From contig JAUQQQ010000001.1 of the NCBI GenBank assembly GCA_030549815.1, positions 135,846-199,845 of the forward strand: DNA of 64,000 nt, read 5' to 3'. Under the pieces are notes generated by a model, which saw only the letters and a list, made by a program, of their open reading frames with translations, was not told the DNA's origin and ran no database searches. The stretch is from a bacterium (GTDB lineage: Bacteria; DRYD01). The translations under genes and the position numbers were made by a program. Numbering within the stretch: the stretch's first letter is position 1; every line of letters begins with the position of its first letter. Of this stretch, positions 1 to 64,000 are shown piece by piece.

Positions 1-1419
1 TTGGAATAACTGCTGGTTTCGCATAGATATTTTTTATTTGAAAAACATATCCTGTGCTAGTTACCTGGGAAAAGTTTTTATACATATTGGAATAATCATC
101 ATATCTTGCCCCTAAAGCTAAAATTAAATCGTCCTTCAAATAATAATCCATATGAAAATACAAGGAAAAAAGGTTAAAGTATCTTTTCCCATTTACAAAT
201 TCAATTACAATATTCCTTTCTAAAGGGTTCAAATCTGAGTATAAAGATTCATAGGTATTAAATGAAAAACTCGATCTTTTCCATTCTAAACCCATCAACA
301 ATTCCCCTTTTTTAAATTTATAATAAAAATCATTTTCTACGGAAAAAATGTTATTTTTAAGCGAAGACACTGCCATACCCCAGTAACCAAGAATCATATT
401 TGAAAAATTCGGTTCATAAACAGCTTCCTGATGTACACCATAAGAATAATAAGATAACTTTGTTATTATTTTTGAATTAGATGAAAGGTTAAACTTTCTT
501 TCATAAAAAATAAACCTATTTCTATCATTCCCAAACGAATAAGGGCTATTTATAAGATAAAAATACCCGCGGGATGGAAAATGATACCTCGATTGATAAT
601 CTATATATCCAAATTTTTCCGCTTCATTATACAAGTAAAGAGCAAAATTAGAAGAGTAAGATCTATCAGAATAGTATAATCTATCATCTATTACAAAACC
701 AAAATTAGGCAATGTAAAATCATTTATGATTTTTTCTCAGGAAAGAAAATTTCTCTACCTTTGTAATTAACAAAATCCCACGACAAACTAAAATAATAAT
801 TACCAATTTTTTTATTAATCATGAATCCATTGTTGTTATTGATTTTATTATCATAGAAACTAAAATAACTATAGGTTTTGAAAACAGTATCCTTATAATA
901 ATCATCTTTATAGTACTTAAAGGATGGTATTAGATTTATTGTAGCAAGTAATGAATTGCTTCCAAAGTACACATTTGAATATCCATGGACTATCTCCAAA
1001 GCATGTACATAATTAGAAGGAATATTAATAGGATATCCAGAGAAATAATTGTTTATTTGGTATCCATCAAATAAGAATAAAGATCTGGAGTTTATTGAGC
1101 CCGGTATTTGTATACCTCTATTTCCCAGGGACCAGTAAGTACCGTTATCTATAACATACAAACCTGGAGAAAAGTTTAGCAACGTTTTTAAATCAGGGTA
1201 ATAAAAAAATCTTAGCTCCAAAGGCTGAACTAAAGATATAGTAGCAGCTGACTCTAATACACTCTTTGTGTATTTTGTAGAACTTTGAACAGTATTTATA
1301 AATTCTGTCTCCTCCATTATATATTCCTTATCATCTATCTCAGAAAAAGAGCTTTTTATACATATAAGAAAAAACGATAAAATAAAAATTAATGTTCTCA
1401 ACTTTATAACCAACTTCAA
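1..1419 (-). pseudogene. TonB-dependent receptor, frameshifted and running off the window start
   Basis: The first frame (724-1419) encodes a signal-peptide-like N-terminus and a plug domain with the LLNFSPGLYV, RGIQIPG and LFLFDGYQ style motifs of TonB receptors. It stops at 724-726. I translated the minus strand below 745 in another frame and it stays open to base 1, with beta-barrel-like alternation and motifs such as LGARYDDYS. The switch occurs at a run of six A (minus strand, near 732-737): one extra A would join the two frames. The gene is therefore either a recent frameshift mutant, a sequencing or assembly error in a homopolymer, or expressed through slippage. The listed start is a TTG at 1419; a second TTG at 1413 is better spaced from the GGGAGGG ribosome site. 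It lies 12 bases after the periplasmic-binding-like gene, so the two probably form one uptake or sensing unit. The transported substrate cannot be told. Confidence 0.8.
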
Positions 1420-1431
1420 TCCCTCCCAAAA

Positions 1432-2343
1432 TTATCTTTGATAATTCTTTTCAATGATAACAAACTTTTCTGGAAAAACATTTTCATACTTTATCTTCTT
1501 TAGTCCATAATTTTTAATAAAATCAATAACTTCAAAAGCTAAATTCCCATAATCAAGAGCATAAACTATATCAACTCCATAGTTTAACAGAATTTTCTGA
1601 GTTGAAATTAACAATTTGTCTTTTCTTTTACAATAATAAATTAGTTTCAAAAGATTGTCTTCGTCAAGTACAAATACATCAGGTAGTAAAAATATAACAT
1701 CAAATTTATCCAAAATTTCATCTATCTTATCCACATTGTAATTATTAACATTTATAGGATAAACGTTCAGTCCTTCTTTTTTACCAACATCCACCGCATA
1801 CTTAACACTATACCCTCCTAAGTTGTATATTATACCAACATTATTTTTATCAGGATATCTATTTTTTATGTCTCTAAACACTAATAGAAAATCTGGATAA
1901 GGGTAAAATACCACTACTCCTGAAGGTACACCGATAACCTCGGGAGATAAAACCAAACACCATATATTTAAAGCTTTCCTATTAAAATTTTCCTTTGATA
2001 GATTAGCACCTTCACTCGCTATAGAAATAACAACATCATATTTCATTAAATCATATTTTCTAATATCTTTAATACCAATAACATCACAATCATTTTTTCC
2101 GTAATAATTTACAAAATTGTCAACAAAAGATTTTACAACCTGATTTTCCTGCCCCATTAAAAGAGCGACCTTATATGTTTTTTGATCCCTAACTACAGAC
2201 TGTGAAATATATATTTCATTTTTTGAAAATTCAAAAAGACTGCTAATAAAAGAATAGTAATCATCTTCATAATCATCTTCAGCAAAAACAGTAAAAGATA
2301 AAAAAAAGAATAATGTTAATAAAAAAAATAAACTTCTATTCAT
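1432..2343 (-). CDS. Secreted periplasmic-binding-protein-like protein (ABC substrate-binding fold)
   Basis: A 303-residue protein with a clear N-terminal signal peptide (charged MNR, hydrophobic core, cleavage near AEDD). The rest looks like a two-lobed periplasmic binding fold of the ABC_sub_bind/TrpX type: a first lobe starting KVALLMGQEN, a hinge around PSGVVVFYPYP and a second lobe starting NNVGIIYNLGG. No ABC permease or ATPase gene is next to it; instead a TonB receptor follows 12 bases downstream. Similar pairs of a binding-protein-like gene with a TonB receptor are known in diderm bacteria. I infer a ligand-capture or accessory role, with the ligand unknown. The ribosome site AGGGGGC precedes the ATG. 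Assignment rests on fold-like pattern only. Confidence 0.6.
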   Translation of the reverse strand: MNRSLFFLLTLFFFLSFTVFAEDDYEDDYYSFISSLFEFSKNEIYISQSVVRDQKTYKVALLMGQENQVVKSFVDNFVNYYGKNDCDVIGIKDIRKYDLMKYDVVISIASEGANLSKENFNRKALNIWCLVLSPEVIGVPSGVVVFYPYPDFLLVFRDIKNRYPDKNNVGIIYNLGGYSVKYAVDVGKKEGLNVYPINVNNYNVDKIDEILDKFDVIFLLPDVFVLDEDNLLKLIYYCKRKDKLLISTQKILLNYGVDIVYALDYGNLAFEVIDFIKNYGLKKIKYENVFPEKFVIIEKNYQR

Positions 2344-2362
2344 TTTTAGCCCCCTGTTTCAT

Positions 2363-2683
2363 TTATATATTATCTTCCAGAAATTTAATTAATTCTTTTT
2401 TAGATATAAAGCCAACAATATTATTAACAACTTTTCCATTTTTGAAAAGTAGTAAGGTTGGTATTCCACTTATGTAATATCTTTGTGCTATTTCTATATT
2501 ATCGTCGGTATTAATTTTGACGAATTTCACTTTTCCTTGATATTCTTTAGCAACTTCTTCGAAGATTGGTTCAAGCATTTTACAGGGCATACACCATGGA
2601 GCCCAAAAATCGACCAATACAGGAACAGGACTATTTAAAACTTCATTTTCAAAAGTATTCTGTCCTACATGAATTACAGCCAT
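2363..2683 (-). CDS. trxA: Thioredoxin
   Basis: A 106-residue single thioredoxin domain of normal length. It has FWAPWCMPCK at about residues 26-35; the active site reads WCMPC where most thioredoxins have WCGPC. The cis-proline loop ISGIPTLLLF and the terminal helix are present. There is no signal peptide, so it acts in the cytoplasm as a protein disulfide reductant. It is the first gene of a minus-strand run leading into the binding-protein-like gene and the TonB receptor; the gap is about 19 bases. A ribosome site GGGGGA precedes the ATG. The Met in the active-site loop may shift the redox potential, but that is inference. Confidence 0.93.
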   Translation of the reverse strand: MAVIHVGQNTFENEVLNSPVPVLVDFWAPWCMPCKMLEPIFEEVAKEYQGKVKFVKINTDDNIEIAQRYYISGIPTLLLFKNGKVVNNIVGFISKKELIKFLEDNI

Positions 2684-2775
2684 AAACTTCCCCCTATTAC
2701 ATTAAATATTTCAATTATTTTTTTCTATAAAACCATTAACTACCCTTCTAATAGAAATGAACTTATTAAGGACCT

Positions 2776-3294
2776 CTATTTCTTTTTTTCAGCCATTTGC
2801 ATAATTTTATCTTTAACAATATTATATATACCTCCTCCTATTGTGGCTCCTAATATTCCGCCTATAGGACCCCCTAACATAGCTCCAGCAGTTGTCAATA
2901 ATGCAATATTAAAGAAATCTATAACACCATGTTTTACTCCATCCAATCCCTTAAGAACTCCACCCAAACAAGCTACTTTCATTCTATTTTCTTTGTCAAC
3001 GCCAACATCCTTAGCTGCAAGGTAACTATTTATAGCTCCACTAAAAGCACCATATCCCATAACTAAAAATGGATAATAAATGCCCGACGCCAAGGTAAGA
3101 GTTCCTTTTAACATACCCTTTGCAAAAGAATCAAGAGTGCTTCTTTCATATCTATCCGCCTCAATACTTACTTCTTTTTTACCTTTCGGCCCTTTAATAA
3201 GCATGCTTTTCTCTTTTATCTCAACAAAATCATTTAAACCTTTTTTCTCTACAGATAATATTTCAAATTTTTGATTGATTTTATTAACTTCCAT
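2776..3294 (-). CDS. Unknown protein with glycine-rich hydrophobic segments
   Basis: A 172-residue protein that I do not recognise. Residues 1-50 are charged and soluble-looking; two hydrophobic stretches follow, one near residues 60-90 and one near 125-160 that is rich in Gly with GxxxG-like spacing (AGAMLGGPIGGILGATIGGG). The end is Lys-rich. Glycine-zipper proteins of this kind often insert in or lie along membranes. It has a strong ribosome site (GGAGG) before the ATG and stands between the thioredoxin gene and the divergent lysS. I give it no function. Confidence 0.6.
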   Translation of the reverse strand: MEVNKINQKFEILSVEKKGLNDFVEIKEKSMLIKGPKGKKEVSIEADRYERSTLDSFAKGMLKGTLTLASGIYYPFLVMGYGAFSGAINSYLAAKDVGVDKENRMKVACLGGVLKGLDGVKHGVIDFFNIALLTTAGAMLGGPIGGILGATIGGGIYNIVKDKIMQMAEKKK

Positions 3295-3331
3295 CTAAAA
3301 GCACCTCCTTTTGTTTTAATCTCATCTTTGT

Positions 3332-3361
3332 TTGTAACCTTAAAAACAATAAAAATACAAT
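3332..3361 (+). promoter_or_regulatory. Possible sigma-70 promoter for lysS-cdsA
   Basis: TTGTAA at 3332-3337 and TACAAT at 3356-3361 are 18 bases apart, upstream of lysS in the divergent intergenic region. In such AT-rich DNA chance matches are frequent, so this is weak. Confidence 0.25.
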
Positions 3362-3496
3362 AATAATTTAAAAAAAAAATGTTAAATTCAGCAATTATTT
3401 AATTATTATTCACAAAACAATAAAAAGATTAAAAAATTTTGGAAAGGTAATTTTTGAAAATTATAAAAATAGAAAATGTAAAGGGAGGAAAAAAAT

Positions 3497-4948
3497 ATGG
3501 AAAACTATAGAGAAAAACATTTGGAAAGCTTAAAAAATCTTAATATTAATCCATTCGGATACCCTCTCAAAATTAGACCCAATACAAGCGTAGATCAACT
3601 AAAAAACAAATACAAAGATGTTTCGGAATTACCTTCCGATAACTACATCGTAGGAGGAAGAGTATTAAATACAAGACACCACGGTAAAAGCATATTCGCA
3701 GACCTCTTAGGGCAAGAAGAAAAAATCCAAATATACCTGAAAAAAGACGAACTAAACGAAAAATTTGACATATTTAAAGATCTAATAGATAACGGTGACT
3801 GGATTATAGTAGAAGGATATTTATTTAGAACCAAAACAAATGAATTAACAATTCATGTAAAAAATTATCATTTCCTATCAAAGTGCTTATTAGAGCTTCC
3901 TGAAAAATGGCACGGATTAAAAAATCCAGAAATAAGATATAGACAAAGATACTTAGACCTATTCATTAATCCTCAAGTAAAACATAATTTTTTAGTAAGA
4001 AACAAGATAATAAAATTCATGAGATCATTTTTAGATAATTTAGGGTTTATAGAAGTTGAAACCCCCATGTTAAACATAATACCCACGGGTGCATTGGCAA
4101 AACCATTTAAAACTTTTCATAACGCATTAGGAGTTGAAATGTTTCTACGAATAGCACCAGAATTATACCTAAAAAGATTGATCGTGGGAAACTTTGAAAA
4201 AGTATATGAATTAGGAAAAGTCTTTAGAAATGAAGGAATATCAACAAGACATAATCCAGAATTTACAATCTTAGAACTATACAAAGCTTTCGCAGATTTA
4301 TCTGATATGATAGATTTAACAGAAAAAATGATATCCGAAATGGTAAAATCTTTATTCAATACCACAGTAATAGAATATCAAGGAAAAACTTTAGATTTCA
4401 ATACCCCATTCAAAAGAATTTCTTTCCCAGAAGAACTATACAAAAAAGGAGTCGATATAGAAAAAATACGAAAAGATAAAGATTACTTGGAAAAAATTGC
4501 AAAAGAATTACATATAACAAATAAAGTTATTAGCCATGTTATAGATAAAGCTTTTGATGAATTAGTAAAACCAGAACTTATTAATCCTACTTTTGTTTTA
4601 GATTACCCTGTAGAGATTTCACCTTTAGCAATTTCTAAGTTCGACAACCCAATGTATGTTGAAAGGTTTGAATTATTCGTTGCCAATTTTGAAATTGCAA
4701 ACGCGTTTAGTGAATTAAATGATCCATTTGAACAAGAAAAAAGATTTTTACAACAAAGAGAATTGAAGGAAACAGGAGAAGAAGAAGCACACGAATATGA
4801 TGAAGATTACATAAACGCTTTAAAATACGGTTTACCTCCAACGGGAGGACTTGGCTTCGGAATTGACAGAATCGTTATGATCATGACAAACCAAAACTCA
4901 ATAAGAGAAGTTATCCTCTTTCCAGCAATGTTGCCAAAACATGAATAA
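3497..4948 (+). CDS. lysS: Lysyl-tRNA synthetase, class II
   Basis: A 483-residue class II LysRS that charges tRNA-Lys. The N-terminal OB-fold anticodon-binding domain covers about residues 40-140. Motif 2 is seen as FRNEGISTRHNPEFT and motif 3 as GGLGFGIDR near the C-terminus. The length is typical of the family. The ATG is preceded by GGGAGG with good spacing. It overlaps the cdsA start by one base, so the two genes are co-transcribed. It is divergent from the upstream minus-strand gene. Confidence 0.97.
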   Translation: MENYREKHLESLKNLNINPFGYPLKIRPNTSVDQLKNKYKDVSELPSDNYIVGGRVLNTRHHGKSIFADLLGQEEKIQIYLKKDELNEKFDIFKDLIDNGDWIIVEGYLFRTKTNELTIHVKNYHFLSKCLLELPEKWHGLKNPEIRYRQRYLDLFINPQVKHNFLVRNKIIKFMRSFLDNLGFIEVETPMLNIIPTGALAKPFKTFHNALGVEMFLRIAPELYLKRLIVGNFEKVYELGKVFRNEGISTRHNPEFTILELYKAFADLSDMIDLTEKMISEMVKSLFNTTVIEYQGKTLDFNTPFKRISFPEELYKKGVDIEKIRKDKDYLEKIAKELHITNKVISHVIDKAFDELVKPELINPTFVLDYPVEISPLAISKFDNPMYVERFELFVANFEIANAFSELNDPFEQEKRFLQQRELKETGEEEAHEYDEDYINALKYGLPPTGGLGFGIDRIVMIMTNQNSIREVILFPAMLPKHE

Positions 4949-5802
4949 TGATAAAAGACTTACCTAAATTTATCTTCAGAATAATAACCAGTTTATTATT
5001 AGGGAGCCTATTCATTTATTCAGTTATCGGAAACAAATATCTCTTTTATTTATTAGTTATAAGTTTCCAAGTAATTTCTGTGATTGAATTAAGGAGGATA
5101 TTTCCAAATATAATTGATTCAATCCTGTGGATTTCTTTAACTTTGTGGATAGATGGAATAGTTTTGATTTATCTTTATAAATATGAGTTAATATCCAATC
5201 TTTCGTACTTTAATTATTCAATAGCATTTCCATTTATTTTAAGCATCATCATTGTAATGCTCATTATGATAATAAAAAACATAATGAATAGTAAAGAATT
5301 TAATAACGAGATAGTTTTAGACAAGATAGTTAAAGAGTTTTTTTTATTCTTTTACTTTATAGGGGCACTAACTTTGTCTTTCATTTTGTTTGAAATTAAG
5401 AACGGTTTATTATTATTGCTGATAGTTGTTACAAATTATTCGCATGATATTTTTGCCTATTTTGTTGGTAAAACAGTAGGAAGAACTCCGTTTTTTAATA
5501 ACATAAGTCCCTCTAAAACTTTTGAAGGATATTTGGGGGGAGTTTTATTTAGTATTATAATTGGTGTAATTTTAGCTGATAAACTTGATTTATTTACACT
5601 GGGTCAATACAAGATATTAGCAATAATAATTACGATAGCTTTCCTGTGTGCATTTGGTGATCTTTTTGAATCTTTAATTAAAAGAGTTACAAATATAAAA
5701 GAGTCTGGAAAAATAATTTTAGGACACGGCGGTGTTTTAGATAGAATAGATAGCTTAGTTTTTTCTATCTTTTTATCAACCACTATTTATTTTTTAATCT
5801 AA
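4948..5802 (+). CDS. cdsA: Phosphatidate cytidylyltransferase
   Basis: A 284-residue membrane protein with about eight hydrophobic segments. The C-terminal half contains the CDP-diglyceride synthetase signature: SPSKTFEGYLGG, then a GDLFESLIKR block and GHGGVLDRIDS at the end. The enzyme makes CDP-diacylglycerol from phosphatidic acid and CTP in the cytoplasmic membrane, the precursor for phospholipids. A CDP-alcohol phosphatidyltransferase that could use this product is encoded at 41139-41924. The ATG overlaps the lysS stop codon. Confidence 0.95.
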   Translation: MIKDLPKFIFRIITSLLLGSLFIYSVIGNKYLFYLLVISFQVISVIELRRIFPNIIDSILWISLTLWIDGIVLIYLYKYELISNLSYFNYSIAFPFILSIIIVMLIMIIKNIMNSKEFNNEIVLDKIVKEFFLFFYFIGALTLSFILFEIKNGLLLLLIVVTNYSHDIFAYFVGKTVGRTPFFNNISPSKTFEGYLGGVLFSIIIGVILADKLDLFTLGQYKILAIIITIAFLCAFGDLFESLIKRVTNIKESGKIILGHGGVLDRIDSLVFSIFLSTTIYFLI

Positions 5803-5844
5803 TAAAATGAATTTTCATTAAAATTGATTGAATGGCTTTTTATT

Positions 5845-6030
5845 TCATAACAAGAAATGCTTGCTTTCATTGTATTTTTCACAAACCTTACTTTCAAACA
5901 TTTCCACCAGCAAGTTTGCCAAACTGTAATTAAACAAATTTAAACACTCATTTACAATTTCCCTAACTAAAACCTCATTTTCAATTCCAATTCCTCGCTT
6001 TTTGTCTATTATCCTTTTACGAAGCTTTTG
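5845..6030 (-). pseudogene. Possible gene remnant between cdsA and korA
   Basis: In the 376-base gap after cdsA the minus strand keeps one frame open for 61 codons from 6030 to a TGA at 5845-5847. It has protein-like composition (for example RGIGIENEVLVREIVNECL), but no ATG, GTG or TTG near its start and a stop directly upstream. It could be the 3' end of a decayed gene. I do not recognise the family. Chance open frames of this length are less likely but possible in AT-rich DNA. Confidence 0.3.
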
Positions 6031-6076
6031 TTATTTTGTACTCTTATTTTTTAAACTTCTAAAAAAGATAAAAGGG

Positions 6077-6105
6077 TTTTGAGATTCTATGTATAATAAT
6101 ATAAT
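6077..6105 (+). promoter_or_regulatory. Probable promoter of the kor-xfp-ackA gene run
   Basis: A TATAAT box at 6100-6105 lies about 75 bases before the korA start, with another TATAAT at 6092-6097 and a TTGAGA-like element at 6079-6084. The -35 spacing (15) is not ideal, so the -10 is the stronger part of the call. Confidence 0.4.
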
Positions 6106-6178
6106 AGATAAGATAAAAATTTCAACACGAATTAATTTTAGATGAACTTAATTCTAACAAAGGAAGGGGCAAGTTGTT

Positions 6179-8966
<2,788 letters not shown>

Positions 8967-8970
8967 ATTT

Positions 8971-10023
8971 ATGGAAATTAATTGCAAAGTATTGAACAAA
9001 ACAGAATACATAATATTAAGGTCTCTATCTGCTTCCTCTAAAACATACTGGGATCTGTTATTAGAATCTTTTGATACAGCAGCAAATACAATAGCTGCTA
9101 TAAAAAAGTTGCTACAGGAAAATGTTATCAATTACGACGGTAAATATTTTAATCTAACAGAAGAAGGTAAAAAAATACTAAAATCAGTCCTGAAAAAAGA
9201 ATATGTAGATGTTAGATGTAAAGAATGTGGAGGAAAAGGTATAAATTCAAATGCTTTTCAAGATTTAGCTAATCAATTTAAAGAAGTAATAAAAGACAGA
9301 CCCGCAGCTATACCTGAATTCGATCAAGGAGTAGTTAATCTTGAAACAGTAATTAACAGGATCGCTTTTATGTATAATAAAGGTGATTTGGAAAATAAAG
9401 ACATAGTCTTAATAGGAGATGACGATTTAACTTCTATAGCTTTATCTTTAAGCAACTTACCTAATAAAGTTGTAGTTCTTGAAGCAGACGAAAGATTAGT
9501 AAATTACATAAATCAAAAAGCAAGAGATCTAAATCTGAAAAACCTCGAAGCAATAGTTTATAATGTTGAATGGAAAGTTGAAAAAGATCTTCTTAATTCA
9601 TTTGATGTATTTTTAACAGACCCTGTCGAAACTGTCCAAGGAATAACACTATTCATTTCAAGGGGATGTTCAATGCTAAAAGAAAAAGGTGTCCTTTATT
9701 TCGGTCTAACACACATAGAAGCATCTTATAGCAAATGGTATAAAATACATAGAAACTTGTATGAAATGGGATTTGTTATTACGGATATACTCGATAAATT
9801 CCAATTATATGAACTAAACCCTGATGATATAGTTTCAAAAGGATATAGAGTATTTACAGAAGCAGGAGTTAAGTTATCTAAACCAGAAAAACCCTGGTAT
9901 AACTCGGCATTCCATAGGTTAGAATTAGTTGAAAAAGCAAAACCCTTGTTTGACCCAAATCAAACATATAAATTGGAAAGGGATTTATATTATGATGAAG
10001 AAGCATATGTTACTCTCTACTAA
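8971..10023 (+). CDS. bpsA: Branched-chain polyamine synthase (N4-bis(aminopropyl)spermidine synthase)
   Basis: A 350-residue protein with an N-terminal winged-helix-like segment (about 1-75), a small Cys pair (CKECGGKG) and a C-terminal methyltransferase-like aminopropyltransferase domain. The family signature GDDDLTS is seen near residue 149, and an acidic DPVET block follows later. Known members in Thermus and Thermococcus add two aminopropyl groups to spermidine to give branched polyamines that stabilise nucleic acids at high temperature. It is embedded four bases after korB and overlaps the upstream extension of the next frame. This is one of the better signs of a thermophilic host. Confidence 0.88.
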   Translation: MEINCKVLNKTEYIILRSLSASSKTYWDLLLESFDTAANTIAAIKKLLQENVINYDGKYFNLTEEGKKILKSVLKKEYVDVRCKECGGKGINSNAFQDLANQFKEVIKDRPAAIPEFDQGVVNLETVINRIAFMYNKGDLENKDIVLIGDDDLTSIALSLSNLPNKVVVLEADERLVNYINQKARDLNLKNLEAIVYNVEWKVEKDLLNSFDVFLTDPVETVQGITLFISRGCSMLKEKGVLYFGLTHIEASYSKWYKIHRNLYEMGFVITDILDKFQLYELNPDDIVSKGYRVFTEAGVKLSKPEKPWYNSAFHRLELVEKAKPLFDPNQTYKLERDLYYDEEAYVTLY

Positions 10024-10729
10024 CGTTATTTTATTAAAAAGAGAAAGTTTTAGCGGTATACTGAATATGAAAATAGATGAATATCTTTTTAACAATTTTG
10101 AAAGATTAGTTTCCGAAAATAGTGTAATAGTTAGATTTTATCAGTTCTCTAATCATACTGTGACACTCGGATATTCTCAGAAAAGCGTAAGCGAAGAAAT
10201 ATTGAAAATTTTTGATAAATGGTTTTTCATTAGAAGGATAACAGGAGGAAAAGCAGTTTTCCATTATCCTAAAAGAGACCTAACCCTTTGCCTAATTTCA
10301 TCATTAAAAAATTTCATTAATTTACCAAAAGAAAACAAATTATCGTTTATCCATTCGTTTATTAACAATCTGTTGTGGAGTTCTATAGAATTTGAAAATA
10401 TAAAGGATAAAAATATAAAAACAGAAAAATCTGAAAAAATAAATTATGTTGCTATAAAGAAATTCGATTGTTTTGAAAACCCTCAAAACTTTGAAAAAAC
10501 CTATAATGGTAAAAAAGTAATAGGTACAGCAATAAAAATATCGAATAACAAGTTTATTGTTCAAGCTAATATAAAACTACAAAATATTTTCGAAGAAATA
10601 GATAATAAACTAATAGATAAAATAGAAAGTAATTTTGTAAAAAAATTATGTAAGAATTACCGTAATGAAAACATTATAGATTTTATCAAAAATTCAAAAG
10701 GTTCAACTCATTTTTCTGTTTCCTACTAA
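9992..10729 (+). CDS. Lipoate-protein ligase / octanoyltransferase family protein
   Basis: A protein of 245 residues from the ATG at 9992, which I prefer because GGAAAGG stands about ten bases upstream; an in-frame ATG at 9929 would lie deep inside bpsA. The biotin/lipoate ligase motif RRITGGKAVFHYPKRDLT is seen, where many LplA and LipM proteins have GGGAV or GGRAV, and the lysine region NGKKVIGTAIK matches the substrate-binding lysine. It should attach lipoate or octanoate to lipoyl domains. No lipoyl-domain protein is encoded in the window, so its acceptor is unknown. LipM-like transfer cannot be excluded. Confidence 0.7.
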   Translation: MMKKHMLLSTNVILLKRESFSGILNMKIDEYLFNNFERLVSENSVIVRFYQFSNHTVTLGYSQKSVSEEILKIFDKWFFIRRITGGKAVFHYPKRDLTLCLISSLKNFINLPKENKLSFIHSFINNLLWSSIEFENIKDKNIKTEKSEKINYVAIKKFDCFENPQNFEKTYNGKKVIGTAIKISNNKFIVQANIKLQNIFEEIDNKLIDKIESNFVKKLCKNYRNENIIDFIKNSKGSTHFSVSY

Positions 10730-10756
10730 ACATATTTTTTCTTATGAAGGTAGTTT

Positions 10757-11611
10757 ATGGATATTGAGCAAGTAGCGGTCTTTTATAATTCGATAAACGT
10801 TGATATCATCACTGTAAAGAATTTTTATACCAAGCTGAAAAAAATTTGTAAATGCTTAAAACCTGTGGATATTACAAATAGAAGAGAAGTTTCTTTATTT
10901 TTAGAAGCAATGAAAAAAATGAAAAACATAAAAAATATTTTCTTGATTAATTTAGGGGGAGATGGTAGCCTTTTCTCTTCATTATCAATATTAGCAAAAA
11001 CATTAGAAACTCAAAAAATACACACCATTTCTTTCAATTTTGGTAATAAAGGTTTTTATTGTTTTTATCCCAAAAATTTATTGTTCGATTTTTTAGAAGA
11101 TAAAATCAATATAATGGATATAATAAAGAATGATTATGAAGAAGAAAATTTTGTTGAGGGGTATTTTTGGTTAGCCAATGAAGAACCTTTTATAGGTGAT
11201 GTTGTTATTAAGCCATACAACCAATACAAAACAATAAGGTTAAGTTATAGAATAGAGGATAAAGAAATAGAGGAAATTTGCGATGGGATAATTGTTTTTA
11301 CCACTTTTGGAGCAACAGGATATTTTCTTTCTTTGAATGGAGTATATATAGATAATGGTTTTAAGGATTTAATAGGTTTATCATTTATAGCTCCACACTC
11401 TTTAAAACATCGCCCGCACTTGTTAAAAAATAAAAAAATATCTATTACTAATAAAGACAAGAAAACTGCAATTGTAATAAACGATGGACAAGATAAGTTC
11501 CTATTAGAATCAAACAAAACAATAGAAATATCAAGATCCGATAAAGAATTCATCCTGATAGGACAAAAAAATACATTCAAAAGATGGGTAGAGATATTTT
11601 ATGACAAATAA
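10757..11611 (+). CDS. nadK: NAD kinase family protein
   Basis: A 284-residue protein with the NAD kinase glycine motif NLGGDGSLFSS near residue 60 and a second conserved block FTTFGATGYFLSLNG near 180. FNFGNKGFYCF stands where most NAD kinases have GNLGFL, so the nucleotide loop is divergent. It would phosphorylate NAD to NADP. It sits in the run between the lipoate ligase and the unknown gene at 11601, whose start overlaps its end by 11 bases. The divergence leaves some room for a related diacylglycerol-kinase-fold activity. Confidence 0.75.
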   Translation: MDIEQVAVFYNSINVDIITVKNFYTKLKKICKCLKPVDITNRREVSLFLEAMKKMKNIKNIFLINLGGDGSLFSSLSILAKTLETQKIHTISFNFGNKGFYCFYPKNLLFDFLEDKINIMDIIKNDYEEENFVEGYFWLANEEPFIGDVVIKPYNQYKTIRLSYRIEDKEIEEICDGIIVFTTFGATGYFLSLNGVYIDNGFKDLIGLSFIAPHSLKHRPHLLKNKKISITNKDKKTAIVINDGQDKFLLESNKTIEISRSDKEFILIGQKNTFKRWVEIFYDK

Positions 11612-12974
11612 AAACATAAAAAAAATCGATGATTTAGCTGAATTAAAAGCAATCCCACTAAATACAATAGTTCCTTTCGATCAAGTTATACAAAACAACA
11701 CCCTTATCCTTAATTATTCCTCACCTAACATAAGACTACTATTCAATTTTATCAACCACTTTGCTTTACAAAAAAATAAACAAAACGAAAGTATAAAAAT
11801 CATTTGCATAATTCCCCATAAAATAAAACATTATGAAGAGTATTTAATATACAACTTGCCATTTCCCATATATCAAATAACAGACTTCTTTAATTTTAAC
11901 ATAAATGAAAACACCGTTTTAACAAATGAAAATAATTCGTTAGAAATAATCAATCCTTTTGCTAAATATGATGTAGCTTACATATACAAAAATGAAAATA
12001 CAATAGACTACTGCATACAGAATGAAATCACTCCCCAAGATATAAAAGATATAAGTATTAACTTAACAAACACATTAAATTTTATACCTCATAATTTACA
12101 CTATTCAACAAAAGATTTTATAGTAAGTGATTTTAGGAAAGGTAGTTTATTAACCGTTTTAAAGAACGATTCCTTACAATCAAGAATATATCTATATTTA
12201 CTTGAGATAAACAAAGCTCACAAAATTCTGGAAATTAAGGATAAAAACTTAATAAAATCGATCGATACAATAATTGTCGATCACAATAAAATAATTCTAT
12301 CTTTACTATTACCCGACAATAATATCGTATTTAAAGAATACAATTTCAATAATGATTCTATAGATACAGTCCTTGAATTAGATTTAGAATCGAGTTTCGA
12401 AAAATTAAAAAACCTTGACCTAAAAAAAATAAGAATAGATAGTTCAAATATCGTCGTTTGGGATCACAATACAATACATATTCTAAAACATTTTAATCTA
12501 AAGAATATTGAATACTACAATAGTAGTGGTCAAAAAACCAAACAAACACCAAAACCAACAGATGGAGTATGGAAACAAACAATATGGGGAAACATAAATA
12601 ATATTCATATAAAAAACAATCTTCTTTTTGTTGCGGATACAGAATATTCAATGATAAGAATTTTAAACCTTTTAACTGGTCAAAGTCAATCTATGTCATT
12701 TACTGGTTTTGAAAAAGAATATGAAAAATTGAAAGGCAAAATTTCTTCCGTCTTTAATCACGAAAATAAAATATTTCTAATAGATCTGGATTTCAAAAAA
12801 ATAAGGTTGGTAACCATTCCTGAATATAATGTAAAGACAATATTTTTTGATGAAGATATCAACCTGTATTCCCAAGTATATTATTTACCTTCTATAAATT
12901 CTTGCATTTATAATACATTGAAAAAAATAGTATTACTTGATCTGTATAGAATGGAAATAAGGGAGGTGGAGTGA
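11601..12974 (+). CDS. Unknown protein, possible beta-propeller (NHL-like) C-terminal half
   Basis: A 457-residue protein I do not recognise. It has no signal peptide. The C-terminal half has repeated strands of the type IKNNLLFVADTEYSMIRILNLL and IFLIDLDFKKIRLVTI, which resemble NHL or WD-like propeller blades. The start overlaps nadK by 11 bases and the stop is immediately followed by the phosphoketolase ATG, so it is translated within this operon. A regulatory or scaffolding role near phosphoketolase is conceivable but not supported by sequence. Confidence 0.65.
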   Translation: MTNKNIKKIDDLAELKAIPLNTIVPFDQVIQNNTLILNYSSPNIRLLFNFINHFALQKNKQNESIKIICIIPHKIKHYEEYLIYNLPFPIYQITDFFNFNINENTVLTNENNSLEIINPFAKYDVAYIYKNENTIDYCIQNEITPQDIKDISINLTNTLNFIPHNLHYSTKDFIVSDFRKGSLLTVLKNDSLQSRIYLYLLEINKAHKILEIKDKNLIKSIDTIIVDHNKIILSLLLPDNNIVFKEYNFNNDSIDTVLELDLESSFEKLKNLDLKKIRIDSSNIVVWDHNTIHILKHFNLKNIEYYNSSGQKTKQTPKPTDGVWKQTIWGNINNIHIKNNLLFVADTEYSMIRILNLLTGQSQSMSFTGFEKEYEKLKGKISSVFNHENKIFLIDLDFKKIRLVTIPEYNVKTIFFDEDINLYSQVYYLPSINSCIYNTLKKIVLLDLYRMEIREVE

Positions 12975-15386
12975 ATGTTAATAAAAAACTCTATCGATGA
13001 AAAATTATTGGACAGTTTCTTCAAAGCTTATTGCTTTCTAAGCGTTGGAATGATATACTTAAGGGAAAATCCTTTATTAAAAGAGGAATTAGATTTTGGA
13101 CATATAAAGAGTAGGTTACTTGGACACTGGGGTGCAAGCCCAAACATAAGTTTCATCTATACACATTGTAATAGGATAGTTAAAAATTTTGAATTAGAAA
13201 ACAAGGAATTAGATTGTATGATAGTAGTAGGTCCTGGGCATGGAGCACCAGGTTATATCTCTCCACTCTATTTAGAAGGAACTTTATCAAAATATTATCC
13301 TCAATTTAGTCAAGACGAGGAAGGAATGAAAAACTTGTTTAGATCCTTTTCATATCCGGGTGGCCTTGGAAGCCATTGCACACCTGAATTACCCGGCACA
13401 ATACAAGAAGGAGGAGAATTAGGATATACCCTTTCCCATTCCTTTGGAGCAGTTTTAGATAATCCAAACCTTCTGGTTATATCGATTGTCGGTGATGGAG
13501 AAGCAGAAACCGGACCATTAGCAACCTCATGGCATTTAAATAAGTTTATAAACCCAATAACAGACGGAGCTGTTCTTCCAATACTCTCCTTAAACGGATA
13601 CAAAATTAATAACCCAACCATATTAGCCCGTATTGATAATAATGATCTAATCAATCTTTTCAAAGGATATGGTTATGACCCAATAATTGTAGAATACAAC
13701 GATGAAATACATACTCAAATGATAAAAGCAATGGATTATTGCATTGAAAAAATAAAAACTATTCAAGAGGATGCAAGAAATAAAAATAAAGCATTTTTTG
13801 CAAGGTTTCCGATGATAATTTTAAAAACCCCAAAAGGTTGGACTGCTCCTAAAAAAGTAAAAGAGCATTTCATCGAAGGCTATTGGAGATCACATCAAGT
13901 ACCCCTACAAAATTGCAAAAAAGATAAAGAAGAATTAAGACTTTTAGAACAGTGGCTTAAAAGTTATGAACCACAAAATTTATTCGAAAACAACGGAAAA
14001 CCCAAAGATTATTTACTATCATTAATACCAAACAAAAAAATCGGTGAAAACATATACTCAAATGGAGGAAGAATAAGAAAACCTTTGAAATTGCCAGAAA
14101 TTAAAAATTACGCAATAGATATCGATAAACCAGCAGTGAAAAAACATTCAAATACAATGGCATTAGGGACATTTTTAAAAGATGTCATAAAAGAAAATCC
14201 AAGTAATTTTTTAGTTTTTGGACCTGATGAAACCGCATCAAACAGACTGTCAAAAGTGTTCGAATTCGGAAAAAAATGGGTACTCGAAAAATTACCACAA
14301 GACAATGATGAAGGATTCTTAAATGAATTTGGTAGAACAATAGAATTATTATCTGAACACTCTGTAGAAGGTATGTTAGAAGGATACATTCTAACAGGAA
14401 GGCACGGATTCTTAAGCACCTACGAAGGTTTTGCACCAATCATTTCATCAATGGTTAATCAATTTGGCAAATGGATAGATATTTCCTCAGATGTCCCTTT
14501 CAGACAACCAATAAGCTCTTTAAATATCCTCTTGACTTCTGTTGTTTGGAGACAAGATCATAATGGATTTACTCATCAAGATCCAGGATTCATCAACGCT
14601 ATCGTTGATAAATGGCCAAAAATAGTAAGATTATACTTCCCCTGTGATTCAAATACCCTCATTTCATGCGTCTATCATTGCTTACAAACCACAAATAGAA
14701 TAAATATAATCATTTGCGATAAACAAGTTCATACCCAATATTTACCAATCGAAGTAGCAGATAAGCACTTTATAAAAGGTATAGGGACCTTTGATTTTAT
14801 TAGCGACCCCGAAGAGCCAGATGTAGTAATAGCATCTTGTGGAGATATACCAACTAAAGAAGCATTGGCAGCCTCATTCATAATTAAAGAATTATTCCAA
14901 GAAGTAAAAATTAGATTTGTCAATGTGGTAAATTTATTCAGATTAACACCAGAAAGCGAGCATCCAGATGGCTTAAAAGATGACGAATTCGACCTCTACT
15001 TTACAGTAGATAAACCCATAATCTTTAACTTTCATGGTTACCCTTGGCTAATACATAGATTAACATATAGGAGAAACAATCACAGAAATCTACATGTAAG
15101 GGGATACAGAGAAAACAGAAAAATTGGGATAGATGCTTATCATCTTGTTCCTTTCCTAAGGGGACGAGGAGGCATTACCACTCCTATGCAATTAGCAATT
15201 ATAAACCAAATAGATAGATTTAGTATAGCAATCGACACAATCAAAAGAACTGAGAAAATTAAAAACAAAGGAGCAAAATACATTGATAAACTCAAAAATT
15301 TACAAATCGATGCTTTAAAATTTGCTTATGAAAACGGGATAGATAAAGAAGAATATGAAGATATATTCAGCCCTAAACTATGGTAG
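12975..15386 (+). CDS. xfp: Xylulose-5-phosphate/fructose-6-phosphate phosphoketolase
   Basis: An 803-residue TPP enzyme of typical phosphoketolase length. Family motifs include GHWGASPNI, the VGPGHGAP block, the SFSYPGGLGSHCTPE block and the TPP motif GDGEAETGPLATSWH; the C-terminal part has WRQDHNGFTHQDPG and ends with RGRGGITTPMQLAI. It splits xylulose 5-phosphate (or fructose 6-phosphate) with phosphate into acetyl phosphate and a triose or tetrose phosphate. The acetate kinase gene overlaps its last 32 bases, which fits the acetyl-phosphate-to-ATP route. The ribosome site GGGAGG overlaps the end of the previous gene. Confidence 0.96.
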   Translation: MLIKNSIDEKLLDSFFKAYCFLSVGMIYLRENPLLKEELDFGHIKSRLLGHWGASPNISFIYTHCNRIVKNFELENKELDCMIVVGPGHGAPGYISPLYLEGTLSKYYPQFSQDEEGMKNLFRSFSYPGGLGSHCTPELPGTIQEGGELGYTLSHSFGAVLDNPNLLVISIVGDGEAETGPLATSWHLNKFINPITDGAVLPILSLNGYKINNPTILARIDNNDLINLFKGYGYDPIIVEYNDEIHTQMIKAMDYCIEKIKTIQEDARNKNKAFFARFPMIILKTPKGWTAPKKVKEHFIEGYWRSHQVPLQNCKKDKEELRLLEQWLKSYEPQNLFENNGKPKDYLLSLIPNKKIGENIYSNGGRIRKPLKLPEIKNYAIDIDKPAVKKHSNTMALGTFLKDVIKENPSNFLVFGPDETASNRLSKVFEFGKKWVLEKLPQDNDEGFLNEFGRTIELLSEHSVEGMLEGYILTGRHGFLSTYEGFAPIISSMVNQFGKWIDISSDVPFRQPISSLNILLTSVVWRQDHNGFTHQDPGFINAIVDKWPKIVRLYFPCDSNTLISCVYHCLQTTNRINIIICDKQVHTQYLPIEVADKHFIKGIGTFDFISDPEEPDVVIASCGDIPTKEALAASFIIKELFQEVKIRFVNVVNLFRLTPESEHPDGLKDDEFDLYFTVDKPIIFNFHGYPWLIHRLTYRRNNHRNLHVRGYRENRKIGIDAYHLVPFLRGRGGITTPMQLAIINQIDRFSIAIDTIKRTEKIKNKGAKYIDKLKNLQIDALKFAYENGIDKEEYEDIFSPKLW

Positions 15387-16419
15387 TTCCTCATTAAAAA
15401 TAGCTATCTTCGCCGTAAACAAATCCCTTTATGAATTAATAAACAAAAAAAACATTACCTCATTTGACAATATTGAAAATGCAATAGAAGAAAATATTAA
15501 CCTCTTCATAGACAATAAAGTAGATGTTTTTGTTCATAGAGTTGTTCATGGTTTAGACTACAAAAATCCTTTCCTTATAAATGATGAAACCATAAAAACT
15601 TTGGAATATCTTGCAAAGATTAATCCCTTACATAACGAATTAGCTTTAAAAGGTATAAAAAAGTTGAGGTCAACTTTCAAGGAAAAACTACACTATGCAT
15701 TATTTGATACATATTTTCATAATTCCATTCCTTCTTATGCCAAAGTATATGGAATAAGTTTAGATTTCTTTAGAAGTGGAGTAAAGAGGTATGGCTTTCA
15801 TGGAATTTCCTATTCCTACATAGTTCGAAAAATGAAAGAGATTTTAAACAAAGAAAAAGTTGATTTAATCGTTTTACATTTGGGTGCAGGATGTAGTATA
15901 TGTGCAATAAAAGAAAACAAAAGCATAGAAACATCTATGGGATTCTCACCTTTAGAAGGGCTGATAATGCAAAAAAGAAGTGGGGATATGGATATAGGGG
16001 TCGTTTTTCATCTCATCCAAAATGGCTTTAAACCTTTCGACTTTTATTCAAAATGTGGATTTACAGCAATGGCAAATGTTAAAAATTTTATAGAATTAGA
16101 AGAAAAATATAAAGCAGGTAATGATGATGCAGTATTAACTATGAACGCTTTCGTCCATAGGTTAGTAAAATACATCGGATCATACTATGTTTTGCTTGAA
16201 AATTTAGATGGTATCGTATTTACAGGAGGAATTGGAGAAAATAGCTGGCTATTAAGAAATTTAGTTTGTGAAAAATTGAAAAAAATAGGAATTGAATTAA
16301 ATGAAGAAAAAAACAAAAATAATGAACTTTTAATCTCAACAAGTAAAAGTAAAATCAATGTTTTTGTCATAAAAACAGAGGAAGAAGAGGAAATGGTAAG
16401 GATTACTGCCCAACAGTGA
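15355..16419 (+). CDS. ackA: Acetate kinase
   Basis: A 354-residue member of the acetate/butyrate kinase family. The N-terminal phosphate loop is NYGSSSLK; FHGISY, HLGAGCSICAI, TSMGFSPLEG and TGGIGENS are all recognisable. It is about 40-50 residues shorter than typical acetate kinases, mostly through shorter loops. It would convert the acetyl phosphate made by phosphoketolase to acetate with ATP formation. It begins inside xfp and its 3' end overlaps the convergent cmr6 by 17 bases, with no visible terminator between. Confidence 0.93.
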   Translation: MKIYSALNYGSSSLKIAIFAVNKSLYELINKKNITSFDNIENAIEENINLFIDNKVDVFVHRVVHGLDYKNPFLINDETIKTLEYLAKINPLHNELALKGIKKLRSTFKEKLHYALFDTYFHNSIPSYAKVYGISLDFFRSGVKRYGFHGISYSYIVRKMKEILNKEKVDLIVLHLGAGCSICAIKENKSIETSMGFSPLEGLIMQKRSGDMDIGVVFHLIQNGFKPFDFYSKCGFTAMANVKNFIELEEKYKAGNDDAVLTMNAFVHRLVKYIGSYYVLLENLDGIVFTGGIGENSWLLRNLVCEKLKKIGIELNEEKNKNNELLISTSKSKINVFVIKTEEEEEMVRITAQQ

Positions 16420-17443
16420 ATAATCCATAACTCAGTCTTGTTTTCGAACCAACACCATAAAATCCTAAAGCTTTCTCTAATAGCTGTTTTATACTTCCTT
16501 CTTTCTCCTCTCCTTCTTTTATAAAATCATCCACTTTCTCAACAGTTTTATGATCTATTTTCTTCCAAATTTCATCATCGCTTAGATTATTATTGGATTT
16601 ATTCTTAATTTTACTTTTAATATTGTCCCACCTGTGTCGATCAAAGAAAACAACAAATCTAAATCCAATCCCTTTCTTTACAGTGATAAAAAAGATTGGA
16701 TTAGGATTGTCGGATTCAACTGGATATTCTACTTGTTCAGAGTAATATGATGGATAATGAACATTCATAACATCAATATCAAATAGATTTTGATTTATAG
16801 AAGGGAAAGCATCGAGAAACAGCAAAAGCCCCTTAAAATCTTGAGCACCAAATAGCAATTGGTAAAACTGAATCTCCAAATCACCTTCATCTTTAACCTC
16901 GCTTAATTGATCATTAAATTTTTCACTTACATTAAGACCATATTTTTCAAAGATTTTCCAAAAGGCTACACTTCTGCAAACACCTTTAATAGATGTTGAT
17001 GGTATGTAAGGGATACCATAAGTTCGATGCAAGGTTATAGAGGTTTCAAGGACACTGGAAGAGCCTAAACCACAAATTAAGCGAGTCTTGGTCTTTAATT
17101 CTTTGTCAAAAATTTTTAAATACCCCTGATTTTTTAAACCATTACAAATGTTATCTATATCCTTGTAAAATGGTAATCTATCAAAATCTTCCTTTTTAAT
17201 ACTCAATTTAGATATTTTTTTGAAAAAGTCTTTTTTTACTCTATTATCGAAAACAATATTTCCATCTTTTTCAGATAAAGGAATAAATTTTTCCAATAAC
17301 AAAGAAAAATTTAGATTATTTCCTTTTTGTTCGCTTAAATCTTTCCAGATACCTTCAAAATGTCTATTTACAAAGATTTCTTTATTTTGGTTATGTTTAT
17401 TTTCCTTACTGTGTGTTTTTCCTTTATGATCTTTATGATTCAT
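16403..17443 (-). CDS. cmr6: Type III-B CRISPR RAMP protein Cmr6
   Basis: A 346-residue RAMP-superfamily protein. Residues 1-25 are a His/Lys-rich tail. The core has TRLICGLGSSSVLETSITLHRTYGIPYIPSTSIKGVCR, broken here into its recognisable parts: a TRLICGLG strand, the PYIPSTSIKG turn and a GVGSKTRLSYG end. Cmr6 caps the target-facing end of the Cmr filament. It is the last gene of the operon and overlaps ackA convergently. The start is an ATG one base after the preceding Cmr5-like gene. Confidence 0.88.
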   Translation of the reverse strand: MNHKDHKGKTHSKENKHNQNKEIFVNRHFEGIWKDLSEQKGNNLNFSLLLEKFIPLSEKDGNIVFDNRVKKDFFKKISKLSIKKEDFDRLPFYKDIDNICNGLKNQGYLKIFDKELKTKTRLICGLGSSSVLETSITLHRTYGIPYIPSTSIKGVCRSVAFWKIFEKYGLNVSEKFNDQLSEVKDEGDLEIQFYQLLFGAQDFKGLLLFLDAFPSINQNLFDIDVMNVHYPSYYSEQVEYPVESDNPNPIFFITVKKGIGFRFVVFFDRHRWDNIKSKIKNKSNNNLSDDEIWKKIDHKTVEKVDDFIKEGEEKEGSIKQLLEKALGFYGVGSKTRLSYGLFTVGQ

Positions 17444-17444
17444 A

Positions 17445-17834
17445 TTATTCTTCCTCCCTTAATTCTACTTCAGCGATTCGTTTTAACCAGGTAGCAATAA
17501 GCAAGACCTGACTACTAACAAACCTCAAAGTATTTGCATCAATTCTAACCAAAAAATCTAATAAATCTTCATTTTCCTTGAAATTTAATAATTTTTGCTT
17601 CTTCAATAATTCTGATACAATCTTATATACCTTTCTTTTTTCTTGTTTAGATTTGTAAAAAGCCATTGCAGAAATTAGACCGTTAGATACAATAGTAGAA
17701 GGTAATCTTCTTATAGCAGTGAGATATTTATCTAATTTTTCATTATTACCCTTGGCATCTTTTTTGATTTCTTTTATTTCACTTAAGCACATTTCAGCAA
17801 TTTCTTGATTTCTTAATCTCAATTTTGATGTCAT
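17445..17834 (-). CDS. cmr5: Cmr5 small subunit, second copy
   Basis: A 129-residue, mostly helical protein matching Cmr5: the LPSTIVSNGLISAMAFYKSK segment near residue 50 and the terminal ATWLKRIAEVE helix are typical. Cmr5 forms the minor filament of the complex. This is the second Cmr5-like gene in the operon; the other is at 19866-20258. This copy is the more canonical of the two. It starts six bases after the Cmr1-like gene, with the ribosome site (GGGGAG) inside that gene's end. Confidence 0.82.
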   Translation of the reverse strand: MTSKLRLRNQEIAEMCLSEIKEIKKDAKGNNEKLDKYLTAIRRLPSTIVSNGLISAMAFYKSKQEKRKVYKIVSELLKKQKLLNFKENEDLLDFLVRIDANTLRFVSSQVLLIATWLKRIAEVELREEE

Positions 17835-17840
17835 CTTTCA

Positions 17841-18668
17841 TCACTCCCCATATTTAACAATATTTTTTAATCCTTTAACTTTTTGTTGAAAATCATCCCA
17901 TAAATGGTTTTCTTTAAGAACATCTTTAAATCCCCAAATTATCCAGTATTCATTTTTATTAACCAAGATTTTTTTGAGAAAAATGTAATTTACCGTTTTT
18001 CTATTCCATTTAGATTCTTTAGACTTTTTTAAACTTGATAAAAAATTTTGATGTTTATTATTTCCTAACAAATATCCACACAGATTCTTAAAAATTATTG
18101 GTGCATCTATATTTACCTTTTTATTTTCCACTACTTTTTTTATTTTATCAAGCTGATCTTTATACCACTTGATTAACTGATCCTCATTTTGAATTTCACT
18201 ACCAAAGGTGAATTTAAGGTCAAAATCTTCGATAATTTGATTTGGTGCTTCTATTGGAATTAAGGAACCACAACCTATTCTTGTTTTTGCCCCAAAATTA
18301 CCAATAAATAATGAACACCAAAAAGCACATAAAAAAATCTTTATATAATCTTTTTGAAGCAAAGGGTTAAAATAAAAACAAATATCAAAGATAGTAGATA
18401 AATTTATTTTTGTTTGATTACCTATTTCAATCTTAACACTTCCTTTCCTTGATTCATTCTTGTTTGCTATACCAAATATTTTATTTTCTATATCTTTATT
18501 AGCGACTAACAATCTAAGCCAATGTCGTATAACACCGTTAAACGATTGTGTCCTTAATTCAAATTGTTTATTTGCATTATACATACATAATTTTACAACT
18601 TCTTGAATTCTAAATTTAACCGAAAACCAAAAATTACTTGGACCAAAACAAAATTTTTCCATATTCAT
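17841..18668 (-). CDS. Divergent, shortened Cmr1-like RAMP protein (second copy)
   Basis: A 275-residue paralogue of the upstream Cmr1. Both share the ELRTQSFNGVIR-W segment near residue 40 and the GNFGAKTR-IGCGS (here) or GNFGSRSR-RGFGS (upstream copy) glycine-rich loop. In this copy the first RAMP strand, ITPLFMGGAS in the other Cmr1, has become VVKLCMYNANK, losing the usual glycines, and about 120 C-terminal residues are absent. It overlaps cmr1 by four bases (ATGA), so it is translationally coupled. It may be an extra subunit, a specialised capping protein or a decaying duplicate; the intact frame argues for function. Confidence 0.75.
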   Translation of the reverse strand: MNMEKFCFGPSNFWFSVKFRIQEVVKLCMYNANKQFELRTQSFNGVIRHWLRLLVANKDIENKIFGIANKNESRKGSVKIEIGNQTKINLSTIFDICFYFNPLLQKDYIKIFLCAFWCSLFIGNFGAKTRIGCGSLIPIEAPNQIIEDFDLKFTFGSEIQNEDQLIKWYKDQLDKIKKVVENKKVNIDAPIIFKNLCGYLLGNNKHQNFLSSLKKSKESKWNRKTVNYIFLKKILVNKNEYWIIWGFKDVLKENHLWDDFQQKVKGLKNIVKYGE

Positions 18669-19846
18669 AAAACTTTGCGTATTATTTTAAATTTCTCCAA
18701 ACTCTTAATAAAATTTTCAAGAGCCGTAAAATCAGGATGTTCCACATTATAATCTATAATCTTGTTTTCCTCCAAAAAATTGAACTGATGTGAACTATTA
18801 GGAATAAAAGTTAAAAATAAACCGTAATTTTTATTATTAAATTGAACTATCTTAAAAATCAAAGGTGAAGGTCGTCTAACAGATGAAAATTCTTTGGTTT
18901 TTTTGATACTACTAAAATAAAAATTCAAAGGCAATCCGAAAATCATTCTCTCTACTTTAAAATTTTGTTTTCTTCCCAATAGTAAACCTTTAACATTATC
19001 GTAATCAGGTTTATAATAGCTTCTAAAAGCAGCAAGTAGGAACCCCATAAAATCCAACTCTTGCCACTTATTACCCTTTTTCCACTCTTTAATTAGATAT
19101 CTTCCATTCCTTCCTTTCTGAACATCATCCACCCATTCTTTCACATTTTTCGAAAAATCAACAATATAGATATTCAGGTTATGGAAGACAGAAGGTGTAT
19201 TTTCAAAAGGTTTCCACTCATAAACCGTTTTAATATATTCCAACTGTTTTTTATACCACTGACCAACATCTTCATCAATAACAAATTTTAATTTGAAATC
19301 TTTGAGAATTTCGTTAAAATTAGGGTTATTAGTTGATATAATAGAACCGAATCCTCTTCTACTTCTACTTCCAAAATTACCCAAATACAAAGAACACCAA
19401 AAAGAACTTAAAAAAACCTTTATTTCATCCTCTTTTAAAAAAGGATGAAAATGAAATGTGATTTTAAAATCCTGATACTGATCCTGAACTATAAACTCTC
19501 TTTGCTCCTTGTTTTCATTTTTTTCATTTTTAAACCTTTGATCAAGAGAAAAACCGATATAATTAATTCCATTACCCTGGATAACATACCCTTTATCGTT
19601 GAAATATTTTTCAAATTTTTGTGGTTTGAAGTTATTTTCTTCAATTTGGATTTTTACCATTCCTTTTTGTGAGGTACTGCCAGCGGTTCCAAAAAGTTTA
19701 TTTTCAAGTTCTTTTGTGCCTCCAAGCAATCTAAACCAGTATCTTATAACACCGTTAAAAGACTGTGTTCTCAATTCAGGTTGTTTAGAAGCTCCCCCCA
19801 TAAACAACGGAGTAATTATCTTTAGATTAAAATCTACTTTCTTCAT
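18665..19846 (-). CDS. cmr1: Type III-B CRISPR RAMP protein Cmr1
   Basis: A 393-residue Cmr1 with the family start ITPLFMGGASKQPELRTQS, the FNGVIRYWFRLLGG helix, GSTSQKGMVKI, and the glycine-rich loop GNFGSRSRRGFGS near residue 150. Cmr1 caps the head of the type III-B effector together with Cmr6 and helps bind the 3' part of the crRNA. It lies 19 bases after a Cmr5-like gene and overlaps the second Cmr1-like gene by four bases. Confidence 0.9.
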   Translation of the reverse strand: MKKVDFNLKIITPLFMGGASKQPELRTQSFNGVIRYWFRLLGGTKELENKLFGTAGSTSQKGMVKIQIEENNFKPQKFEKYFNDKGYVIQGNGINYIGFSLDQRFKNEKNENKEQREFIVQDQYQDFKITFHFHPFLKEDEIKVFLSSFWCSLYLGNFGSRSRRGFGSIISTNNPNFNEILKDFKLKFVIDEDVGQWYKKQLEYIKTVYEWKPFENTPSVFHNLNIYIVDFSKNVKEWVDDVQKGRNGRYLIKEWKKGNKWQELDFMGFLLAAFRSYYKPDYDNVKGLLLGRKQNFKVERMIFGLPLNFYFSSIKKTKEFSSVRRPSPLIFKIVQFNNKNYGLFLTFIPNSSHQFNFLEENKIIDYNVEHPDFTALENFIKSLEKFKIIRKVL

Positions 19847-19865
19847 TTATCACTCCTCCAAAGTT

Positions 19866-20258
19866 TTAGAATTTAATGTCGGCAATCCTTTTAATAAGAT
19901 TAGCGATAAACAAGGCTTCCATCGTTATCCTTCTTTTTTTAATATAATTATTACTTAGTAAGATTTCCTTCAATTCATTTTCTTGTTCTTGTTTAATCAG
20001 TCCTTTTTCTTTGAGCCATAGTTCAAGTATTCTAATTATTTTCCCAGCTTCTCCATCTTTCTTTTCTTTCTTTTTTTTCTCTTTGAGAAAATAAAAAGTT
20101 GGGAAAAAGCCATTTTGAATAATATAAAATGGTAAATTTCGAGAAATATGAAATTCTTTTTGTTCTCTAAATTCATCGTTTATAATTTTAATAGCCTTTT
20201 GTTCATCTGTTAACGATTTTTGATTAATGGATTTTTGATTATTATTTTGATTGTCCAT
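19866..20258 (-). CDS. Cmr5-like small subunit, divergent first copy
   Basis: A helical protein of 130 residues from the ATG at 20258, which I prefer because GGAGAGG lies about nine bases upstream; an ATG at 20276 is also in frame. The central LPFYIIQNGFFPTFYFLKEK corresponds to the Cmr5 LPSTIVSNGLISAMAFYKSK segment of the second copy, and it ends with ANLIKRIADI as that copy ends with ATWLKRIAE. It is rich in Lys, Asn and Gln. The position directly after cmr4 is the usual cmr5 position. Sequence divergence between the two copies is high. Confidence 0.68.
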   Translation of the reverse strand: MDNQNNNQKSINQKSLTDEQKAIKIINDEFREQKEFHISRNLPFYIIQNGFFPTFYFLKEKKKKEKKDGEAGKIIRILELWLKEKGLIKQEQENELKEILLSNNYIKKRRITMEALFIANLIKRIADIKF

Positions 20259-21207
20259 TTTTCTGCACCTCTCCATTAATAAGAATAGCTTTAACTATAC
20301 CCTTTCCAAGAGTTTCGTCTCCACCTAACTGCAAGATTCCGTTTACATTATTTAAGACCTCTTCTATTTTTTGTAACACTCTTTCATTTTGTTGTTCATT
20401 TTGTTGTTTATTTTGTTTTCCATTTTGTTGATCTCTTTTATTAGCGAAGATAAAAGAATAGAATATGCTTTCTGCGGGGATAAGTTCTTCTGTGAAAAGA
20501 GCTTTATTTTCCACAGTTCCCGTCTCCTGATTTATTCTTATCCTCGTCCTTATCTCAACAGAATACTTAACAAAATCCGAAAAAACATCATCTGAAACAA
20601 TAGCTAAATGTCTTTTAATAAAATCAAAATCTAATCCATTAGAATTGAAAATTATTTCAAAAGAATCAAAATCATTTAAATTATTCTTATTTTCTACCTT
20701 AAAGCTAAACTCTTCTAATCCAACAGCATCATTTTCAATTTTAATATCTGATTGTTTGTCAACAATAACTTCATCATCTTTCAGTTCTAATTTTTCTAAT
20801 TTCGAATTTTGAAATAATTGGTATTTCTGTAGAATTCCTAAAATTTTCAATTCGTTAAAGAATTTTTTAATAACGAAAGGGCAGGTTATGTAAGCAAAAA
20901 TTCCTTTTACAGATCTTACGGGATAAAATAGTATTTTTGCGTCAGTTATAGAAATGATAGAGGCTCTTTCTTCAGCATCATTTTCAGGACCAAATATCTC
21001 CTTAACCTTCTCCTTTTTTATAATTTCATTGTTAATCCTCATACAAAGAGCTCTTAGAACTCCTTTAATTCCACTTGCCCAGAGAGTAGGGAATCCCGTA
21101 TGCTTTTCCCTTTGAACCACATTATCTACATAAGACACACTTTGACCAGCACCCATATGAATAGGAGTCAAACAATGAAACAATATTAATCCCTTCTCAT
21201 TAAACAT
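20242..21207 (-). CDS. cmr4: Type III-B CRISPR RAMP nuclease Cmr4
   Basis: A 321-residue backbone subunit counted from the ATG at 21207; AAGGAGG lies eight bases upstream, so this start is better than the TTG at 21231. It has FHCLTPIHMGAGQS at the N-terminus, then VDNVVQREKHTGFP, where the Asp corresponds to the target-RNA-cleaving residue of known Cmr4 proteins. GIKGVLRALC follows and LGGDETLGKG is near the C-terminus. Several copies form the major filament along the crRNA and cut target RNA at six-base intervals. A Gln/Asn-rich linker (NGKQNKQQNEQQNE) near residue 270 is unusual. Confidence 0.92.
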   Translation of the reverse strand: MFNEKGLILFHCLTPIHMGAGQSVSYVDNVVQREKHTGFPTLWASGIKGVLRALCMRINNEIIKKEKVKEIFGPENDAEERASIISITDAKILFYPVRSVKGIFAYITCPFVIKKFFNELKILGILQKYQLFQNSKLEKLELKDDEVIVDKQSDIKIENDAVGLEEFSFKVENKNNLNDFDSFEIIFNSNGLDFDFIKRHLAIVSDDVFSDFVKYSVEIRTRIRINQETGTVENKALFTEELIPAESIFYSFIFANKRDQQNGKQNKQQNEQQNERVLQKIEEVLNNVNGILQLGGDETLGKGIVKAILINGEVQKNGQSK

Positions 21208-21208
21208 A

Positions 21209-22312
21209 TTAATTACCTCCTTCTTTTGCAATTATACCTAAATTTGATCCGATAAAATTTTTAGGTTTATTAAAAAACGTAACAACATCAATAATGCAAT
21301 CTTGTTTAGGTTTAACATAGAATACGCTTCCTGGTTTCAAAGCGCGCTTGGTAAAATTAGTTAGCTGCAATACTTTGGAATTAATTGCCAAATTACAAAG
21401 TCCCCTACTCGCTACTGCAATTATATCAAAATTATTATTGTTTTCGCAACTTAAAGAGTCAAATGAAGAATTTTCATCAAGAGTAAAATAAGTTAAAAAT
21501 AAAATTCTATAAATATTATCTTTTTTTAATTCTATTTTTTGTTCAAAATAATCTTTAAAATTTTCTAGTTCTACATTAAAGGAAGCGGTTCTCATTTCTC
21601 CTCCTAATTTTATAACTCCCACTTTTCTAAGATACTCCACTAACTCATTTTCACCTTCGAATCTGCTTTTAATATTGCTATTATTCTTATTATCGAAATC
21701 AAATTCGACAAAAAACACGAATTTCCATCCATTTTTTAGCCTACTAAAAACTATTCTATAAAGAGCATCATCGTCTTTGACGGTATTTGTTTGGTTATCA
21801 ATCTTAATTCCAATTCTTCCTTCTTTTTCAAAAATTTCACTGTAGTGAGCCACATAACTACTGTCTATATCCTCATTTTCCAACCATTTTTCTAGACCTT
21901 TCAAAGATAAGAATCCATTGAAATTTTCTACCTCATCAGGACCTTTATAAAACAAACAAGATTCATTAATTTTAGGTTCATAAATTTTATTTGTATAATT
22001 AGATTTTACTAAAATTTGTTTATTTTCATCAAGTAAAGACAAGCAATGAAAGGTATTATTATTTTTTGATTTTACGATATTGGCAGGAAAAGGGAAATAT
22101 AAAGTTTCACCCTTTATTAAAAAAGGACCATAAACATTTTTTAGAATTTTATTTTCGTTGATACCAGGAAGATCCTGGAAGATTGAAGAGATAGCACCGG
22201 CAAAAGTATGAGGAAAAGGGAACTCTATACTCTGAACAACTGACCCGATATTAAAAGGTTTCCCCCCACCAAAAAATAATACATCAAAAGGCTCTATACA
22301 AAATTTTATCAT
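21209..22312 (-). CDS. cmr3: Type III-B CRISPR protein Cmr3
   Basis: A 367-residue RAMP protein with the Cmr3 start: IEPFDVLFFGGGKPF, then the FPFPHTFAGAISS block, and the later LGGEMRTASF. Cmr3 binds the 5' tag of the crRNA next to Cas10. The start overlaps the cas10 stop by four bases (ATGA). Its end is one base from the cmr4 ATG, and the cmr4 ribosome site lies inside the last cmr3 codons. Confidence 0.9.
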   Translation of the reverse strand: MIKFCIEPFDVLFFGGGKPFNIGSVVQSIEFPFPHTFAGAISSIFQDLPGINENKILKNVYGPFLIKGETLYFPFPANIVKSKNNNTFHCLSLLDENKQILVKSNYTNKIYEPKINESCLFYKGPDEVENFNGFLSLKGLEKWLENEDIDSSYVAHYSEIFEKEGRIGIKIDNQTNTVKDDDALYRIVFSRLKNGWKFVFFVEFDFDNKNNSNIKSRFEGENELVEYLRKVGVIKLGGEMRTASFNVELENFKDYFEQKIELKKDNIYRILFLTYFTLDENSSFDSLSCENNNNFDIIAVASRGLCNLAINSKVLQLTNFTKRALKPGSVFYVKPKQDCIIDVVTFFNKPKNFIGSNLGIIAKEGGN

Positions 22313-25131
22313 CCTTCAACACCTACCTTGTAATCTTCCTTGAAATAACTTTCATCAAATTTCAAAAAATCATCAGCTCTTATTTCGCTTGCCAAAAACC
22401 GAGCAATAACTAAAAAGTTAGCAAAATAAACCATCGATTTTCTATTATCTTTAATATCTTCTAAAAAGAAATCAAAAGTAGATTTAATATAATCAAAATT
22501 ACTCTTATCCCCCTTACTTGAATTATAAAATATTCTTTTTAATTCGATATTAAATAAACAGGTATCACACTCTATTTGTTCTTCTACCAATTGAAGAATT
22601 TTATAAGCAAATCTTGAGGAGACTTCTCCCTCTCTAAACATTTTGATAATATTTAATAAACGTGGTATTAGCCTCCATTTTCCACCAGTAATTCTGATTT
22701 CTCCTGAGTTTTTTATAACCTTTATGCAGAAAGAATTTCCATTGAATTCATTTTTTGCCAATTTTTCTGTTAATCTTGCTTCTTCGATTGCCAGATATAG
22801 GGGATATTTATAATGAACGATAGTTATTCCTGTGCTTGCAGTAGCTTTGGAAGATAGTGTAGATTTGAAACTTTCTTGCAATTTATAAGCACAGGCAAAT
22901 ACAGAATCGATAGGTAGTAAAGCCAGCACATCGTCTCCACCAGCATAAACCACTTTACCATAAAACTCATCCTCAACCACCTTTTTGACTTCTTCTAAAG
23001 CGAAATGAGATAGCCTCCTACTAAATAACTGGTGTATTGAAGGACTATTAGGATGCTTCTTATAGATAATATCAGGACAAATTTTTCTAATAGCCTCTAC
23101 CACCTTTAGATGAATTGATTGTTCAATAGTTAAATTAAATTCTCCTTTTAGCCATTTGCCTATTCGGTCCCCATCCATCATCAATATAGCATAATATCGA
23201 GAAGGATTTATTTGATACTTTTCAAGGTCTCCTTTTATTTCTTTTAGTTTATCTTCATCCACCTCCACACCGTATTCTCTTTTTATTCTTTTCTTATCAT
23301 AGTTTTCCTTAATCAACCACTGCCCATCTATATTAAAAAGAGGATTGCATTTCAGTTTAGGAACAGAAAATGAATTCTGATTAATTTTTTGTTGAATCTC
23401 TTGAATTTTTTTGATAAAATCTGGGTCAATATTTTGATTGATAATCTTCGTTCCGATTGATGCCATTTCAGATGTAGATGGAAACTTTAATTTGATACCC
23501 AATTTTTCATCAGCAAAGAGAGGGAACAGGCGTTTAGTAATACAAACACCACACAAATGCTCATTTTCTTGTATTAAATTTATTAAACTTCTGTAATTTC
23601 TATTTTCTTTACATAAATCTTGAATTTTTATTATTGCGTTAAACTCTCCACATAGAGTGCATTTGCGTTCATCTGATTCATAAAATAAGTTTTTGATTGG
23701 ATTTCTAAAACTTTTTCTTGCAGCTAACAACTTTTCAACCAAAACCAAAAGCAATGAATAAACAGATCCCAACTTAGTTGTAGTTTTATAAGCAGGATTT
23801 TCTGTTAAAAATTTCACGATTTCAAGTAATTCATTATCATTAGATAAACTTACCAAAAATCTATAGTCTTGTATGGCTTTCTCATGTGATGTCTTAGTTT
23901 CTGAATTAATATCCAATTCATCAGTCCAAGGTAGGATAGCCCAATAAATTTGGAAGTAAGACAGCAAATGTTCCTCTATTTTTTCATAAGAGGTAAATCC
24001 GAGTTTTTGTGATATAAATTCAGATAGTTCGTGTATGGCGTTTTTGAAACTTTCCTCAACTTTTGAAGCAATATTAACATCAAAAGGAATGATAGCCAAA
24101 AATCTATTTGGAAAGTTCGCTATCATCAATTTTTCTTCGTTATATTGTAATTTATTAACATCATCTTTTACATAATCTTTCAATTTTTCGATTATTTTTT
24201 TATCTACGAGTGGTTGAAAAAGGAGATTTGGATAAATAATATGATCAGGTCCGTATTCATCAATTATAAATTCCATTGCTTTAAAAGTTAGATAAGAAAG
24301 AATATAACTACCACTCCACAGATCTGAGGTTTTTCTTGCTACCTTTATGAAGTCTTGAACAGGATTTATAGTGAACAAAAGGAATGCAGGAACCTTATTA
24401 TCGGTGATACAAGCATAAACGGCACTGGTTTGAACAAGGTGATCGTATATCGAATGATTGGGAGCTCTGGTATCAGCCGGTAAATATTCGATCCCATCTA
24501 TAAGTGGGACAAAACGCCATAAAAACCAATACGCAGCCTCATATGCAGCATCATACTTATCCTGCTTGTCCTTATTAAAATCTTTTACAGTATCAATAAT
24601 TTTTTCATAATCTTCTTTTACTTTTTCCTTACTAAAATAATGTTTAATATTTATTTTTTTGTTTTCGTCAAGAATATCAATAAATTCAGTATCTTTAAAA
24701 TCTACTTTTATTTGTTCATTATTAGAAAAATCCTTTACAACAATTCTACTCATTGCAGAAGCAATATGATCAGCGTAATCAATAAATTTATTTTCTGTGT
24801 ATTCTCCCAAACCTACCTCTTCTTGTTTGTTTTTCGCTTCTTTTTCATGTTCTACAATATCCGGAGCTTTAGGTTTATTTTCTATGTATTCACCTAAACC
24901 TACCTCTTCTTGTTTACTTTCCGCTTCTTTTTCATGTCCTACAGTATCAGGAGCTTTAGGTTTATTTTCTATGTATTCAACCAAACCTACTTTTTCCATT
25001 ATCCTCTCCGCTTCTTTTTTGTGGCCTCTAATATCAAAAGCTTTATAAATGGGGTCGTGTAGGAAAGCAGCGACTTTTCCTCTAAATCTTTTTTCTTTAG
25101 ATTTTTCTTCTTTAGATTTTTCCTGACTCAT
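22309..25131 (-). CDS. cmr2: Type III-B CRISPR Cas10 (Cmr2) with tandem triplication in the HD region
   Basis: A 940-residue Cas10. FLHDPIYKAF (His25-Asp26) is the HD-nuclease motif and YADHIASAMSR near residue 121 is the next conserved helix. Between them three 29-residue units begin at about residues 33, 62 and 91 (each with a GLxEYIENKPKAP-like end), where other Cmr2 proteins have one short segment. A zinc finger follows (CTLCGEF near 490 and CGVC near 526). The first palm motif is MDGDRIGKWL near 650 and the cyclase motif GGDD is at 731-734, so cyclic oligoadenylate synthesis is expected. No CARF effector is in the window. It heads the operon and has a GGAGG ribosome site. Confidence 0.94.
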   Translation of the reverse strand: MSQEKSKEEKSKEKRFRGKVAAFLHDPIYKAFDIRGHKKEAERIMEKVGLVEYIENKPKAPDTVGHEKEAESKQEEVGLGEYIENKPKAPDIVEHEKEAKNKQEEVGLGEYTENKFIDYADHIASAMSRIVVKDFSNNEQIKVDFKDTEFIDILDENKKINIKHYFSKEKVKEDYEKIIDTVKDFNKDKQDKYDAAYEAAYWFLWRFVPLIDGIEYLPADTRAPNHSIYDHLVQTSAVYACITDNKVPAFLLFTINPVQDFIKVARKTSDLWSGSYILSYLTFKAMEFIIDEYGPDHIIYPNLLFQPLVDKKIIEKLKDYVKDDVNKLQYNEEKLMIANFPNRFLAIIPFDVNIASKVEESFKNAIHELSEFISQKLGFTSYEKIEEHLLSYFQIYWAILPWTDELDINSETKTSHEKAIQDYRFLVSLSNDNELLEIVKFLTENPAYKTTTKLGSVYSLLLVLVEKLLAARKSFRNPIKNLFYESDERKCTLCGEFNAIIKIQDLCKENRNYRSLINLIQENEHLCGVCITKRLFPLFADEKLGIKLKFPSTSEMASIGTKIINQNIDPDFIKKIQEIQQKINQNSFSVPKLKCNPLFNIDGQWLIKENYDKKRIKREYGVEVDEDKLKEIKGDLEKYQINPSRYYAILMMDGDRIGKWLKGEFNLTIEQSIHLKVVEAIRKICPDIIYKKHPNSPSIHQLFSRRLSHFALEEVKKVVEDEFYGKVVYAGGDDVLALLPIDSVFACAYKLQESFKSTLSSKATASTGITIVHYKYPLYLAIEEARLTEKLAKNEFNGNSFCIKVIKNSGEIRITGGKWRLIPRLLNIIKMFREGEVSSRFAYKILQLVEEQIECDTCLFNIELKRIFYNSSKGDKSNFDYIKSTFDFFLEDIKDNRKSMVYFANFLVIARFLASEIRADDFLKFDESYFKEDYKVGVEG
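24790..25040. repeat. Three 87-base imperfect tandem repeats inside cmr2
   Basis: The segment coding for residues 33-120 of Cas10 consists of three direct units of 87 bases. For example the plus-strand words cctacctcttcttgttt recur at 24811 and 24898, and a diverged form starts at 24985. The length is an exact multiple of three, so the frame is kept. The two downstream units resemble each other more than the first, suggesting stepwise duplication. Confidence 0.8.
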
Positions 25132-25134
25132 TCC

Positions 25135-25197
25135 CTACCTCCAATTTTCAAATTTTTCAAATAATTCTCGTAGGATAATAATTTTATACAAAAACAA
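25135..25197 (-). CDS. Possible 20-residue leader peptide before cmr2
   Basis: A TTG at 25195-25197 is preceded seven bases upstream by a perfect AGGAGG (25205-25210) and opens a 20-codon frame ending in TAG at 25135-25137. The cmr2 ribosome site GGAGG overlaps its last codons and the cmr2 ATG follows three bases after the stop. The peptide (about LFLYKIIILRELFEKFENWR) is amphipathic. A ribosome site this strong with no other gene to serve suggests translation coupled to cmr2, but the start codon is TTG and the frame is short. Confidence 0.35.
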   Translation of the reverse strand: MFLYKIIILRELFEKFENWR

Positions 25198-26146
25198 AAA
25201 TTTTCCTCCTATAAAAAATTTTCATTAACATTAATATACATTTATTGATCTAATTTTAGTTTTGAAGAAATTACTTACCAAAAGGGTAACTTAAATAGGG
25301 GTTAGATCCAAGTAAACAGTGAATATTCTTCTCCACAAGTGTGAGTTTGTGTCGTTACAGCCTTACAAGCCTTACAAATCTTGAGACGCGTGAGACTTCA
25401 TCTGCAGCATACTCTTGAATTAAGTTCAAAGTATAGCTTTAAAAAAGCAATAATCTTGTTTATGGCATTCTTTCTTTTGTTTTTAATTCTTTCATATTTT
25501 CTTGCCTGTTTTGCTCGTTTTTGCCTTGTTTTTTCTTTATTTCCTTATCTCTTCCTTTTGTTTCAAAAAATGCTTTAAAAAGCATTTTTTGGACTTTCGT
25601 AAATAAAGATTTAGTTTCTGTAATCTTTGACGAACTCAAGATTAGATTTTACTTCATTAACAATCTTTTCTAAATTTTAACTTTGTAAGTAGAATCTCGA
25701 TCGAAGATAAAATAAGAAAAGTTATTATTTATCTTGAAAGCTGATTTCGGGATTCTAAAAATAATTGCATGAAACAAAGGATATTTTGTTTTTCCTTTGC
25801 TTTTAGTTAGCAAAACTTCATAAGCTAAAATTTCAAGTATTTTTTATTCTGAACAAGAAAATATCATCTTCTCGGTAATATTGGTAACTTAGTAAAGTGA
25901 AATCATAAAAAGTAGAAAAATACGGAGTTAAATATCTTTGCTTAATCTATAAAAATAATTTCTTTCAGAAACTTGAAAATAATAAAAAAGAAGATAAATT
26001 TTCAGAAAATAGATTAATTAGATATTTTTTTAGTATTCACGGAAAAGCGAGGTTTTATTTATTTACAAATAAGCTTTCCAGATTTTGGAGAAAAATTTTT
26101 TAATAAAAAATAAAAAAATTAATAAAATAATAAGGGGTAAAAGTTA
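25198..26146. other. Gene-poor interval with decayed coding traces
   Basis: Nothing intact is seen in this kilobase. On the minus strand an open frame without a start runs from about 25855 to 25690 and includes FIFDRDSTYKVKI before a stop; another frame nearby reads IVNEVKSNLEFVKDYRN. About 25385-25305 reads KICKACKAVTTQTHTCGEE before a stop, a Cys-containing pattern that vaguely recalls the tail of a TnpB-type transposon protein. These may be remnants of mobile elements. No GC-rich 5S rRNA-like block and no tRNA is present. Confidence 0.3.
25565..25590. terminator. Symmetric hairpin between cmr2 and 23S rRNA
   Basis: A ten-base perfect inverted repeat (arms 25565-25574 and 25581-25590) has an A-rich arm on one side and a T-rich arm on the other, so it could end transcription in either direction. 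For the minus-strand rRNA transcript it lies about 560 bases past the 23S end. Confidence 0.45.
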
Positions 26147-26281
26147 GGGATTGTAATGCCTCGGTCGATTAGTACCGGTCACCTTCACCCATTTCTGAGC
26201 TTCCAGCTCCGGCCTATATACCGGGTATTCTACCCGGGACCTTACCCGCTTGGCGCGGTGGGAGACCTTATCTTGGGGTGT

Positions 26282-26312
<31 letters not shown>

Positions 26313-26537
26313 ACGTCCGCACATGGCTACCCGGCGCTGCTAACGGCTTAACAGCCGGTACACCAGCGGTGCGTTCGCTCCGGTCCTCTCGTACTAGGAG
26401 CGACTCCCCTCAAGTCTCCTGCGGCAGCAGCAGATAGGGACCGAGCTGTCTCACGACGCTCTGAACCCAGCTCACGTACCGCTTTAACGGGCGAGCAGCC
26501 CGACCCTTGGGACCTTCTCCAGCCCCAGGATGCGATG

Positions 26538-27366
26538 CACGTTTCTCCATCGTTTCCGATGGCGCAGACTATATCATCACCCTGATTTTTCCAGGGGTCC
26601 GGCGTTTTGACTTACCTTTTGGTAAGTCCTTCGGCTACGCGCCTCCAGTCGTTACAGGGTCAAAGGAGTTTATATTTCATTACCGGAGGTACATAGTGAC
26701 GAATAAGATCACAAAAATAATTTGCTTCCTTAGCTGGTATATAAATCACCCACTGCAACTTGCAAACTCTATGAATTCTACTTTTAATACCAAAATTACT
26801 TTTTAACACCTCCGATAATTGCTCAACTTCTTTTAGATTGAATGATTGGGTATTTAATCTCAATGCTTTGCAATCTTTACGAAGATGTCCATCATCCATA
26901 TACCATATTGCTAAAGCTAATACATTAACCAATATGTTTTTGATATTTGGAGGTACCCTTTTTTTGTTGTTCACATAGAAAGCTTCTGCATACCAACTCA
27001 ATTCAGATAAAGTTTTAGTATCCAGCCTTATGTGTTCATAGTATTTATGTGTGCGCTTGTCCCAGACTTTTACTGCTTTTGGAAATCCATTAACTATTGG
27101 CTGCAGCAATTTATACTTCCATTCTACATATTCCCTAACTTTAAATTGGTGATCAATACGCATACGCCATCCTCGGCCATTGCGTTCCAAACAACCGTCA
27201 CCAAGAAGGCTACCAATAATGACAGAATGAATTGGTTCTGGTAACATTTTTAACTCCTTTGACTTCCCACGGGATTACCCTCGATCCTGGGATTTCCAGT
27301 CGTTAGGGCTCCCCCGTTATAAGCCGGATGTACCTACAGGGTTACCCCTGTAGAGGCCCAAATCTG
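26538..27366 (-). other. Group I intron at about E. coli 23S position 2511
   Basis: The minus-strand exon ...GATGTCGGCT is interrupted and resumes as CATCGCATCCTGG; joined they restore the conserved 23S sequence. The intron is 829 bases and ends in G before the 3' exon, as group I introns do. The last exon bases GGCT can pair with GGCC a few bases into the intron, with the required U-G wobble at the splice site (P1). A P7-type element GATATAGTC lies at 26564-26578. The endonuclease frame occupies 26660-27247. Position numbering is from memory of the E. coli sequence. Confidence 0.9.
26660..27247 (-). CDS. LAGLIDADG homing endonuclease in the ~L2511 intron
   Basis: A 195-residue protein with two LAGLIDADG-type motifs: IIGSLLGDG at about residue 10 and LAIWYMDDG near residue 113. 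The acidic residues of both are kept, so one polypeptide can form the full active site and act as a monomer. Such enzymes cut intronless 23S alleles at the insertion site and so spread the intron. It resembles the enzyme in the neighbouring L2449 intron. The frame is intact. The GC content falls back to the genomic average inside the frame. Confidence 0.88.
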   Translation of the reverse strand: MLPEPIHSVIIGSLLGDGCLERNGRGWRMRIDHQFKVREYVEWKYKLLQPIVNGFPKAVKVWDKRTHKYYEHIRLDTKTLSELSWYAEAFYVNNKKRVPPNIKNILVNVLALAIWYMDDGHLRKDCKALRLNTQSFNLKEVEQLSEVLKSNFGIKSRIHRVCKLQWVIYIPAKEANYFCDLIRHYVPPVMKYKLL

Positions 27367-27428
27367 AGCCGACATCGAGGTGCCGAACGGCGCCGTCGAT
27401 ATGAACTCTTGGGCGCCACAAGCCTGTT

Positions 27429-28269
27429 CACCTTTATCTCAGGTTTCCCTGAGGGTAGACTATATCTTCATCCCTGCTAACCTATTAGCAAGGAGCGCGG
27501 CGTTTTGACTTACCTTTTGGTAAGTCCTTCGGCTACACGCCTCCAGTCGTTACAGGGCCAAAGGAGATTTTATATCTTATACTCTCTATAACATAATCTC
27601 TTATTATTTCTATCAACTTATCTCTTTCTTTACTACAAAATACTAACACCGGATATCCTTTTTTAAACCTGTTTTTAGGTTTTAAATTATGTATTTCTTC
27701 TAAAGCTTTTAGCAATTTTTCTATACCTTCTTTATCATATTTTGGTAGATATATTTCGAGACATTTATTTTTGGTATCTATACTTCCATCATCCATAAAC
27801 CACACTGCTAAAACCAGTGGATGCTTTAGGATGGTTTTTACATTTTCTGGTACCACTTTTTTTCCTTCTTTATAAAACCATCTTTTATATTTACCTAATA
27901 TAGGTGATGAATGAGTTTGAAATCTATAGTAATAGTATTCTTTTTGAAATTTAGGATTAAACCTTTTTATTAACTTTGGTTTGTCTTGCGCTAAGTTTTT
28001 TAATTTTTCATATTTCCAGAAAATGTAATCTTTTTGTTTTGCTGAGTGTTCTATTTTAAGTCTTGCATTTTTTTTACCTGTTTTTTGTAAGTACGCGTCA
28101 CCTAGTAAAGTTCCCCATATGATTAATCTTTGTTCTTTAAGGATCATTATTTACACTCCTTTGGCTTCCCTCGAGATTACCCCACGCTTTTTTTCAAGCA
28201 GGAGGGCTCCCTCGATATAAGCCGCGTTCTTGTAGATTGGTTTCCCAATCTACGGGACAACTGTTAGTT
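27429..28269 (-). other. Group I intron at E. coli 23S position 2449
   Basis: The exon ...CCGGGGAT is interrupted and resumes as AACAGGCTTG, restoring GGGGATAACAGGC of the peptidyl transferase centre. The insertion is two bases before A2451. The intron is 841 bases and ends in G. P1 pairs exon GGGAT with GTCCC in the intron. The P7-type element AAGATATAGTC is at 27458-27468. A 69-base stretch (27498-27566) is nearly identical to one in the next intron (26600-26668). Position 2449 is a known insertion site in other organisms. Confidence 0.92.
27533..28147 (-). CDS. LAGLIDADG homing endonuclease in the L2449 intron
   Basis: A 204-residue two-motif LAGLIDADG protein: IIWGTLLGDAYL at about residues 8-19 and LAVWFMDDGS near residue 112. 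The second motif keeps both acidic residues; the first reads GDA rather than GDG but keeps its aspartate. It is related to the ~L2511 enzyme in layout and spacing. Expected to cleave at the 2449 site of uninterrupted 23S genes. The stop lies inside the 69-base segment shared by the two introns. Confidence 0.87.
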   Translation of the reverse strand: MILKEQRLIIWGTLLGDAYLQKTGKKNARLKIEHSAKQKDYIFWKYEKLKNLAQDKPKLIKRFNPKFQKEYYYYRFQTHSSPILGKYKRWFYKEGKKVVPENVKTILKHPLVLAVWFMDDGSIDTKNKCLEIYLPKYDKEGIEKLLKALEEIHNLKPKNRFKKGYPVLVFCSKERDKLIEIIRDYVIESIRYKISFGPVTTGGV

Positions 28270-28775
28270 ATCCCCGGAGTAACTTTTATCCGCTGAGCGA
28301 CGGCCCTTCCATGCGGTGCCGCCGGATCACTAAGCCCTGCTTTCGCAACTGCTCGAGGTGTCCCTCTCACAGTAAACCCGCCTTATGCCTTTGCACTCAA
28401 CACCCGATTTCCGACCGGGCTGAGGCGAGCTTTGGACGCCTCCATTACCTTTTAGGAGGCCACTGCCCCAGTGAAACTGCCCACCTGGCATTGTCCGCAC
28501 TTCGGCGTTAGTGTTTCCAGCTACCAAGGGTGGTATCCCAAGGGCGGCTCCGTGCCGACTGGCGTCGACACATCCCAGCCTCCCACCTATCCTGTACAAG
28601 GCAGCCAAAAACACAGTACCAGGCTACAGTAAAGCTTCACAGGGTCTTTCCGTCTAGCTGCTGCTACCCTGCATCTTCACAGGGTGTGCAATTTCACCGT
28701 GCCCCTCCCCGAGACAGAGTCCCAGTCGTTACGCCTTTCATGCAGGCCACAACTTACGTGGCAAGGAACTTCGCT

Positions 28776-29511
28776 CACTTTATCCTTAACTTTCGTTAAG
28801 GAGTGGACTATATCTTATCTTTTGCTCCCGGTCCTCTTTCTTCACCACAAAGGAGTTGTTTCTTTAACTCTATTAATTTTTCTCTTTTTTGAGTATTCAT
28901 CGAATTTACGATATCTATTATTTCAACTAAACCATCAACTGTTAAATGATCTTTTCTTTTAATTTTATTTATTACTTTTCTGAATTTTATGAAATTTACA
29001 TTTTTTATTGTTTTAAGAGGATTTTTTGTAAAGAAGTCGCATATTTTTTCTAAATGTTCCAATTTTCTTACTACATAACACCATCTATCATCATGATTTT
29101 TTTTAACGATGCCAAATCCGAAGAATTTTTTTATTGCATATAACACTTTTATATCTCTCTTATGTTGAACTATTACAAACTCTGGTAAAACCTGAAAACC
29201 ATTTTTTAGATCTTTTTTTTGATTGATTGATACATGAAAACATCCTTCTCCATCCACAAATCCGACTATCCAATCTTTTGTTAGCTTCATTTTTCCCTCC
29301 TTCGTTGGTGAAGGAGCAAAAGATATTAGCGTATAGTCTCTGAGGATCCCCTCTTTTATAAGAGGGTTTCCTGCGGGTTACCCAATCCCATCGGATTTTT
29401 ACTATTCTATAAAGAATAGTACCGTGGGCTCTTGGAGGATTTTATCCTCCCTCTGCACAAAGCAGAGACAGGGCTTTCCCGCATATAGCTAATTTCAGGC
29501 AACGATTAGTT
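28776..29511 (-). other. Group I intron at E. coli 23S position 1931
   Basis: The exon ...CCTAAGGT is interrupted and resumes as AGCGAAGTTCC, restoring the universally conserved CCTAAGGTAGCGAA. The intron is 736 bases and ends in G. P1 can pair exon AGGT with GCCT. Classic core elements are seen: CTCAGAGACTATAC (R, 29331-29344) and AAGATATAGTCC (S, 28805-28816), which pair as P7. The endonuclease frame lies between R and S, that is in the P8 region. Thermotoga 23S introns are known at the same site. Confidence 0.93.
28808..29290 (-). CDS. LAGLIDADG homing endonuclease in the L1931 intron
   Basis: A 160-residue protein with a single LAGLIDADG motif, WIVGFVDGEGCFHV, at about residues 8-21. Single-motif enzymes act as homodimers on near-palindromic sites. 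The rest (LPEFVIVQHKRD, RWCYVVRK, KNVNFIKFRKV) matches the usual core. It is related to the enzyme of the L1917 intron more than to the two-motif enzymes of the 3' introns. It is expected to cut around position 1931. Confidence 0.9.
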   Translation of the reverse strand: MKLTKDWIVGFVDGEGCFHVSINQKKDLKNGFQVLPEFVIVQHKRDIKVLYAIKKFFGFGIVKKNHDDRWCYVVRKLEHLEKICDFFTKNPLKTIKNVNFIKFRKVINKIKRKDHLTVDGLVEIIDIVNSMNTQKREKLIELKKQLLCGEERGPGAKDKI

Positions 29512-29525
29512 ACCTTAGGACCGTT

Positions 29526-30307
29526 CATTCTGTTACTTTCCCCTTTTCGGGTACTGACCATAGGTTTTTGCCTATGGCGGCTATACCTTTCGGTATAGCT
29601 CTGCACATCGCTGTGCAGATCGGACCATATCTTGTTGCAGAATTACCTCTGCAACTCCGGCGTATGGTCTCTGAGGATATATTATTCTTCCCAACTATTC
29701 AAAATTTCTTCGTCAGTATACTTACTTTTTATTTTTTTTCTCAGTTTTAGAATCTCCTTTAATTGTTCTTTGGTTAGTTTTTTAGACGAAGTTAAAATTT
29801 CTACTATTTTTTTGAATTTAGAGAAATCATTTTTTTTGGTAGCTGATAGGAAACCAAACCTATTGAAAAAAGGTATAACATTTTCTCTTATAGAGTTGAT
29901 ATTGTTTACTTCGTAATACCATACTCCGTCTTTTCTTTGTCGTAACACTCCACATTTAAGATATCTTTTCATTAATGCAAGCACTGTAGGATCTTTTTGA
30001 GATACATTAAACACTGGAGTTATTTTCCATTTATTCTTATAATCTTCGCGTGGTCTAAAGACCACCATAAAACTACCTTCTCCATCAACAAAACCTGCTA
30101 TATAATAACCTATATTGGTTGGTATTTCCTTTATTTTAAGCATAATTTAATTACTTTGGGAAGAATAATATCTTTCCTGCTGATTGTCCGCGACCTACTA
30201 TTTTTACTGCCACCTTCTTCGCCAAAACTGGCTAGTGGCGAGTAAGTAGGTATACTCGGACTTCCCAGCATATAGCCGGATTTTTTTACGTAACTACAGA
30301 CGGTTCT
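29526..30307 (-). other. Group I intron at E. coli 23S position 1917
   Basis: The exon ...CCGTAACTAT is interrupted and resumes as AACGGTCCTAAGG. The intron is 782 bases and ends in G. Its P1 is excellent: exon GTAACTAT pairs over eight bases with GTAGTTAC, ending in the U-G wobble. The R element CTCAGAGACCATACG (29661-29675) pairs with the S element AAGATATGGTCC (29622-29633). Here the endonuclease frame lies before R, probably in the P6 region, unlike the L1931 intron. Coxiella carries a group I intron at 1917. Confidence 0.93.
29682..30143 (-). CDS. LAGLIDADG homing endonuclease in the L1917 intron
   Basis: A 153-residue single-motif enzyme: YIAGFVDGEGSFMV at about residues 12-25, followed by PVFNVSQKDPTVL and WYYEVNNINSI, typical of homodimeric LAGLIDADG nucleases. 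It should cleave uninterrupted 23S genes near position 1917. The frame is intact. Relationship to the L1931 enzyme is visible in motif and layout, but the sequences differ widely. Confidence 0.9.
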   Translation of the reverse strand: MLKIKEIPTNIGYYIAGFVDGEGSFMVVFRPREDYKNKWKITPVFNVSQKDPTVLALMKRYLKCGVLRQRKDGVWYYEVNNINSIRENVIPFFNRFGFLSATKKNDFSKFKKIVEILTSSKKLTKEQLKEILKLRKKIKSKYTDEEILNSWEE

Positions 30308-31067
30308 ATAGTTACGGCCGCCGTTTACCCGGGCTTAGGATCAGACCTTCGCGGAGAGAACTCCGCTAAGCCCTCACCGTAACCTTCGGGCACCGGGCAG
30401 GCGTCAGCCCCTATACATCGCCTTACGGCTTAGCAGAAACCTGTGTTTTTGATAAACAGTCGCCAGGACCGCTTAGCTGCGACCTCTGCACTTGCGTGCA
30501 GGAGGCACCCCTTCTCCCGAAGTTACGGGGCCAATTTGCCGAGTTCCTTAGGGAGGGTTCTCACGCGCGCCTTAGCATACTCTGCCCGTCCACCAGTGTC
30601 GGTTTCCGGTACGGGCTATACTTACCATCCATTTCGGTCTTTTCTTGGACGTTAGCTTACCTAGTAGTCCCCGAAGGGACGTCCTGGTTCGGCTTGCGCC
30701 TACCCACCGAGCATACCACCTGCCCGTAAGGCTTAACTAACGCCGCAACCGAAACTTCAGCGGTAAGTATAGGGGACGGAATATTAACCGTCTGTCCATT
30801 CGGCTACCCCTTTCGGGTTGACCTTAGGTCCCGCCTAACCCAACGCCGACGAACGTTGCGTTGGAAACCTTGGACTTGCGGCGGACAGGATTCTCACCTG
30901 TCTTTACGCTACTCATGCCTGCATTCGCACTTCCACACTCTGTCACCCGAGCTTACGCTCTAAGCTTGATAGTGTGGAACGCTCCCCTACCGCTTGCAAA
31001 CCTATGTTTGCAAGCCCATAGCTTCGGCACCAGGCTTAAGCCCCGATGAATCTTCGGCGCGTTTCTC

Positions 31068-31101
<34 letters not shown>

Positions 31102-31722
31102 ATAGCTGCTTCTAAGCTAACCTCCTGGCTGTCTCCGGAGAAACACTTCCTTCTACACTTAGCCTGGATTTGGGGGCCTTAGCTGATGGTCTGGGCTCAT
31201 TCCCTCTTGACCACGGACCTTATCGCTCGCAGTCTCACTGCCCCTTCACCTTAGCGGTATTCGGAGTTTGTCGAGGTTTGGTAGGCTGTTAACCCCCTAG
31301 CCTCAACAGTGCTCTACCCCCGCTAAGTTTAAACGGGACGCTGCGCCTAGACGCATTTCGGGGAGAACCAGCTATCACGGAACGCGATTGGCTTTTCACC
31401 GCTATCCCCACCTCATCGGACGGTTTTGCAACACCGACCCGTTCGCGCCTCCCGACGGTTTTGGCCGTCGTTCACACTGAGCAGGGATAGATCGTCCCGT
31501 TTCGGGTCTGCCGCCAGCGACTATTGGCCCTATTCAGACCATTCGCTTTCGCTACGGCTCCAGGTATAACACCCCTTAGCCTTGCCACTGACGACAACTC
31601 GCAGGCTCATTAGGCAAAAGGCACGCTCTCAAGTGCTTACCATCCCGTAAGCAACTCTCGAACGGTTTGTAGGTCCGCAATTTCAGGTCCTATTTCACTC
31701 CCCTACCCGGGGTACTTTTCAG

Positions 31723-31754
<32 letters not shown>

Positions 31755-32321
31755 GCAAGGAGTATTTAGCCTTGGAGGATGGTCCCCCCAGATTCACACA
31801 GGATTCCACGTGTCCCGTGCTACTTGGGAATACTACCCAGGTTAATCTATTATTTTTCGCATACGGGGCTTTCACCCTCTATGGCAGGCCATTCCAGACC
31901 TCTTCTGCTAAATAATAGATTAAACCCGAAAGCTTGGCAGAGCTTTCCGGTAGTATCCCACGACCCCGCTACTACAACGGCTGCCACCTTTAACATAGTA
32001 ACGGTTTAGGCTTTTCCCCGTTCGCTCGCCGCTACTAAGGGAATCTCATTTTGATTTCTTTTCCTGTCCCTACTGAGATGTTTCACTTCGGGACGTTGTT
32101 TAAGCCCTAAGAAGGGCAGGTTTCCCCTTCGGAGACGCCCGGATCACAGCTTCCTTACCAGCTCCCCGAGCATTTCGGCGGTTAAGGAACCGTCCTTAAT
32201 TCTCCTTGCGCCAAGCCATCCATTACGGACCCTTACTAAATTATGATTACTTACTATTCACTTATCCCTATCTCTATTTTAATGAGGATAGCTAACAAAA
32301 TAGGTTTGATAAATTAATCCT

Positions 32322-33840
<1,519 letters not shown>

Positions 33841-34182
33841 TTTGAATCATTTTTGAGTTTTCCAAAAAATACTGCTTTGCAGCAGCTTTTTAGGGATCCT
33901 ATTGATTACCCCTATTTTTTTTCTTCTCGGCCGCCCCTTTTAGGGGCTCCACTAATATATTTTTTACCTCCCACCCTAACCTACCTCTATTTTTTATACT
34001 AAAATTCATTGATTTTTATCAATAAATTTTATAAATTTAAAAATCCACAAATTACTTACAAAAACATAATTATTAAATGTTAATTACTCTACTTACCACA
34101 ACATAATGCAATATAAATAGAAAAATTCTAAGGATAATATTTATGTAAAGTTAGAATTTTAGAAAAAAAGACCCAACACTAA
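33841..34182 (-). promoter_or_regulatory. rRNA promoter and leader
   Basis: TTGATA (34017-34022) and TATAAA (33993-33998) on the minus strand are 18 bases apart and about 150 bases upstream of the 16S start. The leader contains a hairpin (GCCCC-TAAAA-GGGGC around 33940-33955) and a second one near 33875-33895 close to the gene start; these may be processing stems. The interval 34025-34182 is plain AT-rich DNA without a gene that I can see. Confidence 0.55.
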
Positions 34183-34617
34183 TTAAGGCTTCCACAAAAA
34201 CAACCCAAAATCATTATCTTTTACACGCTCTATCCTATCGGATATCGTAAAAATAACCACTTCTAAAGTAACACTAACAACTGCTCTTTTTAAATGACCC
34301 CCAAACAACCTCATCTCCCTATCCGATAAAGATATATGAGCATGTATAACAGGCTTGCTCTCACCATAAATATAGGAAATATTACCTATTAAACTAACAA
34401 CTTCCAACTCCTCTTTCATTTCCTTATCAATATAACTCTTTGATTGCAAATCAAAATAAGAAATAACAACATCCTTAACAGCACCTATACCGTAAAAAAA
34501 ACCAGACTCTATACCTAATTTTCCAACAAGCAATTCTAAAGAAGAAATAACCTCATCATCCCTATCCATCCTAACAACAACAGCTTTTTTATCCATACTA
34601 ACCTCATAAAACTTCAT
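34183..34617 (-). CDS. PPC/DUF296 domain protein
   Basis: A 144-residue protein consisting of a single PPC (plants and prokaryotes conserved, DUF296) domain. GFFYGIGAVKDVVISYFD and KPVIHAHISLSDREMRLFGGHL show the usual glycines and the His residues that can bind metal. Bacterial members are small trimeric proteins of unclear biochemical function. It lies two bases after the KhtT-like gene and ends the thrS run. Confidence 0.85.
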   Translation of the reverse strand: MKFYEVSMDKKAVVVRMDRDDEVISSLELLVGKLGIESGFFYGIGAVKDVVISYFDLQSKSYIDKEMKEELEVVSLIGNISYIYGESKPVIHAHISLSDREMRLFGGHLKRAVVSVTLEVVIFTISDRIERVKDNDFGLFLWKP

Positions 34618-34619
34618 AA

Positions 34620-35093
34620 TTAAACCTCCTTAATGTACTTCTCCAACAAAACTAATTGATTCCTATTACCTATACATACAATAACATCATTGGGCAAAAA
34701 CTTAAAATCGTAAGGATCCGGATTAGGTATTAACTCATTATTCCTATACACGGCAACAACAGAAACACCTGTCTTCTTTCTTATCTCCAAATCAGATATA
34801 GATTTCCCCACAAAGATACTACTATCAGGAATCTTTATCCACTCAAAAATCAAACTCTTCTGAATATACTCAATCTTATCTTTACTAATAGTCTGATATA
34901 TAGCTTCAGTAAGAATTAAACCAATCTTCTTTGCTTCATCAGGAGTCAAAGTAACTTCAAAAAAAATCTCATCATCCCGATTAAAATAAATCTGCTTATT
35001 ACCAGTATCCTGAACAATAATATTTATTTCCCACTCAGCAGTCTTTACAATATATTTCTTACCTATCCCAGGTAACTCCAATTCTTCAAACAT
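34620..35093 (-). CDS. KhtT-like potassium/proton antiporter regulatory subunit (RCK_C domain)
   Basis: A protein of 157 residues from the ATG at 35093, whose start (MFEELELPGIGKKY) matches KhtT proteins; an ATG at 35120 would add nine residues and overlap thrS further. The N-terminal half is the KhtT-specific domain; the C-terminal half, from about residue 75, is a TrkA-C (RCK_C) domain with SISDLEIRKKTGVSVVAVYRN and PNDVIVCIGN. KhtT gates a partner transporter in response to nucleotides. The transporter gene is not adjacent. It overlaps the thrS end by eight bases. Confidence 0.8.
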   Translation of the reverse strand: MFEELELPGIGKKYIVKTAEWEINIIVQDTGNKQIYFNRDDEIFFEVTLTPDEAKKIGLILTEAIYQTISKDKIEYIQKSLIFEWIKIPDSSIFVGKSISDLEIRKKTGVSVVAVYRNNELIPNPDPYDFKFLPNDVIVCIGNRNQLVLLEKYIKEV

Positions 35094-36963
35094 AGAAAAA
35101 CTTAGAAATAAAATCGTCAATCTTCATCTGTCCCAAATCACCAACGCCTTTCTGCCTAACAGAAATAACCGAATTTTCCACTTCCTTCTGACCTATAATA
35201 ATCATCAAAGGAATTTTTTGAGTTTCAGCATACCTTATCTTATACCCAAGCTTTTCTGCATCATCAAAAACTTCAACCCTTATATTTCTACTAATTAAAT
35301 AATTATAAACCTCGAATGCATACTCATTAAACTTCTGAGATACAGGTAAAACAGCAACTTGCACAGGAGCTAACCAAATAGGAAACTCTCCGTTATAATG
35401 CTCTATCAAAATTCCCAAAAACCTCTCAAATGATCCCAATATTGCTCTGTGAATCATTACAGGCGTATGCTTTGAATTATCAGGTCCGATATAACTAATC
35501 CCGAATCTAAGCGGCAGATTAAAATCAAGCTGAATTGTAGAACATTGCCAAGTCCTACCCAAAGCATCAGTAATCTCCACATCTATCTTAGGACCATAAA
35601 AAGCACCTTCACCCTCATTTACAGTATACTTAACACCTGATTTCTCCAGAGCATTTTTTAAAGCATTCTCCGCTTCATCCCATAAATCCATACTACCAAC
35701 AAACTCGTCAGGACGTGTACTCAAATATACCTTATAATCTTCAAAGCCAAACTTTTCTAATATTTCTTTAGTCAAACTTATTAGAGCAGTTATTTCACTT
35801 TCCACTTGATCGGGCGTGCAAAATATATGAGCATCATCCTGTGTAAACCCTCTTACCCTAAGCAAACCATGTAAGACACCCGATTTCTCATACCTATAAA
35901 CCGTCCCATATTCAGCGATCCTCAAAGGTAAATCCTTATAACTTCTTGTTTTACTTTCAAATATCTTTATATGAAAAGGACAATTCATAGGCTTAACAGC
36001 AAATTCTAAATCTTCCTCAGTCTTCATAATAGGAAACATGTATTTGTTATAAACAGACAAATGCCCACTAATCCTCCATAATTCTGCATTAGCTATATGG
36101 GGGGTTCTGACAAATAAATAACCGGCCTTTTCTAATTTTCTCCTCAAAAATTCTTCAATAACATACCTTATTTTTTCTCCCTTCGGCAACCAAATGACTA
36201 AACCCCCACCAATCAAAGGGTCTATCTCAAATAATTCTAACTGCCTACCAAGAACACGATGATCCCTTTTCTTAGCTTCCTCTCTTCTTTCTAAAAATTT
36301 TTTCAATTCTTCTTCTGTAAAGAAAGCAGTTCCATATATTCTTTGCAACATCTTATTTTTTTCATCACCTTTCCAATAAGCTCCACTGACAGACAAAAGC
36401 TTAAAAAACTTGATTTTACCGGTTGAACTAACATGAGGTCCCCTACACAAATCAACAAACTCTCCCTGTCGATAAATCGAAACAACACTTTCCGGTATAT
36501 CTTCTTTTAACATCAAAACTTTGTAATCCTCTCCAAGTTTCTTAAACAATTCTATAGCATCTTCCTTAGTAATTTCTTCCCTTGTAATAACCAAATCTTC
36601 CTGAACAATCTTTTTCATTTCTTCTTCAATATTTAACAGGTCATCCTCAGATATCGGATTTTCAAAATCTATATCATAATAAAAGCCAATATCAACAGGA
36701 GGACCTATTGTTATCTTTGCCTTATCTTTGTATATTCTTTTAATTGCTTGAGCCATTAAATGTGCTGCACTGTGTCTCAAAACTTCTAACGATACAGGAT
36801 CATTCTTATCATAAACTTCTACATCAATATCCTCAGATAATACAAAGGATAAATCAACCAGTTTACCATTGACAGAAGCAACAATAAAATCATCAATATT
36901 GAAATTACTTTCCTTCAATAAATCCACAATACTTTTTCCTTTTTTTCCTTTTATCTTAATCAT
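35086..36963 (-). CDS. thrS: Threonyl-tRNA synthetase
   Basis: A 625-residue class II synthetase. The N-terminal TGS domain covers about 1-60. The editing domain has RHSAAHLMAQA, and CRGPHV follows. The catalytic domain has the zinc-site MNCPFH, motif 2 RYEKSGVLHGLLRVRGF and the motif 3 region with HRAILGSFERF, and the anticodon-binding domain ends the protein. Length and domain order are normal. It leads a three-gene run with the KhtT-like and PPC proteins. Confidence 0.97.
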   Translation of the reverse strand: MIKIKGKKGKSIVDLLKESNFNIDDFIVASVNGKLVDLSFVLSEDIDVEVYDKNDPVSLEVLRHSAAHLMAQAIKRIYKDKAKITIGPPVDIGFYYDIDFENPISEDDLLNIEEEMKKIVQEDLVITREEITKEDAIELFKKLGEDYKVLMLKEDIPESVVSIYRQGEFVDLCRGPHVSSTGKIKFFKLLSVSGAYWKGDEKNKMLQRIYGTAFFTEEELKKFLERREEAKKRDHRVLGRQLELFEIDPLIGGGLVIWLPKGEKIRYVIEEFLRRKLEKAGYLFVRTPHIANAELWRISGHLSVYNKYMFPIMKTEEDLEFAVKPMNCPFHIKIFESKTRSYKDLPLRIAEYGTVYRYEKSGVLHGLLRVRGFTQDDAHIFCTPDQVESEITALISLTKEILEKFGFEDYKVYLSTRPDEFVGSMDLWDEAENALKNALEKSGVKYTVNEGEGAFYGPKIDVEITDALGRTWQCSTIQLDFNLPLRFGISYIGPDNSKHTPVMIHRAILGSFERFLGILIEHYNGEFPIWLAPVQVAVLPVSQKFNEYAFEVYNYLISRNIRVEVFDDAEKLGYKIRYAETQKIPLMIIIGQKEVENSVISVRQKGVGDLGQMKIDDFISKFFYV

Positions 36964-37049
36964 AATGACCTACTCCTTTTACTCTTATATTTTTCTTTTA
37001 AACCGGTTAACTATCCTTTTCTTTTCCAACAAAAATAAAATTTCCAACA

Positions 37050-37085
37050 AAAATAAAAAAGGGGGATAAAATCCCCCTCTTTAAC
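37050..37085 (-). terminator. Rho-independent terminator after the Gly/Met-rich gene
   Basis: GGGGGAT (37061-37067) and ATCCCCC (37071-37077) form a seven-base-pair stem with a three-base loop. On the minus strand a T-rich run follows (toward 37050), so it ends transcription of the gene at 37109-37642. Confidence 0.8.
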
Positions 37086-37108
37086 AAATTCAATGTTAGC
37101 AAATTAAT

Positions 37109-37642
37109 TTATATTAATCTTCCACCTGCAGGAAAACCAAAGGAACCACTTATTGCACTAAAGTTAAAATTAAATCCACCTTGTCCAAATTGTTGTTGCC
37201 CTTGATTTTGTTGTTGTAGTAATAACATTAATAAAATGATTATTAATAAGATTATCATTTGTTGGTTTGCACCTTGTGGTTGGCAACAACCAGGATTACC
37301 AAATGCTGGAGGCATTCCACCCATAGGAGGCATCATTCCAGGCATTCCACCCATACCAGGCATTTGCGGAAATCCCATAGAAAATGGGGAACACGGATTT
37401 TGCCCCATTTGACCTAACGGATTTGATAACAATGAACCTAATAATCCTCCTAATAAACCTCCAAGTAATCCTCCAACCAAACCTCCTAACAAACCTTGCA
37501 ACAATGGGTTATTTAGTGCAAATCTATCTTGAATTCCGAACCCTGCACCTACTCCAAAACCTGCACCTATCCCAAAGCCCGCGCCTATTCCAAAGCCTCC
37601 TCCTATAAAACCTCCACCTATCGCACCTATGTTGTTAAACAT
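37109..37642 (-). CDS. Low-complexity Gly/Met/Pro/Gln-rich protein
   Basis: A 177-residue protein with no recognisable family. The order is: (1) residues 8-36, repeats of GFGIGAGF; (2) about 48-72, LLGGLLGG repeats; (3) about 85-115, Met/Pro/Gly-rich segments such as MPGMGGMPGMM; (4) a Cys pair GCCQPQ near 118; (5) a hydrophobic run IILLIIILLMLLL near 129; (6) a Gln-rich and Phe/Gly-rich tail. It has its own promoter and terminator. It could be a membrane-anchored, self-associating structural protein or coat-like protein; that is inference. Confidence 0.65.
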   Translation of the reverse strand: MFNNIGAIGGGFIGGGFGIGAGFGIGAGFGVGAGFGIQDRFALNNPLLQGLLGGLVGGLLGGLLGGLLGSLLSNPLGQMGQNPCSPFSMGFPQMPGMGGMPGMMPPMGGMPPAFGNPGCCQPQGANQQMIILLIIILLMLLLQQQNQGQQQFGQGGFNFNFSAISGSFGFPAGGRLI

Positions 37643-37677
37643 ACCTTTTCACGTCCTCATTTCCTTCTATCACTTAC

Positions 37678-37705
37678 TTTATAAAAAATTTGTATTAATA
37701 AACAA
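37678..37705 (-). promoter_or_regulatory. Promoter of the Gly/Met-rich gene
   Basis: TTGTTT (37700-37705) and TATAAA (37678-37683) on the minus strand, 16 bases apart, lie about 40 bases before the ATG. With the terminator at 37050 this makes the gene a single transcription unit. Confidence 0.45.
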
Positions 37706-37766
37706 CATTTCTTTTGTTACAATTGTTAAAATTTTACTGCATTTGTAAAAAATTGAATATTCAAAA

Positions 37767-38456
37767 TTAAACACTTCTTATTCTTTCTATCGCATTTCTT
37801 ATGGTATAATTATCAGGAAAATTCAATATTTTTGATTTTTCAACATATTTAACTAACACATTATAAGTAGTAGGTCCAATGGGAACAAAAAATTTAGTAT
37901 CAACTACAAAATTCTCGAAAAATACCTTAGTTATAAAAGAACTCGTTAAAACAACGTAATCATAACTACCTAAATTTTTTTCACCACTACAAACAGGTAC
38001 CAAAGTATAAATATATACCTCCTTAACGTTAGGTAAATCAATAGGTAAAGACAACATAGATCTTAAAATTAAAATGTTCTTATTCGTAAAATAACTTAAT
38101 TTTCTTCTTAAAGACTCTGAATCATACTTATCAGGAATAATTATTTCTTTTTGAATTCCGAAAAGCTCTTTTATCTTTTTAGCAGTCATAGAACCTATTG
38201 CAATAAATTCCTTATCTCTAACAAAAAAATTTCTATCCTTTATAAAATCAAAAAAAATCTTTACTCCATTTTGACTAGTAAAACCTATATAATCAAATTT
38301 ATCGATAATTTCCATAGCACTATTCAAATTATCATAAAGAACTTGAATCCTTACAACTTCAACTATATCAATTAAAACATCATACTCCTTTTCCAAAATT
38401 TTCTTCAACTCTTTATTCTCTTCTGATTGTGGTCTTGTAAGCAATATTCTATCCAT
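37767..38456 (-). CDS. hemD: Uroporphyrinogen-III synthase-like protein
   Basis: A protein of 229 residues from the ATG at 38456, which overlaps the previous stop as TAATG; a TTG at 38474 is also in frame. The two-lobed HemD pattern is visible: ILLTRPQSEE at the start, FDYIGFTSQNGVKIFF near 55, FIAIGSMTAKKI near 85, and VVLTSSFITKVFF plus FVPIGPTTYNVL in the second half. It would close hydroxymethylbilane to uroporphyrinogen III. No other tetrapyrrole gene is adjacent. HemD sequences vary greatly, so the call is by motif positions. Confidence 0.78.
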   Translation of the reverse strand: MDRILLTRPQSEENKELKKILEKEYDVLIDIVEVVRIQVLYDNLNSAMEIIDKFDYIGFTSQNGVKIFFDFIKDRNFFVRDKEFIAIGSMTAKKIKELFGIQKEIIIPDKYDSESLRRKLSYFTNKNILILRSMLSLPIDLPNVKEVYIYTLVPVCSGEKNLGSYDYVVLTSSFITKVFFENFVVDTKFFVPIGPTTYNVLVKYVEKSKILNFPDNYTIRNAIERIRSV

Positions 38457-39601
38457 TAATTCATATTCACCCAAGAATCAATAAAACTATTCCTTACGAT
38501 TTTATCAACAAAAAAACAAAATTCATCTATTTTAGAATTAAGAAGCAAAAGTAATTTTTCATCACATAATGAAGATAACAAATCCCCAAAAAATTTTCGA
38601 CAAGAAAAATTAAAATTAAAACTAACACAACGATTATTTAATTCAGCTTTCCATACCTTTATCTCCCTTTCAAAAGATACCTCCATCGAAGCAATCCTAA
38701 TAGCAATAAATAACAGAAAAATACTTAATTGCTCATTATAAACCATCCTGGATATTTTATAAATACAAGAAGCACAATACCCATAATTTTTTAGCTTCCA
38801 ATTCTCTACAGCAGCAAGCAAATAAACACAAGAAGATAACCCAAAATTCCCAACTAACCTAAAATACCTACTAATATTCTCATAAGTAGAAACAACGAAA
38901 GTTTTATTAAAAGCATCACTAAAATCATACTTTTTATCTAACTTAATAATAATCGAAACAAGTAGGTTTTGCAAGAAAAATTGAACAAAGTCATCATCTT
39001 TATTCTTTACACCAAAATCAACTATATCAGATATAACATCAGTAATCTCACTTTTATCCATAATCTCAATTTTTTCAAGGATAATTCTTGATAATTTATC
39101 CAAATCAGCTTTCCCAAATTTTTTATACAGAATCTTAACAATCTTCAAAGAATCGTGGATTGACAAAGAAACAAAAACTTGGTTCAGTATATCTTCATTA
39201 AAATTAGGAATACCCAGATTGATTTTTTCTATCTCATCTCTTAACTTAGTGTAATCCGTTTTTCCAAAAATTTTTTCCAGTCTTTGCAGAAAATCATCCT
39301 TATTAAAAGGATTGTTTAACAAAATCTCTATTTGCTGATTAAAATCAATCTTCTTTACGATTTTTTGAATTTCAGACAAAATAAAAAAATATTTACAAAT
39401 CACACTATCCTTATTACCAAACCTATTCAAAATAGAGGAAAAAAGATTGTAATAAGAATAAAAGGATATCCATAAATTACCATGCTCAAAATTTTTATTT
39501 ATCAGCCCATAAATTTCATTGAATAAATCCTCAAAGTCCTCTTCTCTAACATCCTTTATACTATTAATTTTTTGATAAATAATGGGTAAATTATTTATCA
39601 C
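38456..39601 (-). CDS. Unknown helical protein
   Basis: A 381-residue protein that I do not recognise. It is rich in Ile, Leu, Phe, Asn and Lys, appears wholly helical, and has no signal peptide or clear membrane segment. A CSCVYLLAAVENWKLKNYGYCASCIYKI-like region near residues 265-295 (here SSCVYLLAAVENW then YCASCIYKI) contains three cysteines. It starts with a GTG that overlaps the acylphosphatase stop (GTGA) and ends overlapping hemD (TAATG), so it is coupled to both. Confidence 0.6.
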   Translation of the reverse strand: MINNLPIIYQKINSIKDVREEDFEDLFNEIYGLINKNFEHGNLWISFYSYYNLFSSILNRFGNKDSVICKYFFILSEIQKIVKKIDFNQQIEILLNNPFNKDDFLQRLEKIFGKTDYTKLRDEIEKINLGIPNFNEDILNQVFVSLSIHDSLKIVKILYKKFGKADLDKLSRIILEKIEIMDKSEITDVISDIVDFGVKNKDDDFVQFFLQNLLVSIIIKLDKKYDFSDAFNKTFVVSTYENISRYFRLVGNFGLSSCVYLLAAVENWKLKNYGYCASCIYKISRMVYNEQLSIFLLFIAIRIASMEVSFEREIKVWKAELNNRCVSFNFNFSCRKFFGDLLSSLCDEKLLLLLNSKIDEFCFFVDKIVRNSFIDSWVNMN

Positions 39602-39867
39602 AGAATTTCAAATTTTCCCAACCATTCCTCTGGCACTTCTACTTCCTTAACAACAACATCCTTAACAAAACCCGGGGATTCTTCTTTTATTAACATCAAT
39701 AATTCATTAATCTTTTGTTCTTGACCAATCAGCAACGCTTCAACCCTGGAATCTGGCAAATTTTTAGCATAACCACTAATATTATTTGCCAACGCATTTT
39801 TTCTTATAAAATACCTCATTCCCACACCCTGGACCTTTCCAGAAATAAACACTAAGAAAGCTCTCAT
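39598..39867 (-). CDS. acyP: Acylphosphatase
   Basis: An 89-residue protein of normal family length. GKVQGVGMRYF at residues 10-20 holds the catalytic arginine, and GYAKNLPDSRVEALL holds the catalytic asparagine. It hydrolyses acyl phosphates. In this genome acetyl phosphate from phosphoketolase is a possible substrate, but many acylphosphatases are housekeeping enzymes with unclear targets. It overlaps nuoD by four bases. Confidence 0.93.
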   Translation of the reverse strand: MRAFLVFISGKVQGVGMRYFIRKNALANNISGYAKNLPDSRVEALLIGQEQKINELLMLIKEESPGFVKDVVVKEVEVPEEWLGKFEIL

Positions 39868-41042
39868 CTATCAATCTCTCCCAACACTATATCAAGGGTT
39901 CCTAATGTAACAATCATATCCTGAATTAATTGACCTTTAGAAACCTCTGGCAAAAGAGAAAGATTAGAAAAAGCAGCACTTCTATACTTTACTCTGTAAG
40001 GTTTATCATAACCATCAGAAACAACAAAAACACCGTATTCTCCTCTTGGAGATTCAGTCTTTACATAAACCTGCCCCGGTGGTACATCAACTCTCCATCC
40101 CACTCTTATATCTATATGAGGTTGAGTCCTAACAAAAGGATCTTCCAAAATCTTAACAACTTGCTCAAGTATCTTAATCGTCTCTTCTATTTCCTTCATC
40201 CTAACTAAATACCTTGCCATGTTATCTCCAGCAGTTTCAACCGGTATTTCAAAATCAAGCTCATCGTAAATAAGATAAGGTTCAGCTCTTCTTAGATCCC
40301 ACCTAACACCTGAAGCTCTCAAAACTGGTCCCGACGCACCATAACTTATCGCTAAATCCTGAGGAATATACCCAACATCCTCCATCCTACTAACAAATAT
40401 AGGATTTTCTGTTAAAATACCATGCAAATCCGGCAATTTCCTCTTCAATAAAACTAAAAAATCCCTAACATCGTTTAGAACACTATCAGCAATATCATAA
40501 GCAACCCCTGTCGGCCTAATATAATGCAAAGTCAATCTTGCACCAACCAATTTTTCAAATATGGAAAGAACATATTCTCTTAATTCGAAAGCCCAAAGAA
40601 AAGGAGTAACAGCACCCGCATCAAGAGCAATTAACCCATACCACAAAAGATGACTTGCTAATCTGTTTAATTCAACAGCCAAAACCCTTAACGCTTGAGC
40701 TTTACGAGAAGGAACCACACCCAAAAGCTCATCAACAGCTAAACAAATCGGTAAATTCATATTCATCGCGGAAATATAATCCTGCCTATCAGTTATATGA
40801 ACCCCCTGCACATAAGTCAAGCTTTCAGCAATTCTTTCCATACTTCTGTGTAAATAACCAATAACAGGTTTCAATTCAAGTATAACTTCTCCATCAAGCT
40901 TAACCAAAAGTTGCAATATTCCGTGTGTTGATGGGTGCTGCGGCCCCATCGCAACCCACATCTCTTTTATCTCTATACCATCCTCTAATGCTATCGTATC
41001 CTCTCTATTTATCCAAAAAGATAAACTTTTTTCCTCAATCAT
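39864..41042 (-). CDS. nuoD: NADH-quinone oxidoreductase subunit D
   Basis: A 392-residue 49-kDa-type subunit. GPQHPSTHG near residue 33, the SMERIAE block, HITDRQDYIS, and the C-terminal EIPVETAGDNMARYLVRM and LGTLDIVLGEIDR are all present. The four cysteines that bind nickel in hydrogenases are absent, so this is a complex I-type subunit at the quinone site. No nuoC or other nuo gene flanks it; acylphosphatase overlaps its end and the next gene upstream is a CDP-alcohol phosphatidyltransferase. The separation from the usual cluster is unusual. Confidence 0.93.
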   Translation of the reverse strand: MIEEKSLSFWINREDTIALEDGIEIKEMWVAMGPQHPSTHGILQLLVKLDGEVILELKPVIGYLHRSMERIAESLTYVQGVHITDRQDYISAMNMNLPICLAVDELLGVVPSRKAQALRVLAVELNRLASHLLWYGLIALDAGAVTPFLWAFELREYVLSIFEKLVGARLTLHYIRPTGVAYDIADSVLNDVRDFLVLLKRKLPDLHGILTENPIFVSRMEDVGYIPQDLAISYGASGPVLRASGVRWDLRRAEPYLIYDELDFEIPVETAGDNMARYLVRMKEIEETIKILEQVVKILEDPFVRTQPHIDIRVGWRVDVPPGQVYVKTESPRGEYGVFVVSDGYDKPYRVKYRSAAFSNLSLLPEVSKGQLIQDMIVTLGTLDIVLGEIDR

Positions 41043-41138
41043 GGTCCTTAACTCTCCTTCATCTTATTTCCTATTGATTTAGTTCAATAAAAATATCCTC
41101 ACATCCTTTTCTAAACAAAATAATCTTTCATAAATCGC

Positions 41139-41924
41139 TTATCTAAACAAGCGATAAATAATCAACATAATAATAATGAAAGCACAAAAGAAAGGTAAAT
41201 AAAGGTAAAATTTTTCAAGACCAAAAAGGGTAAAAACACCCAAAACAAAAAGTTGAGTGCTAAGCCCCATATTCGCAGTAAAATACAAATATTCCCTCTT
41301 CCAAAAATCATCTTTCCTCCCCTTCTTTACCCAAAGAAACTTCTCAAAGACAATTATTAAATAATCCTGGTAACCAAGTAGAAAATCATATAAAAGTTTA
41401 AAAAATCTCTCCAAAGCATTTAATTTTTGGTATTTTTGTTCAATCCCTAAACCTTTATATAATCTCTCCAAATTGAAATCATAAGACAAAACCCACGTCA
41501 ATACATAAAAACTTATTAAACAAAGGATAATTTCGTTATGCTTCAATCCAATAGATAAAAAAATAGCTAAATTACCCAAATAATCCATGATAGTATCCAA
41601 GTATCTTCCTAAAATAGACTGAATTTCTTTATACCTAGCCAATTGACCATCCAAATTATCTAAAACAGTTTTAAATTGTAATAAAACAAAAACTAAAAAA
41701 TTCTCAAAATAACTGTTAGAATAAAAGAGAATAAATGCTGAAATTATAACGATAAGCGTATGAAAAATAACAATCCATTCAGGTTTTATAGAAAGATCTT
41801 TGATATAAATGAGCAAGAAATGAGCGAGTGGACGAAATATTTGAATGTTAATAATCTCCTCAACAGGTCTTATCTTTACAGATTTTCTAAAAATCTGATC
41901 CCTTTCAACATATTTTAACAACAT
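41139..41924 (-). CDS. CDP-alcohol phosphatidyltransferase family membrane protein
   Basis: A 261-residue membrane protein. The CDP-alcohol phosphatidyltransferase signature is visible as DNLDGQLARYKEIQSILGRYLDTIMD near residue 90, split by segments DGQLAR, G and D...D. About six hydrophobic segments surround it. It transfers a phosphoalcohol from a CDP-lipid, the product type of CdsA, to an acceptor. The acceptor is unknown; the sequence is not close enough to PgsA or PssA for me to choose. Confidence 0.83.
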   Translation of the reverse strand: MLLKYVERDQIFRKSVKIRPVEEIINIQIFRPLAHFLLIYIKDLSIKPEWIVIFHTLIVIISAFILFYSNSYFENFLVFVLLQFKTVLDNLDGQLARYKEIQSILGRYLDTIMDYLGNLAIFLSIGLKHNEIILCLISFYVLTWVLSYDFNLERLYKGLGIEQKYQKLNALERFFKLLYDFLLGYQDYLIIVFEKFLWVKKGRKDDFWKREYLYFTANMGLSTQLFVLGVFTLFGLEKFYLYLPFFCAFIIIMLIIYRLFR

Positions 41925-42043
41925 TAATCTTCAACGTCTTCTTACTTTTTTAAGAATGATCTCTTAATCATTCTATTATTAGGTATAGGGATTTGGTAGT
42001 GGGGCTTTTTGCTGAAACCAGTTAAAAACCAGTTGAAAGCTAT

Positions 42044-42532
42044 TTAAATTAAATTATGGGCGATGGCCATAGAAATGGAACTCAAGGTCTTCGCATCCTT
42101 TATTTCGTTATTACGCACTAAATCAAAGAACTCACTTTTGGAGAAAAATTTCACTTCTGAAATTTCATCTAATTGCTGCGGTTTTAAATCTTGATTTTCT
42201 TCCAACTTATAAAAAAAGATATGAATTATTTCATTTGAAAAACCAGGAGTAGTATAAATTTTACCCAAATAAATCAATTTAGATTCATTCAAATTTATTC
42301 CGGTTTCTTCAAAAACCTCTCTAAGGACAGTAGATTTTGGGTTCTCATCAGATTTATCTATCTTACCTGCAGGAATTTCCCACGTATATTCTTTTAATGC
42401 TTTTCTATATTGTCTTACCAAGAGTATTTTATTATCAAAATATATAATGCAAGCACTTGCTCCAGGATGCTCAACTAATTCATAACCTTCTTCAACTTTC
42501 AACTTAAGCAAGTTCCCGTCAAAAATATACAT
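42044..42532 (-). CDS. Nudix hydrolase, ADP-ribose pyrophosphatase type
   Basis: A protein of 162 residues from the ATG at 42532, chosen because GGGAGG lies five bases upstream; the longer frame from 42592 lacks such a site. The Nudix box is seen as GKIDKSDENP then REVFEETGI near residues 75-97. LVRQYRKALKEYTWEIPAG precedes it, typical of ADP-ribose/ADP-sugar pyrophosphatases. It would clean up ADP-ribose or related nucleotides. The gene is monocistronic in appearance and divergent from the 598-residue gene. Confidence 0.88.
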   Translation of the reverse strand: MYIFDGNLLKLKVEEGYELVEHPGASACIIYFDNKILLVRQYRKALKEYTWEIPAGKIDKSDENPKSTVLREVFEETGINLNESKLIYLGKIYTTPGFSNEIIHIFFYKLEENQDLKPQQLDEISEVKFFSKSEFFDLVRNNEIKDAKTLSSISMAIAHNLI

Positions 42533-42694
42533 AAAAACCTCCCTCTTTTTAAATTTATCCCTTTTTCTATAGATTTTCATCTTTCCTTTCACTTTCCTTC
42601 ATTTAATTTTAATTTCTCTTTTTTACATTTTTTTTACATAACAAGAAAGGTAGGATAAAAAAAAATAATTAAATTTTATAGGAGGGAGTTAAGA

Positions 42695-44491
42695 ATGGAA
42701 AAAAAAATAGATTCTAAAACACTTTTCAACTTTTACCTAAAATCCCAGAATAATCTTTTCATCATCCCACACGAAATATCTACCAAATTTAGCGATACTG
42801 TAAACCTATCCAACAAATTAAATACCTATTCCTCTGAAGACTATTATTCACCTTTAATAGGAACATTTAGTCAATATTTAATCCCAGATTTTGAGTATCT
42901 CTTAGCGGCAGGTTTATACTTTTCATTAGCATCAAATGGTAACGTTATTTTCGATAATAAATATTTACAAAAAATAAATGAATTAATGACCAAAAAAAAT
43001 GACCCACTAAAAGAATTCATTTTTGGACCAAATAATCAAATAATGACAAATCAACTAATCAGCAATTTCTCTACACCAATACCAACAAAAGTATTCGAAT
43101 TCTTAGGTGATAATTTTGTTGGCCAAGCAGCATGGGTAGCAAAAGCTGAACAATTACCCGACCAAAAAACATTAGTAAATCTATTCTTAGAAACTAAAAA
43201 TCTACTGACAATCATTAATAATAAACCCTTTATTGATACATTCTTGCTAAAAGAACTAAATGATTTTCTGTTGAAATTCTCTCAATCTTTTTCGAATTTT
43301 CCAGAAATAAACGAATTCGTTAATTACTTTTTGCAAAATAATTTCCTAAACAACAATATAGATAACTGGAAAAAAATCTTAGAATCAATTAGTAGTGTTT
43401 TAGCAACAATAAATGAATTCATAAAACCAATGCCCATTAACTCAAAACAAGAAGCGGATAAAACATTAAAGATGTTACATCTTCTGAATCTTTCTCAAAA
43501 AGACCCCAACAATTTTTACTTGTTCCTAATGAATAACCAAGATAATGACTTAAAGAACTTGATAGAGGAAATGGTAATGGAAGGTTACAAGCATAACGTA
43601 GATAAAAACGAGTTAATAAAAAGCATATCTCAAAATCTTTATAACACATATGTAGGAATATTATCATCATATTTAAAAAAAGCAATAAAAACAGGAGATT
43701 TAAAAAATGGGGACTGCTTCTTCTTTCTACAAATCTATTCCCTTAGCTCCATTTTATTAGATTTGATAAATCAAAATAAAATGAATACCATTGAATACAA
43801 CAATACAAAACAACAATTAAAAACTTTGTTAATAATGAAACAATACAATAATGAATTAATAAATTCACTTGATAACCCTGATAAAAATGTTGTTATTTCA
43901 ACATTAGAAGTTATACGAAGAATGGGACAAAAGGTTTCGCCATGGGTTATCCAAAAAAGCCCTGACATGCCAAAAGACAGAACATTTTGGATACGATTAA
44001 ACCTGTGGTCCAAAATATATAACTCCTTAGACAAAAATGACCCTAACTACAAACAAAATAAACAATACATGCTTAGCAAACTAAGGAATATAATTTTATC
44101 TTATCCAGATACCACAAAGTTTTCAATGTTCATCAATAATATCCAAATGAACGATAAAAATTTTGATTCATTTGCTAAGAATTTGGATACACTTTTAAAT
44201 ACCATCGCAGGATTCCCAGTAGCTACAACATACGAAAACCCAGATTTCGTTTACTCACAAATTATAAGGCTTAATTTCCTAAAAAACCAACAAGATAACA
44301 AAAACCAATTCATTAAAAATGAAATACACACCGAATTAATAACAAAGATAATGACCAGAGATAATATAACAAATCGCGTAATTTTAGATTTCAATGATTA
44401 CAAAATGAATCTAAAAAACACAAACAACATTGAAAATTCCTTATACACAGTTTTGAGCACATTTTACGGTGCCGTTACATATTACTTATAA
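42695..44491 (+). CDS. Unknown 598-residue protein
   Basis: This is a lone plus-strand gene in a minus-strand region. It is Asn- and Lys-rich, apparently all-helical, without signal peptide or membrane segments. I do not recognise any domain; segments such as LLAAGLYFSLA and FLGDNFVGQAAWVAKAEQLPD near residues 70-155 are the most conserved-looking. It has a strong GGAGGG ribosome site. Its stop is five bases from the end of the convergent acyl-ACP-reductase-like gene, with no terminator between. Confidence 0.65.
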   Translation: MEKKIDSKTLFNFYLKSQNNLFIIPHEISTKFSDTVNLSNKLNTYSSEDYYSPLIGTFSQYLIPDFEYLLAAGLYFSLASNGNVIFDNKYLQKINELMTKKNDPLKEFIFGPNNQIMTNQLISNFSTPIPTKVFEFLGDNFVGQAAWVAKAEQLPDQKTLVNLFLETKNLLTIINNKPFIDTFLLKELNDFLLKFSQSFSNFPEINEFVNYFLQNNFLNNNIDNWKKILESISSVLATINEFIKPMPINSKQEADKTLKMLHLLNLSQKDPNNFYLFLMNNQDNDLKNLIEEMVMEGYKHNVDKNELIKSISQNLYNTYVGILSSYLKKAIKTGDLKNGDCFFFLQIYSLSSILLDLINQNKMNTIEYNNTKQQLKTLLIMKQYNNELINSLDNPDKNVVISTLEVIRRMGQKVSPWVIQKSPDMPKDRTFWIRLNLWSKIYNSLDKNDPNYKQNKQYMLSKLRNIILSYPDTTKFSMFINNIQMNDKNFDSFAKNLDTLLNTIAGFPVATTYENPDFVYSQIIRLNFLKNQQDNKNQFIKNEIHTELITKIMTRDNITNRVILDFNDYKMNLKNTNNIENSLYTVLSTFYGAVTYYL

Positions 44492-44496
44492 TAGAT

Positions 44497-45543
44497 TCAT
44501 CGAGGAGTAAAATTAATTTCCCTTTTTTTCACTTTAAAACCATGCTTCTTTGCCAAAATAGAAATATCCCTTATTTTATTTTCATCAATGTTCCTGCCAA
44601 TGCTATAGTTTTCATATCTTTCCTCAGCAGTTAAGATGATAGTTTCAGCCATACATGCTAACACATTGTTTTCAGGAAAACCAATTATATCATTCCACGA
44701 TAAATCATTAAACAATTTTTTAAATATAGGTTCAGAAGGAAGTTCAATAATTCCTCCCTCTATAACTAACACATCTTTTCTTTTCTCAAATACTTCTATC
44801 GATGTATTATGAGGCATAGAAATATCGCAAACTATAGAATTAGGCTTTAAATAATCAGGAAATATTATATGGGTAGGATTAGAAGTAGCAGTTATAACTA
44901 TATCAGATTTTAAACAAGATTCTTTTATATCAGTAGATATGACTAAATTATCAGATTTGATCTCATTTTTCAAAGCCATTAATCTTGATTTATTTCGTGC
45001 CACAGCAAAGATTTTATTAAAATCTTTATATATTAGCTTAGTTATTGCTTTACCAATAGCACCAGTAGCTCCAACAATACTAACATTTAACTTTTTCTTA
45101 TTTAAATTCCTTTCAAAAATAACCATATCAAGGACTTCCAAAGAAGAAGCAACAGTATAAGAAGCACCAGATGTAAAATTAAGTATCCCGTCAAAGTTTT
45201 TAACTAAATTCATACCAGCTTTACCAACGATAGAAGTAAAAGCTCCAAGGCCAACAATTTTTGCACCAAACCTAATGGCAAGCTTACTACCCTTAATCAA
45301 CTTATTCATCGCTAATTTTTCATCTTCAAGAAACTGGTTTGAAAACAAAGGAATAACAATAAACATTCCAAAAACTTTTTCTTTCGTAGCAGTTTCTATT
45401 TCCATTTCAACCGCAACAAAAGGTTCGATAAACTTAATTACACTTTGGATAAATTCTTCGCTTTTTCCCTTAATCTGTGGAACAACACGATACAAATCTT
45501 CAAAGTTGAGCGGGTGGATAAAAAAAGCAAAAGGACCTTTCAT
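44497..45543 (-). CDS. Acyl-ACP reductase-like protein (cyanobacterial AAR family)
   Basis: A 348-residue protein that matches the layout of cyanobacterial long-chain acyl-ACP reductase: FIHPLNFEDLYRV at the start, KIVGLGAFTSIVGKAG, the GASYTVA block, the nucleotide loop GATGAIGKA near residue 165, ARNKSRL, VIEGGIIELP, and ACMAETIILTAEERYENYSIGRN with the presumed catalytic Cys in LACMAET. Known members reduce acyl-ACP to fatty aldehyde with NADPH. No aldehyde decarbonylase gene is nearby. The gene before it encodes an SRPBCC lipid-binding-type protein six bases upstream. Confidence 0.78.
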   Translation of the reverse strand: MKGPFAFFIHPLNFEDLYRVVPQIKGKSEEFIQSVIKFIEPFVAVEMEIETATKEKVFGMFIVIPLFSNQFLEDEKLAMNKLIKGSKLAIRFGAKIVGLGAFTSIVGKAGMNLVKNFDGILNFTSGASYTVASSLEVLDMVIFERNLNKKKLNVSIVGATGAIGKAITKLIYKDFNKIFAVARNKSRLMALKNEIKSDNLVISTDIKESCLKSDIVITATSNPTHIIFPDYLKPNSIVCDISMPHNTSIEVFEKRKDVLVIEGGIIELPSEPIFKKLFNDLSWNDIIGFPENNVLACMAETIILTAEERYENYSIGRNIDENKIRDISILAKKHGFKVKKREINFTPR

Positions 45544-45549
45544 AATAAA

Positions 45550-46002
45550 TTACCTACTTTCATTATATAACTTTTCAGATCTTTCTTTAATAGCTTTCAA
45601 CATAGACTGGACATTTTTCTTGACTTTAAACCTTATCGTCGGCATAATAAGATTAGCTAACATAGGAATATTAACATCAAAATCAAGATACAAACTAAGC
45701 TTAGATTTATCATTGGATAAAGAATTAACTTTCCAATATCCCTCGAATTTATCAACATCCCCCTTTATAAGTTTATATTCAACAGACAAATCCTCTGGAT
45801 TGAAAACCTCCAATTCTTCCCATTTAAACATAATACCATCTATGTTAGCTTCCCAATAGGTTTGCTGTTGATTATCCTTTTTATCCAATATTTTTATTAC
45901 TTTAACATCAGGGATAAATTCCGGGAATTTTTCAGTTTGACTTGCAACGTTATATACAACCTCGGCAGGAGCATTAATCTCAATTTCCTCTTTAACCACC
46001 AT
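45550..46002 (-). CDS. SRPBCC/START-type protein (Coq10/RatA-like)
   Basis: A 150-residue protein with the cyclase/Coq10 fold pattern: EIEINAPAEVVYNVASQTEKFPEFIPDVKVIKIL at the start, broken into INAPAEVVY and the FPEFIPD segment, then FEGYWKVN and a long C-terminal helix. Such domains bind hydrophobic ligands. It is six bases before the acyl-ACP-reductase-like gene, so both may act on the same acyl or aldehyde ligand; this is inference. Confidence 0.8.
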   Translation of the reverse strand: MVVKEEIEINAPAEVVYNVASQTEKFPEFIPDVKVIKILDKKDNQQQTYWEANIDGIMFKWEELEVFNPEDLSVEYKLIKGDVDKFEGYWKVNSLSNDKSKLSLYLDFDVNIPMLANLIMPTIRFKVKKNVQSMLKAIKERSEKLYNESR

Positions 46003-46023
46003 ACCTTTCCCACCTACCTATCT

Positions 46024-46653
46024 TTATAAAGTATATTTTATATTTTTTCTCTTCAATTCCTTTACAAAATTCTCAAAAAATAAGGTTATATCTGAAATAA
46101 CTTTCATTTTCACAATATAGTTTTCGGTGGATCTCTCAATTTCAAATTTACTAAGTTTCATCTGCAAATTGTCAACCAAATTTCTAACAAAAACAATATC
46201 ATCCTCTTCATTCAAAAATAAAGTAATATCAAAAGATATATATTTCCCTGTAATCTTTGATTCAAAAAATCTAAAAATATTGACAACAAAGAAAACAACC
46301 AAAGTTGATACTATTGCGTGATACATCATTCCTGTTCCTATAAGTATTCCAATAGCAGAGGCCACCCATAAAGTAGCAGCAGTAGTTAAACCAATTACTT
46401 TTAATTCACTCCTCAGTATAACTCCAGCTCCCAAAAAACCTATACCACTAACTATTTGGGCAGCGACTCTCGAATCATCAGCAGAATTAAAACCTCTGAC
46501 AGATACGAAAGTAAAAATGGCACTTCCCAAAACAACTAAACTTACTGTTTTCAACCCTGCAGGCTTATTGTGTATTTCTCTTTCAAACCCTATAATAAAC
46601 CCACATAAGACGGAAATGAGTATAATATAGAAAAAATCTAAAACATCATGCAT
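46024..46653 (-). CDS. MgtC/SapB family membrane protein
   Basis: A protein of 209 residues from the ATG at 46653 (a TTG at 46668 is in frame). Four to five hydrophobic segments and the family motifs GFEREIHNKPAGLKT, ARV-like SRVAAQIVSGIGFLGAGVILR and TTAATLWVASAIG are clear. A soluble C-terminal ACT-like domain of about 80 residues follows. MgtC relatives affect magnesium homeostasis and ATP synthase in some bacteria. It overlaps tpiA by eight bases. Confidence 0.88.
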   Translation of the reverse strand: MHDVLDFFYIILISVLCGFIIGFEREIHNKPAGLKTVSLVVLGSAIFTFVSVRGFNSADDSRVAAQIVSGIGFLGAGVILRSELKVIGLTTAATLWVASAIGILIGTGMMYHAIVSTLVVFFVVNIFRFFESKITGKYISFDITLFLNEEDDIVFVRNLVDNLQMKLSKFEIERSTENYIVKMKVISDITLFFENFVKELKRKNIKYTL

Positions 46654-47383
46654 TGATAAAATTATCAATTATTTGTATAAACCCGTCAGGTTTCCAACTT
46701 GCAGAGCCAATCAAAGCTCCATTCATAGTTGTCTCTTGTTTTATTTTTTTAACAAACTCCTTATCAACACTACCACCATAAAGCAAAGTAAGATTATCTA
46801 TATTAAAGTTGTCTTTAAAAATTTTTCTTATGAAATTTTCTGCATCAATAAGATCGGGTATTTCTATCGGCACTCCCGTACCTATGGCCCATACTGGTTC
46901 GTAAGCCACGATTAACAAATCAAACCTCTCAAAATCTTTCAAACCATTAACTATTTGATTAAATAAAACTTCCTTAGTTTTTCCTTCTTTTCTCTCCTCT
47001 AATTTTTCTCCAATACAAAAAATTATTTCCATAGAATTTTCTTGCAAGCTAAGGATCTTTTTATTTATAATATCATCATTTTCGCCAAATATGTGCCTTC
47101 TTTCTGAGTGCCCAACTATACACCCTTTGCAATTAACAGATTTTAGCATTGAAACAGTAACTTCTCCCGTAAAAGCCCCCTGCTTAACATGAGAAACATT
47201 CTGAGCAAAAACATCTACAATTCCATATGAACTCAGATAATGAACATAAACATAAGGTACAGCAGCAATTATTCTAACTTCATTTCTAACTTCATTATAT
47301 TTACTACCTATACTTTCAAACCAAATTTTGGCCTCTTCAAAAGTAAAATTAGCTTTCCAATTTGAAGCTAAAATGTACTTCAT
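46646..47383 (-). CDS. tpiA: Triosephosphate isomerase
   Basis: A 245-residue enzyme. SNWKAN (residues 7-12) holds the catalytic lysine, GHSERR the electrophilic histidine, and VAYEPVWAIGTG the catalytic glutamate. LLYGGSV marks the phosphate loop. The length is normal. It interconverts dihydroxyacetone phosphate and glyceraldehyde 3-phosphate, the latter also produced by phosphoketolase. The ATG overlaps the stop of the oxidoreductase beta subunit (TAATG). Confidence 0.96.
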   Translation of the reverse strand: MKYILASNWKANFTFEEAKIWFESIGSKYNEVRNEVRIIAAVPYVYVHYLSSYGIVDVFAQNVSHVKQGAFTGEVTVSMLKSVNCKGCIVGHSERRHIFGENDDIINKKILSLQENSMEIIFCIGEKLEERKEGKTKEVLFNQIVNGLKDFERFDLLIVAYEPVWAIGTGVPIEIPDLIDAENFIRKIFKDNFNIDNLTLLYGGSVDKEFVKKIKQETTMNGALIGSASWKPDGFIQIIDNFINA

Positions 47384-48222
47384 TATGAATAATTTTTTAA
47401 TAATTTCTTTATTTTTTCTTTTTGGTATAACTCTGATTTAAGAGGAACAATATCCTTAAGAAGGTAACTTTCAAAAGAAGGTTTTTCAACTTTATAAAAA
47501 ACTCCTACATAATATTCGTAGGAAGTAGAATTGTAAACAGCTTTAGCCAAATCAGTTAAATACTGTTCATTCAACTGTTTAATTTTATTTCTAAAAGTTT
47601 TCACATCTTCGCTTCTGTAATAAGTTATACAAGGCGAAAGAATGTTAACAAAAGAAAATCCTTTATGATTAATAGCTTCTTTTATTACTTGGAATGTATG
47701 GTTTATATCGAGAGCGAAGGTTTGAGCAACAAAAGTAGCCCCCGATATAAGAGCCAAACTAATTGGATTAACAGGCTCATCCAAATTACCATAAGGAGTA
47801 GTAGATGTTACAAGATTGTGTGGAGAAGTTGGAGAAACCTGCCCTTTAGTTAATCCATAAACAAAGTTATCAAACATGATTACTGTTAAATCGATATTTT
47901 TTCTTGCAGTGTGTATAAAATTTGTTCCACCAATAGATAAGAGATCTCCGTCTCCACTAACAACAACAACATTCATCTTAGGATTCGCCAATTTAAACCC
48001 AAGAGCAACAGGTAACGGCCTTCCATGCAAAGTATGTATTGTATACAAATCTACATAACTTGTTATTCTGCCGGTACAGCCAATACCCCCAACAAGCACA
48101 AGATTAGTTTCATCAAATCCAAGATCTAAGAATGTCTTATATATTGCCTGTAAATCTGCAAAATATGTGCATCCGGGGCACCATTGCGGCTTTATCTCTG
48201 TCTGCAATCCTTTTATACTCAC
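47383..48222 (-). CDS. Solitary 2-oxoacid:ferredoxin oxidoreductase beta subunit
   Basis: A protein of 279 residues from a GTG at 48222, which I prefer because GGAGGGG stands seven bases upstream; the frame extends to 48255. PQWCPGCTYF, GGIGCTGR and the TPP site GDGDLLSIGGTNFIHTARKN are intact, as in korB at 8010-8966. No alpha or gamma gene is next to it: mraY precedes it and tpiA follows. It may pair with an alpha subunit encoded elsewhere or share KorA. Confidence 0.88.
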   Translation of the reverse strand: MSIKGLQTEIKPQWCPGCTYFADLQAIYKTFLDLGFDETNLVLVGGIGCTGRITSYVDLYTIHTLHGRPLPVALGFKLANPKMNVVVVSGDGDLLSIGGTNFIHTARKNIDLTVIMFDNFVYGLTKGQVSPTSPHNLVTSTTPYGNLDEPVNPISLALISGATFVAQTFALDINHTFQVIKEAINHKGFSFVNILSPCITYYRSEDVKTFRNKIKQLNEQYLTDLAKAVYNSTSYEYYVGVFYKVEKPSFESYLLKDIVPLKSELYQKEKIKKLLKNYS

Positions 48223-48235
48223 CCAAAACCCCTCC

Positions 48236-49228
48236 TTACATAAATTTAAACACAAAAAAGAATAATCCTACCAAAATAAACACAAAATTTAAAAGATTAA
48301 ATCTTAAAAGTATGTTTTTTTCATCATATCCCAAAAGTTCAAAATGATGATGAAGAGGAGTTATCGTAAACAATCTTCTACCCTTTGTTATCTTAAAATA
48401 CAGAACTTGTAATATCACGGATAAAGTAACAAGAAAATAAATATACCCGAAAAAGAATAAATATACTTCAGTTTTAGAAATAATAGAAAAATAGACAAAA
48501 AGAGATCCAATAGCCATCGATCCACTATCTCCCATAAAAACAGATGCCTTCGGAAAGTTAAAAAACAAAAACACCACCAAAAATCCAATAATAGCAACAA
48601 TAAAAATAACCACGTTATATAATCCCATTAAACTAAAAACAACAATATAAGCCAAAAAAGTAAAAATAGAAAGAGAAGCCAACAATCCATCCAAGCCATC
48701 AGTTAGGTTAGTAGCATTACTAACACCAGATATTAAAAAAAACAAAAATAAAAAATAAAAATAACCTAAATCCAATACATTCCTATTAAACACCAATGAA
48801 GAAAAGTTTAAATTCATTGAATTAAAATAGTTATTATTGTAAACCATTGAGAAAAAAAATAAAGCGGTAATCACTAATTGCCAAAACAATTTCTCTCGAG
48901 CCTTTAAACCCAAATTTCTCTTATTTATTATTTTCATTAAATCATCATAAAACCCAATAAGAAAACATCCTAAAAATATAATGATAAATCCCACATAGAT
49001 TGGTAAAGGTTGAATAAAAAAGAGAATAATAGAAAAAATGAGGATAAATATTGAAAATATTATTCCTCCAGCCGTAGGAGTTCCCTCTTTTACTTTGTGA
49101 TGCTTAGGAGCATCTTCCCTAACATACTGCTTTATTTTACTTCCCAAAAATCTAATAAAAAACCTATAAGAGATGAAAGAAAGCGTCCAAAGAACAATAA
49201 TAACAAAAATCGTAAAATACCAACTCAA
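48236..49228 (-). CDS. mraY: Phospho-N-acetylmuramoyl-pentapeptide transferase
   Basis: A 330-residue membrane enzyme with about ten hydrophobic segments. GFYDDLMK, NLTDGLDGL, FMGDSGSMA and PLHHHFELLGYDE are all diagnostic of MraY. It makes lipid I in the cytoplasmic membrane for peptidoglycan synthesis. The start is a TTG overlapping the stop of the previous gene (TTGA). No other mur gene is adjacent, which is unusual since mraY normally lies in a division and cell wall cluster. Confidence 0.95.
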   Translation of the reverse strand: MSWYFTIFVIIVLWTLSFISYRFFIRFLGSKIKQYVREDAPKHHKVKEGTPTAGGIIFSIFILIFSIILFFIQPLPIYVGFIIIFLGCFLIGFYDDLMKIINKRNLGLKAREKLFWQLVITALFFFSMVYNNNYFNSMNLNFSSLVFNRNVLDLGYFYFLFLFFLISGVSNATNLTDGLDGLLASLSIFTFLAYIVVFSLMGLYNVVIFIVAIIGFLVVFLFFNFPKASVFMGDSGSMAIGSLFVYFSIISKTEVYLFFFGYIYFLVTLSVILQVLYFKITKGRRLFTITPLHHHFELLGYDEKNILLRFNLLNFVFILVGLFFFVFKFM

Positions 49229-50994
49229 GCCTTAACCACCTCCAAAATAACTCTTCTTTGCTGAATATTATTTGATAACTTTTCAATAGATAATTCCACC
49301 AACTGAGAAATCTCAAGATTTTTATAAGGATAAACCGAACATAATAAATAACTTTCGCCACTAAAACCCAATAAATTTAACTTACTATCAATCATATTTT
49401 TTATTCTATTACAAACAACTTCAACCTTATCTTTATCCACTTTAGTAAGAACAACAACAATAACTCCATTGCCAATAAAAGATACCATATCTGTTTCCCG
49501 AACAACACTTTTTATTGTTATATTTATTTCTCTGATAAATTTAACATCATTATCGTTTAAATCGTTTATGTTTTTTCCAAAAATTTGGGAAAATGAGATA
49601 AAAAGAAGCCCAAAGCTTTCGTTATATCTCTTAGAAGAGAAACTCAAATTATTAATAAACTCCCAGATAAAATCGGCACTATAACAAAACAACCGATCAT
49701 CCCATATCACCCTATTTATGGATTTACTGTAAAAAATAGATGAAAATAGCATTATACCAACAATATTGGAAAGATAAACCAAAATGTCTTCCTTAACCGG
49801 TTTATATTTTTCTTCATCAAGATATGATATATAAATCATCCCCATTCTTGATTTAGCAATGTTCAAAGGTATCGAAACAGCAATTACTTCTTTTGGATAA
49901 AAAGGTCTTATTAGACTATCATTTTCTTTAGATGCAACCACAATTTTGCCCTCGATAAAAGTTAATCTATACAATTCCTCCATCTCTATTTTTTTGTAAT
50001 TATAATAGAATTCAGAATTTTCACCTGAAACTAAGAAAACATCTAAATTTCCTTCCATTTCATTCTTAATAAATATAACCAAAGTGTCATAGTAAACAAA
50101 CTTTGAAACCACTTCTATTATATCTTCAGATATTTTGTACAAACTTTGAAAATCGTCTATATTTTCAGCAAGAAAGTTGAGAAGATCTTTTAATAAATTT
50201 AATTCATTTTTCAACTCATCCATATCTAACATAATGTTCTTAATATTATTAGATAATTCTTGAATAGATTTATCTTTAAGAATAAGTTCATTATTGAGAG
50301 CTTTTAGCTGAGTATAAGTTTCATCTTTTCTCATTTGAAATTCCTTTATAACTTTCTCCATCTCAATATTAAAAGCTATTCTTTCCTGTTCTATTTCATT
50401 CTTTAAAAATTCAATTTGTTTTTCATAATCAATGATTTTATTTTCAAGTTCATTTATATTTGAAACGAGTAATTCATTCTGTTCTCGATAATTTTCTAAC
50501 TGATATTTTAAATTATCTAAAATTCTATTAAACATCAGAAAAATAGCAATAATAAGAATGGATATCATGATATTAGCAATAAGTAGAGAAACAACACTTT
50601 GGAAAACAGGGTCAGAAAATAAAGCAAATATACTTAACAAACCAATAACAGTTCCTATAAAACTAACAAAAGTTAATATATATCTTAAATGACTACTTAA
50701 AAATTGGATACCACTAACAGTAGGAATAACAAAAGACAGAAGTATTCCAAAAGGGTTCTTAGAAACATACAAGAAAAAAGCACCTAAAATTATATCTATA
50801 ATACCACTAATTAATACCAAATTACTGCTTTTCTTAAAAAAAACAAAAAAAATATTCCATAAAAATGTTATTCCAATTAATAAAAAAGGATAGAAATCAA
50901 ATTGAGAACTAGGAAAAATATAGAACTGAGAAATAAGAACAATTAAAACACTTATTATTCTTAAGGAATTGTTAATAAAAACATAGTTATTCAT
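49225..50994 (-). CDS. Membrane protein with coiled coil, GAF-like and degenerate GGDEF domains
   Basis: A 589-residue protein. Six hydrophobic segments fill residues 10-165; a coiled coil covers about 165-275; a GAF-like region about 285-420; and a GGDEF-fold region about 430-585. The catalytic GGDEF motif is replaced by GNGVIVVVL, so it cannot be an active diguanylate cyclase of the usual kind. It is probably a signalling or scaffolding protein. It overlaps the PNP gene by eight bases and mraY by four. Confidence 0.72.
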   Translation of the reverse strand: MNNYVFINNSLRIISVLIVLISQFYIFPSSQFDFYPFLLIGITFLWNIFFVFFKKSSNLVLISGIIDIILGAFFLYVSKNPFGILLSFVIPTVSGIQFLSSHLRYILTFVSFIGTVIGLLSIFALFSDPVFQSVVSLLIANIMISILIIAIFLMFNRILDNLKYQLENYREQNELLVSNINELENKIIDYEKQIEFLKNEIEQERIAFNIEMEKVIKEFQMRKDETYTQLKALNNELILKDKSIQELSNNIKNIMLDMDELKNELNLLKDLLNFLAENIDDFQSLYKISEDIIEVVSKFVYYDTLVIFIKNEMEGNLDVFLVSGENSEFYYNYKKIEMEELYRLTFIEGKIVVASKENDSLIRPFYPKEVIAVSIPLNIAKSRMGMIYISYLDEEKYKPVKEDILVYLSNIVGIMLFSSIFYSKSINRVIWDDRLFCYSADFIWEFINNLSFSSKRYNESFGLLFISFSQIFGKNINDLNDNDVKFIREINITIKSVVRETDMVSFIGNGVIVVVLTKVDKDKVEVVCNRIKNMIDSKLNLLGFSGESYLLCSVYPYKNLEISQLVELSIEKLSNNIQQRRVILEVVKA

Positions 50995-51823
50995 CTACAG
51001 TCTCAAGCGCAAATAGTATTAATTTTTCAACAATTTCTGATGCATGTTTGGTATTTTCCAAAACTTCTTCGTGAGTTACGCCATGTTCAACAACTTCAGA
51101 AACTACATCAGTTATAACAGAGAATCCAATAACCTTCATTCCACAATGTCGTGCAACAATAACTTCAGGTACAGTAGACATACCAACAGCATCCACACCT
51201 ATTATTTTAAGCATATTAAGTTCAGCAGGTGATTCATAATTTGGTCCGGGAACCATACAATAAACGCCTTCTTTAACGCTATCATTACTTCCCAATTTTT
51301 CCTTAACTTTCATAATCCATTTTTTATCGTAAGCTCCTTGCATACTTATAAATCGTGGTCCAAAAATATCCAGATTAGGTCCCCTCAAAGGGTTTTCCGG
51401 CATAAAAAAAGCAATGTGATCAGTAATAATCATTACATCCCCTACCTTAAAGTTTGGATTTATTCCCCCAGAAGCATTAGTAACAATTAAGTTATTAATG
51501 GAAAGAAGAGAAAAAACTCTTATAGGGAAAACCACCCTGTACATAGGGTAACCTTCGTAGTAATGAAATCTACCTTGCATGAACAAAACCTTGTGATTAT
51601 TAAACTTAGCTAAAACAAATCTTCCCTTGTGTCCTTCAACTGTAGTTTGTAAAAAATTCGGTATTTCAGAATAATTAATAATCTTCAATGTTTCAAATTT
51701 TTCTGCTATTTCATTTAGTCCAGACCCCAAAATTATAGCAACCTTTATATTTTCAAAATCATGTTGCTTCAAATAATTAGATGTTTCATTTAACATTTTC
51801 ATATATTCGTCCTTATTAAACAT
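50987..51823 (-). CDS. punA: Purine nucleoside phosphorylase
   Basis: A 278-residue member of the PNP/MTAP family: IILGSGLNE at about residue 30, TVEGHKGRF near 65, QGRFHYYEGYPMYRVVFPIRV near 87, VTNASGGIN near 115, and VGMSTVPEVIVARHCGMKVIGFSVITD near 215-240, given here only as its parts VGMSTVPE and RHCGMKV. It cleaves purine nucleosides with phosphate, supplying ribose 1-phosphate. It lies 27 bases after the ROK kinase. Confidence 0.93.
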   Translation of the reverse strand: MFNKDEYMKMLNETSNYLKQHDFENIKVAIILGSGLNEIAEKFETLKIINYSEIPNFLQTTVEGHKGRFVLAKFNNHKVLFMQGRFHYYEGYPMYRVVFPIRVFSLLSINNLIVTNASGGINPNFKVGDVMIITDHIAFFMPENPLRGPNLDIFGPRFISMQGAYDKKWIMKVKEKLGSNDSVKEGVYCMVPGPNYESPAELNMLKIIGVDAVGMSTVPEVIVARHCGMKVIGFSVITDVVSEVVEHGVTHEEVLENTKHASEIVEKLILFALETVDE

Positions 51824-51850
51824 AGGTTACCTCCACAAAGAGTTTTGAAT

Positions 51851-52774
51851 TTACAAGAATTCATCAGCAAAAACACTACCAACCAAATTATAAATATTCA
51901 ACCCTGTGTTGTTAGATAAATCATCATCCAGTAAAACTATCCTTTTCCTATCGAAATTTTTTATTAAATTTATTTTTTTGATAACTTTTCTAATAAGTTG
52001 CTTTTCAAATAAATTAGATGAAAAAACAATCTTACCTGCTAAAAAAATTAAATCGGGATCAAAAAAATAGATAATATTGTTTAAAAGAATAGATAAATAA
52101 TCAGAAAATCTGGAAAATAGTTTTTTTACCTTATGTTGCGGCTCATTTTTTATTATAGAAAGTAAATTAGAGTAATTTGTATTATTTTTAGAATTATAAT
52201 AAATGGTAAGAGCTTTAGCGGACGCAAAAGTTTCAATACATCCCCAATTACCACATCCACAGATATAAGATTTTTTATATATTTTAGTATGTCCTGGTTC
52301 CATAGCACTAAAATTAGCTCCAATTAATAATTTATTATTTAAAATCGCACCTCCACCAATACCAGTCCCTATCGCAATGTAAACAATATTTTTATTCTGT
52401 AATCTTAATATTTTATAAACCCCAACAGCACCAGCATTACAATCGTTACTAACTAAAATTTTCTTAATCCTAACTCCCCTTCTCCTACCCTCTTCATACA
52501 AAGAAGAAAAATCAATATTCTTCCAGTAATCCAAATTGGGACAATCAATACAGTACAATCTATAAGGGTCTACCACACCCGGTAAAGCAAAACACAACTT
52601 TTCAATCTCATTTATTTCTTTTATAGCAAAAAATAAAAAATCCCAAAAATCATTCACTTTATATTCTTTATTTATATCCAAAGAAGAAATAGGTAATACG
52701 TTAAAATTTTCATCAACTAAAGTAACATCTATGTGACTTCCACCAACATCAACAGCTACATATTTATTACTAAT
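51851..52774 (-). CDS. ROK family sugar kinase, probable ATT start
   Basis: From the first ordinary start codon (TTG at 52681) the protein would lack its ATP-binding N-terminus. The same frame continues upstream and encodes KYVAVDVGGSHIDVTLVD, the ROK phosphate-binding motif. The only start candidates there are ATT codons; that at 52774 is nine bases after GGGGG (52784-52788). I therefore place the start at 52774, giving 307 residues and a 19-base overlap with the response regulator gene. The middle has IAIGTGIGGGAI and EPGHT, then the zinc-binding CGCGNWGCIE. It probably phosphorylates glucose or another hexose. Confidence 0.85.
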   Translation of the reverse strand: MSNKYVAVDVGGSHIDVTLVDENFNVLPISSLDINKEYKVNDFWDFLFFAIKEINEIEKLCFALPGVVDPYRLYCIDCPNLDYWKNIDFSSLYEEGRRRGVRIKKILVSNDCNAGAVGVYKILRLQNKNIVYIAIGTGIGGGAILNNKLLIGANFSAMEPGHTKIYKKSYICGCGNWGCIETFASAKALTIYYNSKNNTNYSNLLSIIKNEPQHKVKKLFSRFSDYLSILLNNIIYFFDPDLIFLAGKIVFSSNLFEKQLIRKVIKKINLIKNFDRKRIVLLDDDLSNNTGLNIYNLVGSVFADEFL

Positions 52775-53439
52775 TTCAATTTTCCCCCTTTTATTGTCAA
52801 TATCCTAATATTACCAATTTTCGATAATTTTTTTCTAAGGTGATAAACAACAGAAGGTAAATCAGATGAAGACAAATCCATCCTATCCTTTATAAAATCA
52901 ACATCAACTATTTTATTAACGTTTTCAAGAAGTATTTCAAAGATCTTTGATTCACGATAGCTTAAATTTTCAACTAAATGATAAAATCCATCTTTATAAA
53001 GAAGAACATTTCCAGTAAGTTTATCAAAGTAGTAGTCAGAAAATACATGGATATAATCCTTAGACCCTTTTGAAATTCTCTTAACCCAATTATTAATCTT
53101 TGCAGTTAACTCATTAACATTAAATGGTTTTACAATATAATCGTCAGCACCTAATTCGAATGCTATTAACTTTTCGATATCACTGTCGATTGCAGTAAGA
53201 TAGATGGCCACACCTTCAGGATAAAACTCTTTGTACTCTTTATATAAATCTGTGCCCCTCCCATCAGGAAGGTTTATATCAAGAACAACGATATCGGGTT
53301 TATTCTTATACATTAAAGTTTTGGCTTCAGAAATCGAGTGTGCCTCAAAGATATTAACACCCTTTACCTTATTCCTAATTATTTCGGCTATACTTTTGGC
53401 TAATTCAATTTCATCCTCAACTACTAGTATTCCTACCAT
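52756..53439 (-). CDS. Response regulator with winged-helix output (OmpR-like)
   Basis: A 227-residue protein. The receiver has the acidic pair Glu8-Asp9, the phospho-acceptor Asp54 in VVLDINLPDGRG, and the conserved lysine in YIVKPF. The C-terminal part (LSYRESKIFEILLENVNKIVD, VVYHLRKKL, TIKGGKLKLVI) fits an OmpR-type winged helix. It lies downstream of the large sensor kinase in the same run, separated by one unknown gene that it overlaps by 23 bases. The kinase is the likely partner. Confidence 0.88.
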   Translation of the reverse strand: MVGILVVEDEIELAKSIAEIIRNKVKGVNIFEAHSISEAKTLMYKNKPDIVVLDINLPDGRGTDLYKEYKEFYPEGVAIYLTAIDSDIEKLIAFELGADDYIVKPFNVNELTAKINNWVKRISKGSKDYIHVFSDYYFDKLTGNVLLYKDGFYHLVENLSYRESKIFEILLENVNKIVDVDFIKDRMDLSSSDLPSVVYHLRKKLSKIGNIRILTIKGGKLKLVINM

Positions 53440-53995
53440 ATATATTCTTTATCTTTGATAAAACATAATCTTGAAACTCATAAATACTCGAAAAATATTG
53501 TATTTTAGCTAAAGAATTAGTAGATAAAAAATTATAAATAATTTCATCAATCTTCTCTTGCTCAAAAATCGAAGCAAGAGCAAAAATAAATTTTCGCATG
53601 TTGATAAAAGAAGAAAAAGTCGAATTTTCTCTCAAAAATTCTTTATAATTAAAGGATGTAAGATCCAATCTAAAAAACAAGAACTCATCTTTAAAGATAA
53701 CAAAATCCAAGAAAATTTCTTCCCTTATATTAAAATTCTTTTCTTTCCTATCATCCAATACACCTAAACTTATCACTTTTTTAAACATTTTTGATATTCT
53801 TGGTGAGTCATCTCTAACTTCTTCGATATCTTTTATATATCCTAAAGACAAGTAGACAACCTCTTTCAAATCAAAAACATATTCCTTAGGTATAAATTCA
53901 TTTATATCATCTTTTGTTTCGAAGAAGGAAACAGTAAAATATATTTTTCCTTCACTTATCGATATATTTTTAACCCTTAGCGGTATATAGTTCAT
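53417..53995 (-). CDS. Unknown protein between kinase and response regulator
   Basis: A 192-residue protein I do not recognise. The first half is beta-rich (ISISEGKIYFTVSFFE, VYLSLGYI) and the last 70 residues are helical. No signal peptide. It overlaps the kinase stop by four bases and the response regulator start by 23, so it is translated together with both and may modulate the pair. Confidence 0.6.
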   Translation of the reverse strand: MNYIPLRVKNISISEGKIYFTVSFFETKDDINEFIPKEYVFDLKEVVYLSLGYIKDIEEVRDDSPRISKMFKKVISLGVLDDRKEKNFNIREEIFLDFVIFKDEFLFFRLDLTSFNYKEFLRENSTFSSFINMRKFIFALASIFEQEKIDEIIYNFLSTNSLAKIQYFSSIYEFQDYVLSKIKNIYGRNTSS

Positions 53996-56900
53996 AAAGG
54001 TATAGAAAAACCAAAAGTGGTTCCTTTATTTATTTCACTTTTTACCCAAACTTTTCCTCCATGTAATTCAATAATTTTTTTGGTTATGTATAATCCCAGA
54101 CCTTTACCACTAACTTTTTTAGTGTGAGAAGACTTAGTTCTATAATATTTTTCAAAAATTTTATCCAGCTCATTTTCAGGTATTCCCATACCTTGATCAG
54201 AAACTTCAATCCATACTTCGTCCAATTTCTTTTCCACATTAACAGATACTTTTCCACCTGTAGGAGAATACTTAACAGCATTAGATAGTAAATTATGTAA
54301 AACTTGCTCAATTTTATCTTTATCGGCATAAACCAAGACACTACTTTCAGAAGATCTAATACTAAACTCAAAATTAACATAACTTATTCTAAAAATGTCA
54401 ATCACTTTATTAACAACCTTAACAACATCAAATTTAACAGGGTTTATTTTTAAAATATTTCCTTCCAATCGTCTAAGGTCCATTAGATTATTAAGCATTC
54501 TATTTATCCTATCAATTTCAGAGTTTATTACCCTTAGGTAAGAGTCACGTTGTTCAGGAGTTATTTTATCAGAATATCTTAGGAGAGCAGATAAATAACC
54601 TTTCATCGTAGTTAAAGGAGTTTTAATATCGTGGGAAATAGTAGCAACAAAATCATCTTTCTCTTTTTCCACATTTTTCTGCTCAGTTATATCTCTTAAA
54701 ACTATAAGATAATTAAAACTATCACTTGAATCCAAGAGAAAACCGGTATGATAAATAGGGAATTGTAAGATCGAAAAACTATATTTAATTATCTTGGTTT
54801 TTTCATCAGATTCGAAAGTGGCTTCACCCTCTATTCCATCAACCCCTTCTTTTATATACTTATTTATTAATTCCTCTATATTGATTATTTTTTGTATTAT
54901 TTCCCCACTTTTATCCCACAGTAAATCCTTAAAAGAATACCTTCGATTTATTATATCCTCAGGATTTTGATTTATTTCAAGTATCTTAATAGCACTTTTA
55001 TTAATTAACAATATTTTCTTTTCTAAGTCAGCAACAATTATTCCATCTTCCATAACCTCAAAAACTTCAGACAATATCTTCTTATCCTTAAAGTTCAAAT
55101 AATAAAGAAACATATTGTTATAAATCATAGATAACATCTTTTGAATCAAGCTAAAAACTTGAATATCAAATTGTGAATAAGTAATATTATCAGTAATTAC
55201 AATAACAAAAAAATTAGAATATTCATAACTTAATTGAGAATACAAAACGTTTGAAAATAGGATTAAAAACAATATTTGATTATTATCCGAAAAGAAAGGA
55301 TTAATAAAACTAAATTTTTCATCGTATTGTTCCTTTTGGAAAATCATTATCTTTTCAAAAGAAGCTAAAATTTCTCTTGGTATAGATAAAGTAGAAGGAT
55401 AAGACAGTTGTTCCGTATCTTCCGATTTAAAGTATTCTAAACTAAATTCCCTTTCACTACTTAAAACAAAGTACTTATTTTCTCTGTATGCAAGTATAGT
55501 TTTAAAACCTATTTTAGAGATTATAATGAACAAATACTCAAAAATTTGATTTATGGTTAGATTATGCTGAAAATGTAGCTTTTCCAAGAATTCCTGTATT
55601 AAAGCATAAACATACTTTATTTTTTCAAGTGTTTCATTGTTTTTAATGATTCTTAGCCTTCGAGATAATTCTTTAGAAATGGAAGATAAAATACTCTTTT
55701 CTTCATTGCTTAAATCTATTTTACTGTTGAAAAAAATCAATAAGCCCCCTAATTTTTCTTCAGAAAAAAACAAAGGAATAAAAACAAAAGACCTAACATT
55801 CTTCAGCATGAAAAAATTAGATAAATAAGAAAATTCTTCATCACTACTATGAATAATCCTTAGTTCCGAAAAGAAATTTATAATATCGCTTAGATTTTCT
55901 TCTTTTTCTATAGTCTTTAATTTATACTTGATACTATCTTGTAAATATTCTGGTATATTCCAAAAATGGATAAAATCAAATTTATTCATTATTTTATTAA
56001 AGAAAACAACAACAGATGAAGCAACTCTATAACTTATAAAAGAATCTATTACTTTCATCAAACCATCCATTTTCTTTACAAAATCATCTATCGTAAATAG
56101 AGAATTAACATACCTGTTAAACTCTTCCTTAAGTTTATAAGTAAAAAGTTTATTTTCAAGATTAATCATTTTATCTTGGTATATACTAATTTCTTGTTCC
56201 AATTTTTTGGTTCTATTATATAAACTTTTAATTTCATCTTTCTTTTCTTTCAACTCTGTTGTATAGTGATCAAATATAAAATCGATAGAAACAACAAAAT
56301 CAAAGAAATTCTTTACAACAGTAATTTCCCCTGATATATTCTTTTTTCCTTCAACAAGATTAATAAAAATAATATCAAAAACAATCGATTCATTTTTATT
56401 TTTTATAATAAAAGAAAATGTTCCATTCAAAGTTGAAGAGAAGTTCCAATTACCCTTACAATAATTATAAATAATATCAGTATAACTATTATACTTGGGA
56501 TTAATTCTTATGAATTCAAACTTGCTTTTTGAATTAGCAGAATAAGCATAAACAGCAGCATTATTCCATAAACTAAATAGCACATCAACAATCTTAACAA
56601 TAGCATTGTCAATAGTTAATTTCTCCGATTTACCCAAATCCTTAATAATATCAAAAATAAAGGAATAAAGGAATACATAATCAAGTTTATTCATACTATA
56701 AAACCAAAGTGCCATCTTAGAAAAAACATTAATAATAGACTCATTCCAACTTTCATCGGAATCAAAAGAAAAATCGGAAAATGAAAAAACAGCAATAGGT
56801 AACTTATTTGACAAAGAAACCCTCCTACATATAAATCCCTTAACTTTAGAAAATCTACAAGTTGCACAATTTATAGGTTTATTCTTCTTGATAGCAGGGC

Positions 56901-57549
56901 AAATATCCAATATAACCTTCCAATTATTTATATCACAAGGCAAATTGTTATAGGCACTACCATCCTCAAACAAAAAAGAAACTTTTAAGTCCAACCCAAG
57001 ATTAGATAAAAAATTCAATAGATTATTAATAGGAAAATCATCTTTTTTTAATCCAAATCTTTCAAAAACCCAATAAGCAATTTCTCTTACTATTCCCTTT
57101 CTATCAAGAGAATACAAATCAGTATTAATCAATAAAGCTAACTTTTCAGAAAAATGGTTCAAATCATGCAAATCTTTCAAATCAAACACTTTCTCTCTTA
57201 TTACCGTTATTGTTCCCAAAGGTAAACCTTTATTCTTAACAGGATAAACCAAAACAGAAAAAGCCTTCTTAGATAAAGGAGAATTGGCAGTCCTTGGATC
57301 CTTAGAAGTATCTAAAATAACGACAGGGATATTTTCCTCAAAAGCAACTCTTTCCAATTTATCTGCTAAGCTCTTGTGAAAGTTCGAACAATCCTTATCA
57401 TTTCCAATATGCTTAACACAAAAAGAAGAAAACTCATCGAATTCCATATAATAAACTTCTTTTGCATCGTAAAAGGAAAGTATATTTTCTAAAGCAATCC
57501 TAATATTATCAAGCTTACTTTGATTATGTATATTTTGAAATATATTCAT
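53992..57549 (-). CDS. Large soluble sensor histidine kinase
   Basis: A 1185-residue protein without membrane segments. It begins with a GAF-like domain (1-140), followed by a Cys-rich stretch near residues 215-240 (NCATCRFSKVKGFICRR), more GAF-like domains, a coiled coil near 430-475, and a PAS domain near 820-940. HisKA has SHDIKTPLTTMKG with His at about 973, and the ATPase domain has LLSNAVKYSPTGG, DQGMGIPE and GLGLYITKKI. The Cys stretch could bind a metal or cluster and sense redox or gas. It overlaps gyrB by four bases. Confidence 0.9.
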   Translation of the reverse strand: MNIFQNIHNQSKLDNIRIALENILSFYDAKEVYYMEFDEFSSFCVKHIGNDKDCSNFHKSLADKLERVAFEENIPVVILDTSKDPRTANSPLSKKAFSVLVYPVKNKGLPLGTITVIREKVFDLKDLHDLNHFSEKLALLINTDLYSLDRKGIVREIAYWVFERFGLKKDDFPINNLLNFLSNLGLDLKVSFLFEDGSAYNNLPCDINNWKVILDICPAIKKNKPINCATCRFSKVKGFICRRVSLSNKLPIAVFSFSDFSFDSDESWNESIINVFSKMALWFYSMNKLDYVFLYSFIFDIIKDLGKSEKLTIDNAIVKIVDVLFSLWNNAAVYAYSANSKSKFEFIRINPKYNSYTDIIYNYCKGNWNFSSTLNGTFSFIIKNKNESIVFDIIFINLVEGKKNISGEITVVKNFFDFVVSIDFIFDHYTTELKEKKDEIKSLYNRTKKLEQEISIYQDKMINLENKLFTYKLKEEFNRYVNSLFTIDDFVKKMDGLMKVIDSFISYRVASSVVVFFNKIMNKFDFIHFWNIPEYLQDSIKYKLKTIEKEENLSDIINFFSELRIIHSSDEEFSYLSNFFMLKNVRSFVFIPLFFSEEKLGGLLIFFNSKIDLSNEEKSILSSISKELSRRLRIIKNNETLEKIKYVYALIQEFLEKLHFQHNLTINQIFEYLFIIISKIGFKTILAYRENKYFVLSSEREFSLEYFKSEDTEQLSYPSTLSIPREILASFEKIMIFQKEQYDEKFSFINPFFSDNNQILFLILFSNVLYSQLSYEYSNFFVIVITDNITYSQFDIQVFSLIQKMLSMIYNNMFLYYLNFKDKKILSEVFEVMEDGIIVADLEKKILLINKSAIKILEINQNPEDIINRRYSFKDLLWDKSGEIIQKIINIEELINKYIKEGVDGIEGEATFESDEKTKIIKYSFSILQFPIYHTGFLLDSSDSFNYLIVLRDITEQKNVEKEKDDFVATISHDIKTPLTTMKGYLSALLRYSDKITPEQRDSYLRVINSEIDRINRMLNNLMDLRRLEGNILKINPVKFDVVKVVNKVIDIFRISYVNFEFSIRSSESSVLVYADKDKIEQVLHNLLSNAVKYSPTGGKVSVNVEKKLDEVWIEVSDQGMGIPENELDKIFEKYYRTKSSHTKKVSGKGLGLYITKKIIELHGGKVWVKSEINKGTTFGFSIPL

Positions 57550-59486
57550 ACATCAAGATCATTAAGAGATACAGAGTAAGCATTTTGAAGAATAATTTTT
57601 TTTCTTTCTTCAACATCAACTCCCATTAAAACATTAATTATTTTCTCAGCTTTTTCAGCATCATCCAACGAAACTTTTTTCAATATTCTTGTTTTGGGAT
57701 TCATTATAGTTTCCCAGAGTTGCTCAGGGTTCATTTCTCCCAAACCTTTAAACCTTTGGACTCTATATTTTTTTAGATTTGCAGTCTCTCTTACTAACTC
57801 TTTATCATTATAAACATAGATAGATTTTGTATTACTTCCCGTTATAATTATCCTATAAAGAGGACTATGAGCCAAATAAAGATATCCATGGTATATAAGA
57901 GGTTTCATAAATCGGTAGAAAAAAGTTAATAACAATGTCCTTATGTGGTAACCATCAACATCAGCATCTGTTGCAATAATAACTTTAGAGTATCTTAACT
58001 TTGAAACATCTACTTTTCTATCCTCATAATCTATTCCACATCCCAAAGCAGCTATTATAGACCTTATCTCATTATTTTGCAAAATCTTTTCTATATTGGA
58101 TTTTTCAACATTGATTATCTTACCTTTTAAAGGCAAAACAGCTTGGAAATTTCTATCTCTTGCATTCTTAGCAGATCCACCTGCACTATCACCTTCCACA
58201 ATATAAATCTCTCTTTTTTTTATGTCCTTTGATATACAATCAGCCAGTTTACCCGCAACAGTATATAAAATATCAGCTTTAGATTTAGCGATAACAAGTT
58301 GACGAGCTCTCTTAGCAGCCACACGAGCCTTATAAGCCAACAAAGCCTTGTTTAGAATAATATCTATTATCTCCGGATTAGAATCAAAAATCCTTTTTAT
58401 ATCATTCATTACAACACTTTCTACCGCAGGTTTAACATCTTGACTTACTAATCTTGCTTTAGTTTGACCTTCAAACTGGGGATTGGGGACCTTTACTGAA
58501 ACAATATAAACCATCGAGTTCCTTATATCATCCCCAGATAAATTAACATCTTTTTCCTTTATTTTTTCCAAAGCAAAAGTATTAACCAGTTTAGTAAAAG
58601 CTGTTCTAAAGGCACTTAGATGAGTCCCCCCATCAACAGTATTTATATTATTAGCAAACGATTTTGAAATCTCGACATCAGAATCTGTATGAACAAATGC
58701 TATTTCAACAACAACGTCTCCATAAATATTCTTAACATATTGAATATCATATAATTTTTCAAAAGAATTATGTTCCAGCATTTTTTGTATAAAATCACTT
58801 ATACCATTAGGATATCTAATAACTTTATTTATACCTGTATTTTCGTCTTCAAATTCAATCGTTATAAAAGGATTGAGAAAAGCCAATTCTTCAAGTCTTT
58901 CCAAAACAAATTCAGGGTCAAACGATATATTTTTAAAAATTTGAGCATCGGGCTTAAAAGTTATAATCGTGCCCGTTTTATTTGTTTTTCCCTTTTTTTG
59001 GATGTTAGTAATAGGAATTCCTCGCTCGTATTTTTGAAACCAAACATATCCATCACGATGGATTTCAGCAATTAAATATTCAGAAAGTGCATTAACAACC
59101 GATATACCAACTCCGTGCAATCCACCAGAAATTTTATAAACTTTATTAGAAAATTTTGCTCCTGAATGCAAAACAGTAAGGACAACTTCCAACGCAGATT
59201 TTCCTTCAGAAGGGACTATGTCAACAGGAATTCCTCTACCATTATCTTCAACTATACATTCATTATTCTTCGTAAGTTTAACTTTTATGTAATTACAATA
59301 TCCTGCAACTGCTTCGTCTATACTATTATCGACGACCTCGTTAATAAGATGGTGCAACCCCCTTTTATCGGTCGATCCTATATACATTGCGGGTCGTTGG
59401 CGTACAGCCTCCAACCCTTTCAAAACCTTTATATCCTTACCACTATAACCGTCAGTTTTTTCTACTTTTTGAGATTTTATCGTCAT
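57546..59486 (-). CDS. gyrB: DNA gyrase subunit B (type IIA topoisomerase)
   Basis: A 646-residue protein. GHKL ATPase motifs include NEVVDNSIDEA, EDNGRGIPVDI and GGLHGVGISVVNALS. The TOPRIM part has VEGDSAGGSAKNARDRNFQ and DADVDGYHIRTLL. The C-terminal RVQRFKGLGEMNPEQLWETIMNP is typical of short GyrB proteins. It acts with GyrA to supercoil or relax DNA; GyrA is not in the window, and ParE is an alternative name that I cannot exclude. It leads directly into the sensor kinase gene. Confidence 0.95.
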   Translation of the reverse strand: MTIKSQKVEKTDGYSGKDIKVLKGLEAVRQRPAMYIGSTDKRGLHHLINEVVDNSIDEAVAGYCNYIKVKLTKNNECIVEDNGRGIPVDIVPSEGKSALEVVLTVLHSGAKFSNKVYKISGGLHGVGISVVNALSEYLIAEIHRDGYVWFQKYERGIPITNIQKKGKTNKTGTIITFKPDAQIFKNISFDPEFVLERLEELAFLNPFITIEFEDENTGINKVIRYPNGISDFIQKMLEHNSFEKLYDIQYVKNIYGDVVVEIAFVHTDSDVEISKSFANNINTVDGGTHLSAFRTAFTKLVNTFALEKIKEKDVNLSGDDIRNSMVYIVSVKVPNPQFEGQTKARLVSQDVKPAVESVVMNDIKRIFDSNPEIIDIILNKALLAYKARVAAKRARQLVIAKSKADILYTVAGKLADCISKDIKKREIYIVEGDSAGGSAKNARDRNFQAVLPLKGKIINVEKSNIEKILQNNEIRSIIAALGCGIDYEDRKVDVSKLRYSKVIIATDADVDGYHIRTLLLTFFYRFMKPLIYHGYLYLAHSPLYRIIITGSNTKSIYVYNDKELVRETANLKKYRVQRFKGLGEMNPEQLWETIMNPKTRILKKVSLDDAEKAEKIINVLMGVDVEERKKIILQNAYSVSLNDLDV

Positions 59487-59704
59487 ATCTTATACTTATC
59501 CTTTTCTTTTGTAACCTTAGTTATTTTAACAATAGTCCCAACAATGAATCCTAAAACTAAGCCTACAAAAATTCCACTAACCAATAAAATAAAGAAACTA
59601 CCAGGAAAAAAATTAAAAAATGTTCCCGCAATTAAACCAAGTAATCCGAAAATAATGGTAAAAATTATTACGAAATTCCAGACTATTTTCTCTTCCTTCA
59701 TCAC
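59483..59704 (-). CDS. Small two-helix membrane protein
   Basis: A 73-residue protein with two hydrophobic segments (about 9-31 and 34-57) and a Lys-rich end. It overlaps the gyrB start by four bases. Its size and layout resemble AtpZ/AtpI-type accessory proteins, but no ATP synthase gene is nearby and no diagnostic motif is seen. Confidence 0.5.
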   Translation of the reverse strand: MMKEEKIVWNFVIIFTIIFGLLGLIAGTFFNFFPGSFFILLVSGIFVGLVLGFIVGTIVKITKVTKEKDKYKI

Positions 59705-59804
59705 AATAATTATTCTCCAAAAGCAACTAAATTACCTTGTAATTGTTGTAATTTTTCATATTAACCCTAATCGCTTTTGTAACATATTTCCAAAACCTTA
59801 GAAA

Positions 59805-60308
59805 CTAAAGCATCCAGGGTAGGATAGTCTTGTTGAAAACTATCCTTTCTTTACCATCATACTCAACAAGAAGCATATTCGGGATTCTTCGCACAGAATA
59901 ACGTATTTCAATAGACCATGCCCCAAACATTTTCCACTTATAATTAACTCTTGCAATTTCTAATCCATAGTTTAAAAATCTCTCAGAGCCACCTTGCCGA
60001 AACTCGGGATCTAATCTTAAATAATCATTGCTAACACACCATAGCAGTGTAGCAATTGCAAAGCGTGAAATTTCTTCTTGTTCAGCCCATTTACAAATAT
60101 CGCCTAAATGTAATCCCCAATCCCTAATATCACCAGTAGGAGCATATAAAGAATACCATATAACCCGTTTCCTCAACAATTCCCATCCCTCGCCCTCCAA
60201 AAAACCTCCATCTTCAAAAACGCTAAAGACACGTCCCTTACAAATGGAATGTAAATGATTACGTAAAGCAAGAGATCCTTCAACATAAGCATTAAATATT
60301 TCCAGCAT
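59805..60308 (-). CDS. Unknown 167-residue protein
   Basis: A protein of 167 residues from the ATG at 60308 (a TTG at 60311 is in frame). It is rich in Trp (seven or more), with segments RKRVIWYSLYAPTGDIRDWGLHLGDICKWAEQ (parts WYSLYAPTGD and WGLHLGDICKW) and FGAWSIEIRYSVRRIPNMLLVEYDG. I do not recognise a family. It lies 21 bases after the delta-60-repeat gene. Confidence 0.6.
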   Translation of the reverse strand: MLEIFNAYVEGSLALRNHLHSICKGRVFSVFEDGGFLEGEGWELLRKRVIWYSLYAPTGDIRDWGLHLGDICKWAEQEEISRFAIATLLWCVSNDYLRLDPEFRQGGSERFLNYGLEIARVNYKWKMFGAWSIEIRYSVRRIPNMLLVEYDGKERIVFNKTILPWML

Positions 60309-60332
60309 CAATCTCTATTTACCAACAATTCT

Positions 60333-61793
60333 TCATTCTATCTTTACAATGAAAACACTCTTTCGAATCTTAACAAAATCCCAACTTGCTTTTTCAAACC
60401 AACAATAACCAGTAATATAGATACCGCTTTTCCCGATTGCTATATCTTCAGGTTCAACAAAACCTGCATATTTTATTTTGCCTACAAAACCTATCCTTCC
60501 ACTCTTAGCAAAATTAGAACTTATGCTACCATCACTATTTAACTTTACAACATATACAAACATATTATAATGGTTAGGGATTTGTGGCACATTATAACCA
60601 AGTCCAGCAATATAAATCCCACCACTACTATCCACTAATATTCCACAACTATATTCGTCACTACCAACTACTATTTCTTTACCATTCATATTAACTACAC
60701 ATTTTCCAAAAACACCTTTATCAAACACCACCACTCCGTCTTTACCAAAAGTTTTATCCAAACTACCATCGTTATTAAATTTTGCAACATAAATATCATG
60801 AATAAAAATTTTACTTTCATAACTCCATCCTACAAAGTAAATTTTTTCTTTATAAATTGCTATCCCAGAACCTCCATCAGGTTCATCATATCTATTACTA
60901 TCCTTCCATTTTATCATCCGATCTGGTCTAACCACCCCATTTTTACCAAAACTATAATCTATACTACCATTACTATTTAATCTCATAATAAAAGCACCAT
61001 GATGCAGAAAACTTGAATCATCACCAACAATATAAATTTTGCCGCTATTATCAATTTTTATATCTTTAACCTTTTCATATCCTGTGTTATCAATAATAAC
61101 TTTTCCATTTTTACCAAAACTATAATCCAAGCTACCATTGTTGTTTAATCTTATAACAAATCCATCTGAATCTTTACCCCAACACCATCCACAAATATAA
61201 ATTTTCCCTTCCTTATCCAATTCTATTCCTGTTGCACATTCATTCCATTTACCACTTGAAATATTAGATAGTATCACCTTTCCATCTTTACCAAAGTTAT
61301 TGTCTAAACAACCATCATTATTTAATCTCACAACAAAAGCATCTGCATTTTTTCCATTTGAACTACGCCCCACAACGTAAATCTTTTGATCCAATACTAA
61401 TAAATCTTCCACAAAATCATTTCCATTTCCATTAGCAATACTATTAAAAAAGACTTTTCCATTTTCACCAAAGGTATAATCCAGCTTACCCCTATTGTTT
61501 AACCTTGCGATAAAAGCAACAGCACAATTACCCCTACCTAAGCTCTCTCCTGCGATGTAAATTTTCTCATTACTATCCACTACTATTTTATGGCTAACTC
61601 CATTTAAATCATACAAAACGACCGCTGAGTCTATATCACCATCCTCATCCAGATCATCCTCTACACTATCACCAAAATTGTTTGATACCTTCCCCAACAT
61701 ACTATAACTTAATAGCAGTAAAAGCAAGGTTGGAAATAAAATAAAAACTATTAACTTCTTGCATTGCTTTACAGAAAAAAGATCAAATCTCAT
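60333..61793 (-). CDS. Secreted delta-60 repeat protein (beta-propeller-like)
   Basis: A protein of 486 residues from the ATG at 61793; the frame opens earlier (61862) but that start would lie inside the sirtuin gene. A hydrophobic segment near residues 13-30 is a signal peptide or anchor, followed by an acidic DDLDEDGDID stretch. Then about seven repeats of roughly 55 residues follow, each with the pattern ...FIARLNNRGKLDYTFGENGKV..., the delta-60 repeat. Such proteins are extracellular and of unknown role, predicted to fold as propellers. Confidence 0.85.
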   Translation of the reverse strand: MRFDLFSVKQCKKLIVFILFPTLLLLLLSYSMLGKVSNNFGDSVEDDLDEDGDIDSAVVLYDLNGVSHKIVVDSNEKIYIAGESLGRGNCAVAFIARLNNRGKLDYTFGENGKVFFNSIANGNGNDFVEDLLVLDQKIYVVGRSSNGKNADAFVVRLNNDGCLDNNFGKDGKVILSNISSGKWNECATGIELDKEGKIYICGWCWGKDSDGFVIRLNNNGSLDYSFGKNGKVIIDNTGYEKVKDIKIDNSGKIYIVGDDSSFLHHGAFIMRLNSNGSIDYSFGKNGVVRPDRMIKWKDSNRYDEPDGGSGIAIYKEKIYFVGWSYESKIFIHDIYVAKFNNDGSLDKTFGKDGVVVFDKGVFGKCVVNMNGKEIVVGSDEYSCGILVDSSGGIYIAGLGYNVPQIPNHYNMFVYVVKLNSDGSISSNFAKSGRIGFVGKIKYAGFVEPEDIAIGKSGIYITGYCWFEKASWDFVKIRKSVFIVKIE

Positions 61794-61809
61794 AGATATC
61801 TCTTTATTT

Positions 61810-62535
61810 TTATATAATTTCATCAAGCAAATGAGATGCTTTACCAAGCAAAGTAATCTCAAAAAGTCCCGTGTAATAAGTTGGTTCCAAATTTATCTCA
61901 ATTATCTGTTTTTCTTGTTTTAATGCCAATTCTATAAGGTAAGCTGCGGGATAAACAACAGCAGAAGTCCCTATAAACATAAAAAGATCACACTCTTTAA
62001 CCAATTCAAAGGATTTTTCTATATTTTCTGGTGCAATAGGTTCTTCAAACCATACCACATCAGGTCTTAACAAATTTCCACATCGAGGACATAATAAAGG
62101 TAGGTCAGAATCTTCATAGTAAACCTCTTGCTTTCTACTGTAATCACAAGTTAAACATTTTTCACTAAAGATATTTCCATGAAATTCTATAACGTTTTTA
62201 CTACCCGCCTTATAATGCAATCCATCCACATTTTGAGTTATAATCCAGGTATTAGGTTTAATTTTTTCCAATTGAGCCAATTTAAGATGTGCGAGATTAG
62301 GTTTGGAATTAAGAATGTTTTTTCTTCGTTCATTGTACCATTGCCATACCAATTTAGGATTTTTCAGAAATCCTCTTAAAGTAGCCAATTCTTCGACATT
62401 AAAATTATTCCATAATCCTTTTGATCCTCTAAAAGTAGGAATTCCTGATTCTGCAGAAACTCCAGCTCCTGTTAAAATTACTATCTTCTCAGATTTTTCT
62501 ATTAATTCTTTTGCTTTCTTAATTTCCTCTTTCAT
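61810..62535 (-). CDS. cobB: Sirtuin, NAD-dependent protein deacylase
   Basis: A 241-residue sirtuin. LTGAGVSAESGIPTFRG near residue 20, TQNVDGLHYKAGS with the catalytic H in EFHGN, and the zinc site CLTC...CPRCG are all present. WYNERR around residue 67 has the Tyr and Arg that in class III sirtuins bind acidic acyl groups, so desuccinylase or demalonylase activity is possible. It would remove acyl groups from lysines, with NAD consumption. Acetyl phosphate from phosphoketolase could be a source of protein acetylation here; that is inference. Confidence 0.93.
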   Translation of the reverse strand: MKEEIKKAKELIEKSEKIVILTGAGVSAESGIPTFRGSKGLWNNFNVEELATLRGFLKNPKLVWQWYNERRKNILNSKPNLAHLKLAQLEKIKPNTWIITQNVDGLHYKAGSKNVIEFHGNIFSEKCLTCDYSRKQEVYYEDSDLPLLCPRCGNLLRPDVVWFEEPIAPENIEKSFELVKECDLFMFIGTSAVVYPAAYLIELALKQEKQIIEINLEPTYYTGLFEITLLGKASHLLDEII

Positions 62536-62744
62536 TTTTCATGAAATTCATTTCCCGGCTTTCTTACTTCCAAGCTATTAAAAAATTAAACACAAAAAAT
62601 TACTTACCTTCTTTACTTTCATAATTACTTAAAAACACAAAACAGAGGTTAAAACATTTTCAATTCAATATTGTAGGTATTAGTTTATCCTTTTATTCTT
62701 TTAAATTTTCCTAAAGGTAATAATCGATTGAATTTGTAATTATA
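62536..62744. other. AT-rich interval between sirtuin and CRISPR array
   Basis: About 210 bases, very AT-rich, without a gene. It may hold the sirtuin promoter and the array trailer or leader. No diagnostic motif is seen that fixes which. Confidence 0.4.
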
Positions 62745-64000
62745 GTTTCAATCCCTTATAGGTAGACTGAAAATAAATTCGATTTCAGGTCTACTTCAAA
62801 TCTGTTCTTTGTTTCAATCCCTTATAGGTAGACTGAAAATTTGGAAAAAACATGGGCTCTCCTTTTGTAATACCAAGTTTCAATCCCTTATAGGTAGACT
62901 GAAAATCCATTAGCAGTTTTTTCTACGTGATTATAATTTTCAGTTTCAATCCCTTATAGGTAGACTGAAAATAAGCTTTAATATCTATAAATATGTGAAT
63001 AAGAACTAGTTTCAATCCCTTATAGGTAGACTGAAAATAAGAAAGTTAAAGCAGAAGAATTGGAAGGAAAGACCTGTTTCAATCCCTTATAGGTAGACTG
63101 AAAATACGAAGTAGGATTAAGGAGTGTAAGCGTAAAATATGGTTTCAATCCCTTATAGGTAGACTGAAAATTATTGAATTCATTGAAAAAGAAAAAGCAT
63201 TTATTGCGTTTCAATCCCTTATAGGTAGACTGAAAATTATCTTGTGGGTGCCAATATGGGTGTGCCTTTTGTAAGTTTCAATCCCTTATAGGTAGACTGA
63301 AAATAAAAAGACAATAAAATTATAGCCTTTGAAATACAGTAGTTTCAATCCCTTATAGGTAGACTGAAAATTAGATAACAAAACATAACAAGGGAGTAGG
63401 TTTATCCGTTTCAATCCCTTATAGGTAGACTGAAAATATGCCAAATTCTGGCATCGAATATTTGCCGATGAAAGTTTCAATCCCTTATAGGTAGACTGAA
63501 AATTTGCAGTAGAAATGGTAGATTTAGTTGAAGATTTTTAGTTTCAATCCCTTATAGGTAGACTGAAAATAAAGAAAAATGCTTTATTATCAAAAATTGG
63601 CACAAAAGTTTCAATCCCTTATAGGTAGACTGAAAATGATTATTATCGCAACCATATGCCAACAGGTATAAATGTTTCAATCCCTTATAGGTAGACTGAA
63701 AATCTGGCATCAAAAGGTAAAGAAAATTATCAAAAGATAGTTTCAATCCCTTATAGGTAGACTGAAAATTCCAAAAAAGTCAAGCCTTTCCAGCCATCCC
63801 CTATCGGTTTCAATCCCTTATAGGTAGACTGAAAATAAAAAACCCTTCCAAGGAAAAAGGAGGTGTGTAAATAGTTTCAATCCCTTATAGGTAGACTGAA
63901 AATATTTATTGTTATTTCCAAAGAATTTGCTGAAAGAATGTTTCAATCCCTTATAGGTAGACTGAAAATATTCATCTACCTTTATCATTTTACCAACTCC
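62745..64000 (-). CRISPR. CRISPR array, 19 repeats visible, open at the window end
   Basis: A 30-base repeat starts at 62745 and recurs at 62811, 62877, 62943, 63009, 63076, 63142, 63208, 63275, 63342, 63408, 63474, 63541, 63608, 63674, 63740, 63807, 63874 and 63940. All copies look identical. On the plus strand it begins GTTTCAATCCC and ends GACTGAAAAT. Spacers are 36-37 bases. Read on the minus strand the repeat ends in ATTGAAAC, the usual 8-base crRNA 5' tag of type I and III systems, so I infer minus-strand transcription with the leader beyond 64000. It is 37 kb from the cmr operon and no cas gene flanks it here. Confidence 0.95.

Follow-up and report, generated by a model that had tools for sequence, protein, structure and literature searches.

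Evidence for four group I introns with LAGLIDADG endonuclease genes in a single bacterial 23S rRNA gene, and for module exchange between two of them

Introduction

The cyanobacterium Synechococcus sp. C9 carries three group I introns in one 23S rRNA gene, at L1917, L1931 and L2593, each with a full LAGLIDADG gene (PMC1995217). The hosts at L1917 also include Thermotoga subterranea, and several hosts are known at L1931 and L2593 (Haugen et al. 2007, PMC1995217). The 23S rRNA genes of CPR bacteria often contain multiple introns, and a single gene can hold as many as 16 insertions, according to a recent survey (Tsurumaki et al. 2024, PMC11270868). In addition, we found four LAGLIDADG-bearing introns in the 23S gene of a non-CPR bacterium, the Chloracidobacterium sp. 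UBA7656 MAG (locus L025). Position L2449 is the insertion site of the yeast mitochondrial omega intron, the ORF of which is located in P8.

Here we describe a bacterial 23S rRNA gene with four insertions, I1 to I4, in a 64,000-nt stretch of DNA (the window, to which all coordinates refer). The gene resembles that of Synechococcus sp. C9 in having several group I introns that all carry a complete LAGLIDADG gene, in two common sites (L1917 and L1931), and in ORFs that overlap core helices. It differs in that Synechococcus sp. C9 has three introns, the third at L2593, with exclusively single-motif enzymes and without I-SceI-type introns at L2449 or L2511. Like the CPR genes (PMC11270868, and our loci L018–L053), it is multi-intron, has both LAGLIDADG_1 and LAGLIDADG_2 genes, and is occupied at 1917 and 1931; CPR insertions at 2449 and 2511 were seen in the present analysis. 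However, the relatives of our host are non-CPR, and while most sampled CPR genes hold a mix of intact, ORF-less and unclassified insertions, four of four are intact here. I1 and I2 share their sites and single-motif LAGLIDADG enzymes with the Thermotoga L1917 and L1931 introns, which belong to another host and occur one per gene in the table of Haugen et al. (PMC1995217). L025 differs in its sites (L1923, L2262, about L2502 and L2593), and one of its endonucleases is split by a frame break. I3 shares with the omega/I-SceI system the site and a two-motif LAGLIDADG_2 enzyme that matches I-SceI (E 5e-8), but it has a bacterial host, a distant protein similarity and its ORF in P6.

The first-pass annotation of this DNA had called four such introns in one gene exceptional, which needs softening in view of the three in Synechococcus C9, up to 16 insertions in CPR genes and four in L025. 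Its list of known bacterial 23S cases was incomplete, with T. subterranea and Synechococcus C9 missing from L1917, and further hosts from L1931 and L2593. What looks new is the host lineage, the L2511 site and a 68-nt I3-like tract in I4. The homologue search at 2511 that it proposed did return introns, in family member G004 and in two CPR genomes. We found no paper pairing L2511 with an intron in the open-licence literature, although sites 23IS9–23IS11 of PMC11270868 may include some of the present positions.

Results

Architecture of the 23S rRNA gene

The gene runs from 32246 to 26147 on the minus strand (6,100 nt). The insertions measure 782, 736, 841 and 829 nt, and 3,188 of the 6,100 nt (52%) are intronic, in agreement with the earlier estimate of about half. 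They lie after U1917, U1931, U2449 and U2511, respectively (E. coli numbering). A T precedes each intron, the final base of each is G, and the exon sequence beside the junctions matches E. coli rrlB; the coordinates and sites of the first-pass annotation proved correct to the base. The I1 and I2 junctions were set by exact matching, with a 14-nt exon separating the two introns. In-silico excision of I1–I4 leaves a 23S of 2,912 nt. The parts of the gene are as follows.

30308..32246, minus strand: exon 1 (E. coli 1–1917), from the Rfam LSU_rRNA_bacteria match starting at 32246 and the junction after U1917
29526..30307, minus strand: I1, L1917, 782 nt, IC1-like, ORF in the P6 loop, from its junction, P3–P9 covariation and a 9-bp P1
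29512..29525, minus strand: exon 2, 14 nt, AACGGTCCTAAGGT, between I1 and I2, from the junctions; it gives the exon strand of the I2 P1
28776..29511, minus strand: I2, L1931, 736 nt, IC1-like, ORF in the P8 loop, from its junction, P1/P10 and an Rfam group I match (39 bits)
28270..28775, minus strand: exon 3 (E. coli 1932–2449), from Rfam LSU_rRNA_bacteria and the junctions
27429..28269, minus strand: I3, L2449, 841 nt, IA1-like (with P2, P7.1 and P7.2), ORF in the P6 loop, from its junction, the G004 empty site and covariation
27367..27428, minus strand: exon 4, 62 nt (E. coli 2450–2511), peptidyl-transferase centre, from the junctions
26538..27366, minus strand: I4, L2511, 829 nt, IA1-like, ORF in the P6 loop, from its junction, the G005 empty site and covariation
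26147..26537, minus strand: exon 5 (E. coli 2512 to the end), from Rfam LSU_rRNA_bacteria and the junctions

Family members provide empty sites, at 1931 and 2449 in G004 and at 2511 in G005; their 23S exons are 93% identical, with introns at shared sites. The same-genus assemblies G001–G003 contain no 23S. A single 23S gene was detected in the host assembly (1.59 Mb, 23 contigs, 90% complete), and a second copy may lie outside these contigs.

Group I structure of the introns

An Rfam cmscan over the 23S gene returned no group I intron match, even at E 5, and the structures were therefore built by hand and then tested by covariation. In the covariance-model check advised by the first-pass annotation, I2, I1 and I4 scored 39.2, 27.8 and 24.5 bits with RF00028, all below the gathering cut-off of 50, which is a search threshold and not a defining feature of group I introns, and I3 went unreported. 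The low scores are probably due to the ORFs (460–615 nt), which break the model.

Every helix of the group I core (the P3–P7 double helix, P4–P6 and P8) was found in I1–I4, and P3, P4, P6, P7, P8 and P9 of I2 consist of standard pairs throughout. For the alignments, the L1917/L1931 introns were realigned without ORFs after a full-length MAFFT alignment had misplaced I2, which has its ORF in P8 instead of P6. Covariation was observed in P3, P4, P5, P6 and P8, compensatory changes among homologues back P3–P9, and homologue base pairing exceeds all or nearly all shuffles in each helix that varies. Two-sided changes affect 5 pairs in P3 (54 of 54 cells paired), 11 in P6, 8 in P8 and 5 in P9 of the I1 type, and 8 in P2, 4 in P3, 4 in P5, 8 in P6 and 6 in P9 of the I3/I4 type, in which P7.1 and P7.2 are also paired with two-sided changes. 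In introns of the I1/I2 type, 2 pairs of P7 show such changes; in the I3/I4 type P7 is almost invariant and thus gives no covariation signal.

The features from which the introns had originally been recognized were all recovered. The P7 3' strands could be located in all four (AAGATATGGTC, AAGATATAGTC, AAGATATAGTC and ATGATATAGTC from I1 to I4), and each intron combines its terminal G with a P1 (9, 4, 5 and 4 bp) in which a U·G pair marks the 5' splice site. P10 is clear in I2 and I3, weak (2 bp) in I4, and requires a bulge in I1. I1 and I2 have an extended P5 with covariation, and their IC1 label is taken from Haugen et al. for L1917/L1931 (PMC1995217); I3 and I4 are labelled IA1-like by resemblance.

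Endonuclease genes

The four LAGLIDADG frames are intact, as first annotated, and all exceed the Pfam cut-offs.

29682..30143, minus strand: I1 LAGLIDADG_1 gene, 153 aa, one motif (AGFVDGEG), Pfam PF00961 at 72.8 bits against a cut-off of 23.1
28808..29290, minus strand: I2 LAGLIDADG_1 gene, 160 aa, Pfam PF00961 at 100 bits
27533..28147, minus strand: I3 LAGLIDADG_2 gene, I-SceI-type, two motifs, 204 aa, Pfam PF03161 at 137 bits
26660..27247, minus strand: I4 LAGLIDADG_2 gene, 195 aa, Pfam PF03161 at 144.5 bits
28156..28165, minus strand, pairing with 27557–27566: P6 5' strand of I3, GCCAAAGGAG, also the putative Shine-Dalgarno of its endonuclease, from the sequence and P6 covariation
27252..27263, minus strand, pairing with 26659–26670: P6 5' strand of I4, GTCAAAGGAGTT, likewise the putative Shine-Dalgarno of its endonuclease, on the same basis

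The I2 stop codon lies inside the P7 3' strand, and the 3' end of the I3 gene crosses P6', P7 and P7.1. The putative catalytic acidic motifs are GFVDGEG in I1 and I2, and LLGD and MDDG in I3 and I4. The I2 enzyme matches PDB 5gkk, a 'putative homing endonuclease' (E 1.2e-51), and that of I4 matches I-SceI (E 5e-14) and is 62% identical to the L2511 enzyme of G004. These four genes are the only LAGLIDADG matches in the genome, and a viral scan returned only distant endonucleases. Three of the endonucleases are under purifying selection: dN is 0.30–0.34 against a dS of 1.0–2.6 (0.30 and 2.6 for the I1 gene versus G004), with dS close to saturation and dN/dS accordingly rough.

In the endonuclease tree, the enzymes group by insertion site, across phyla. 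The I3 enzyme falls in an L2449 clade with Aquificota, Pyrinomonas and CPR (100/100). Site 2449 and this LAGLIDADG_2 clade place I3 in the omega/I-SceI lineage, I-SceI being matched by sequence and absent from the tree. The I4 enzyme joins that of G004 L2511 (100/100), far from the L2449 clade.

Mosaic make-up of I4

I3 and I4 share a repeat of 86 nt and a 39-nt exact run. The corresponding tracts of the two introns are as follows.

26601..26668, minus strand: recipient tract in I4 (P6' to P7.2), 66/68 identical to I3 and 46/71 to G004 L2511, repeat family D6
27499..27566, minus strand: probable donor tract in I3, from its identity to the I4 tract, repeat family D6

I4 is a mosaic. Its 68-nt tract is 97% identical to I3 and 65% to its own L2511 homologue in G004, which points to intron-to-intron conversion. 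The likeness might also go back to an entire intron having moved recently from L2449 to L2511 as an ectopic target, since both introns are IA1-like, have LAGLIDADG_2 genes and share the 39-nt exact run. However, outside the tract I4 is closer to the G004 L2511 intron (71%, 64% and 80%) than to I3 (49%, 46% and 54%), and its enzyme clusters with that of the G004 intron and not with the L2449 clade. On this mosaic comparison and the endonuclease tree we rejected whole-intron transposition as very improbable. We consider it likely that co-resident group I introns swap core modules, the P6'-P7-P7.1-P7.2 of I4 having been overwritten by that of I3, about 900 bp away, and that L2511 is a further recurrent insertion site. 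With such a module swap, the tract breakpoint would fall just before the intron-specific P3 pairs, and the ribozyme would thus have been kept functional.

Discussion

The exact junctions, the empty sites in relatives, the P3–P9 covariation, P1/P10, the Pfam matches and the site-specific endonuclease phylogeny support the reading of I1–I4 as four group I introns that each carry an intact LAGLIDADG endonuclease gene. Intervening sequences, which RNase III or another processing activity excises with no re-ligation so that the 23S is left fragmented, are common in bacterial 23S genes. The CPR survey interprets short insertions at other sites in this way (PMC11270868). Such an origin is slightly less plausible still than the transposition rejected above: I1–I4 interrupt domain IV and the peptidyl-transferase centre at invariant positions, they have a covarying group I P1/P3–P9 structure, and their exons equal or nearly equal those of uninterrupted relatives. 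Known intervening sequences, by contrast, are located in variable stem tips. That the assembly is at fault, or that this is an additional 23S copy without function, is more doubtful again. The assembly is a 23-contig draft and the 86-nt I3/I4 repeat could mislead an assembler, but introns also occupy shared sites in independent family members, whose exons are 93% identical, the P3 pairing and the 3' part of each intron, on both sides of the repeat, fit the homologues from its own site, and the endonuclease frames are intact and under purifying selection. Least likely of all are bulge-helix-bulge introns of the archaeal type, which depend on a splicing endonuclease for their removal and in archaeal rRNA likewise contain LAGLIDADG genes, given the group I core, U·G pair and terminal G in four of four and the fact that nearly all homologues detected are group I introns of bacterial 23S genes.

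Very probably, then, four independent mobile group I introns reside in this gene, I4 having later received a module from I3. After transcription, each intron would fold and bind guanosine in P7, and the RNA would be cleaved on the 3' side of the P1 uridine that pairs with G. Attack on the phosphate following the 3'-terminal G of the intron would then join the exons, four reactions yielding a continuous 23S. Each enzyme is expected to recognize and cut its own intron-free site (L1917, L1931, L2449 or L2511), and repair of the cut would copy the intron in, leaving an occupied site that is split and immune. The single-motif enzymes of I1 and I2 are predicted to act as homodimers, and the two-motif, I-SceI-type enzymes of I3 and I4 as monomers. 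The introns were probably gained separately through homing, with site gain and loss within the family, and I4 would have taken the 68-nt P6'-P7.2 module from I3 later, by conversion or template switching within the gene.

To conclude, our work places a multi-intron 23S gene with intact homing endonucleases in a small, isolated bacterial lineage. With I3, the omega/I-SceI system gains a relative in bacteria for which natural intron-minus counterparts exist, and the four putative endonucleases add candidates for new nucleases specific to conserved 23S sites. The I3-to-I4 tract would be a clear case of module exchange between introns, and if this exchange is true, multi-intron genes are places of intron recombination. 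The host family offers a small natural series of intron gains and losses at five sites.

The interrupted 23S rRNA gene

The rRNA genes of the window are as follows.

33839-32326, minus strand, 16S rRNA gene
32246 to about 26147, minus strand, 23S rRNA gene

Exact matching of the exon flanks placed four insertions, of 782, 736, 841 and 829 nt, after E. coli U1917, U1931, U2449 and U2511 (introns I1 to I4, at sites L1917, L1931, L2449 and L2511), each preceded by T and terminated by G. Their removal leaves a 23S of 2,912 nt with 70% identity to E. coli rrlB. The introns make up 52% of the gene, as the first-pass annotation had estimated (about half), and this is the only 23S gene found in the whole 1.59 Mb assembly. 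The 16S-23S operon (26147-33839) has no tRNA gene in its spacer, and neither a tRNA gene nor a 5S rRNA gene was found elsewhere in the window; the 5S gene seems to be unlinked from the operon. Directly downstream of the 23S gene lies a Cas10/Cmr2 gene (type III-B CRISPR; 22309-25131), the N-terminal part of which contains three copies of an 87-bp in-frame tandem repeat (24787-25045). A CRISPR array is located near the window end (62739-64000); its repeat, GTTTCAATCCCTTATAGGTAGACTGAAAAT (Rfam CRISPR-DR2), occurs 19 times in the window.

Few relatives are present in the genome set searched: three genomes of the same genus, whose assemblies lack the 23S, two of the same family (G004, and G005, which is the same contig as locus L024, Deltaproteobacteria bacterium isolate RSWP7) and one of the same order. 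The spliced 23S is 93.3% identical to that of G004, in which L1931 and L2449 are uninterrupted, with 40 nt at L2449 identical to our spliced sequence. L2511 is uninterrupted in G005 (39/40 nt identical). These sites are natural intron-minus alleles and confirm three junctions; the L1917 junction is based on the E. coli 23S and on other loci that lack an intron at L1917.

In I1 to I4, P1 comprises 9, 4, 5 and 4 bp, respectively, and the splice-site U pairs with G in each. P10 has 5 bp in I2 and 3 bp in I3, and is weak in I1 and I4. I1 and I2 contain P3, P4, an extended P5, P6, a 7-bp P7, P8 and P9. In an ORF-less alignment of ten L1917, L1923 and L1931 introns, the pairing of every helix exceeded all or nearly all of 300 shuffles, with two-sided changes in 5/6 pairs of P3, 11/11 of P6, 8/8 of P8 and 5/6 of P9. 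I3 and I4 contain P2, P3-P6, P7, P7.1, P7.2, P8 and P9; among 22 introns at L2449, L2500, L2504 and L2511, pairing exceeded every shuffle in all helices except the nearly invariant P7. The shuffles take no account of relatedness, and all slid controls were lower (mostly 0.2-0.6 paired). The ORF lies in P6 in I1, I3 and I4, and in P8 in I2, and the ends of several ORFs extend into core helices, as described before by Haugen et al. (PMC1995217). The exon flanks, empty sites and pairing support thus bear out the first-pass annotation of four group I introns with LAGLIDADG genes at 1917, 1931, 2449 and 2511, in observation and in interpretation.

Endonucleases

The I1 and I2 proteins are LAGLIDADG_1 enzymes with a single motif, and those of I3 and I4 are LAGLIDADG_2 enzymes with two motifs that match I-SceI. 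The best match of the I2 enzyme is PDB 5gkk (E 1.2e-51). The whole genome contains no other LAGLIDADG matches. Compared with G004 or G005, the I1, I3 and I4 enzymes have a dN of 0.30-0.34 against a dS of 1.0-2.6, the latter near saturation, indicating that they are kept under purifying selection.

In a 43-protein tree, the enzymes cluster by insertion site, across phyla, which is the pattern that would be expected of horizontal homing into fixed sites. The L2449 clade (I3, G005, Aquificota, Pyrinomonas and two CPR) and the pair formed by the I4 and G004 L2511 enzymes are each supported at 100/100; the CPR L2511 enzymes (L018, probably L037) have no firm placement with that pair. L2449 introns with I-SceI-type genes occur in Pyrinomonas methylaliphatogenes K22, a named strain (L029), and in an Aquificota MAG (L019). 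An 8.2 kb contig titled Candidatus Woesearchaeota archaeon (L039) carries an L2500 intron and endonuclease very near those of CPR loci L043 and L050; it probably belongs to a CPR bacterium and was misbinned as archaeal.

In I3 (28156-28165) and I4 (27252-27263), the 5' strand of P6 (AAAGGAG) doubles as the Shine-Dalgarno site of the endonuclease, located 6-8 nt upstream of its start; the strand that pairs with it in P6 is at the ORF end. The G004 L2511 intron and L019 have a similar layout. Folding of the intron would mask the ribosome site and, judging from this arrangement, may block endonuclease translation in I3 and I4. The overlap could instead be explained by conserved coding of CTCCTTT.

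Precedents

The first-pass annotation considered four endonuclease-bearing introns in one 23S exceptional. One 23S of Synechococcus sp. C9 was reported to hold three group I introns, all with LAGLIDADG genes (PMC1995217), and the 23S of Thiomargarita contains three introns not assigned to a type (PMC4853749). Insertions are present in 82% of CPR 23S genes and reach at most 16 per rRNA gene and 5,750 bp per 23S (PMC11270868); many of the CPR 23S genes in the named genomes that we fetched via I3/I4-like enzymes have at least three. Outside the CPR, the Chloracidobacterium sp. UBA7656 MAG (L025) has four 23S introns with LAGLIDADG sequences, at L1923, L2262, about L2502 (where the frame is broken) and L2593. 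Four intact introns are therefore at the high end, with precedent.

Introns at position 2511, for which the same annotation had suggested a search, occur in G004, L018 (with an enzyme) and L021 (264 nt, without an enzyme); no paper naming this site was found in the open-licence literature. In the G004 23S (L134:4411-5934, minus strand), only 6 nt of exon (AACGGT) lie between the L1917 and L1923 introns, an unusually short exon for two endonuclease-bearing group I introns. Exactly these nucleotides can form P1 with GCCGTT of the second intron.

A mosaic tract in I4

I3 and I4 have an 86-nt repeat in common. A 68-nt tract (26601..26668 in I4, 27499..27566 in I3) extends from P6' through P7.2, to just short of the intron-specific part of P3'. 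In this tract, I4 is identical to I3 at 66/68 positions, versus 46/71 to the G004 L2511 intron, and in P7.1-P7.2 at 42/43 versus 21/46. Beyond the tract, I4 is instead nearer to G004 L2511 than to I3: its identity is 49% to I3 and 71% to G004 L2511 in the 5' core, 46% and 64% in the endonuclease, and 54% and 80% in the 3' part. The I4 tract is also nearer to L2449 introns from outside this genome than to L2511 introns, with 68% identity to G005 in P7.1-P7.2, and I3 is therefore the likely donor. The tract boundary coincides with the point where the sequence of each intron (GCCGCG in I3, GCCGGA in I4) has to be complementary to its own P3 strand, and both cores therefore remain paired. We infer that the exchange from I3 to I4 would have occurred by break repair or template switching. 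This I3-to-I4 tract is one interesting addition to an otherwise known kind of finding, in a little-known lineage.

Follow-up and report, generated by a model that had tools for sequence, protein, structure and literature searches.

The reductase gene and its genomic setting

We analyzed a 64,000-nucleotide stretch of DNA (the window) on contig C3 of a 1.59-Mb assembly that is 90% complete. The nearest named relative of the source genome is Candidatus Calescibacterium (Calescamantes), which belongs to the Calescamantes/EM19 lineage from hot springs (PMC4791363). An ORF check of the window found two adjacent genes on the minus strand, each with an ATG start. One (44497..45543) encodes a 348-residue protein that we predict to be an acyl-thioester reductase with the fold of acyl-ACP reductase (AAR), based on profile, PDB match, tree, predicted structure and orthologues. 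The other (45550..46002), located 6 nt upstream, encodes a 150-residue SRPBCC/START-like protein, identified by profile and neighbor clustering. Directly upstream of the SRPBCC gene is an MgtC-family gene (46024..46668, minus strand) that is conserved in the genus only, and a triosephosphate isomerase (TIM) gene (46646..47383, minus strand) heads the series. Together these genes form a tight minus-strand run, TIM-MgtC-SRPBCC-reductase, with gaps of –23, 21 and 6 nt and the reductase at its end. The MgtC-family gene is probably co-transcribed with the SRPBCC and reductase genes, and we make no claim that it belongs to the module described below; the TIM gene is a neighbor outside the module.

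Orthologues of the reductase are present in three congeners (74–77% identity) and in a sister genus (66–68% identity), indicating that the ORF is a real gene. It is single copy in the window's genome, and it is found in 5/5 other genomes of the family and in one further searched genome of the order. The SRPBCC gene is kept as the neighbor of the reductase within the genus; in the sister genus it lies elsewhere in the genome, away from the reductase, which there sits behind a FabZ-like gene (read from sequence), a Gfo/Idh oxidoreductase and LpxA. The FabZ-like and LpxA neighbors are an acyl-ACP context.

Elsewhere in the window, a 598-residue ORF convergent to the reductase (42695-44491, plus strand) has no Pfam or NCBIfam match, and the three congeners have a MiaB-like gene (read by eye) in its place. 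A repetitive, Gly/Met/Pro-rich ORF of 177 residues is present at 37109-37642 (minus strand). The 23S rRNA gene (26161-32246, minus strand) is split, with the LSU model aligning to 26161-28684 and again to 30138-32246. Four ORFs in the region match LAGLIDADG endonucleases (26660-27247, 27533-28147, 28808-29290 and 29682-30143), which makes the presence of several intron-like inserts likely. A CRISPR array with at least 19 CRISPR-DR2 repeats at a spacing of about 66 bases (62745-63969, plus strand) runs toward the window end.

Fold, active site and phylogeny of the reductase

The first-pass annotation of this DNA had described the reductase as AAR-like, and this likeness is real and well beyond chance. 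The protein scored 161 bits against the NCBIfam profile for PigE (residues 41-338) and 105.9 bits against that for AAR (TIGR04058), reaching the curated cutoff of neither (850 bits for PigE and 449.7 bits for AAR). In the PDB it matched 4ppm (4e-26) and 6jzq (1e-15). Its AlphaFold model (pLDDT 91.6) superimposed on AAR 6jzy, which has NADPH and stearoyl bound, with a TM score of 0.81 (E 6.6e-25); the carmabin-pathway TAD domain ranked next. Glutamyl-tRNA reductase and shikimate dehydrogenase were rejected as identities, as they matched in the Rossmann domain only.

We then compared the protein with the functional residues of S. elongatus AAR (SeAAR; PMC7089970). The catalytic Cys (C294 of SeAAR) is kept as Cys297 (codon 44653..44655, minus strand) and is a Cys in 67/67 rows compared, and the alignment places the dinucleotide loop GATGAIG at residues 158-164 (45052..45072, minus strand; SeAAR loop 162-168), so that the nucleotide loop and C-terminal Cys noted in the first pass are both confirmed. 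Three Arg residues of the NADPH phosphate pocket are also kept: Arg183 (R189 of SeAAR; codon 44995..44997), Arg187 (R193; codon 44983-44985) and Arg317 (R314; codon 44593-44595), all on the minus strand. This Arg trio around the NADPH phosphate suggests NADPH use and a reductive direction. In contrast, the ADO-docking residues R73, R79 and R118 of SeAAR and its Y247 are not kept, and K80 is kept as K81 (the residues at the R73, R79, K80 and R118 sites are D, N, K and a gap), which makes the earlier statement that nearly every AAR landmark is retained too strong. The same annotation reported no aldehyde-deformylating oxygenase (ADO), and a search for PF11266 found none in the whole 90%-complete assembly.

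In a 67-row tree, which has an arbitrary root and long branches and in which the PigE row is a partial segment from the PDB match only, the six cyanobacterial AARs are separated from the other sequences by a long branch, roughly 3 changes per column in length (100/100 support). The reductase lies inside a Calescibacterium clade (99/93), itself inside a set with members from Eremiobacterota, Armatimonadota, Chloroflexi and Deinococcota (94/97, drawn open). Placement outside the AAR clade and loss of the catalytic Cys had both been named in advance as results that would count against the AAR assignment; the tree found the former, while the Cys is retained. The protein shares 24% identity with cyanobacterial AAR. 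Given a score far below the family cutoff, a position outside the clade and the loss of most ADO-docking residues, membership in the cyanobacterial AAR family is rejected. Thus, the protein is probably an AAR-fold, Cys-based, NADPH-dependent acyl-thioester reductase, whose chemistry we infer to be AAR-like even though it is not of the cyanobacterial AAR type.

A non-cyanobacterial host is not unusual for such a protein. One genome scan returned at least 581 relatives, so the reductase family itself is common, and most of the 80 kept for analysis are from Bacillota; the family is widespread outside cyanobacteria. By profile score, the nearest characterized relatives are the thioester reductase domains (COG5322) of PigE, TamH and KecF. 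Evidence for the aminotransferase-reductase PigE is given in PMC8341465, a coupled TamA-TamH cascade converts a C12 fatty acid to the amine (PMC9594044), and KecF is a predicted parallel to PigE/TamH (PMC6498172). In these relatives the reductase is one half of a fusion with an aminotransferase, which supports a role in making fatty amines. In contrast to them, the window's reductase is a stand-alone ORF, not fused to a class-III aminotransferase; the genome does encode a class-III aminotransferase that probably belongs with PatA and PigE, as a separate protein on a different contig. There is no natural-product cluster at the locus, and the partners are SRPBCC and cl1 (see below).

Recurring partners of the reductase

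To identify genes that travel with the reductase, we clustered the neighbors at 80 reductase loci and then scored the partners with profiles. Three recurred: a class-III aminotransferase, the SRPBCC subfamily to which the window's protein belongs and a family that we call cl1. The order aminotransferase-SRPBCC-reductase-cl1, all on one strand, is found in 11/80 loci from several phyla, two further genomes (G170 and G307) have the order cl1-aminotransferase-SRPBCC-reductase, and cl1-reductase pairs are present at 43 of the 80 loci. Natural fusions join the same proteins: cl1 to the reductase in six genomes (G022, G089, G138, G192, G229 and G274), and the aminotransferase to the reductase at other loci (e.g. 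L018, L015 and L121). In a Thermus locus (L012:874-2535), a PlsY G3P acyltransferase domain (PF02660, 3.8e-29) and the reductase share one ORF of 553 residues; the reductase domain is of the same family, although its sequence is divergent (34% identity) and has the acyltransferase attached.

These partners bear on the fate of the aldehyde, for which ether lipids, wax or fatty alcohol had been suggested in the first pass. The fold and active site of the reductase permit aldehyde production, and ether lipids are common in thermophiles, so the reductase could supply aldehyde or alcohol for ether lipids, wax esters or fatty alcohols, with the aminotransferase unrelated. However, no alcohol- or ether-forming gene recurs among the clustered neighbors of the 80 loci, where the partners are the aminotransferase, SRPBCC and cl1, and the fusions go to the aminotransferase, cl1 or PlsY; bacterial ether lipids also have a separate known route, Ger/PlsA (PMC13274423). 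We therefore consider these products quite unlikely. With a PatA/PigE-type class-III aminotransferase as the partner that recurs, genome context instead favors transamination to a fatty amine.

The SRPBCC assignment made in the first pass is correct (Polyketide_cyc, 3e-17), and its pairing with the reductase extends beyond this locus, since neighbor clustering recovers it as a conserved partner of the reductase and the aminotransferase. RatA toxin was rejected as an identity for the protein (40.7 bits against the NF007999 cutoff of 258). The closest solved structure to the family profile is TTHA0849 of Thermus thermophilus (PDB 2D4R; 1.8e-29, next match 6e-9), which shares the SRPBCC/START fold. 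TTHA0849 was deposited as a hypothetical protein; a close homologue is present in the Thermus genome examined (G025), on a contig other than the one that carries the reductase. A role as a hydrophobic carrier, as guessed earlier, is plausible.

The cl1 family, of about 300 residues, has no Pfam or NCBIfam match. Its predicted structure (pLDDT 90.4) has an AAR-like fold (VIA Z 14.0, rmsd 4.2 Å over 251 residues), with glutamate dehydrogenases next at Z of about 10.6, about 3.4 lower. The alignment lacks a well-conserved Cys column (the best has Cys in 13/29 rows), so we assign no activity to cl1. An AAR fold lacking a conserved Cys, together with the fusions to the reductase, suggests that cl1 may be a partner subunit of the reductase or may catalyze a different reaction, for instance the step that follows.

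Co-occurrence and the full set in the window's genome

To quantify how closely the four proteins occur together, we searched 290 genomes sampled across bacterial families, of which 41 match the reductase profile. All 29 genomes with cl1 are among these 41, as are, with cutoffs placed at the score gap after seeing it, all 26 with an aminotransferase above 510 bits (the next genomes score 447 and 408) and all 22 with an SRPBCC protein of at least 94 bits. With kinship ignored, the hypergeometric P values are 1e-30 for cl1, 8e-27 for the aminotransferase and 4e-22 for SRPBCC, and they become 5e-20, 4e-15 and 6e-14, respectively, when genomes are collapsed by family. Some reductase-positive genomes have neither cl1 nor the aminotransferase, a point against an alkylamine role.

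The window's genome encodes all four proteins. The aminotransferase (C7:90.5-91.8 kb) adjoins genes that by eye look like PdxS and ribosomal protein L9, whereas cl1 is at C6:151.3-152.2 kb; neither is linked to the reductase, which also counts against an alkylamine role. At its C6 locus (L108:6954-9273), cl1 immediately follows a class-III aminotransferase distinct from the C7 enzyme; this may indicate an alternative pairing or an additional branch of amine formation.

The C7 aminotransferase scores 608 bits against the module profile, being itself 1 of its 13 rows, and in a tree it groups with Calescibacterium and other module enzymes, away from ArgD. This tree does not clearly separate E. 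coli PatA from the module enzymes, also a point against an alkylamine role, and among NCBIfam models those for putrescine aminotransferase and ArgD match the C7 enzyme as well as PigE does, with PatA at the top. This closeness to putrescine aminotransferase would fit an oxidative direction, in which putrescine or another diamine is converted by the PatA-like aminotransferase to an aminoaldehyde that the reductase then oxidizes to an acyl thioester. We regard this as improbable: the three Arg residues that bind phosphate suggest that NADPH is used for reduction, the characterized relatives AAR, PigE and TamH reduce, and the PlsY fusion and the FabZ/LpxA neighbors fit lipid synthesis.

A possible link to alkylamine membrane lipids

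The distribution of the reductase suggests a link to a lipid. It is present in 61/61 Deinococcota genomes sampled, from 17 genera, with one copy each, which points to a basic cell component; besides the PlsY fusion seen in the Thermus copy examined, the other copies are in similarly long ORFs, mostly of about 550–700 residues. One of the genomes with all four proteins, G025, is a Thermus: its MnSOD and L20 are nearly identical to T. thermophilus proteins in the PDB. Thermus and Meiothermus have an N-glyceroyl alkylamine as their major phospholipid, which is related to the one in Deinococcus, and such lipids have been called a chemical marker of the Deinococcus-Thermus lineage (PMC3035268). The enzymes for the third chain of this lipid "have not been identified" as of 2022 (PMC9636437). 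Moorella thermoacetica is also listed with N-glyceroyl alkylamines (PMC13274423), and we found no lipid analyses of Calescamantes in the literature.

From the sequence, fold, conserved active site, gene linkage, fusions and co-occurrence described above, we infer the substrate, product and direction of the reaction, as well as what SRPBCC and cl1 do. Cys297 of the reductase would accept an acyl group from acyl-ACP (or acyl-CoA), and reduction with NADPH would release it as an aldehyde. The unlinked PLP aminotransferase would then aminate this aldehyde to give a fatty amine, rather than an alkane, alcohol or ether, and the amine would enter an alkylamine membrane lipid as its N-linked chain. 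This lipid would most likely be of the N-glyceroyl alkylamine phosphoglycolipid type that occurs in Deinococcus-Thermus and in some Bacillota. The SRPBCC protein would probably shield or pass on the hydrophobic aldehyde or amine, and cl1 would probably be the reductase's partner or act in the following step. We consider this sequence, from acyl thioester through aldehyde to fatty amine and hence to alkylamine membrane lipids, the likeliest role, with a probability of roughly 0.6.

The step from module to lipid draws on distribution and chemistry, and the product could be a lipid other than N-glyceroyl alkylamine. More broadly, the same reductase and aminotransferase chemistry might feed the amine into an amine-containing secondary metabolite or another aminolipid, and PigE, TamH and KecF do make natural products. 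However, we saw no PKS, NRPS or pyrrole genes beside the window's reductase, and a reductase carried by every Deinococcota genome sampled argues against such a product, which we consider unlikely. Returning to alkylamine lipids, we see an even chance that the four proteins are a previously undescribed system by which bacteria generally make the fatty amine of N-glyceroyl alkylamine lipids, in use in Deinococcota, many Bacillota, Eremiobacterota, Armatimonadota and Calescamantes. Such a system would predict these lipids in phyla not yet surveyed for them.

The reductase gene alone is ordinary, and the interest of the locus is in the four-part set and its link to lipids. If the proposed route is true, it would name candidate genes for alkylamine steps whose enzymes were reported as unidentified, and these steps would be testable in the genetically tractable Thermus thermophilus. 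The set would also provide a genomic marker for alkylamine lipids, and alkylamine lipids would be predicted in uncultured hot-spring phyla.
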